Assembly (NCBI RefSeq): GCF_003788635.1
Contig: NZ_AYKH01000021.1
Span: 1-35,614, forward strand
Direction of reading: 5' to 3'
Length of the DNA: 35,614 nucleotides
Origin: Salinisphaera orenii subsp. orenii MK-B5
GTDB lineage: Bacteria; Pseudomonadota; Gammaproteobacteria; Nevskiales; Salinisphaeraceae
Part shown: in pieces, positions 1-35,614 of the stretch
Layout: every line of letters begins with the position of its first letter
How positions within the stretch are numbered: position 1 is the first letter of the stretch
Translations under genes and position numbers: made by a program
Notes under the pieces: generated by a model
Databases searched by the model: none
Told to the model about the DNA's origin: nothing
Seen by the model: only the letters and a program-made list of their open reading frames with translations

Positions 1-206
1 CTCGTCGTTCCTGGCCCAAGCTCAGATCGCGTGTCTCTGCTTATGGCTTAAAATTTCGTGACGACACGCCTTAACACCCCGAATATCGAAGCTGGAAACT
101 TGCCCAGCGCCCGGCCGATATCGCTCTAGAACTCGCCACGCCCCCAACGCGTCCACAATTCATCTTTCTGGGCCTCAGTCAGACCCGGCCTGCCGACTCT
201 TGCCAT
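1..206 (-). pseudogene. IS30-family transposase, N-terminal relic (partial)
   Basis: Reading the minus strand from an ATG at 206-204 gives MARVGRPGLTEAQKDELW followed by a TRWGRGEF segment, then a TAG, then SDIGRALGK. This matches the N-terminal helix-turn-helix region typical of IS30-family transposases (RPGL..AQK.ELW.RW..GES.S.IGRALGK). The in-frame TAG at about 128-126 and loss of the normal frame after the GVLRR segment show that it is dead. The rest would lie to the left of the window. It starts only about 50 bases from the IS3 orfA tail and points away from it, so two unrelated insertion sequences lie back to back or one entered the other. The family call rests on pattern recognition of about 40 residues. 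Confidence 0.5.
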
Positions 207-258
207 ACCACGCTCCGGTAAGTGCTAATAGAAATACGTGGTGTTGCATTGATCCGTT

Positions 259-297
259 GAATCTACCGCGGCGTACTTCGCCAGGGCGCTGCCGTGA
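259..297 (+). pseudogene. IS3-family orfA, C-terminal scrap
   Basis: The last twelve codons read ESTAAYFARALP and then TGA. They resemble the usual end of IS3-family OrfA (..KKAAAYFAKALP). The TGA (295-297) overlaps the GTG start of orfB at 294, the arrangement normally used for the programmed -1 frameshift that makes the OrfAB transposase. No recognisable orfA helix-turn-helix lies upstream, so the 5' part of the element, including its left inverted repeat, has been lost. Confidence 0.55.
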
Positions 298-1142
298 ATT
301 ACGCCTTTATTGCTTCGCAGCAACGCCAGCATTCGATCAGCCTGATGTGTCGGGTGCTACAGGCGAGTCGTTCCGGCTACTACGCGTGGACAGCTCAGCC
401 GCCGACCGCCCATGAGCGACACGACCGCGCGTTGTTGACACATATACGCCAGGCGCACGAGCAGAACCGCCAAGCCTATGGCTATCTTAAGACTTAGCGA
501 GCGTTGAACAAGGCAGGCGTATCCTGCGGCAAGCATCGCGTAGCTCGGCTACGCCGAGATCACGGCATTCTGGCGCGTCGTCGACGCCGGTTCATTGCGA
601 TCACGCATTCACGGCTCGACCTGGGCCATGCACCGAACGTCTTGCGTCGGCGGTTTCGTACGGCCTCGCCGGATCAAGCCTGAGTGGGCGATGTCACGTT
701 CATCGCGACGCGTGAAGGCTGGCTTTATTTAGCGGTATTGATCGATCTCTATGCGCGATCGGTTGTTGGCTGGTCGATGTCGACACGCAACAACACGGCA
801 CTCGTGCAAGAAGCGCTGGAAATGGCGGTCGATCAACGTCAGCCCAAGCCGGCACTGATCCATCACAGTGACCAAGGCCAAACGTAAGCGGTGTCAACGT
901 ACCGGCGTCGACTGACTGAGCTCGGCATGGTCTCGAGCATGTCCAGAAAAGGCGACTGTTGGGACAATGCGGTGGCGGAGAGCTTCTTCGCAACGCTGAA
1001 GGTCGATCGCCGCGTGTTCGCCAGCCGTCAAGCGGCTCGAACGGCGATCTTTGAGTACATCGAAAACTGCCAGCGTATCCATCAGACGCTGGGCTATCGA
1101 ACGCCGCTAGAAGTGGAAGCATTCCATCAAGCTGTAGCTTGA
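294..1142 (+). pseudogene. IS3-family transposase orfB with three in-frame stops
   Basis: One continuous reading frame encodes a full OrfB: an N-terminal HTH_21-type region (SLMCRVLQASRSGYYAW) followed by an rve integrase core. It is interrupted by TAG at 495-497, TGA at 681-683 and TAA at 885-887, all in the same frame with no indel. By comparison with relatives the first two replace Trp (YLKT-W-RAL and DQA-W-VGD) and the third replaces Tyr (GQT-Y-A). The catalytic DDE residues are still present: Asp in VGDVTF (codon 690), Asp in HHSDQG (codon 870) and Glu in DNAVAESFF (codon 978). The GTG start overlaps the orfA stop. Decay by point mutation only suggests an old, immobile copy. The right end probably lies near 1150-1175. 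Confidence 0.85.
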
Positions 1143-1185
1143 TTTACCTGTCCGTGGGAGCCGGGCCAGCTGAGTCTATCCCTTA

Positions 1186-2799
1186 TTATTCCTCTAGAAT
1201 TTTCGAGAATATTTCGCCATCGAGACGAGCGAAAGTATCAGTATCAGTAGTGACAAGGGGAGCCAAAGTATCAGCCATAAAAGCATCGACATCATTGCCA
1301 TAACGACGCAGGTCAAGAAGCTTTCTAAGCCCATTATATATTTGCCCTGACGCAGATTTTAGATCGTCCGAAGGGCAGCCACGCTCTCGAGCAGAATTAA
1401 GGCCGTCGATCTTGCACTGCAGAGCATCTTTAACTAGCCCCTCTTCCTTTATCTCAACGCAAAATTTCTGAATAATTTCGTCGGAAAGGAGATAGGACTC
1501 TAATTGCCGCTCACCGGTCACTAATACGCCTCTTTTACTTAGATCGCTAACTTCATTGTCTGATTTATCGTCGCGATCGACTAGCCTCACCACCTTAGTT
1601 CGGGGCAAGACATGATCTAATAATTCGTGGCCGGGGTGATTTTCTTTACTCAGATCGTTGCTCGCACCACCTGCTACGAAGACAAACTCCGAATATTTTT
1701 GCGATGCTATTTTTTGGTAGATATGTCCGTCGAAATTTTTACGGCGATTACCAGATAACGATCCCTCACATAAAACGATTGCACGCGGAGAAAGGTCAGT
1801 CGCCAAATCGTCCAGTGTGATAGATAAAAATTTCTGCCAGACAACAGCGTCTATAGATGCGGGCTCAAGGACCGCTGCTTCGTCGAAGTCCACTTCACCG
1901 AAGTCCAAGAAAACGACCGAACCTGGATCTCTTCCTGAAATTTCTTTCGCTTTTTTAATGACGCCCAGCGAGTGACTAGTCAACCACAATTGGCAATTAT
2001 CAGGAACTTGGTTGTATAACTCTTCGACCAACCTACCTTGCAATGCCGTATGCATGTGCGTCTCAGGCTCATCTACAACAAAAATAGTGTCATCAAAATA
2101 TTTTTTCTTTATTATTAAATCCAACAAAAGATCGAATGCTGATTTCTCGCCCCCGGACAAGTTCTTATAATGATATGACTTGACTGTGCCTTTTTCGAAG
2201 TAGAACGCCCCATCACCTAACGGGTCGCCAATATTATTGAGAAGCAAATCAGAAAAGACTCGACGCATTGAGTCTCGTATGGATCCAATAAGCTCTTCTC
2301 TTAGATTTCGTACACTTTTATCGTCATTTTTCTCTGCATAGACACCCTGCATTGTTTCATGCACCAGCCTTTGATAATTTTTCGATACCGTTTGATCGTT
2401 GTCGATGAATTTCTCGACTGGTTGATCGTCAGCAGGATTTCCCATTCGTGAGAAGCTGTTAATCGTGAAGTCCGGATCGTTTCTATAAGCCGTACGGAAA
2501 TACATCAAATTGCGTGGCAATCTGCCCGACTGCCAGTCGAAATTATGAAATGATATCGATATATTTGTATTTATATCGTATTTCTCTGCCTCAGATCTAG
2601 CATAATAAGTTTTATCGTTTGACCAGCCAAAGTCAGCTCTATTGCGCCGATAAAACTGATTAAAAGCGTCAAACAAAGAAGACTTCCCACTGCCGTTCGG
2701 CCCCACAATAATAATCAACTTGGCAGTTTCAGGAATCGATTTTATTTCGAAGTCTGAAAATCTTTTAAACCTTTTTATTTTTATATTTGATATTTTCAT
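1186..2799 (-). CDS. AAA (ABC-type/SMC-like) ATPase with C-terminal TOPRIM-like domain, OLD/PARIS-like
   Basis: 537 residues. The N-terminal half is an ABC/SMC-type ATPase: Walker A GPNGSGKS (33-40), signature LSGGEKS (214-220), Walker B IFVVDEPE (239-246) and switch His in TSHS (276). The C-terminal half has TOPRIM hallmarks: Glu345 in IVLCEG, and Asp408/Asp410 in RLVDRDD, followed by ERQLESYLL (430-438), which resembles DUF4435-type proteins. Proteins with this layout (OLD nucleases, GajA, and the AriA+AriB pair of PARIS) act in phage defence as ATP-regulated nucleases, so a defence role is a reasonable inference. No helicase partner (GajB) or second effector gene is visible. The start has AAGGG eight bases upstream. 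Its AT-rich codon use, unlike the GC-rich core, and the adjacent IS relics indicate horizontal acquisition. The gene appears intact. Confidence 0.75.
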   Translation of the reverse strand: MKISNIKIKRFKRFSDFEIKSIPETAKLIIIVGPNGSGKSSLFDAFNQFYRRNRADFGWSNDKTYYARSEAEKYDINTNISISFHNFDWQSGRLPRNLMYFRTAYRNDPDFTINSFSRMGNPADDQPVEKFIDNDQTVSKNYQRLVHETMQGVYAEKNDDKSVRNLREELIGSIRDSMRRVFSDLLLNNIGDPLGDGAFYFEKGTVKSYHYKNLSGGEKSAFDLLLDLIIKKKYFDDTIFVVDEPETHMHTALQGRLVEELYNQVPDNCQLWLTSHSLGVIKKAKEISGRDPGSVVFLDFGEVDFDEAAVLEPASIDAVVWQKFLSITLDDLATDLSPRAIVLCEGSLSGNRRKNFDGHIYQKIASQKYSEFVFVAGGASNDLSKENHPGHELLDHVLPRTKVVRLVDRDDKSDNEVSDLSKRGVLVTGERQLESYLLSDEIIQKFCVEIKEEGLVKDALQCKIDGLNSARERGCPSDDLKSASGQIYNGLRKLLDLRRYGNDVDAFMADTLAPLVTTDTDTFARLDGEIFSKILEE

Positions 2800-2851
2800 T
2801 CGAAACCCTTGTGCACAAACTCTGGCGTCACTTCCCGGGAGGCGTAAAGTC

Positions 2852-2882
2852 GAAAAAAAAGCGGGCTAGAAGCCCGCTTTTA
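2852..2882 (-). terminator. Intrinsic terminator of nrdAB
   Basis: A perfect 8-bp stem AGCGGGCT/AGCCCGCT (2860-2867 and 2871-2878) with an AGA loop is followed, in minus-strand reading, by eight T residues (2860-2853). It begins about 15 bases beyond the nrdB stop and separates nrdAB transcription from the ATPase gene that lies next on the same strand. A shorter T run on the other side could give weak activity in the opposite direction. Confidence 0.9.
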
Positions 2883-2892
2883 AGTTAACAGC

Positions 2893-4092
2893 TTAATCCC
2901 AACTCAACGCCCCACCCGACTGATACTCAATCACCCGAGTCTCAAAGAAGTTCTTCTCCTTGTTCAGATCCATCATCTCGCTCATCCACGGGAACGGGTT
3001 CTCCGCGCCGGGATACAGCTCGGCCAGGCCGATCTGTGAGCAGCGGCGGTTGGCGATGAACTTCATGTACTCGTCGAACATTGAGGCGTTCAGGCCGAGC
3101 ACGCCACGGGGCATGGTGTCGTGGGCGGATTCGATCTCGAGGTGCATGGCCTCGTCGATCTTGGCCCGCATTTCCTCCTGGAAGCTCTCGGTCCAGAGGT
3201 GCGGGTTCTCGATCTTGATCTGGTTGATGACGTCGATGCCGAAGTTCAGGTGCATGGACTCGTCGCGCATGATGTACTGGATCTGCTCGGCGGTGCCGGT
3301 CATCTTGTTGCGGCGGCCGAACGACAGGAACTGGACGAAGCCGGCGTAGAACCAGATGCCTTCGAAGATGACGTAGAAGGCGATGAGGTCGCGCAGAAAC
3401 TTCTGGTCGTTCTCGGGTGTGCCGGTGGTGAAGTCCGGGTCGTTCAGGCTCTGGGTGAACTGCATGGCCCAGGCGGCCTTGTTGTGCACGCTGGGCAGCT
3501 CGCGGTACATGTTGAAGATCTCGCCCTCGTCGAGGTTGAGGCTCTCCACGATGTACTGGAAGCAGTGGCCGTGCACGGCTTCCTCGAACGCCTGGCGCAG
3601 CAGGTACTGGCGGCATTCGGGGTTGGTGAGGTGCTTGTAGATGCCCAGCACCAGGTTGTTGGCCACCAGCGATTCGGAGGACGAGAAGAAGCCGAAGCCG
3701 CGCTTTAGGATCATGCGCTCGTCGTCGGTCAGGCCGTTCGGGTCCTGCCAGGTGGCGATGTCCGCGGCCATGTTCACTTCCTGCGGCATCCAGTGGTTGG
3801 CGCAGGCGTTGAGGTACTTCTCCCAGGCCCAGGTGTACTTGAAGGGCACAAGCTGGTTGACGTCGGCGCGGCAGTTGATGATCTGCTTTTCGTCGACGGA
3901 GACGCGGTCGCCGCCGAGCTCGACCTGCTCCAGCCCGGTGACGGACTCGCCGGTCTCGTCTTCCGGCGCCGCCTCGGCGGCCTTGTCGAGCGCGAACGGG
4001 TCGGGCGATTCGCCGGCCGGATTGGGGTGGGTGGACGTACCGGGGCGCGGGGTCGGCGTGCCCTGGCGCGGGGTGTCTTCGAAGTCGAGCAT
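2893..4092 (-). CDS. nrdB: Ribonucleoside-diphosphate reductase beta subunit, class Ic type (Phe at the radical site)
   Basis: This 399-residue protein is the R2 subunit that generates the oxidant used by NrdA to make deoxyribonucleotides. Candidate metal ligands are Glu140, Glu171, His174, Glu244, Glu278 and His281 (in SSSES, EEAVHGH, VIFEGIW and RDESMH). The residue where E. coli NrdB has its radical Tyr122 is Phe178; its TTC codon is at 3559-3561. All seven positions keep the exact spacing of the Chlamydia trachomatis protein (E89, E120, H123, F127, E193, E227, H230), each offset by 51. This points to a Mn/Fe cofactor without a tyrosyl radical. A Pro/Glu-rich N-terminal extension of about 60 residues precedes the fold. 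The C-terminus ends in Tyr390 and an SGGALSWD tail that probably docks on NrdA. AAGGGA precedes the ATG. It lies 197 bases after nrdA on the same strand. Confidence 0.95.
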
Positions 4093-4134
4093 GGCGTTAT
4101 CCCTTGCGTGTAACTGGCGGTTCGCTGTGCGTGA

Positions 4135-4152
4135 GGCGCGCCCGGGCGCGCC
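4135..4152. repeat. Perfect 18-bp GC-only palindrome in the nrdA-nrdB spacer
   Basis: GGCGCGCCCGGGCGCGCC is its own reverse complement and lies 43 bases upstream of the nrdB start, inside the 197-base spacer. In the nrdAB transcript it could form a strong hairpin. No T run follows, so it is not a standard terminator. An effect on mRNA stability or on relative NrdA/NrdB output is possible. Chance occurrence in GC-rich DNA cannot be excluded. Confidence 0.5.
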
Positions 4153-4289
4153 GTGATCTGTCCGGAGCCGGGGCCATCGGCCGCGTGTCGGCGCAGCCGA
4201 TGCCCCTCGTGGATGGAGGGCGCGGCCCGGCCGTCGTCATGTCGTATCCGCGTGTCATGGCGATCGGCCGGTCCGCTGCCCGCGCCCGC

Positions 4290-7200
4290 CTACTGGCAGG
4301 CCTCGCAGTCCGGGTCGTCGATGGCGCAGGCCATGGGCGCGGTCGGCTGGGCCGCCGGGGCGGCGGTGGCCCCGGCCGGCGCGTGCTGCACGCCGTTGCT
4401 GGCCGAGCCGTTGCTCCCGCCCTGACCGGTCGCCGAGGCCGTGGGCCACTCGCCGCCGCCGGCACCGGAGGCCGAGCCGCCGCCCGCGGCGGGCGCCCCG
4501 CCGCTGCCGTGGCCGCCGTGGTTGACGGCGTTCAGGCGATGGTCGGTGACCGTGGATTTCTCCACGTGGGTCGCCCCCATGGTGCGCAGGTAGTAGGTGG
4601 TCTTCAGGCCCTTCTTCCAGGCCAGCTTGTAGAGCTCGTCGAGCTTGCGGCCCGACGGTTCGGCCATGTAGAGGTTCAGGCTCTGGGCCTGGTCGATCCA
4701 CTTCTGCCGACGCGAGCCGGACTCGACCAGCCAGCGCGGGTCGATCTCGAAGGCGCATTTGTAGAGCACCTTGAGCTCGTCCGGGATGCGGTCGATGGCC
4801 TGCACGGAGCCGTCGTAGTACTTGAGGTCGTTGGCCATGACCTCGTCCCACAGCTCGAGGGCCTTGAGGTCCTCGACCAGGTACGGGTTGGCCACCGTGA
4901 ACTCGCCCGACAGGTTCGATTTGACGTACAAGTTCTGGTATGTCGGCTCGATGGACTGCGACACGCCGGTGATGTTGGCGATGGTCGCGGTCGGGGCGAT
5001 GGCCATGGTGTTGGAGTTGCGCATACCGACCTGGCCGATGCGGCTGCGCAGGGCCTCCCAGTCCAGCGTGGCGCTGTCGTCCTGCTCCAGATAGGGCTCT
5101 CCGCCCGGGGCTTCGCCGCGGTTCTCGCGCAGCAGGCGGATGGAGTCGATCGGCAGGATGCCCTGGTCCCAGAGGCTGCCCTTGAAGGAACTGTAGGCGC
5201 CGCGTTCCTCGGCCAGGTTGGTCGAGGCCTTGATCGCAAGGTAGCTGATCTGCTCCATGGAACGATCGGCGAACGCGACCGCCTCGTCCGACTCATAGGG
5301 CAGCTTGAGCTTGTACAGCGCGTCCTGGAAGCCCATCAGACCCATGCCCACCGGGCGATGCCGCAGATTGGAGTCGCGCGCGGTCTTGACGCTGTAATAG
5401 TTGTATTCGATGACGTTGTCGAGCATGCGCATCGCGGTGTTGATCGTGGCTTCCAGCTTGGCCACGTTCAGCTCGCCGCCTTCGATGTGCTGCGGCAGGT
5501 TCACCGATCCCAGATTGCAGACCGCGATCTCCTTGCCCGGCGAGGTGTTGAGCGTGATCTCCGTACACAGGTTGGAGCTGTGCACCACGCCGCGGTGCTG
5601 CTGCGGGCTGCGCAGGTTGCACGGGTCCTTGAAGGTGAACCACGGGTGGCCCGTTTCGAACAGCAGGCTCAGCATCTTGCGCCACAGATTGACCGCGGAG
5701 ATCTTCTTGAAGTTGGTGATCTCGCCGCGGGCGGCCTTGGCCTCGTAGCCCGCATAGGCCTCCTCGAAGGCCGCGCCGGTCAGATCGTGCAGGTCCGGCA
5801 CGTCGTTGGGCGAGAACAGCGTCCATTCCTCGTCGTTGAGCACGCGCTTGACGAACAGATCCGGGATCCAGTTCGCGGTGTTCATGTCGTGGGTCCGGCG
5901 CCGGTCGTCACCGGTGTTCTTGCGCAGGTCGAGGAACTCCTCGATGTCCTTGTGCCAGGTCTCGAGATAGGCACAGACCGCGCCCTTGCGCTTGCCGCCC
6001 TGGTTGACCGCCACGGCCGTGTCGTTGACGACCTTGAGGAACGGCACCACGCCCTGCGACTTGCCGTTGGTGCCCTTGATGTGGGCGCCCATGGCGCGGA
6101 CGTTGGTCCAGTCGTTGCCCAGACCGCCGGCGAATTTCGACAGCAGGGCGTTGTCCTGCACCGCCTCGTAGATGCCGTGCAGGTCGTCGGCGACGCTGGT
6201 CAGATAGCAGGACGAGAGCTGCGGGCGCAGCGTGCCGGAGTTGAACAGCGTCGGCGTCGAGGACATGAAGTCGAAGCTCGACAGCAGCTTGTAGAACTCG
6301 ATCGCCTTTTCCTCACGCTCGATCTCGTTGATCGCCAGGCCCATGGCCACGCGCATGAAGAACGCCTGCGGCAGCTCGAAGCGGCGCGATTCGTAGTGGA
6401 TGAAGTAGCGGTCGTAGAGCGTCTGCAGGCCGAGATAGGTGAAGCCCAGATCGCGGTCGGCGATCAGCGCGTGGCCGAGCCTGTCCAGATCGTACTCGCC
6501 CAGGCGCGGGTCGAGCAGTTCGTGCTTCACGCCGCGGGCGATGAAGTCCTTGAAGTACTCGGGATAGCGCTCGCGCATCTCGGCGTGGGTGGCGTACTCC
6601 ACCGCGTCGTCGGCGAGGAAGGTCAGCGCCTCGTGGCGCAGCTTGTCCATGAGCAGGCGCGCGGCGACCGTGCCGTAGTTGGGCTCGGCCTCGAGGCGCT
6701 GGCGCGCGGACAGGATGAGCGCGGTCGACAGCTCATCCTCGGTGATGCCGTCGTAGGCGTTCTTGAGCGTGTCGGCCAGCACCTTCTCGTCGGAGACGCC
6801 GGCCACGTCCGCACAGGCCTCGTCGATGACGCGCGTCAGCCGGTCGCGGTCCAGCGGCGTGACGGTGCCGTCGTTGAAGGAGACGTTGATCTCGTTGGAC
6901 ACGGCCTCGCCGGCGCCGGTCTCGGCCTGCTTGGCCGCGCGCTCGCGGGCGCGCTCCTCGCGATAGAGCACGTAGGAGCGGGCGACCTTGTGCTCGCCGA
7001 AGCGCATCAGCGCCAGCTCGACGTAGTCCTGGATGTCCTCGATGTGGACCGCGCCGCCGCCGGGCAGGCTGCGGGTCACGCCCGAGACGACCTGCTCGGT
7101 GATGTCCTTGACGGTCTGGCGGATGCGGCTGGAGGCCGCGCCCTGCCGGCCCTCGACATCGATGAACGCCTTGGTGACGGCGAGCTCGATCTTGGAGGCG

Positions 7201-7337
7201 TCGAACGGCGTGACCTTGCCGTTGCGCCGGATGACCTTGTGGCCGCCCGGCGCGGTCGCCTCGATGCTCGCCCCGTCCGACGCCGCCGGCTGCTGCGTGT
7301 GCGCCGTCGGGCGCTCGGAAACCTCTGTCTGCTCCAT
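4290..7337 (-). CDS. nrdA: Ribonucleoside-diphosphate reductase alpha subunit with two ATP-cones
   Basis: 1015 residues, the catalytic R1 subunit. An ATP-cone at about 33-125 (KVIRRNGKVTPFD...) is followed by a second cone-like region at about 150-240 (DGTVTPLDRDRL...), then the ten-stranded barrel. The active site is recognisable: Cys377 (SSCYLTS), the N589-x-C591-x-E593 triad (SNLCTEI) and Cys607 (CNLGSVN). The Gly/Ala/Ser-rich C-terminal tail ends in a CEAC pair (1011, 1014) that would relay reducing equivalents. I chose the ATG at 7337 because GGAG lies seven bases upstream. A longer in-frame start at 7466 would run through the predicted promoter and one NrdR box. Two N-terminal cones are also typical of Pseudomonas-type NrdA. 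The gene is cotranscribed with nrdB. Confidence 0.97.
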   Translation of the reverse strand: MEQTEVSERPTAHTQQPAASDGASIEATAPGGHKVIRRNGKVTPFDASKIELAVTKAFIDVEGRQGAASSRIRQTVKDITEQVVSGVTRSLPGGGAVHIEDIQDYVELALMRFGEHKVARSYVLYREERARERAAKQAETGAGEAVSNEINVSFNDGTVTPLDRDRLTRVIDEACADVAGVSDEKVLADTLKNAYDGITEDELSTALILSARQRLEAEPNYGTVAARLLMDKLRHEALTFLADDAVEYATHAEMRERYPEYFKDFIARGVKHELLDPRLGEYDLDRLGHALIADRDLGFTYLGLQTLYDRYFIHYESRRFELPQAFFMRVAMGLAINEIEREEKAIEFYKLLSSFDFMSSTPTLFNSGTLRPQLSSCYLTSVADDLHGIYEAVQDNALLSKFAGGLGNDWTNVRAMGAHIKGTNGKSQGVVPFLKVVNDTAVAVNQGGKRKGAVCAYLETWHKDIEEFLDLRKNTGDDRRRTHDMNTANWIPDLFVKRVLNDEEWTLFSPNDVPDLHDLTGAAFEEAYAGYEAKAARGEITNFKKISAVNLWRKMLSLLFETGHPWFTFKDPCNLRSPQQHRGVVHSSNLCTEITLNTSPGKEIAVCNLGSVNLPQHIEGGELNVAKLEATINTAMRMLDNVIEYNYYSVKTARDSNLRHRPVGMGLMGFQDALYKLKLPYESDEAVAFADRSMEQISYLAIKASTNLAEERGAYSSFKGSLWDQGILPIDSIRLLRENRGEAPGGEPYLEQDDSATLDWEALRSRIGQVGMRNSNTMAIAPTATIANITGVSQSIEPTYQNLYVKSNLSGEFTVANPYLVEDLKALELWDEVMANDLKYYDGSVQAIDRIPDELKVLYKCAFEIDPRWLVESGSRRQKWIDQAQSLNLYMAEPSGRKLDELYKLAWKKGLKTTYYLRTMGATHVEKSTVTDHRLNAVNHGGHGSGGAPAAGGGSASGAGGGEWPTASATGQGGSNGSASNGVQHAPAGATAAPAAQPTAPMACAIDDPDCEACQ

Positions 7338-7438
7338 GATGACTCCGCGCTGGTGGCGGCGCGCGCCTGATCGCGCGCCGCTGGAAAACTGGCTGTCCCC
7401 GGGCCGCGGCGTCTGGCGCACGGCGACCGTTGCATGAA

Positions 7439-7466
7439 ACTCTACCCCACTAGATACTGTGGTCAA
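7439..7466 (-). promoter_or_regulatory. Predicted sigma-70 promoter of nrdAB
   Basis: Read on the minus strand: -35 TTGACC (7466-7461), a 16-base spacer, and -10 TAGAGT (7444-7439). Transcription would start near 7432, giving a leader of about 95 bases before the nrdA ATG at 7337. The downstream NrdR box fills the spacer, which fits repression by blocking RNA polymerase. The promoter elements are matched by eye; the pairing with NrdR boxes raises confidence. Confidence 0.6.
7447..7462. promoter_or_regulatory. NrdR box 1
   Basis: CCACTAGATACTGTGG fits the 16-base NrdR palindrome (ACwAtATaTwGt core) with small deviations. It lies between the predicted -35 and -10 of nrdAB. NrdR is the ATP/dATP-sensing repressor of ribonucleotide reductase genes and usually binds two boxes in tandem. 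Confidence 0.75.
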
Positions 7467-7488
7467 GTCGCGGTTTTGGCCCCTTCAG

Positions 7489-7504
7489 TCACTATATGTT
7501 GTGC
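7489..7504. promoter_or_regulatory. NrdR box 2
   Basis: TCACTATATGTTGTGC is a strong match to the NrdR palindrome. Its centre is 42 bp from that of box 1, about four helical turns, so both boxes would lie on the same face of the DNA. Tandem boxes a whole number of turns apart are a hallmark of NrdR control. The more usual spacing is about three turns. Confidence 0.8.
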
Positions 7505-7533
7505 CGGGCCGGTGGACAAGGCGGGCACAAGAC

Positions 7534-7542
7534 TGTGGATAA
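7534..7542 (-). promoter_or_regulatory. DnaA box (perfect TTATCCACA)
   Basis: TGTGGATAA on the plus strand is the perfect consensus DnaA box on the minus strand. It lies about 70 bases upstream of the predicted nrdAB -35. DnaA is known to act at the E. coli nrdAB promoter, linking nucleotide supply to replication, so the same link is plausible here. Only one perfect box was seen, so this is not a replication origin. Confidence 0.55.
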
Positions 7543-7844
7543 CCTGGGCACGAACGCGCGCCAGCGCAGGCCCGACAAGGCGTCGCGGCGTTGGTGAACG
7601 TTTCACCGCCGGCGGTGCGATCTCGTTTCGCGTGGGCTGCGGACACGCGGGCGAAGCGAGCGGCCGCCGGCCGCGATCCCACCCCGGCCGGCTCGAGTTC
7701 GCCCCGCGTTTTCAGACACTTGCCGGGCACCGTCGGCGCGGCGGCGGGCGTCATTGTTATTTTTGAGCGTCGGCGCGGTCGCAATAGTGTCATCCCGCGA
7801 TTCCAGGCTGGCGGCGCGGCGACCATCCGGGCGACAATCACGGC

Positions 7845-8354
7845 ATGGAAATCATCGTCATTCGCCACGGCATCGCGCTGGACGGCGACGAAGCACACGC
7901 CATGGGCCTGTCCGACGCCGAGCGGCCGCTCACCGCCAAGGGCCAGCGGCGCACGCGGGCGGCCGCGGCGGGGCTGTACGCGGTCCTCGGCAGCACGCCG
8001 ATCGACGCGCTCATCACCAGCCCGCTGTTGCGCGCCCGCGAAACCGCGGAACTGCTGGCCGGCGGGCTGGGCGACCCGCCCGTGGACGAGACCGATGCCC
8101 TCGCCCCGCCCGTGGACATGGCCGCGCTCGACACCTTCCTGCACGGCCATTTCGGCGACCGTCGCCTGGTGCTCGTCGGCCACGAGCCGGATCTGGCGAC
8201 CTGGGTGTCCTGGAGCCTGACCCGCCGCCGCGACCGGCTCATGGCCTTCAAGAAGGCCGGCGCCGCCCTGCTGGAGTTCCCGGGCTCGCCCGAGGGTGGC
8301 ACGGGCACGCTGCGCTGGCTGCTCACCGCCAGCCAGCTGCGGGCGCTCGGTTGA
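7845..8354 (+). CDS. sixA: Phosphohistidine phosphatase, SixA family
   Basis: 169 residues of the histidine phosphatase (phosphoglycerate mutase-like) superfamily. The catalytic RHG motif is at 7-9 (IVIRHGIA), with the second phosphate-binding Arg in SPLLRARETAE and the second catalytic His in LVGHEPD. SixA proteins remove phosphate from phosphohistidine in signalling proteins such as HPt domains or the nitrogen PTS. The substrate here cannot be read from sequence. Length and motif order fit SixA rather than a metabolic mutase. It is followed after 19 bases by a flavoprotein gene on the same strand, which suggests co-transcription without an obvious functional link. Confidence 0.85.
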   Translation: MEIIVIRHGIALDGDEAHAMGLSDAERPLTAKGQRRTRAAAAGLYAVLGSTPIDALITSPLLRARETAELLAGGLGDPPVDETDALAPPVDMAALDTFLHGHFGDRRLVLVGHEPDLATWVSWSLTRRRDRLMAFKKAGAALLEFPGSPEGGTGTLRWLLTASQLRALG

Positions 8355-8373
8355 CGCGGCAGCGGATTCGTCG

Positions 8374-9513
8374 ATGCTCGACTGGCTGATTGTCGGCGGC
8401 GGCCCGCAGGGGCGCCATGTCGGCGCCTGCCTGCGCCGCGCGGCCCCCGCGGCCGCGATCGCAGTGCTCGACGATCGGCCCGCACTCGCGGCCTGGCGCC
8501 GGCGGGCCGATGCCTGCGGCATGCGCTTTCTGCGGTCCTCCGGAGCGCACCATCTGGGCCGGCGCGCGGACGCGCTGCGCCGCTTCGCCGCGGACCACGG
8601 CTTCGACGACAGCCATCATCTGGGCTACTACCGGCGCCCGTCGCGCGCGCTGTTCGAAGCCCACGCCGAACAGGCCACCGCCGGCCTGGACCATATCGCC
8701 ACACGTGCGCAGGCGATCGAACCCGCCGCCGACCACTGGCGCATCGCCGCCGCCGACGGGCCGCCGCTGCGCGCCCGACGCGTGGTCCTGGCCCGGGGCC
8801 CGAATGCCCCCGCCCGACCGGCCTGGGGCGGCGCGGCCGAGCACGTCTTCGATGCCGGCTTCCGGGCCGATGCCGGCCCGGCCGGGGCGCGCGTGGCCGT
8901 GGTCGGCGGCGGCATCACCGGCGCCCAGCTCGCCCTGTCGCTGGCCGCGGCCGGCCGCGACGTCTGCTGGGTCACGCGCAGCGCGCCGCGGGCCGCGGAT
9001 TTCGACAGCGATCCCTGCTACGCCGGCGCCAAGTGCCTGGCCCCGTTCGCGCGATTGCCGCTCGCCGATCGCAGCGCCGCGCTCGCCGCGGCCCGGCTGC
9101 CGGGCACCCTGCCCCCGGACGTCATGGCCCGCATCACCGCGGCCCTGGCCGCCGGCGAGATCGCCTGGCGCCGCGGCGAAGTCGCCGCGCAGGACGACGC
9201 CGGCCTGCGTCTGGCCGACGGCCGCCGCATCGACGCCGACCGCGTGATCCTGGCCACCGGCTTCGAGCCGCGGCCGCGTGCCGACAGTCTCCCGGGGGCG
9301 ACGATCGCGCGTCTGGGGCTGTCGGGCGACGCCACCGGCCATCTGCATCTCGACGACACGCTCGAGGCCGCGCCCGGGCTGCACGTCGTCGGCCGGCCGG
9401 CCAGTCTTCAGCTCGGGCCGATGGCGGGTAACATTCGCGGCGCCCGGCTGGCCGGGCAACGGCTCGCCGCGATCGCCGCCGCCGAAGACGGGCCGCTGGC
9501 GCGGCGCGCCTGA
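8374..9513 (+). CDS. FAD/NAD(P)-binding oxidoreductase of unassigned function
   Basis: 379 residues with two dinucleotide-binding folds. An FAD-type GGGPQG lies at 8-13 (LIVGGGPQG), and a second glycine motif, VVGGGITGAQ, begins at 176. ILATGFEPR is the typical second FAD/NAD(P) contact. This is the two-Rossmann layout of flavin monooxygenases and pyridine-nucleotide oxidoreductases. A redox-active CxxC is not seen, so thioredoxin-reductase activity is unlikely. A His/Arg-rich segment RFLRSSGAHHLG (51-62) follows the first fold. I chose the ATG at 8374, because upstream in-frame codons overlap sixA and look non-coding. The substrate is unknown. Confidence 0.75.
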   Translation: MLDWLIVGGGPQGRHVGACLRRAAPAAAIAVLDDRPALAAWRRRADACGMRFLRSSGAHHLGRRADALRRFAADHGFDDSHHLGYYRRPSRALFEAHAEQATAGLDHIATRAQAIEPAADHWRIAAADGPPLRARRVVLARGPNAPARPAWGGAAEHVFDAGFRADAGPAGARVAVVGGGITGAQLALSLAAAGRDVCWVTRSAPRAADFDSDPCYAGAKCLAPFARLPLADRSAALAAARLPGTLPPDVMARITAALAAGEIAWRRGEVAAQDDAGLRLADGRRIDADRVILATGFEPRPRADSLPGATIARLGLSGDATGHLHLDDTLEAAPGLHVVGRPASLQLGPMAGNIRGARLAGQRLAAIAAAEDGPLARRA

Positions 9514-10058
9514 CGGACCGTGCCTGAATCCTGAATACCGACGTGTCACCGCGGCGCGGCGGCCCGCCTATCAAAAACGCGAGACGCGGCGGCCGTCCGG
9601 GCAAGGCGCCGGCATCGCGCCCGGTCGTCGCAGCGACCCTGTGCCTGGGCCCATCGCAGTCCACTTTCCGTCGCACGGAGCGTCCGCGCAGAGGCCGCGC
9701 GCCGTTCACCCGACGATCGTCACCGCGCTGCCCCAGCTGGAAAAACCGACTGGAAACAAGCGCCGCATCGATCGGCCGGCGGCGCGGCCCCGGCCGCAGC
9801 GCGTGACCCGCGGGCCACGGCGCGCATCGGCGACACCGCCCGAGCCGGCGACTCCCCTTATGGACGTGTGACGCGCCTCGACGACGCTGGCGGGTCTTGG
9901 CCCCGCATCCGCACCCGCCCATCCGCCGCCACACGGCCGGCCCCGCGGCCGGCCCCGCGGCCCGGCGCGCCAGCACGACCTTCCGTTCCGGTCGAAAGCC
10001 GACACGCCGACGGCGATCGCGACCGACAGCGAGGCCCCGGCACCGGCCGCGTCGGGCG
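9514..10058. other. Long intergenic gap with no assignable gene
   Basis: 545 bases of extreme GC content between the flavoprotein gene and the 3' end of rubB (convergent). All six frames have long open stretches, as expected at this composition, but none gives a recognisable protein or a good ribosome-binding site. A 12-bp tandem repeat is present at 9934-9962. No clear T-tailed terminator was found. Confidence 0.5.
9934..9962. repeat. 12-bp tandem repeat, about 2.4 copies
   Basis: CGGCCGGCCCCG occurs twice head to tail (9934-9945, 9946-9957), followed by a partial copy. It lies in a non-coding gap and probably arose by replication slippage in GC-rich DNA. Confidence 0.7.
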
Positions 10059-11213
10059 TCAGTCCATCAACGGCGGCGCTTCCTTGAGATAGTCGCGGCG
10101 CTTGTTCGTCGCCTCGCCGGTCAGGGCGAAGCCCTGCAGCGCGCCCTCCTCGTCGACGAAACGCGCCTCGAGATCGGTGCCGCTGCCCTCGACGGCCCAT
10201 TCGCCGTGCCGGTCGACGGGCGGGTAGACGATCACCGGGCAGACGTGGGTCTTCACGATGATCGGCAGGGTCGGATACTTGACCTGGCCGGCGGTGTCGC
10301 CCTCGGCCGCGGCCAGGGTCTTGCCCAGCGTGCGGGCGCACTGCATGAGGGGGCCGACGTAGGGCCGCCAGTGGCCGTCGACCTCGGCACAGTCGCCGAG
10401 CGCGTAGATATCCGGATCGCTGGTCACCAGGGTGCGGTCGACCAGCACGCCGCGGTCGACCGCCAGGCCGGCGGCTTCGGCGAGCTCGATGTCGGCGCGC
10501 AGGCCGACGGCCGAAAGCACCACGTCGGCGTGCACGCTGTCGTCGTCGTCCAGCACGACCTGGCGCTGGCCGCTGGCATCGTGCACGCCGACCGCGGCCC
10601 GGCCCAGATACCAGCTCACCCCGGCGCGGCCCAGCGCCTGCTTGACCGCACGGCCACAGTCCTTGGGCAGCAGCTGCGACAGCGGCCAGCCGGCCGGATC
10701 GATCACCGAGACGTCGTAGCCGGCGCCGATCAGGTCGTTGGCGAACTCGCAGCCGATCAGACCGGCGCCGATGATCGCCACGTGGCCGCCTTCGACGAGG
10801 TTGCCGCGGAAGACACGATAGTCGGCCAGCGTGTTGACCTTGTGGATGGACTGCACGGCGTCGCCGCCGAGGTTGAGCACGATCGGCTCGGCGCCGTTGG
10901 CCAGCACCAGCTTGCGATAGGTCCGCGTCTCGCCGTTGAGGCTGACCGTGTGCGCGGCCGGATCGATGGCCTCCACCTGGCGGTGGGTCATGATCTCGGC
11001 GTCCAGGTCGGCGGCCATGGCCTCGGCGTCGCGCTTGACCAGATCCTCCGGGGCGGCGTCCTTGGCGTGGGCCTCGGACAGATCCGGCTTGTAGTAGCTG
11101 GCGCCGTCGTCGCGGGTGATGAGCACGAGCGGCGTCTCGCTGTCGTGCTTGCGCAGTTCACGCGCGGTGCCGTAGCCGGCCAGTCCCGTACCGAGAATGA
11201 TGATCGGATCCAT
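10059..11213 (-). CDS. rubB: Rubredoxin-NAD(+) reductase
   Basis: 384 residues. The protein passes electrons from NADH through FAD to rubredoxin, which feeds the alkane hydroxylase AlkB. The FAD motif GTGLAG is at 8-13, the NADH motif GAGLIG at 149-154, and the second FAD contact is IYALGDCAEVDG. Size and motif order match AlkT/RubB-type reductases, including the C-terminal domain. It lies downstream of alkB and rubA on the same strand but is separated from rubA by 575 bases, so it may have its own promoter. The ATG at 11213 is preceded by AGGAC. The gene name follows the Alcanivorax/Acinetobacter convention. Confidence 0.92.
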   Translation of the reverse strand: MDPIIILGTGLAGYGTARELRKHDSETPLVLITRDDGASYYKPDLSEAHAKDAAPEDLVKRDAEAMAADLDAEIMTHRQVEAIDPAAHTVSLNGETRTYRKLVLANGAEPIVLNLGGDAVQSIHKVNTLADYRVFRGNLVEGGHVAIIGAGLIGCEFANDLIGAGYDVSVIDPAGWPLSQLLPKDCGRAVKQALGRAGVSWYLGRAAVGVHDASGQRQVVLDDDDSVHADVVLSAVGLRADIELAEAAGLAVDRGVLVDRTLVTSDPDIYALGDCAEVDGHWRPYVGPLMQCARTLGKTLAAAEGDTAGQVKYPTLPIIVKTHVCPVIVYPPVDRHGEWAVEGSGTDLEARFVDEEGALQGFALTGEATNKRRDYLKEAPPLMD

Positions 11214-11788
11214 GCAGCTGTCCTGGTGAAATCGCCTGATTGAATGAGGGCTCGGCGGCGCCGCCAGGGGCGCCCCTGTCGCGGGCCGGCCCGTCGCGCC
11301 GCCGGGCCGTCGAGAGATCTGCCGTCAGCATACGACAGCGCGCCGCGGGGCGAGGCGGCCGGCGATCGCGGGCCGACCATTGATTCCATCGACGCCGGCC
11401 GGTCGCCACGCCGGCCCCGCCTCGCGGCGACCGACCTCGGCGGGTGTGCGAGCGGCGCGCCGCCTGTCCGGACATCCGGACGCGCACCGCCAGCCGAAGG
11501 CCCGTGGGAAAGCGCCGGCGGCGCCGTCGAGCACGCCCGCACGCGGGCGACGATCGCGAGCCGGCACGATGCGCGTCCGCGGCGCCGAAGCGTGCGCACC
11601 TTTCCGCCCCCGGCCCGGCGAGCGGTGCCGCGAGTGACGCCCGCACAGGCCCGACCCGGCGCGATGCGCCTCCGCGCGAGGCCGCCGCTCAACGCCGATT
11701 TCATCGCCCGCGACGGCTGGGCCCTGCGGCCGCTCGCCGCGGCTTGGGCGCCCATCGACGCGGCGGCCGTCGGCGTGGTCGGCCGGCG
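11214..11788. other. Long gap between rubA and rubB, nothing assigned
   Basis: 575 bases separate two genes that are often adjacent in alkane degraders. The stretch is very GC-rich, and its open frames have no recognisable domain. It could hold a rubB promoter or a decayed gene. No repeat, IS end or terminator stands out by eye. Confidence 0.5.
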
Positions 11789-11956
11789 CTAGTCGACCTC
11801 CATCATCTCGAAGTCGTCCTTGGGCGCGCCGCAGTCGGGGCAGGTCCAGTCGTCGGGAATGTCCTCCCACTTGGTGCCCGGCTCGATGCCTTCGTCGGGC
11901 ATGCCCTCGGCCTCGTCGTACTCGAAGCCGCAGACGATGCATTGCCACTTCTTCAT
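11789..11956 (-). CDS. rubA: Rubredoxin
   Basis: A 55-residue protein starting [18 protein letters not shown]. It carries the two rubredoxin iron-binding knuckles, C-x2-C-G (CIVCG) near the N-terminus and C-x2-C-G (CPDCGAP) near the C-terminus. Together they hold one Fe in an FeS4 site. It carries electrons from the reductase RubB to AlkB. The length is normal for a single-domain rubredoxin, and the acidic composition fits docking to both partners. AAGGG lies eight bases before the ATG. It starts 114 bases after the alkB stop, just past a strong hairpin terminator, which raises the question of how it is transcribed. Confidence 0.96.
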
Positions 11957-11982
11957 CGGTGTCCCTTCGTGTTGTCCGTGCC

Positions 11983-12013
11983 AAAAAACGGGCGCTGCCT
12001 CGGCAGCGCCCCG
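11983..12013 (-). terminator. Strong intrinsic terminator/attenuator between alkB and rubA
   Basis: A perfect 10-bp GC-rich inverted repeat (GGGCGCTGCC at 11990-11999, GGCAGCGCCC at 12002-12011) is followed in minus-strand reading by six T residues (11988-11983). It begins about 60 bases after the alkB stop and ends 27 bases before the rubA start, leaving little room for a separate rubA promoter downstream. Confidence 0.85.
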
Positions 12014-12070
12014 TCGTGGCCGCCAAGGCTACCAAAAGCCCCGGCCGGCGGCGATATGACGCGCCAGCCG

Positions 12071-13237
12071 TCACGCCGGCGGCGGGTATTGGGACAGCAG
12101 GCGGGCACGGGCGCCGGGCTGCAGATTGGCGCGGCGCAGATCGCCCTGGTAGTGGGCGAGCACGCGCGGATCCATGACCCGGTACCAGAGCGGCGGGAAA
12201 TAGGCGAGCACGATCATGCCGGCGTAGCCGGTGGGCAGTTCCGGGGCCTCGTCGAAGTGGCGCAGGGACTGGTAGCGCCGGGTCGGATGCGCGTGGTGAT
12301 CGGAATGGCGCTGCAGGTGGAACAGGAAGATGTTGGTCACGATGTGATCGTTGTTCCAGGAATGCTCCGGCCGGCAGCGCTCGTAGCGGCCGTCCGCGCG
12401 CCGGGCGCGCAGCAGGCCGTAGTGCTCGGCATAGTTCACCGCCTCCAGCAGCGAGGCGCCCAGCATCGCCTGCACGATCAGAAACGGCAGCAGTGCGAGG
12501 CCGAACACGAGCAGGAGCGTGCCCCAGAGCAGCGCCGTCATCGCCCAGGCCTGCAACACCTCGTTGTGGAGCGACCACACGGGCCGGCCCCGGCGCGCCA
12601 GCCGGCGGGCCTCGATGTGCCAGGCCGAACGCACGCTGCCCACGACCGTGCGCGGCAGAAACGCCCAGAAGGACTCGCCCATGCGCGCGCTCGCCGGGTC
12701 CTCCGGCGTGGCCACGCGGCGGTGATGGCCGTAATTGTGCTCGACGTAGAAATGGCCGTAGGCCACCGGCGCGAGCGCGATCTTGGCCAGCCAGCTCTCC
12801 ACGACGGTGTTCTTGTGGCCGAGCTCGTGGGCGGTATTGATGGAGATGCCCGAGAGCATGCCGATCGTGCTCACGAAACCGAGCCACTGCCAACCGGTGA
12901 GATCCTGGGTGCCGACAATCGTACAGACGCCGATGAACAGCGCCATCTGCACGAGCACGTAGATGTAGGTCGAGTAACGATAGAAGGGATCGTCCTCGAG
13001 GATGTCGAGCACCCGCTCCGGCGGGTTCGTGCTGTCCTTGCCGATGGCCAGATCCAGCAGCGGCACCAGCAGATAGACCGTGATCGGCCCCGCGAACATC
13101 AGCGGCGTGAGCCCGGTCAGCCAGCCGGTGAGCGCGACCGCGGCAACGATCAGGATGATGCCGAAGCCCATCGGCCACAGCCAGCGCTTGCGATCGTGGG
13201 CCCGGGCCTGGGCGAGGGTGAAGTCCGCCGTGTCCAT
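12071..13237 (-). CDS. alkB: Alkane 1-monooxygenase (integral-membrane di-iron hydroxylase)
   Basis: 388 residues. AlkB hydroxylates the terminal carbon of medium- to long-chain n-alkanes, using O2 and electrons from rubredoxin, in the inner membrane. All family His motifs are present in order: HELGH (137-141), EHNYGHH (166-172), NYAEHYGL (268-275) and LQRHSDHHAHP (308-318). Hydrophobic segments near 20-40, 45-65, 92-110, 115-133 and 235-262 give the expected six-helix arrangement. A GGGAGA ribosome-binding site precedes the ATG. It is divergent from a tetR-aldehyde dehydrogenase pair, with an operator-like palindrome between them. Electron partners RubA and RubB follow on the same strand. 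The chain-length range cannot be read with confidence. Confidence 0.97.
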   Translation of the reverse strand: MDTADFTLAQARAHDRKRWLWPMGFGIILIVAAVALTGWLTGLTPLMFAGPITVYLLVPLLDLAIGKDSTNPPERVLDILEDDPFYRYSTYIYVLVQMALFIGVCTIVGTQDLTGWQWLGFVSTIGMLSGISINTAHELGHKNTVVESWLAKIALAPVAYGHFYVEHNYGHHRRVATPEDPASARMGESFWAFLPRTVVGSVRSAWHIEARRLARRGRPVWSLHNEVLQAWAMTALLWGTLLLVFGLALLPFLIVQAMLGASLLEAVNYAEHYGLLRARRADGRYERCRPEHSWNNDHIVTNIFLFHLQRHSDHHAHPTRRYQSLRHFDEAPELPTGYAGMIVLAYFPPLWYRVMDPRVLAHYQGDLRRANLQPGARARLLSQYPPPA

Positions 13238-13279
13238 GACGCGTCTCCCGCGCGGCCTGCCACCGGCCGCCGCGCTTTG

Positions 13280-13297
13280 TTACATTGCTCAATGTCA
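13280..13297. promoter_or_regulatory. Operator-like palindrome between alkB and tetR
   Basis: TTACATTGCTCAATGTCA is an imperfect 18-bp palindrome with perfect ACATTG/CAATGT arms. It lies in the alkB-tetR divergent region, the usual place for an autoregulated TetR-family operator. On the minus strand, its right arm forms a consensus-like TTGACA (13298-13293) pointing toward alkB. On the plus strand, its left end overlaps a possible -35 TTACAT with TAGAAC (13303-13308) 17 bases on, pointing toward tetR. Confidence 0.6.
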
Positions 13298-13361
13298 AAG
13301 ACTAGAACCCCACCGACCGGTAAGTCAATTCGCTGTGCTAGCCTTCACCACAACGCTTTTC

Positions 13362-14054
13362 ATGCCCATTGCCATGGCGCAGCCGGCCGCCGAGCGCAGC
13401 AGCACCCGCGAGCGCGTGCGCGCCACCGCATTCCGTCTGTTCGGCCGCTTCGGCTACGACGGCGTGTCCATGCTGGCGGTGGCCCGCGGCTCGGGCGTGA
13501 CCAAGGCCGCGCTCTACTGGCACTACGAGAACAAGGCCGACCTCTACGCGGCCTGCATGCGCCAGCTCGTGGGCCTGTTCGAGGAACGCGTGTTCGAGGC
13601 GGCGGCGGCCGAGCCGGACCCGGTCGAGCGCATCTTCGCGCTGTTCGCGGGGCTGCAGCAGCTGGTCGACGACGAGCGCGTGGTCGACGGCGTGGCCGGC
13701 TACTGGCTCCGGCCCGCCAGCGCGGACGTGAGCGCCGCACGCGCGGTGCAGGCGGAGTTCGAGGCCGGCGCCAGCGCTGCGATCGAGGCCGTGCTCGAGG
13801 AGGCCCGCGCCGCCGACGCCCTGCAGATCGAGGGCTCGGCCGAGGACTTCGCGCGCGCCTTCATCGCGATCATGGAGGCCATCGTGCTGCCCATGGGCAA
13901 CCGCGGCGCGCCCGAACATCGCCGCGTGGTGGCCGTGCTCGCCCGTACCTTCTTCCAGGCCCACGCCCGCACGCCCGGGCTGGCCGAACGCGCGGCCCGG
14001 GTGCTCGGTGCCCCGGCGACCGCCCCCGCCGAGCCCAGCGAGGACCACTCATGA
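13362..14054 (+). CDS. TetR-family transcriptional regulator
   Basis: 230 residues. The N-terminal DNA-binding domain is clear: the TRERVRATAFRLFGRFGYDG helix (15-34), followed by the helix-turn-helix VSMLAVARGSGVTKAALYWH (35-54) and ENKADLY. The C-terminal helical domain would bind an effector, possibly a fatty acid, fatty acyl-CoA or alkane-derived aldehyde given the neighbours. The frame extends upstream, but the DNA before 13362 holds the operator-like palindrome and looks non-coding. ATG 13374 is an alternative start. No good ribosome-binding site is visible for either, so the transcript may have little or no leader. Its TGA overlaps the ATG of the aldehyde dehydrogenase (ATGA). Confidence 0.88.
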   Translation: MPIAMAQPAAERSSTRERVRATAFRLFGRFGYDGVSMLAVARGSGVTKAALYWHYENKADLYAACMRQLVGLFEERVFEAAAAEPDPVERIFALFAGLQQLVDDERVVDGVAGYWLRPASADVSAARAVQAEFEAGASAAIEAVLEEARAADALQIEGSAEDFARAFIAIMEAIVLPMGNRGAPEHRRVVAVLARTFFQAHARTPGLAERAARVLGAPATAPAEPSEDHS

Positions 14055-15490
14055 ACCGTGCCGCCCCCGACCTCGCCGACGAGACCGATGCGGACACCAT
14101 CCGCCGGCTGTTCGAGGCCCAGCGTCCGCGCGCGCTGGCGCTGCGCACGTCCACCGCCGCCGAGCGCATCGACAAGCTCAAGCGGCTGCGCCGGCTGATG
14201 TACGCGCGCTGGGACGATATCCGCGCCGCCTGCCACGCCGACTTCGCCAAGCCGGCCGCGGAGGTCGACATCAGCGAGATCCTGCCGGTGGTGGCCGAAG
14301 CCAACCACGCCATCCGGCATCTGAAGCGCTGGATGAAGCCCGAACGCAAGCGCCCGACGCTGCTCATGTTCGGCACCCGGGCCGAGGTGCGCTTCGAGCC
14401 GCGCGGGCGCTGTCTGATCATCTCGCCCTGGAACTACCCGATCAATCTGTCCTTCGGGCCGCTGGTCTCGGCGATCGCGGCCGGCAACACCGTGATCCTC
14501 AAGCCCTCGGAAATGACACCGCACTGCGCGGCACTCATGCAGGACATGCTCGGCGAACTCTTCGACGAGGACGAGATCACGACCGTGCAGGGCGCGGTCG
14601 AGACCTCACAGCACCTGCTCGAACTGCCCTTCGACCACATCTTCTTCACCGGCTCGCCGGCGGTCGGGCGGATCGTGATGGCCGCGGCCGCCCAGCATCT
14701 GACCTCGGTCACGCTGGAACTCGGCGGCAAGTCGCCGGTGATCGTCGACAAGACCGCGGACATCGCCAGGACCGCGCAGAACGTGGCCTGGGGCAAGTTC
14801 GCCAACAGCGGCCAGACCTGCATCGCGCCGGACCATGTCCACGTCCACGCCGACGTGGCCGATGCCTTCGTCGAAGCGATGCGCAAGGCGGTGACGAAGT
14901 TCTACGGCGACCGCCGGGACATTCCCGACAACCCCGACTACTGCCGCATCGTCAACAAGCGCCACCACGACCGCGTGCGCGGCCTGGCCGACGACGCCAC
15001 CGAGCGCGGCGCGCACACGCCGCTGGGCGATACCGCGGCCGGGGGCGACAACTACATCGCGCCGACGCTGCTCACCGACATCGACCCCGAGTCGCGCGTG
15101 CTCGAAGAGGAGATCTTCGGCCCGCTGCTGCCGGTGCTGACCTTCACCGACGTCGACCAGCCGATCGCACGCATCAACGCGGCGCCTAAGCCGCTGGCGC
15201 TGTATGTCTTCGCGCGCGACGACGCCTTCATCGAGCGCGTCATCGGGGCGACCAGCGCGGGCGGCACCTGCATCAACCAGTCGGTGGTGCACTTCCTGCA
15301 CACCCACCTGCCGTTCGGCGGCGTCAACAACTCGGGCCTCGGCAATTCGCACGGCCATTACGGCTTCCGGGCGTTCTCGCACGAGCGCGCGGTGCTGCGC
15401 GAGCGCTTCTCGCTGGCCTTTCTGTTCCTGCCGCCCTACACGCGCTTCACGCGCTGGGTGATCCGGCTGGCGGTCAAGTACATGAACTGA
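14051..15490 (+). CDS. Aldehyde dehydrogenase, class 3 (fatty/coniferyl aldehyde type)
   Basis: 479 residues. It oxidises an aldehyde to the acid with NAD(P)+. Catalytic Cys257 is in [10 protein letters not shown], general-base Glu223 in TLELGGKSP, cofactor Lys151 in LKPSE, and FTGS is at 199-202. The length and the absence of the longer N-terminal arm place it in the class 3 / coniferyl-type group. The hydrophobic C-terminal segment ([17 protein letters not shown]) could hold the enzyme at the membrane, as in fatty-aldehyde dehydrogenases. In this setting the likely job is oxidation of fatty aldehydes from AlkB products. No alcohol dehydrogenase gene is nearby. It is translationally coupled to tetR by a 4-base overlap. 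Confidence 0.93.
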
Positions 15491-15581
15491 TCGGGTATGG
15501 TATGACCCCGAATCGTCCGCGGGCGCCGGTCGCGCCGGAACCCGCGCCCCGTCCACCCGTTCGACACGACAGGATCCGCCG

Positions 15582-16451
15582 ATGACCGCAGCCCAACGCT
15601 TCAAGGAGGCGCTCGCCGCCGAACAGCCACTCCAGATCGCCGGTGCGATCAACGCCTATTCCGCCATGCTCGCCGAGCACAGCGGCTTCAGGGCGATCTA
15701 TCTGTCCGGCGGCGGCGTGGCCAACTGGTCCTACGGCCTGCCCGATCTGGGCATGACCACGATGAACGACGTCCTCGAGGACGTGCGCCGGATCACCTAC
15801 GCCACCGACGTGCCGCTGCTGGTCGACATCGACACCGGCTGGGGCAGCGCCTTCAACATCGCGCGCACGATCAAGCTGTTCGAGGGTGCCGGCGCGGCCT
15901 GCGTGCACATCGAGGACCAGGTCGCGGCCAAGCGCTGCGGCCACCGGCCGGGCAAGGAGATCATCAGCCAGGACGAGATGGTCGAGCGCGTGACCGCGGC
16001 GGCCGACGCCCGCGACGACATGCTGATCATGGCCCGCACCGACGCGCTCGCCGTCGAGGGTCTGGACTCGGCGGTCGAACGCGCGGCGGCCTGCATCGAG
16101 GCCGGCGCGGACTTCATCTTCGCCGAGGCGATGACGGATCTGGCGATGTACAAGCGCTTCACCGACCTCGGCGTGCCGGTGCTGGCCAACATCACCGAAT
16201 TCGGCACCACCGACCTCTACACCACCGAGGAACTGGCCGGCCAGGACGTGGCGATGGTGCTGTATCCGCTGTCGGCCTCGCGCGCGATGGCCAACGCGGC
16301 GCTCGACGTCTATGCCGCCATCCGCCGCGATGGCACGCAGAAGCAGGTCGTCGACCGCATGCAGACCCGCAGCGAGCTCTACGAGCATCTGGGCTATCAC
16401 GCCTACGAGGACAAGCTCGACGCCCTGTTCGGCGACGGCAAGGGACGCTAG
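15582..16451 (+). CDS. prpB: Methylisocitrate lyase
   Basis: 289 residues that align along the full length with E. coli PrpB from memory of the family. It cleaves 2-methylisocitrate to pyruvate and succinate, the last step of the methylcitrate cycle. Signature features are YLSGGGVA (40-47), the metal-binding DIDTGWG (82-88) and the active-site loop [10 protein letters not shown] (117-126) with Cys119. The C-terminus ([18 protein letters not shown]) is also typical. AGGA lies eight bases before the ATG. The companions prpC and prpD/acnD are absent from the window. Its position just after the alkane-module aldehyde dehydrogenase suggests a role in handling propionyl-CoA from odd-chain alkanes. 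Oxaloacetate decarboxylase-like relatives are less likely because of the KRCGH loop. Confidence 0.92.
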
Positions 16452-16484
16452 CGCCGCGACGGCGCCCCGGCGAGGACAACGCGC

Positions 16485-17183
16485 ATGAACCGGAACACCG
16501 TGCTCGCCCTGATGATCGTCCTGGCCATGGTCGTGGTCGGCGTCTACTGGGTCACGCAGCCGCCCGCCCCCACGGGCGGGCCCGATCCGGCGGCCGGCAC
16601 CGCCACACCGGACGGGGAGGCGACCTCGAAGCCCGACACGGCGTCGGCCGACGCCCCGGCCGAAGAGCCGTCCGAGGCGCCGTCCGACGCCGAGCAGCCG
16701 CCGGACGAGACCCAGGCCGACGCCGAGCCGGTCGAGGCCGGCTTCTGCGAACGCGACTTCGACGCCACCGAGGCGCGGGCGGCGGACGTCGAGGCCCTGC
16801 GGGCCGCCGGCGGCCTCGTCTACATCTTCGAACGCGAGGCCGCGCTCGACGATCCCTACGGCTGCGCGGACTACTATCTGGAGCGCGGCCTCGACGTCGA
16901 TGCCGTCGACACGCGCGAGGACACCGAGCCGCTGACGCCGCTGTTCTTCGCCATCCAGCGTAACGACCCGAAGATGCTGCGCTTCATGATCGATCACGGC
17001 GCCGATCTGAACAAACGCGCGGGGGTCGCAAACGCCGACGGCGAACGGCTCAAACCGCTCGGCTACGCCTACAACCTCGCCTTCGACGACACCCGCATCG
17101 ACCGCAACGAAGTGATCGGCATCCTCGACTCGGCGCTGACCGAGCAGAGTGCGACCGGCGGATTGACAAACGACGGTTCATAG
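16485..17183 (+). CDS. Membrane-anchored or periplasmic ankyrin-repeat-like protein
   Basis: 232 residues, not matched to a named family. An N-terminal hydrophobic segment (about 7-23, VLALMIVLAMVVVGVYW) is an uncleaved anchor or signal. A long Ala/Pro/Glu/Asp-rich, probably disordered linker follows (24-83). The C-terminal domain contains an ankyrin-type unit, TPLFFAIQRNDPKMLRFMID followed by HGADLN (about 146-171), plus weaker flanking repeats. Cys88 and Cys126 could form a disulfide. Ankyrin folds bind other proteins, so a protein-protein role in the envelope is plausible. The partner is unknown. It starts 33 bases after prpB on the same strand with GAGGA before the ATG. Confidence 0.7.
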   Translation: MNRNTVLALMIVLAMVVVGVYWVTQPPAPTGGPDPAAGTATPDGEATSKPDTASADAPAEEPSEAPSDAEQPPDETQADAEPVEAGFCERDFDATEARAADVEALRAAGGLVYIFEREAALDDPYGCADYYLERGLDVDAVDTREDTEPLTPLFFAIQRNDPKMLRFMIDHGADLNKRAGVANADGERLKPLGYAYNLAFDDTRIDRNEVIGILDSALTEQSATGGLTNDGS

Positions 17184-17308
17184 CCGGCATCGGGCCGGAT
17201 ACATACCCATCGCCCAAGCTCAGTTGCCACGGGAGTGGCCCAGGAACACGGAGGGAATCCTTAGCGCGGCAGCGCTTTGGGCGGTCAACTGCAGCGACTT
17301 GTTGACAA

Positions 17309-17986
17309 TCATTCCAGTGCCTCAGCAACTAAAGCTGATGGATCAGTATTCGGTGCCGTCCAATTCGCGATACTGGGATGAGTAGCGACAACAACCGTTT
17401 GCGAGGAGGTATTTTTGAACGCTCTGCTTTTCCAGCGCCGGTTATTGCGTTCTACGAACTCACCCGCCAATTCAGTAGCGTCTAATTTGCCGCAAACATA
17501 TTTCCCAACGGTGGCACCAAAACACAGAATGAGCGAGGGCTCCTGATTTTCAATGACATGAGCGTGAAATGGCCAACACTGATCAGCGAGCAATTGCTTA
17601 TGTTGTTTTATATCCTGCTCTCTACGGGTGCGTTTAAAAATAAGGTTGCTACACGGAACCTGGCCAGGATCTAAGCTCAATTTATCAAATAGATGCAATA
17701 TCCGTGGGGCCATTCCGTACGAGCCGGGCTTTTTACCCCTCCAGGATTCGTCTCGATACGCGGACCAATTGCGAGGATATTCTTTGAGCACCCTGTTTGT
17801 ATGCCACCGAATTGTTTCTTCAGACTGAGCTATTGGATCTCCTCCGGGATTTAACCCAAGAACGTAAAGTGGGCTAGAAGATGAAAAAGCCTCGGTCCCT
17901 GAGTAAAAAACGCTTCCAGATGTATGTTCTAGCTCGGCAGGAATCAGCTCTACGAGTCTTTGCATGAGCGATGAGGTGCTCTTCAT
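17309..17986 (-). CDS. Uracil-DNA glycosylase-like superfamily protein
   Basis: 225 residues from ATG 17986 (a TTG at 17995 would add three). The order of motifs follows the UDG fold: YVLGLNPGGDP (41-51) corresponds to the GxNPG motif 1, SNLIF (113-117) to the central Asn strand, SLILCFGATVG (151-161) to the core strand, and THPSIANW (202-209) to the His-containing motif 2. Members of this superfamily remove damaged or deaminated bases, but many distant ones lack shown activity, and the catalytic Asp/Asn assignment here is not certain. Base composition is clearly lower in GC than the flanking genes, a sign of transfer. It lies 18 bases after purC on the same strand. It could be a defence-associated UDG-like protein. 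Confidence 0.6.
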   Translation of the reverse strand: MKSTSSLMQRLVELIPAELEHTSGSVFYSGTEAFSSSSPLYVLGLNPGGDPIAQSEETIRWHTNRVLKEYPRNWSAYRDESWRGKKPGSYGMAPRILHLFDKLSLDPGQVPCSNLIFKRTRREQDIKQHKQLLADQCWPFHAHVIENQEPSLILCFGATVGKYVCGKLDATELAGEFVERNNRRWKSRAFKNTSSQTVVVATHPSIANWTAPNTDPSALVAEALE

Positions 17987-18004
17987 GATGCCCAATGCTC
18001 GATA

Positions 18005-18889
18005 TCAGCGTCCCGTGATTCGCTCGGCGGCTTCGCGGTACTTGGCGGCGGTGTTGGCGATGACGTCGGCCGGCAGGCGCGGCCCCGGGGCGGTCTTGTC
18101 CCAGTCCAGCGTTTCCAGATAGTCGCGCACGTACTGCTTGTCGAAGCTGGGCGGGCTCATGCCCGTCGCATACTCGGACACCGGCCAGAAGCGCGAGGAA
18201 TCCGGCGTGAGCACCTCGTCGATGAGCACCAGATCGCCGTTACCGTCGACGCCGAACTCGAACTTGGTGTCGGCGATGATGATGCCGCGTTCGCGCGCAT
18301 AGGCCGCGGCGCGCTTGTAGATCGACAGCGTCGCGTGGCGGATGCGCGTGGCCCGGTCCTCGCCCACGAGTTCGACGACGCGATCGAAGTCGATGGCCTC
18401 GTCGTGGTCGCCGGCCTCGGCCTTGGTCGAGGGCGTGAAGATCGGCTGCGGCAGCTGCTCGGCCTGGCGCAGACCGGCGGGCAGCTCGATGCCGGAGACG
18501 GCGCCGGTGGCCTGATAGTCCTTCCAGCCGGAACCGATGATGTAGCCGCGGGCGACGGCCTCGACCGGCAGCGCGGCCAGCCGCCGCACGAGCATGGCGC
18601 GGGTCTCGACCTGGGCGATCTCGTCGGCGGTGAGCACGTCGGCCAGCGCCAGGTCCGCGCGGTGATTGGGAATATCGTCGGCGAACCGATCGAACCAGAA
18701 GTTCGACACCGCAGTGAGGACCGCACCCTTGCCCGGAATCGGATCGGGCAGGATCACGTCGAAGGCAGACAGCCGATCGGTGGCCACGATCAGCAGATGA
18801 TCGTCGCCGACCGCGTAGATGTCGCGCACCTTGCCGCGCATGAGCAACGGCACGCTGTGCAGATCGGATTCGTAGAGCGTATCGGGCAT
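18005..18889 (-). CDS. purC: Phosphoribosylaminoimidazole-succinocarboxamide synthase
   Basis: 294 residues. PurC joins CAIR and aspartate using ATP to form SAICAR in purine synthesis. Recognisable blocks are [27 protein letters not shown], with the nucleotide-binding segment split across these, then [34 protein letters not shown] and [14 protein letters not shown]. The length of about 295 is that of the yeast-like and many proteobacterial long forms, rather than the 237-residue E. coli type. The gene sits 53 bases after a four-helix membrane protein gene and just before the UDG-like gene, all on the minus strand. Confidence 0.96.
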
Positions 18890-18942
18890 CGGGGACGGCG
18901 GCTGCGTTGTCGCGGTCTCAGTCTAGCAGCCGTCGGCGGCGC

Positions 18943-19401
18943 TCAGATCAGCCCGTAGCGGCCACCGCTGCCGACGACGACCACGATCAGCCCCAGCGCC
19001 AGATTGACGCCGGCCAGCACCCGCAGCTGGTTCATCGCCCGGCCGGCGTCGGCCAGCGTCCCCGCGGCCAGGGCCACGCGCATCCGCCGCCAGGGCGCGA
19101 AGAACATGTGCGCGAACAGCGCGAACATCACCCAGCCGAGGCCCTGCATCACGTGCACGTAGACCGGCGCGGCGGCCATGCCCCCGGTCATGAACACCAC
19201 GGTGTTGCCGGTGACCAGGAGCACGATGATGGCGATCCACACGCACAGAAAGAAACGCCCCATCGCGTTCGACAGCAGCGGCAGCCGCTCGGCCAGCGGC
19301 ATCGCCGCCGCGGCCGGGCGCAGGATGCAGACCATGAAGAACAGCCCGCCGATCCAGATCACGGCGGCGAGGGCGTGCAGCGCGACGAGATAGGCCATCA
19401 T
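18943..19401 (-). CDS. Four-helix integral membrane protein, CopD/DUF-type
   Basis: 152 residues and almost entirely membrane helices: about 3-27 (ending [13 protein letters not shown]), 48-72 ([21 protein letters not shown]), 80-103 and 128-147. The opening pattern [18 protein letters not shown] resembles the CopD-domain and related small membrane families, where the conserved His may bind copper or haem. The exact family is uncertain. Two adjacent ATG codons (19401 and 19398) are possible starts. A longer in-frame extension upstream overlaps the divergent rpe and looks non-coding. It leads the minus-strand run to purC and the UDG-like gene. Confidence 0.65.
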
Positions 19402-19435
19402 CGGAAGAACGCTCGGTGTCGAAGGCAGTGGCGCA

Positions 19436-19452
19436 GAGCGTAAACTACGCTC
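19436..19452. promoter_or_regulatory. Inverted repeat in the divergent rpe upstream region
   Basis: GAGCGTA-AAC-TACGCTC has perfect 7-bp arms. It lies 25 bases before the rpe start and 34 bases before the divergent membrane-protein start. Its position suggests an operator for one or both genes, or an early transcript hairpin. The middle TAAACT could act as a -10 for rpe. Confidence 0.4.
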
Positions 19453-19477
19453 CGCCACCGATCCACGGATTTCTCGC

Positions 19478-20164
19478 ATGCCCGCATCGCCCCGCACGCC
19501 ACTCATCGCGCCCTCGATTCTCGCTGCCGACCTCGCCGCGCTCGGCGACGAGTGCGAAGCCGTGATCGCTGCCGGCGCGGACTGGATCCATTTCGATGTG
19601 ATGGACAATCATTACGTGCCCAACCTCACCTTCGGCCCGCCGGTCTGCGCCGCCCTCGCCAGGCGCCTGAAGGCCAGCCACCCGGACACGCCGATCGACG
19701 TCCACCTGATGGTCAAGCCGGTGGACGCGCTGATCTCGGCGTTCGCCGACGCCGGCGCGGATTCGATCACCTTCCACCCGGAGGCCAGCGAGCATATCGA
19801 CCGCAGCCTGCAGCTGGCGCGCGATGCCGGCTGCAAGACCGGGCTCGTATTCAACCCGGCCACGCCGCTGGAATACCTCAAGTACGTGCTCGACAAGATC
19901 GACATCGTGCTGATCATGTCGGTCAACCCGGGCTTCGGCGGCCAGGCGTTCATCGAGGAATCGATCGGCAAGATCGCCGAGGCGCGCGAGATCATCGACG
20001 CCAGCGGGCGCGAGATTCGCCTGGAGGTCGACGGCGGCATCAAGACCGACAACATCGCCCGGGTGGCCGCCGCCGGCGCCGACACGTTCGTGGCCGGCTC
20101 GGCGATCTTCGGCCAGCCCGACTACGCCGCCGTCATCCGCGACATGCGCGCCCGGATCGGCTGA
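19478..20164 (+). CDS. rpe: Ribulose-phosphate 3-epimerase
   Basis: 228 residues. It interconverts ribulose 5-phosphate and xylulose 5-phosphate in the pentose phosphate pathway. It is a TIM barrel with the family signatures [16 protein letters not shown] (metal-independent N-terminal strand), [21 protein letters not shown] near the catalytic Asp, [14 protein letters not shown], and VDGGI near the C-terminal phosphate site. In many gammaproteobacteria rpe is followed by gph and trpE. Here a convergent azlCD pair follows instead, 24 bases away, with trpE 1.9 kb further on. Confidence 0.96.
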
Positions 20165-20188
20165 TCTGGCGGCCGGGGCGTCTGCTCC

Positions 20189-20500
20189 TCAGGGCACGCC
20201 CAGCACACGTAGTCCCGCGGTAACCGCCGCTGCCGCGATCACCAGCCACGGCAGTGACAGGCCACGCCAGGCCGCGGCACAGGCAAGTACCACACCGGCA
20301 ATGCGGGCAGCGCTCGGGCCCGTATCGGCCCCGGCGTCCACGGTCGACGTGGCCACGAGCGCAGCCAGCATGACCGTCGCCGCCATCGCCAGCCCCGACT
20401 CAAGCCGCCGGCCGGGCCGCCAGACGCCTCCGATGAGCGGCCCCGCCAGCCGGAAGGCCAGCGTGCCGACCGTCAATCCGACCACGATCGGAATCCACAT
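20189..20500 (-). CDS. azlD: AzlD-type branched-chain amino acid export subunit
   Basis: 103 residues with about four hydrophobic segments (MWIPIVVGLTVGTLAFRLAG; AMAATVMLAALVATSTV; IAGVVLACAAAW; LPWLVIAAAAVTAGLRVL). This is the typical size and pattern of AzlD, the small partner of AzlC. It starts one base inside the azlC stop (TGATG), so translation is coupled. The pair is expected to export branched-chain amino acids or related compounds (BrnFE-like). Identification relies mainly on pairing with azlC. Confidence 0.82.
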   Translation of the reverse strand: MWIPIVVGLTVGTLAFRLAGPLIGGVWRPGRRLESGLAMAATVMLAALVATSTVDAGADTGPSAARIAGVVLACAAAWRGLSLPWLVIAAAAVTAGLRVLGVP

Positions 20501-21174
20501 CAACGCTGCGCCGGCGGCAGACCCACCGCCAGACCAGCGAGCGACAGCAGCACCGGTGCGCCCGCAGGCAGCCACGGCAGCGTCAGCACCGCGAGCGAAG
20601 CGCCGGCCAGACAGGCCCGGGCGGTCGGACCATCGTTTAGCGCCGGCCGGATCAGGCCGAAGAGGATCGCCGGCAGCACCGCGTCCAAACCCAGCGCCTG
20701 CGTATCGGCGATTCGGCCGCCGAACGCCACGCCCGCCGCGACCGCGATATTCCACACCGCAAAGACGGCAATACCGGCTCGCCAGAACAACGCCTGCGGA
20801 CGCTCGGGATCGCGGGCGCCCAGCACCAACGCGGTGTTGACGTCAGTGATGAGGTGCGCGCCGGCCAGCCGTGTGGCGCTCCCCGCCCCGAGCGCGTCGC
20901 GCACCGCGAAACTGTAGGCGATCAGGCGGGCGTTGATGACCAGCCCGACCGCCACCGCCGCCAGCGCGCCGCCACCCCCCAGCACCACGCCGAGGGCCGC
21001 GAACTGGGCGCTGCCCGCGAACACCAGTAGCGACAGTAGAATCGGTACCGCGGGCGGCAGCCCCGCCGAGATCGCGAGTGTGCCGAATGACAGACCAACG
21101 AGCGCGTAGGCGAACATGACCGGCAACAACGTTCGCGTCAGGGATACGCTTTTCGTATTATTTGTCATCCTCAT
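20500..21174 (-). CDS. azlC: AzlC-type branched-chain amino acid exporter, large subunit
   Basis: 224 residues with several membrane helices. The family pattern is clear: ALVGLSFGTLAISAGLPP, LLVFAGSAQFAALG, the INARLIAYS segment and AHLITDVNTALVL. AzlC and AzlD form a two-subunit exporter (BrnFE type) for Leu, Ile, Val and sometimes Met. The frame gives two close ATG starts, 21174 and 21168. It is divergent from an XRE-cupin regulator across about 60 bases that are AT-rich (TATATAAA near 21180), where both promoters must lie. That layout is typical of azlCD controlled by its neighbour. Confidence 0.9.
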   Translation of the reverse strand: MRMTNNTKSVSLTRTLLPVMFAYALVGLSFGTLAISAGLPPAVPILLSLLVFAGSAQFAALGVVLGGGGALAAVAVGLVINARLIAYSFAVRDALGAGSATRLAGAHLITDVNTALVLGARDPERPQALFWRAGIAVFAVWNIAVAAGVAFGGRIADTQALGLDAVLPAILFGLIRPALNDGPTARACLAGASLAVLTLPWLPAGAPVLLSLAGLAVGLPPAQR

Positions 21175-21236
21175 GATCGATATATAAAACGATTCGACCC
21201 GAACCAGTCAACCGCCGCCCCGCAGAGGAGCCGATC

Positions 21237-21809
21237 GTGAACGACGACGCCGAACACGCCGCCGCCGCCCTGATCACTGGCATCGCCGACCGGTTGCGCC
21301 GCGAGCGCGAACGCGCACAGCTGTCGGCCTCCGAACTGGCACGCCGCGCCGGTCTCGCCAAGTCCACGCTCACGCAGCTGGAAGCCGGGCGGGGCAACCC
21401 GGGCGTAGAGACGCTATGGGCACTCGCGGTGGCGCTCGGCGTGCCGTTCGCACAGCTGATCGCCGAACCTGCGCCGGTCACGCAGATCGTTCGCGCCGGC
21501 GAAGGGCCGACCACACGGGCCGAACAAACCGACTTCGCCGCCACGCTACTGGCGAGCTGCCCGCCCGGACCGCGCCATAGCCTCTACCGGCTCACGCTGG
21601 GCGCCGGCGCCAGCCGCCATTCGGCTCCCCACATTCCCGGCACGGTCGAGCATCTGACGGTGACGGCGGGCCGGATGAACGCGGGCCCGGCGGATGCACC
21701 GGTCGATCTCGCTACCGGCGATTACATGCGCTTCCCCGGCGATATCGCCCATGTCTACACTGCCGTCACCGAGCCGGCCTATGCGGTGCTCGTCATGGCC
21801 TACCCGTGA
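21237..21809 (+). CDS. XRE-family regulator with C-terminal cupin domain
   Basis: 190 residues. The N-terminal helix-turn-helix is at about 13-65 (RERAQLSASELARRAGLAKS followed by TLTQLEAGRGNPGVETL), and a cupin fold at about 100-190 (LTVTAGRMNAG...DYMRFPGDIAHVY). HTH-cupin proteins of this kind often control amino-acid exporters and sense a small molecule in the cupin pocket. The divergent azlCD pair is the likely target. GTG 21237 is the start, supported by AGAGGAG seven bases upstream. Confidence 0.9.
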   Translation: MNDDAEHAAAALITGIADRLRRERERAQLSASELARRAGLAKSTLTQLEAGRGNPGVETLWALAVALGVPFAQLIAEPAPVTQIVRAGEGPTTRAEQTDFAATLLASCPPGPRHSLYRLTLGAGASRHSAPHIPGTVEHLTVTAGRMNAGPADAPVDLATGDYMRFPGDIAHVYTAVTEPAYAVLVMAYP

Positions 21810-21928
21810 TTGCAGCCCGCGAGCACGCCGTAGACGCAAGCGCCCGGCAGCTACTTGGCAAGGCCGGCGCGATACGTCAGCATTACGCTAATAGTGCGCC
21901 GAGAGGCGCCGGTACAACGCGATATCCC

Positions 21929-22012
21929 ATGGCATCGAATCGATCCAAAAACGCCGTCAGCCGCGCGTTTGACGCGGCCTGGCGATGGCAGGCGAACGAC
22001 TGGCGCGGCTGA
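21929..22012 (+). CDS. Putative Trp-rich leader peptide upstream of trpE
   Basis: A 27-residue frame ends AAWRWQANDWRG and stops at TGA 22010-22012. It holds three Trp codons (21980, 21986, 22001) within its last ten codons. It lies 70 bases before trpE and is followed at once by two overlapping hairpins. This fits a leader that senses charged tRNA-Trp, as known for trpE attenuators in Pseudomonas. Weak points are the lack of a good ribosome-binding site at this ATG and an open frame that extends back to a GTG at 21806. Confidence 0.4.
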   Translation: MASNRSKNAVSRAFDAAWRWQANDWRG

Positions 22013-22017
22013 AAGAC

Positions 22018-22050
22018 CGCCGCGCGTCGCCGCGGCGCGTGCACGCGCCG
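22018..22050 (+). promoter_or_regulatory. Mutually exclusive hairpins of a possible trpE attenuator
   Basis: Hairpin A pairs CGCCGCG (22018-22024) with CGCGGCG (22031-22037). Hairpin B pairs CGGCGCGTG (22033-22041) with CACGCGCCG (22042-22050). They share bases 22033-22037, so only one can form. A ribosome stalled on the leader Trp codons would leave A free, while one reaching the stop at 22012 would cover its left arm and allow B. No T run follows B, so it is not a textbook intrinsic terminator. Confidence 0.4.
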
Positions 22051-22081
22051 CCCGTTGACCGTTGTCCGATCGAGTTCCGTC

Positions 22082-23616
22082 ATGACCCATTCCGTTGATC
22101 CCCATGCCCCGCGCGTGCCGCTCGTCGTCGAGGCGCTCGCCGATCTCGACACGCCGCTGTCGACCTATCTCAAGCTCGCCGATGCGCCCTATTCCTTCCT
22201 GTTGGAATCGGTGCAGGGCGGCGAGCGGTGGGGCCGGTATTCCATCATCGGCCTGCCCTGCGCCGAGCGCATCCGCGTACGCGGGCGCACGCTGGTGCAC
22301 GAACGCGACGACGAGATTCTCGAGACCGTCGACACCGACGATCCGCTCGCCTGGATCCAGGCCTTCAACGACGCCCGCCCGCTGCCGCGCCTGCCGGAGC
22401 TGCCGCGCCTGACCGGCGGGCTGGTCGGCTATTTCGGCTACGACACCATCCGCTATATCGAACCCCGACTGGCCGGCGGCGCCGACGACAAGGACGACCC
22501 GCTCGATCTGCCCGACATCCTGCTGCTCGTGGCCGAGGAGCTGGTCATCTTCGACAACCTCTCGGGCAAGCTCTACTGCGTGGCCCACTACGTGGAGGGC
22601 GACACCGCCGACCGCGAGCGCGTGGCCGCGCGCCTGGACACCCTGCTCGATGCCCTCGAACGCCCGCTCAGCGAAAGCGCGGCGCGCGGCAGCACCCGCG
22701 CGCCGGGTGCCGGCGAGCCCGCGCTGGACGACGACGCCTTCGTCTCCGGGCTGACCCAGGCCGGCTACGAGGATGCGGTGCGCCGTATCCGCGACTACAC
22801 CCAGGCCGGCGACGTGATGCAGGTGGTGCCCAGCCAGCGCCTGTCTGCGCCGTTCAATGCGGAACCGATGTCGCTGTACCGGGCCCTGCGCAGCCTGAAC
22901 CCGTCGCCGTACATGTACTACTTCAACTTCGGCGATCATCACGTGGTGGGCGCGTCGCCGGAGATTCTGGTGCGGGCGATGGACGGCGAGGTCACGGTCC
23001 GGCCGATCGCGGGCACCCGCAAGCGCGGCGCCACCGAGGACGAGGACGAAGCACTCGCCGCCGACCTGCTGGACGACCCGAAGGAGATCGCCGAGCACCT
23101 GATGCTCATCGACCTCGGGCGCAACGACGTGGGCCGGGTCAGCCGCCCGGGCAGCGTGAAGCTGACCGAGCGCATGGCCATCGAGCGCTATTCTCACGTC
23201 ATGCACATCGTGTCCAACGTCACCGGCCGGCTCAAGGACGGCCTGACACCGATGGACGCGCTGCGCGCCGCGTTTCCGGCCGGCACGCTCTCCGGCGCGC
23301 CCAAGATCCGCGCCATGGAGATCATTGACGAGATCGAGCCGGTCCGGCGCGGCGTCTACGGCGGCGCGGTGGGTTATCTGGCCGGCAATGGCAGTATGGA
23401 CCTGGCGATCGCCATCCGGACCGCGGTGCTCGCGAAGGGCGAGATCCACGTGCAGGCCGGCGGCGGCATCGTCGCGGACTCGGAGCCGACCACCGAGTGG
23501 GAGGAGACCATGAACAAGGCGAAGGCGGTGATGAAGGCCGCGGCGATCGCGGAGCGCGGGCTGACCACCCGCCGCCCGACCGTACACGACGGCCGCGACA
23601 CACCGGGGGGTGCGGC

Positions 23617-23620
<4 letters not shown>
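22082..23620 (+). CDS. trpE: Anthranilate synthase component I
   Basis: 512 residues. With TrpG it converts chorismate and glutamine to anthranilate, the first step of tryptophan synthesis. The N-terminal feedback site carries [20 protein letters not shown] (41-60). The chorismate-binding core has [50 protein letters not shown] and [18 protein letters not shown] took ATG 22082. A TTG at 22055 would add nine residues but lacks family support. The stop overlaps the trpG start (ATGA), so the two subunits are translationally coupled. A Trp-codon leader and alternative hairpins precede it. Confidence 0.97.
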
Positions 23621-24224
<604 letters not shown>

Positions 24225-24228
<4 letters not shown>

Positions 24229-25277
24229 TCGACCGCGAGCTGATGAACCACATCGTCGCCGGGCGCGACCTGTCGCCCGAGCGCATGCACGCGGCGATGC
24301 GGGCGATCATGACCGGCCAGGCGACCGAAGCCCAGATCGGCGGCTTCCTCGTGGCCATGCGCATGAAGGGCGAGACCGTGCCCGAGATCGCGGCCGCGAC
24401 CGCGGTCATGCGCGAGCTGGCCACCGACGTGCCGGTCGACGCGAATCTGGCGGAGCAGCTGGTGGATACCTGCGGTACCGGCGGCGACGCGGCCGGGCTG
24501 TTCAACGTCTCGACCGCGGCGGCCTTCGCCGTGGCCGCGGCCGGCGGCCACGTCGCCAAGCACGGCAACCGCTCGGTCTCGGGCAAGTCGGGCAGCGCGG
24601 ACCTGCTGGACGTCGCCGGCATCGCCATCGACACCACCCCGGAGCAGGTGGCCGAGTGCATTCGTCGGCTGGGCGTGGGCTTCATGTTCGCGCCGGCCCA
24701 CCACGGCGCCATGAAGTACGCCATCGGCCCGCGCCGGGAACTGGGCATACGCACCATCTTCAACATCATCGGGCCGCTGACCAATCCGGCCGGGGCCGCC
24801 AATCAGGTCATGGGCGTGTTCAACGGCCATCTCTGCGAACCGCTGGCCGAGGTGCTGTCCAAGCTCGGCAGCCGCCATGTCATGGTCGTGCACGGCGAGG
24901 ACGGCCTCGACGAACTGTCGATCAACGCGCCGACGCGCGTGGCCGAACTCCGGGACGGCCGTATCGAGAGCTACAAGCTCGCTCCCGAGGACGTCGGCCT
25001 CGAGCGCGGCTCCCTGGACGCGCTGCGCGTGGAATCCGCCGCCGAGAGCTTCGCGATCGTGCGCGACGTGCTGGCCGGCAAGCCGGGCATCGCCGCCGAC
25101 ATGGTCGCCTTCAACGCCGGCGCAGCCCTGTACGTCGCCGGGCATGCGCCCGACCTGCGGGCCGGGGTGACGCGCGCAAGCGAAGTCCTGGCCAGCGGCG
25201 CGGCCGGCGAGCGCATGGCCGCGCTGGCCGAACTCACCCAGCAGATGACCGGGCGCAGCGGCGTGGTCGCGCCGTGA
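24225..25277 (+). CDS. trpD: Anthranilate phosphoribosyltransferase
   Basis: 350 residues, a full-length, unfused TrpD. It transfers phosphoribose from PRPP to anthranilate. The PRPP site CGTGGD is at 83-88, KHGNRS at 112-117 and SGSADLL at 122-128. IGPLTNPAG and GEDGLDELS are the other family blocks. AAGGAG lies nine bases before the ATG, and the start overlaps the trpG stop (ATGA). The size is as expected for the family. Confidence 0.97.
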
Positions 25278-26071
25278 GCGTGCAGGCCACCGGCACCATT
25301 CTCGACCGCATTCTCGACCGCAAGCGCGAGGAGATCGAGACTTTCCGGGCAGCCACCTCGGCCGAGACGCTCGCCGCCGCCGTGGCCGCGGCCCCCGCCC
25401 CGCGTGGCTTCGCCGCCGCGCTGCGGGCCCACGCGCCGCGCGCCGTCATCGCCGAAATCAAGAAGGCCTCGCCCAGCAAGGGGCTGATTCGCGAGGATTT
25501 CGACGTCGCCTGGCTGGCGGCGCGCTACGCCGCGGGCGGCGCGGCCTGTCTGTCGGTACTCACCGATCGCGACCATTTCCAGGGCGACGACGACTTCCTC
25601 GCCGTCGCCCGCGAGGCCTGCGATCTGCCGGTGCTGCGCAAGGACTTCATCATCGACCCGATCCAGGTCGACCAGTCACGGGCGCTGGGCGCCGACTGCA
25701 TCCTGCTCATCGCCGCCGCCCTGTCCGGCGACCGGATGGCAGCGCTCGCCGACCGCGCCTTCGCGCTCGGCATGGACGTGCTGGCCGAAGTGCACGACGC
25801 CGCGGAACTGGAACGCGCCCTCGCCCTGCCCGAGGCCACCATCCTCGGCATCAACAACCGCGACCTCAAGACCTTCGACACCACCCTGGAGACGAGCGTC
25901 GCACTGCGCGCAAGAATCCCCGCGGATCGACTTCTCGTGAGCGAAAGCGGCATTCATGTCCGAAACGACCTGAACCGCCTTGCAAAACACGATTTCGCAG
26001 CCTTTCTTATCGGTGAATCCTTCATGCGCGCCCCCGACCCCGGCCGGGCACTGGCCGATCTCATCGGCTGA
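25274..26071 (+). CDS. trpC: Indole-3-glycerol-phosphate synthase
   Basis: 265 residues, a stand-alone TrpC not fused to TrpF. It closes the indole ring from CdRP. The TIM barrel shows [12 protein letters not shown] (59-70), [46 protein letters not shown] and VSESGI. The start is GTG 25274, which overlaps the trpD stop (GTGA). It ends the trpEGDC cluster. trpF, trpB and trpA must lie elsewhere. Confidence 0.97.
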
Positions 26072-26266
26072 ACCGGTTCGCCAGCCGACCGCGCGACGCC
26101 CGCGCTCGATCGCGTCGTCCCATGACCGCCCCCAATCCGCAAGTAAACGCCGTCGAGCGCGCCGAGCGCTTTGACTCGATCACAGTAACCGCCGTGCGGG
26201 TTGATCCCGGCACCGACCGTCCCGATGCTGACATAATCCCGGCAAAAGCTTGAGCGGACGGATTCA
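26072..26266. promoter_or_regulatory. Spacer between trpC and the OsmC-family gene
   Basis: 195 bases with no gene. In Pseudomonas this interval holds the crp homologue vfr. Here nothing of it remains visible. A TGACATAAT (about 26228-26236) could serve as a -10 region for the downstream gene, without a clear -35. No terminator with a T run was seen after trpC. Confidence 0.35.
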
Positions 26267-26683
26267 ATGAAGGCGACCATCGACTGGCAGAACGCGCTGC
26301 AGTTTCGCGGCACGGCCGACAGCGGCCATGTCGTGACCATCGACGGCCCCCCGGACATTGGCGGCGAGAACGCCGGTTTCCGCCCCATGGAGATGATGCT
26401 GCTGTCGATCGGCGGCTGCAGCGCGATGGACGTGATGCACATCCTCAAGAAATCGCGCCAGGACGTCACCGACTGCCGAATCGAGGTGGAGGGCCAGCGC
26501 GCCGAGACCGAGCCAAAGGTGTTCACCGACATCCACCTGCGTTTCATCGTCTCCGGCCACGATCTCAGCGAAAAACACGTGGCACGTGCGGTGCAACTCT
26601 CGGCCGAGAAATACTGCTCCGCGTCGATCATGCTCGCGGCCAGCGTGAACATCACCCACGAGCACGTCGTCGAGCCCGCCTAG
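26267..26683 (+). CDS. yhfA: OsmC-family protein, YhfA-like
   Basis: 138 residues with the two family Cys residues, in SIGGCSAMDVM (about Cys51) and EKYCSAS (about Cys117). OsmC/Ohr proteins reduce organic peroxides. The YhfA branch has the same fold, but its substrate is not established. FRPMEMMLLSIGGCSAMDVM and SEKHVARAVQLSAEKYCSAS are typical of YhfA, which neighbours crp in E. coli and vfr in Pseudomonas. The local order trpC - yhfA - speD matches that context with crp absent. It is separated from speD by 67 bases and read in the same direction. Confidence 0.88.
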   Translation: MKATIDWQNALQFRGTADSGHVVTIDGPPDIGGENAGFRPMEMMLLSIGGCSAMDVMHILKKSRQDVTDCRIEVEGQRAETEPKVFTDIHLRFIVSGHDLSEKHVARAVQLSAEKYCSASIMLAASVNITHEHVVEPA

Positions 26684-26750
26684 CGCTTGACGCACACCCA
26701 TGGGCGCGGATACTGCGCCCTCCCGGAAAATGCCGATCGGCTGGCTCGCC

Positions 26751-27518
26751 ATGGACAAACTTCGCCTGCACGGCTTCAACAACCTCACGAAGTCGTTGTC
26801 GTTCAATATCTACGACATCTGTTACGCGCGCACGCGCGAACAGAAAAAGGCCTATGTCGCCTATCTGGACGAAGTCTTCAACGCCGACCGCCTGACCCAG
26901 ATCCTCACCGAGGTCTCGGAGATCATCGGCGCGCACATCCTCAACATCGCGCGCCAGGACTACGAGCCGGAGGGCGCGAGCGTGACCATCCTCATCGCCG
27001 AGGAGGCCGCCTACGACGGCCCCGTGCCGGATGCGGTGGTCGGGCATCTGGACAAGAGCCACATCACTGTCCACACCTATCCGGAGTTCCACCCGGACGA
27101 CGGCATCTCCACCTTCCGGGCCGACATCGACGTCTCGACCTGCGGCCGCATCTCGCCGCTGCGGGCGCTGGATCATCTCATCCGCAGCTTCGAGTCGGAC
27201 GTGGTGTCGATGGATTACCGGGTGCGCGGTTTCACGCGCGACGTCGACGGCGTCAAGCACTTCATCGACCACGAGATCAACTCCATCCAGGACTATATCC
27301 CCGACGACATCGGCAACCGCTACCAGATGATCGACGTCAACGTCCTGGCCGAGCGCATCTTCCACACCAAGATGCGCCTGACCGAACTCTCGCTCGACGA
27401 CTATCTGTTCGCCGAACGCGCCGCGGACCTGAGCGAGGCCGAGGCCGAGACGCTGACCGAGCGCATCGAGGGCGAAGTCATGGAGATCTTCTACGGCCGC
27501 AACTTTCCGGACGAATAG
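26751..27518 (+). CDS. speD: S-adenosylmethionine decarboxylase proenzyme
   Basis: 255 residues of the E. coli-type SpeD. It makes the propylamine donor for spermidine. The proenzyme cleaves itself between Lys102 and Ser103 ([13 protein letters not shown]), turning the Ser into the pyruvoyl group. Cys131 in STCG is the expected catalytic Cys. The protein opens [20 protein letters not shown], which fixes the start at ATG 26751. In-frame ATGs at 26730 and 26700 would add residues not found in the family, although 26730 has GGA just upstream. No speE is nearby. Confidence 0.95.
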
Positions 27519-27526
27519 CATCGACC

Positions 27527-28573
27527 ATGGAAGTCCGGCCCGACCAGCTGCCACGCCAGCTCGAAGCCCAGCCGCTGGCCCGCTGCTACCTGCTGGCCGG
27601 CGACGAACCGCTGCAGGTGCTGGAGGCCGCCGACGCGGTGCGCGCACGGGCCCGGCGCGAGGGTTTCGACGAGCGTGAAGTGCTGCACGCCGAGCCCGGC
27701 TTCGACTGGGGACGGCTGGCGGCCGCGGGCGCGAGCCTGTCGCTGTTCTCGGACAAGCGCATCCTGGAACTGCACCTGCCGGACAAGGGCCCGGGCAAAC
27801 CGGGCAGCGCGGCGATCGTGGACTATGCCAAGAACGCCCCCGACACGACGCTGCTCATCGTGGTCGCCACGCCGATGGCCGCGAGCGCGCGCAAGAGTGC
27901 CTGGTACAAGGCGATGGCCAAGGCCGGCGTCGCCCTCTACGCCTGGCCGCTGCCCGGCAACCGCATGGCCGAATGGCTGCGCCGGCGCGCCGAGGCGCGC
28001 GGCGTGACCCTCGACGCCGAGGCCAACACCCTGCTCGCAACCCAGACGGAGGGCAACCTGCTCGCCGCCGCCCAGGAGGTCGACCGGCTGGCCCTGCTGC
28101 ATCCGGGCCAGCGCATCGGCGCGGCGGAGGTCGCCGCGGCCGCCAGCGACCACGCGCGCTACGCGATCTTCGATCTGCCCGCCAAGGCGCTGGCCGGCGA
28201 TGCGGCCGGCGCGCTCAAGACCCTGGCGCGCCTGCGCACCGAGGGCGTCGACGCGGTGCCGATCGCCTGGGCGCTGACGCGCGAGACCCGTCTGCTCTAT
28301 CAGGCGGCCCTGGCCGCCCGCTCGAATCGTCTGGACGCGATGCTCTCCAAGGTGTTTATGCCGCCGGCACGCAAGCGCCAGATCGGCGCGGCCGCGAAGC
28401 GGACCGACCCGGCGCGTCTCGCCCGGCTGCTGCAGCAGGCCGCCGCCCTCGACGCGGTCAACAAGGGCGCCCACGCCGGCCGCGCCTGGGACGACCTGAT
28501 AACATTGACGCTCGGTCTGTGCGGCCGTCCGCCGCGCACGCCATCGATCCACCGCAGACCCGACCCGAGATGA
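27527..28573 (+). CDS. holA: DNA polymerase III subunit delta
   Basis: 348 residues, the delta (wrench) subunit of the clamp loader that opens the beta clamp. It shows the usual start, [20 protein letters not shown] (17-36), then [12 protein letters not shown] in the AAA-like domain [19 protein letters not shown] in domain II, and a helical domain III with [21 protein letters not shown] and [13 protein letters not shown]. Length matches the family. The usual upstream partners leuS and lptE are not here. Instead it follows speD by 8 bases and overlaps proA by four bases (ATGA), linking it to the proA-nadD block. Confidence 0.93.
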
Positions 28574-29862
28574 GCGCCAACCTCAGCGACACGCAGGCCC
28601 CCGACGATTCCCGCATCCAGCGCCAGATCCGGCGCATGGGCGAGCGCGCGCGCAGTGCGGCCCGCACCATGGCCGCGGCCGAGCCGGGCGACAAGAACGC
28701 GGCGCTGTTCGCCATCGCCGAGGCGCTGATCGATCGCCGCGACACCATCCTCGCCGCCAACGCGAAGGATCTGCGCGAGGGCCGCGACAATCTGGACGCG
28801 GCGCTGCTCGAGCGCCTCGAACTCACCGGCGCCCGCATCGAGCAGATGGCCGAGGGCCTGCGTCAGGTCGCCGCGCTGGCCGACCCGATCGGCAGCATCA
28901 CCGATCTGAACTACCGGCCCTCGGGGATCCAGGTCGGGCGCATGCGCGTGCCGCTGGGCGTGATCGGCATCATCTACGAGTCGCGCCCGAACGTGACCGC
29001 CGACGCCGCCGCGCTGTGCCTGAAATCGGGTAACGCCGCACTGCTGCGTGGCGGTTCCGAGGCCGCGCTGTCCAATCAGGCGATCGCGGCCTGCATCCGC
29101 CGCGGGCTGACCGACGCCGGCCTGCCCGGCGATGCCGTACAGGTCATCGAGACCACCGACCGGGCCGCGGTCGGCGCCATGCTGGCGATGCCCGAGTACG
29201 TGGACGTGATCGTGCCGCGCGGCGGCAAGGGGCTGATCGAGTTCGTCTCCGAAAACGCGCGTATGCCGGTGATCAAGCATCTCGACGGCGTCTGCCATGT
29301 CTACATCGACGCGGCCGCGGACCTGGACAAGGCGATCGCGATCGCGATGAACGCCAAGACGCACCGCTTCGGCACCTGCAACACGATGGAGACCCTGCTG
29401 GTCGCCGAACCCATCGCCGAGCGCGTGCTGCGGCCGCTGGCGCAGAATCTGCGCCAGGCCGGCATCGAACTGCGCGGCTGCGAGCGCACGCGCCGGCTCG
29501 TCGGCGAGGAGGTCAAGCCGGCCACCGAGGACGACTGGGCGGCCGAGTATCTGGCACCGATCCTGGCCATCCGGGTGGTCGACGACATGGCGGCGGCGAT
29601 GGCGCACATCGAGACCTGGGGCTCGCGCCACACCGATGCCATCGTCACCGAGAACGTCACCGCCGCACGCGCCTTCCTGCGCGGCGTGGATTCGTCCTCG
29701 GTGATGGTCAACGCCTCCACCCGCTTCGCCGACGGTTTCGAATACGGTCTGGGTGCCGAGATCGGCATCTCGACGGACAAGCTGCACGCCCGCGGCCCGG
29801 TCGGCCTCGAGGGGCTGACCTCGCTGAAGTACGTCGTCTACGGCGACGGTCACGTCCGCTGA
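28570..29862 (+). CDS. proA: Gamma-glutamyl phosphate reductase (glutamate-5-semialdehyde dehydrogenase)
   Basis: 430 residues. It reduces gamma-glutamyl phosphate to glutamate semialdehyde with NADPH in proline synthesis. It belongs to the aldehyde-dehydrogenase superfamily. The catalytic Cys lies in [13 protein letters not shown], and other family blocks are [61 protein letters not shown] and [16 protein letters not shown] at the C-terminus. It starts inside the holA stop (ATGA) and is followed 36 bases later by nadD. proB is not in the window. Confidence 0.96.
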
Positions 29863-29898
29863 GACGGCCTCGGTGCCGCCCATCTTCTAGGGGAGTTC

Positions 29899-30561
29899 AT
29901 GAGCCACGATCCGGTCGGTGTCCTCGGGGGCACCTTCGATCCCGTGCACAACGGCCATCTGCGGCTGGCGATGGAGATCGCCACCGCGCTGTCGTTCCGC
30001 CAGGTACGGCTGGTGCCCTGCGCGCGGCCGCCGCATCGCGGCGCGCCGGCGGCCTCCCCCGGCCAGCGCGCCAAGTGGATCCGGGTGGCCACCTCGAACG
30101 AACCGCGGCTGCGGCTGGACGACCGGGAACTGCTGCGCAACGGCCCGTCCTATACCGTCGACACCCTGGCCTCGCTGCGGCGCGAGATGCCGGAAACGCC
30201 GCTGTGCCTGATCATGGGGCGCGACGTGTTCGCCAATCTGCCGAGCTGGGACCGCTGGCTCGAGATCTTCGACAGCGCGCATATCGTGCTCATCGACCGG
30301 CCGGGGATCGAGGTCGAACTCCAGGCCGAGGCACAGGCTGCGCTGGACGCGCGCGCCACGGACGACGCCGAGGCCCTGCGAAACCACCTCGGCGGAACCA
30401 TCTACGCCTATGCGCCGCCGCCGCTGGCGATCTCCGCGAGCCGCATCCGCGCCCTGCTCGCCGAGGGCGCCTCCCCGCGCTATCTCTTGCCCACCACCGT
30501 GCTTGACGACATCATTGACGCAGGTGTCTACGGACCCAACCCGGCCATGGCCGCTGAATAG
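29899..30561 (+). CDS. nadD: Nicotinate-nucleotide adenylyltransferase
   Basis: 220 residues. It adenylates nicotinate mononucleotide to deamido-NAD. The nucleotidyltransferase motif GGTFDPVHNGHL is at 10-21, and the ISxxxIR motif is present as ISASRIR near residue 180. GGGGAG lies directly upstream of the ATG. It abuts rsfS without a gap, the usual arrangement in gammaproteobacteria. Confidence 0.95.
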   Translation: MSHDPVGVLGGTFDPVHNGHLRLAMEIATALSFRQVRLVPCARPPHRGAPAASPGQRAKWIRVATSNEPRLRLDDRELLRNGPSYTVDTLASLRREMPETPLCLIMGRDVFANLPSWDRWLEIFDSAHIVLIDRPGIEVELQAEAQAALDARATDDAEALRNHLGGTIYAYAPPPLAISASRIRALLAEGASPRYLLPTTVLDDIIDAGVYGPNPAMAAE

Positions 30562-30945
30562 ATGACTCAAGAAAACACGCCCGACCCCGCCGCCGATGGC
30601 AACGACGCCCTGCTCGCACTGGCGGTCGACGCGGTCGAGGAACTCAAGGGCGAATCCGTCCAGATCCTGGATGTCCACGAGCTGACCACCATCGCCGACC
30701 ACATGGTTATCTGCAGCGGCCGCTCGGCGCGACACGTCAAGCGCATGGGCGAGACCGTGATCACCAACGCCAAGCAGGCGGGCCTGTCGCCGCGGGTGGA
30801 AGGCCTGGAGCAGGGCGAATGGGTGCTCATCGACCTCAACGGCGTGATGGTTCACATCATGCAGCCGGTCGCGCGCGCCTACTACCAGCTGGAAAAACTC
30901 TGGGACATGGACGCCGCGGGCGCCGAGAACCAGTCCGCGCATTAG
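30562..30945 (+). CDS. rsfS: Ribosome silencing factor
   Basis: 127 residues of the RsfS/DUF143 family. It binds L14 and blocks 30S-50S joining when nutrients are scarce. Core blocks are AVDAVEELKGESVQILDV, DHMVICSGRSARHVKRM, EGLEQGEWVLIDLNGVMVHI and ARAYYQLEKLW. It starts on the base after the nadD stop. Normally rlmH follows within a few bases, but here a 246-base spacer separates them. Confidence 0.95.
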   Translation: MTQENTPDPAADGNDALLALAVDAVEELKGESVQILDVHELTTIADHMVICSGRSARHVKRMGETVITNAKQAGLSPRVEGLEQGEWVLIDLNGVMVHIMQPVARAYYQLEKLWDMDAAGAENQSAH

Positions 30946-31191
30946 AGCCATCGTTGTCTCGAACGAGTGCGACCCGGCCCGGCGTGTCGGCCGTGACGCG
31001 CTCCGAGGTCGCCGGGCGCCGCGCCGCCGGTGGCCGATCGCCGGCGCCCGGTTCGCCCGCGGAATGCCCACCCGGCACGCGAACGAGCGCGCGCGGCCGC
31101 GCCGATGATCGGCGGTCGCCGGCGGGCCACACCGTGGCCTGCCGCCGCAGGCAGACGCCGATGATTCACCACAGCGCGGCATAGGAGAGCC
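30946..31191. other. Unusual spacer between rsfS and rlmH
   Basis: 246 very GC-rich bases separate two genes that usually touch. No recognisable product, terminator T run or repeat was found. A ribosome-binding site GGAGAG lies just before rlmH. The stretch may hold a separate rlmH promoter or be inserted and decayed DNA. Confidence 0.4.
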
Positions 31192-31659
31192 ATGCGCATT
31201 CGTCTGCTGGCAGTGGGCCGGCGCATGCCCAAGTGGGTGACCACGGCCTACGAGGATTATGCGCGTCGCCTGCCCCGCGAATGCCGGCTCGAACTCGTCG
31301 AGATCGCCCCCGGTCGGCGCGCCGGCGGCGACGTGGCCCGGGCGATCGCCGAGGAGGACAGGCGCCTGCGCGCGGCCATCGGCACCGACACCCAGGTCAT
31401 CGCGCTCACGGTCGACGGCCGGCCCTGGACGACCGAAGGGCTCGCCGGCGACATGCGCGCCTGGCTGGCCGACGGGCGCGATCGCGCGCTCATGATCGGC
31501 GGCCCGGACGGTCTCGGCCCGGACAGCCTCGCGGTCGCCGAAGCCCGCCGCTCGCTTTCCGCACTGACGCTGCCACACCCGCTGGTGCGGGTGATCGCGG
31601 CCGAACAACTCTATCGTGCGCACAGCATTCTGAGCGGCCATCCCTATCACCGCGGCTGA
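31192..31659 (+). CDS. rlmH: 23S rRNA (pseudouridine1915-N3)-methyltransferase
   Basis: 155 residues, a SPOUT-class methyltransferase acting on helix 69 of the large subunit. The N-terminal RIRLLAVGRRMPKWV, the knotted SAM site ALMIGGPDGL, and the C-terminal SLSALTLPHPLVRVIAAEQL plus YRAHSILSGHPYHR are diagnostic. GGAGAG precedes the ATG. It is followed by a 123-base gap and rng. The maf gene that often sits between them is absent. Confidence 0.96.
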   Translation: MRIRLLAVGRRMPKWVTTAYEDYARRLPRECRLELVEIAPGRRAGGDVARAIAEEDRRLRAAIGTDTQVIALTVDGRPWTTEGLAGDMRAWLADGRDRALMIGGPDGLGPDSLAVAEARRSLSALTLPHPLVRVIAAEQLYRAHSILSGHPYHRG

Positions 31660-31782
31660 CGCACTGCACCGTCAGGGTGCATCGGCGCCGGACACCGGCT
31701 TGCAGGTACGCGCGGGGCTGCGGACAATCCAGACCATGAGATCAATCGTGCACAACCCGCGCGCGCCCGGCAGCGACCGACC

Positions 31783-33279
31783 GTGAGCGTGAACCAGCCC
31801 GTCGTCTCCAGCGACGAACCGCGCATCGAGATACTGGTCAACGTATCGGCCGGGGAAACCCGGGCGGCCCAGCTCGAGAACGGCGTCCTGCAGGAGATCC
31901 ACATCCAGCGCGATGCGGCCGGCAGCGCCGTCGGCAACATCTATCTGGGCGAGGTCCAGCGCGTGCTCGCGGGCATGCAGGCGGCGTTCATCGAGATCGG
32001 TCTGGAGCGGGCGGCGTTCCTACAGATCTCCGACATGGTGCGCCGGCCGGCGGAGACGCAGGACAACGCCCCCCGAATCCAGAACCGGCTCAATCAGGGC
32101 GATCGCGTGCTGGTGCAGGTCTCCAAGGAGGCCATGGGCACCAAGGGCGCGCGGCTGACCACCGATCTCGCGATCCCGTCGCGGTTTCTGGTGTACATGC
32201 CCTACACGCCGCGTATCGGCGTGTCCGCACGCATCGAGAACGAGGCCGAGCGCGAGCGCCTGATCGACACGGTCACGAGCCTGCGCGACGAACTCGATCT
32301 GGCCGGCGGCTTCATCGTGCGCACCGTGGGCGACGGCGCGCCGCATCACGCCCTGGCCGCGGACATGCGCTTTCTGGAAACGGTCTGGCGCGACATCCAG
32401 ACCCAGGCGAACACCGCGCCGCCACGCACCCTGCTCTACGGCGATCTACCCCTGCCGATCCGCATGCTGCGCGACCTGCTCACGCCCGAGGTGGCCGGCG
32501 TGACCATCGACGACAGCGAATCCTGGGAGGAGATGGCGGCCTTCACGCGGCGCTTCGCCCCGGAATTCACCGACCGCACCCAGCACTACACCAAGCCCAC
32601 GCCGCTGTTCGACCAGTACGGGGTGGAAGAGGCCATCGAGCGCGCCCTGCGGCCCAAGGTGCCGCTGAAGTCCGGCGGTTTTCTCATCATCGAGCAGACC
32701 GAGGCGATGGTGACGGTCGACGTCAACACCGGCGGCTATGTCGGCACCCGCAGCCTGGAGCAGACCGTGCTGCGCACGAATGTCGAAGCCGCGAGCACGA
32801 TCGCCCGCCAGCTGCGCCTGCGCAATCTGGGCGGCATCATCGTGATCGACTTCATCGATATGGTCGACGAGAGCCACAAGCGCCAGGTCCTCGCCGCGCT
32901 GTGCAGCGCCCTCGAGGCGGATCCGGCCAAGACCACCGTGGGCGAGATCTCGCCGCTGGGTCTGGTCGAGATCACCCGCAAGCGCACCCGCGAATCGCTG
33001 CAGCACCTGATGTGCACCGACTGCGAGGCCTGTGACGGCCGCGGCTTCGTCAAGACCGGCGAGACGGTCTGTTTCTCGCTGTTCCGCGAGATGGCCCGCG
33101 TCGCCCACACCCAACGGCCGGACGAACTGCTGATCCTGGCCGCCCCCGACATCATCGGCCTGCTGCTGGACGAACTGGCCGCCACCTTCAACGACGTCTG
33201 CGAGGACACCGGGCTGAGCGTGCGTCTCCAGGCCGAATCGCTCTACACGCCCGAGCAGTTCGATCTGGTGGTGATGTAA
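31783..33279 (+). CDS. rng: Ribonuclease G
   Basis: 498 residues of the RNase E/G family, without the long C-terminal scaffold of RNase E, so RNase G. It cleaves single-stranded RNA, including the 16S 5' end. An S1 domain lies at about 45-130 (GNIYLGEVQRVLAGMQAAFI). The catalytic Asp residues are Asp313 (TVDVNTGGYVG) and Asp356 (IIVIDFIDM). A Cys-x2-Cys zinc-link (C411, C414) is in MCTDCEACDGRG. The start GTG 31783 is likely but lacks a strong ribosome-binding site; GTG 31789 is an alternative. yhdP follows, the order seen in many gammaproteobacteria. Confidence 0.95.
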   Translation: MSVNQPVVSSDEPRIEILVNVSAGETRAAQLENGVLQEIHIQRDAAGSAVGNIYLGEVQRVLAGMQAAFIEIGLERAAFLQISDMVRRPAETQDNAPRIQNRLNQGDRVLVQVSKEAMGTKGARLTTDLAIPSRFLVYMPYTPRIGVSARIENEAERERLIDTVTSLRDELDLAGGFIVRTVGDGAPHHALAADMRFLETVWRDIQTQANTAPPRTLLYGDLPLPIRMLRDLLTPEVAGVTIDDSESWEEMAAFTRRFAPEFTDRTQHYTKPTPLFDQYGVEEAIERALRPKVPLKSGGFLIIEQTEAMVTVDVNTGGYVGTRSLEQTVLRTNVEAASTIARQLRLRNLGGIIVIDFIDMVDESHKRQVLAALCSALEADPAKTTVGEISPLGLVEITRKRTRESLQHLMCTDCEACDGRGFVKTGETVCFSLFREMARVAHTQRPDELLILAAPDIIGLLLDELAATFNDVCEDTGLSVRLQAESLYTPEQFDLVVM

Positions 33280-33362
33280 GCTGTGGCGCGCCCGCGCAAG
33301 CGGCCGGCGAACCGCGCCCGCCGGCCGCGGTCCACACGCTGTACCTGTTGCGACCGCTGCAC

Positions 33363-35614
33363 ATGCCCGCCACGCGCCCGCTACTGAAACGGATACTGGT
33401 GACCACCCTCGCCGGGCTCGTGATCCTGGCGGGGCTGCTGGTGGGCGGCGTGCGGCTGGTCGACCATCTCATGCCACGTTATCGCGACGCCCTGGCCGAG
33501 CGCATCGGCAGCCGCATCGACGCCGACATCGACATCGCCGCCATCGAGCTGCGCTGGCAGTGGCGCGGGCCCCTGCTGGCGCTCGACGACGTCGCGATCC
33601 GACGGCACGGCCAGTCCGATCCCGCGGTCATGCTCGATCGCCTCGACCTGCATTTCTCGTTCTCGGATCTGCTCGACGGCGGCCGCCTGCCGGACGGTCT
33701 CGTCATCGCCGGCGCCGAGCTCGCGCTGCAGCAGACCGATGACGGCCGCCTCCGACTGCGGCACTGGGGCGCGGCGGGCGAGACGCCCACCGATTGGCGC
33801 CGGATCGAGGCCGCGCGGGAGATGCTGCGCTTCGTGCGCGTCGAGGGCGCGCGCATCCACCTGATCGGCACGGCGATCCCGAGCGGCCGCGCGACCATCG
33901 ACCCGTTCGACGCCCGCCTGTGGCGCGCCGCGGACGGTCTGCGCTGGAACCTCGAGGCCAGCGGACCGGACTGGCTGGGCCAGGTCGCGGCACGGGGCCG
34001 TCTCGAGGGCGCACTGACGGATCCGGTCGACGCCGATATCCACGTCGACGCCGACGGCATCGACACGCTCGCCTTCGCGCGCGCCCGCAGCGGGTCGGCG
34101 GCGCTCGAGGCCGACCGCGTTTCGGGCGGCGCGCTATCCCTGTCACTGCGCGGCCGTTGGCGCGACCGCGCCCTGGCTGACTCCAGCGCCGACATCGCCC
34201 TGTCGGCCATCGAGGCCGATGATCGCGAGCGGCCCGTTCTGCCGGGAGTCGAGGCGCGTCTGGAGGCCGAAACCGGCCCGACGCCGGGTAGCGTTCGCAT
34301 GACCGCCACCAAGCTGACGGCCAACGACGGCGCGCTGACCGACGCCCGTCTGACCGGCACCTTCGCGCGCGAGAGCCGGCGGCTGGAATTGACCGCCCGC
34401 GGCCTGCCGCTGGCACTCGCGCTGCCGCCGGCCCGGCTGCGCTTCGACCGCCTGGCCGACACGCGCATCGATGGCCGGCTCGATGCGTTCACGCTGAGCA
34501 TGGCGCCGGATACGCCGCCGTCGCTCGAAGCGGCCTTCAGCGGCTTGACCGTCGACGACCCGGCCGGCCATGCCGGCCCGATCAGCGGCCACTACCGCCA
34601 GTCGGGCGACGTCCACCGGCTGCGCTTCGACCAGGCCGGCGGCCGCCTCGCCATACCGCGTTTCATGCGCGGCGAGCTCGCCATCGACGGCCTCGGCGGC
34701 GCGCTCGCCTGGCAGCGCGCGGACGACGGCTGGACGATCAACGCCAAGAAGCTGCAACTGACCAGCGGCGAAGCCGACGTGGGCATCGACGGCCGCCTGC
34801 GGCTGCCCGACGAGGCCGCGCCGCGCATCGATCTGATCGCCACCGCGAGCGCGCCGGACGCCACCCGGCTGCTCGCGCGCATCCCGCAGGCCGAGGATCT
34901 GCCCAACCAGCGCCTGCGCGACTGGCTGCCCCGAGCGATCACCGCCGGGCATCTCGATGCCGCACGCCTGGAACTCGCCGGGCCGCTGGATCGCTTTCCC
35001 TTCGCCGATCCGCGCGCGGACGAGCGCTTCCATCTTGAGCTCGAGGGCCACGGCGTCGACGTGACCTACAAGCCCGAATGGCCGCCGCTCGAAGACGCTC
35101 GCGGCACCCTCACCCTGGACGGCGACGACCTGCGCGTGGACGTGGCCGAGGCGACCATGCTCGGCGTGGCGCTCGGACCGAGCGTCGGCCGGGTGGCCGA
35201 CGTGCGCGAACCGATACTGCAGGTCGACGGCAGCGTGAGCGACGCCCGCGCCGAACGCATGCTCGCCTTTCTCGCCCGCTCGCCGCTGCGCGAGCGTTTC
35301 GGCAAGCTGGTCGAGGCGCTGCAGGTCAGCGGCCCGGCCGACCTCGGGCTGGATCTCACGATTCCGCTCAAGCCCGGCCTCGGCGAACCCGAGGTCGCCG
35401 GCCACGTCGACGCGCACGGCGCCGAGCTGCAGCACGCCGCCCTGCCCGGCCCGGTCACCGGTATCCGCGGCCGCATCGACTTCGACGCGCAGGGCCTGAC
35501 CGCCGAAGGCCTGACGGGCGACCTGCTCGGCGTGGTCGTGCGCACCGACCTCGAACCCCGCCCGGGCGCCCGCCAGCACATCGACAGCCGCGCCCGCATC
35601 GCGCTGCCCGCCGA
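33363..35614 (+). CDS. yhdP: YhdP family AsmA-like envelope lipid-transport protein (partial, runs off the window)
   Basis: At least 750 residues from ATG 33363, with the frame still open at the window end. A single N-terminal membrane helix (about 8-29, KRILVTTLAGLVILAGLLVGGV) is followed by a long periplasmic domain of repeating beta strands. The early segment IDADIDIAAIELRWQWRGPL, with LALDDVAI after it, and the later LRDWLPRAITAGHLDAARLE segment (about residue 518 on) are typical of YhdP. YhdP and its relatives TamB and AsmA form hydrophobic grooves that carry phospholipid to the outer membrane. Full members are about 1270 residues, so roughly 40 percent lies beyond the window. It follows rng by 83 bases. 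No good ribosome-binding site is visible, and the frame is open upstream to the rng stop. Confidence 0.9.
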   Translation, partial: MPATRPLLKRILVTTLAGLVILAGLLVGGVRLVDHLMPRYRDALAERIGSRIDADIDIAAIELRWQWRGPLLALDDVAIRRHGQSDPAVMLDRLDLHFSFSDLLDGGRLPDGLVIAGAELALQQTDDGRLRLRHWGAAGETPTDWRRIEAAREMLRFVRVEGARIHLIGTAIPSGRATIDPFDARLWRAADGLRWNLEASGPDWLGQVAARGRLEGALTDPVDADIHVDADGIDTLAFARARSGSAALEADRVSGGALSLSLRGRWRDRALADSSADIALSAIEADDRERPVLPGVEARLEAETGPTPGSVRMTATKLTANDGALTDARLTGTFARESRRLELTARGLPLALALPPARLRFDRLADTRIDGRLDAFTLSMAPDTPPSLEAAFSGLTVDDPAGHAGPISGHYRQSGDVHRLRFDQAGGRLAIPRFMRGELAIDGLGGALAWQRADDGWTINAKKLQLTSGEADVGIDGRLRLPDEAAPRIDLIATASAPDATRLLARIPQAEDLPNQRLRDWLPRAITAGHLDAARLELAGPLDRFPFADPRADERFHLELEGHGVDVTYKPEWPPLEDARGTLTLDGDDLRVDVAEATMLGVALGPSVGRVADVREPILQVDGSVSDARAERMLAFLARSPLRERFGKLVEALQVSGPADLGLDLTIPLKPGLGEPEVAGHVDAHGAELQHAALPGPVTGIRGRIDFDAQGLTAEGLTGDLLGVVVRTDLEPRPGARQHIDSRARIALPA

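Follow-up and report, generated by a model that had tools for sequence, protein, structure and literature searches.

The locus analyzed here raises the question of how a gammaproteobacterium came to encode a ribonucleotide reductase (RNR) small subunit with phenylalanine at the position of the radical tyrosine, and what kind of enzyme it forms. The window, i.e., the whole stretch of DNA that was analyzed, comprises 35,614 nucleotides from Salinisphaera orenii subsp. orenii MK-B5; the family, order, and genus referred to below are those of this source organism (Salinisphaeraceae, Nevskiales, and Salinisphaera, respectively). The relevant features are as follows:

2893..4092, minus strand (read 4092 -> 2893): nrdB, a class Ic-type beta subunit of 399 amino acids (Glu140/Phe178)
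3673..3675, minus strand: codon 140 of nrdB, GAA, Glu, the first metal ligand
3562..3564, minus strand: codon 177 of nrdB, TGC, Cys
3559..3561, minus strand (read 3561 -> 3559): codon 178 of nrdB, TTC, Phe, at the radical-Tyr position
3343..3345, minus strand: codon 250 of nrdB, GCC, Ala
4290..7337, minus strand: nrdA, upstream of nrdB, the alpha subunit of 1015 amino acids from the ATG giving MEQTEV, with two ATP-cone matches
7489-7504 (found by pattern) and 7447-7462 (found by eye), minus strand: two NrdR-box-like sequences upstream of nrdA

The forward-strand reading of 2893..4092 is interrupted by stop codons, and the nrdB open reading frame lies on the minus strand. In profile searches its product matches the Pfam model PF00268 (Ribonuc_red_sm) with 303 bits and the NCBIfam model NF005550 with 665 bits, against a cut-off of 309. 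The PF00268 match, together with the presence of all six carboxylate and histidine ligands, places it among the class I RNR beta subunits (R2). The residues of interest in the translation are W101, E140, E171, H174, F178, Y180, E244, Y273, E278, H281, and Y390. Among solved structures, the closest chain is 6Y2N (583 bits), followed by the Chlamydia trachomatis R2c chains at 437-438 bits and then by a chain at only 148 bits.

The original prediction held that the TTC codon at 3559-3561 puts Phe178 at the radical-Tyr position, that the first ligand is a glutamate as in Chlamydia, and that the six ligands and this Phe are spaced as in C. trachomatis R2. On the minus strand and in the alignment all three claims are borne out: the equivalents of E89, E120, H123, F127, E193, Y222, E227, and H230 of C. 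trachomatis R2c (1SYY numbering) are found at a constant offset of 51, with E140 corresponding to E89 and F178 to F127. Further along the chain, W101 corresponds to W51 (offset 50) and Y390 to Y338 (offset 52). A fourth claim, that Tyr273 lines up with chlamydial Tyr222, is correct as an alignment but does not hold as a mark of class Ic. Within this clade the residue is not diagnostic because it is also present in relatives with the Asp/Tyr pair (Asp as first ligand, Tyr at the radical site), in which 54 of the 55 rows have Tyr in this column. The remaining row, from a metagenome-assembled genome (MAG) locus, L016, reads X because its nrdB has a stop codon there.

In the scheme given in the text of PMC8463856, a Phe/Glu pair denotes class Ic, Tyr/Asp denotes class Ia or Ib, and Tyr/Glu denotes class Id. 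The window NrdB displays both marks of class Ic, F178 and E140. By virtue of its Phe178 it lacks the Tyr/Glu combination of class Id, and with six of six ligands retained it differs from class Ie, in which three metal-ligand glutamates are lost. The class Id R2 of Flavobacterium johnsoniae likewise has a glutamate as first ligand, and its oxidant is described as metal-based (PMC8463856), but it retains the Tyr that is replaced by Phe in the window protein. Hence, the window NrdB bears the class Ic sequence signature, a kind of enzyme that is already known.

A close parallel is offered by C. trachomatis R2c (1SYY, 4D8F), with which the window NrdB shares 57.6% identity, the radical-site Phe, the first-ligand Glu, and all of the ligands, as well as equivalents of Trp51, Tyr129, Phe197, Tyr222, and Tyr338. 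By homology with this protein, NrdB is most likely metallated by Mn/Fe. Under such a mechanism, Mn would enter site 1 and Fe site 2, and reaction with O2 (or H2O2) would yield a Mn(IV)/Fe(III) cofactor, whose Mn(IV) would take the place of the tyrosyl radical as the oxidant of the NrdA cysteine. During cofactor assembly, W101 and Y273 would serve the one-electron reduction, and the link to alpha would be provided by Tyr390 in the C-terminal region; all three of these electron-relay residues are kept, though they are not Ic-specific inside this clade. One alternative is that the protein is not class Ic at all, being instead either an iron-only enzyme or an R2-like ligand-binding oxidase (R2lox). 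The statements in PMC4118035 that sequence does not reveal the metal, and that a first-ligand Glu alone does not determine metal choice, speak for this alternative. Set against it, the R2lox models score only 28-53 bits, far below their cut-offs of 194-346, and the genome searches found no other beta subunit; NrdB moreover adjoins nrdA and keeps Tyr390, a C-terminal Tyr being absent from R2lox. We accordingly regard this alternative as improbable.

The possibility that Phe178 reflects a sequencing or assembly error can be addressed by comparison within the family. The Glu140/Phe178 pair is present in all 17 family genomes examined, which span three genera (one was read from a fragment). A Phe-specific DNA pattern (EEAxHxHx-Phe) is matched in 16 of these, and in the 17th, which has an unread base in the motif, the translation still reads Phe. 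An error can be dismissed with near certainty because Glu and Phe occur together in every one of the 17, and we found nothing in its favor. The class Ic signature is thus fixed across the family. The rest of the order presents a different picture: the Phe pattern has no match among its 68 other genomes, and the main NrdB is of the Asp/Tyr type in 21 of 21 genomes read, spanning five other families. Two additional genomes of the order (loci L166 and L167) encode a distant NrdB, 37% identical to that of the window, again with Asp/Tyr. Among the best 80 listed loci of named genomes, the Asp/Tyr pair is present in 79, the exception being L003 with Glu/Phe. This locus (NZ_JAGHQU010000001.1), assigned to Endozoicomonas sp. 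G2_2, has an NrdB identical to that of a member of the genus (G009), and its name is probably a mislabel.

We next consider what else the organism has for making deoxyribonucleotides. The window genome (98% complete) has one PF00268 small subunit and one PF02867 large subunit, the latter model also detecting class II enzymes, as judged from control genomes. Profile searches of this genome found neither a class III enzyme (NRDD), nor a second NrdB, nor any other class II or III back-up. A second, intact Tyr-bearing nrdB acting as the active copy, which the original prediction had named as grounds for abandoning its reading, was thus sought in the genome and none was found. To the extent covered by these searches, the Phe enzyme is thus the organism's sole route to de novo DNA precursors. 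Fourteen genomes of the genus were compared: NrdB is single-copy in all of them (in one case split between contigs), NRDD was found in none, and class II NrdJ was found in two (G003 and G005). Elsewhere in the order, second NrdB copies with 65-70% identity are seen in eight genomes (G025, G032, G036, G037, G040, G053, G055, and G058); in seven of the eight the match starts at query residue 67 or beyond, and the three that were read (L163-L165) are all Asp/Tyr.

The neighborhood of the genes offers several observations. The two sequences at 7447..7504, presumptive NrdR boxes, are spaced 42 bases apart, center to center; the one at 7489-7504 has three mismatches to the NrdR-box consensus, and no such match arose in 100 shuffles. 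Directly after nrdB, at 1186-2799 on the minus strand, is a gene for an AAA ATPase of the AriA/PtuA kind, which may be a defense ATPase: its best PADLOC match is AriAB (82 bits), and NCBIfam defense models fall below their cut-offs. The window also encodes a fatty-acid-desaturase-family protein and a rubredoxin-binding reductase, which would fit the context of an alkane degrader.

The history of the large subunit provides the frame in which that of NrdB can be read. In a 60-row NrdA tree, built by a quick method without bootstrap, the window family nests in its own order with an SH-aLRT support of 100, and its neighbors carry an Asp/Tyr beta; family f3 is its sister, at 92. AU tests on 45 of the 60 rows, for which the groups were chosen once the tree was known, reject both a clade uniting the window family with f90, a second family with Glu/Phe NrdB (p 6e-9), and a clade holding 14 Glu/Phe rows out of 19 (p 1e-4). 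Because NrdA nests among Asp/Tyr order-mates and its union with the other Phe lineages is rejected, it seems that in the window family beta changed type and alpha did not, the latter staying with the lineage of the order. NrdA is not vertical in every member of the order, since that of L166 lies outside the clade of the order, with Thioalkalivibrio. The nrd operon of L166 and L167 (genomes G024 and G030) is one of mixed history: NrdA is 65% identical to the window NrdA, and the NrdB from the same stretch is at 37%, with Asp/Tyr and another motif. Taken together, we consider it likely that the window encodes an NrdAB class I enzyme with a class Ic-type beta, and that this beta changed type before the family diversified, with the alpha lineage unchanged. 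What this adds to a known kind of enzyme is its context, a switch of beta type throughout one family whose alpha belongs to the lineage of the order.

The phylogeny of NrdB itself is less straightforward. After removal of L001, L002, L099, and L123-L125, which are duplicates or fragments, 37 of 121 rows were thinned out, and an unmasked tree was built from the other 84. It contains only two states, Asp/Tyr (58 rows) and Glu/Phe (26 rows), and needs two changes between them; the window family, f90, and EF2 (the group with 6Y2N) form one clade with support of 86/96. In a second tree of 85 rows, likewise thinned and with duplicate loci left out, the trait neighborhood was masked and a distant Asp/Tyr outgroup was included. 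Here, three Glu/Phe groups are recovered, requiring three changes: C. trachomatis joins Halorussus, both on long branches (93/97), EF2 stands by itself (100/98), and the window family pairs with f90 (98/83). None of the 85 aligned rows has a mixed Asp/Phe or Glu/Tyr pair. A single origin of all Glu/Phe NrdB proteins is absent from the best trees, and one clade of all three groups appears in 0% of 200 bootstrap trees; the AU test is borderline here and gives no firm rejection (p 0.087). Uniting the window family and f90 (EF1) with EF2 gives an AU p of 0.21 and is not rejected. In a 64-row subset of the 85 rows, the best tree no longer joins the window family to f90, and placements of the window family with the order (AU p 0.34), with f90 (0.47), and with f90 plus EF2 (0.23) are all acceptable.

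C. trachomatis R2c is not the nearest relative of the window NrdB; in these trees Asp/Tyr branches intervene before the chlamydial and haloarchaeal proteins are reached, though the AU test does not firmly reject a single Glu/Phe clade. Placement among Tyr-radical proteins, coupled with Phe as an error, was a further outcome that the original prediction had regarded as fatal; the first half proved true, since the neighbors of NrdB in our trees are Asp/Tyr proteins rather than C. trachomatis R2c, but the supposed error did not. The best match among the solved chains, 6Y2N, is the R2 of Saccharopolyspora erythraea, as the text of PMC7467353 indicates; it is also Glu/Phe, with 71.8% identity. Though actinobacterial, it clusters with the EF2 proteins, which come from the class of the window organism and from another class of its phylum. 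The Asp/Tyr NrdB proteins of the order-mates belong to the same clade as the window protein, with 68-77% identity for the main copies, the two distant ones at 37% excepted, as do those of Pseudomonas and Acinetobacter (two rows, 66-71% identity). Proteins of both sets differ from the window NrdB in having Asp as first ligand, Tyr at the radical site, Ala177, and Val or Cys at 250.

The residues that separate the two types are few. In a comparison of 80 rows, 28 Glu/Phe and 52 Asp/Tyr, from which L163-L167 were left out, only columns 140, 177, 178, and 250 are fully disjoint. A wider check covered 150 distinct sequences of >45% identity, 149 of them readable, in which overlapping loci of one gene may count twice. 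There, column 250 is Ala, Thr, or Gly in 36 of 36 Glu/Phe proteins and Val or Cys in 113 of 113 Asp/Tyr proteins, and column 177 is Thr or Cys in all 36 of the former and Ala in 111 of the 113 latter. C. trachomatis R2c, a PDB chain outside the 149, has Thr at 177 and Ser at 250. Column 177 was discarded as a strict marker, given that two viral Asp/Tyr proteins (2/113) carry Ser or Thr there and that L166 and L167 carry Thr. The two viral exceptions come from 12 viral loci added as a fresh test, which were all Asp/Tyr and tested that side of the rule only. Beyond the clade the column 250 rule fails, the Asp/Tyr proteins of L166 and L167 (37%) having Asn and the Asp/Tyr chain 7AIL having Ser. 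As a guess, residues 177 and 250 might pack near Phe178. D-to-E, A-to-T, Y-to-F, and V-to-A are each possible by a single base change.

As to how beta changed, point changes, recombination of a central segment, and replacement of nrdB are all possible. One route is a switch in place, by the point changes D140E, A177T, Y178F, and V250A in the Asp/Tyr NrdB of the order, in parallel to the other class Ic lineages. The limitation of the disjoint columns to just four agrees with this, as does the membership of the window NrdA in the order. Further, at the 28 columns separating Asp/Tyr from EF2, the window family follows Asp/Tyr at 16, EF2 at 10, and neither at 2; for f90, 18 columns agree with Asp/Tyr and 4 with EF2, the remaining 6 being mixed or of another kind. 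Against such a route, only 140 and 178 of the 10 EF2-like columns are so by definition, and both tests prefer another tree to the one that groups the family with its order, though they do not reject the latter. We view a switch in place as a serious possibility that falls somewhat short of an even chance.

Alternatively, nrdB alone could have been replaced, with an R2c-type nrdB, or just its metal-binding core, arriving from an f90- or EF2-like lineage beside the resident nrdA. Besides the clade in the unmasked tree, the distribution of similarity along the protein suggests as much: residues 165-194 are nearer to f90 and EF2 (0.89 and 0.84) than to the order-mates (0.71), but residues 300-344 are nearer to the order-mates. 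Site likelihoods, with the trait columns omitted, favor the order by 10.7 lnL over 60-136 and f90 plus EF2 by 12.5 lnL over 137-184, lean by 2 to 5 either way elsewhere in NrdB, and have the grouping with f90 and EF2 as their best tree. The EF2-like columns of the window family cluster at 137-181 (Fisher p 0.005 or 0.011, including columns 140 and 178). Once these two defining columns are removed, the clustering weakens to p 0.028 or 0.051. The block test likewise gives a weak effect: the circular-shift fraction is 0.057 in the comparison with the EF2 tree and 0.024 in that with the f90 tree. Moreover, masking the trait neighborhood loses the join with EF2, the 64-row set no longer shows the join with f90, and coupled changes near the metal site would yield the same pattern. 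The L166 and L167 loci, considered as an earlier case in the order of nrdB moving without nrdA, were discounted as such, because the L166 NrdA is also outside the order. We consider replacement possible but less likely than not.

Taking these findings together, we would give about an even chance to the broader proposition that a Tyr-radical enzyme switched to Mn/Fe within one order, with alpha resident, through about four coupled changes (140, 177, 178, and 250) acquired in place or by a short recombination. Class Ic would then be a type that is easily reached and has evolved repeatedly, rather than a single ancient lineage.

The scattered distribution of class Ic has also been reported before. 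Lundin et al. 2010 (PMC3019208) note the Phe variant in haloarchaea, Chlamydiae, and other bacteria, and the text of PMC3824934 calls the R2c of Lundin et al. polyphyletic, its own tree of fewer sequences having found one clade. Of 369 genomes sampled from the class, 14 match the Phe pattern, 12 of them with NrdB relatives; of 398 from the phylum, 12 match it, 10 of them with NrdB relatives. All of these relatives are Glu/Phe. Four pattern matches (L114, L122, L169, and L176) were rejected as they are not NrdB relatives. Plasmid and phage searches yielded the Halorussus locus as the only one bearing on the Glu/Phe question. In Pseudomonas phages vB_PpuM (H63-H71), the nrdB match is split in two, and beneath it lies a hypothetical protein, perhaps an intervening element. 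The trees include one PDB chain each from Actinobacteria and Chlamydiae, one plasmid locus from archaea, and a few MAG records from Cyanobacteria and Chloroflexi. Among the open-access papers searched we found nothing on this enzyme in Salinisphaera, and on class Ic in Gammaproteobacteria nothing beyond PMC3824934 and work on the evolution of Chlamydiae.

The determinants of metal choice in these enzymes are described in PMC4118035 as an open question. The Glu/Phe family and its Tyr-bearing order-mates, at 68-77% identity and with the same NrdA lineage, constitute a close natural pair in this regard; few residues separate the two types, and the sequence basis of the cofactor change is therefore testable in vitro. 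Further, an apparently free-living bacterium with a class Ic enzyme as the sole RNR found bears on the remark in PMC4118035 that iron limitation would be a constant requirement for such an organism.
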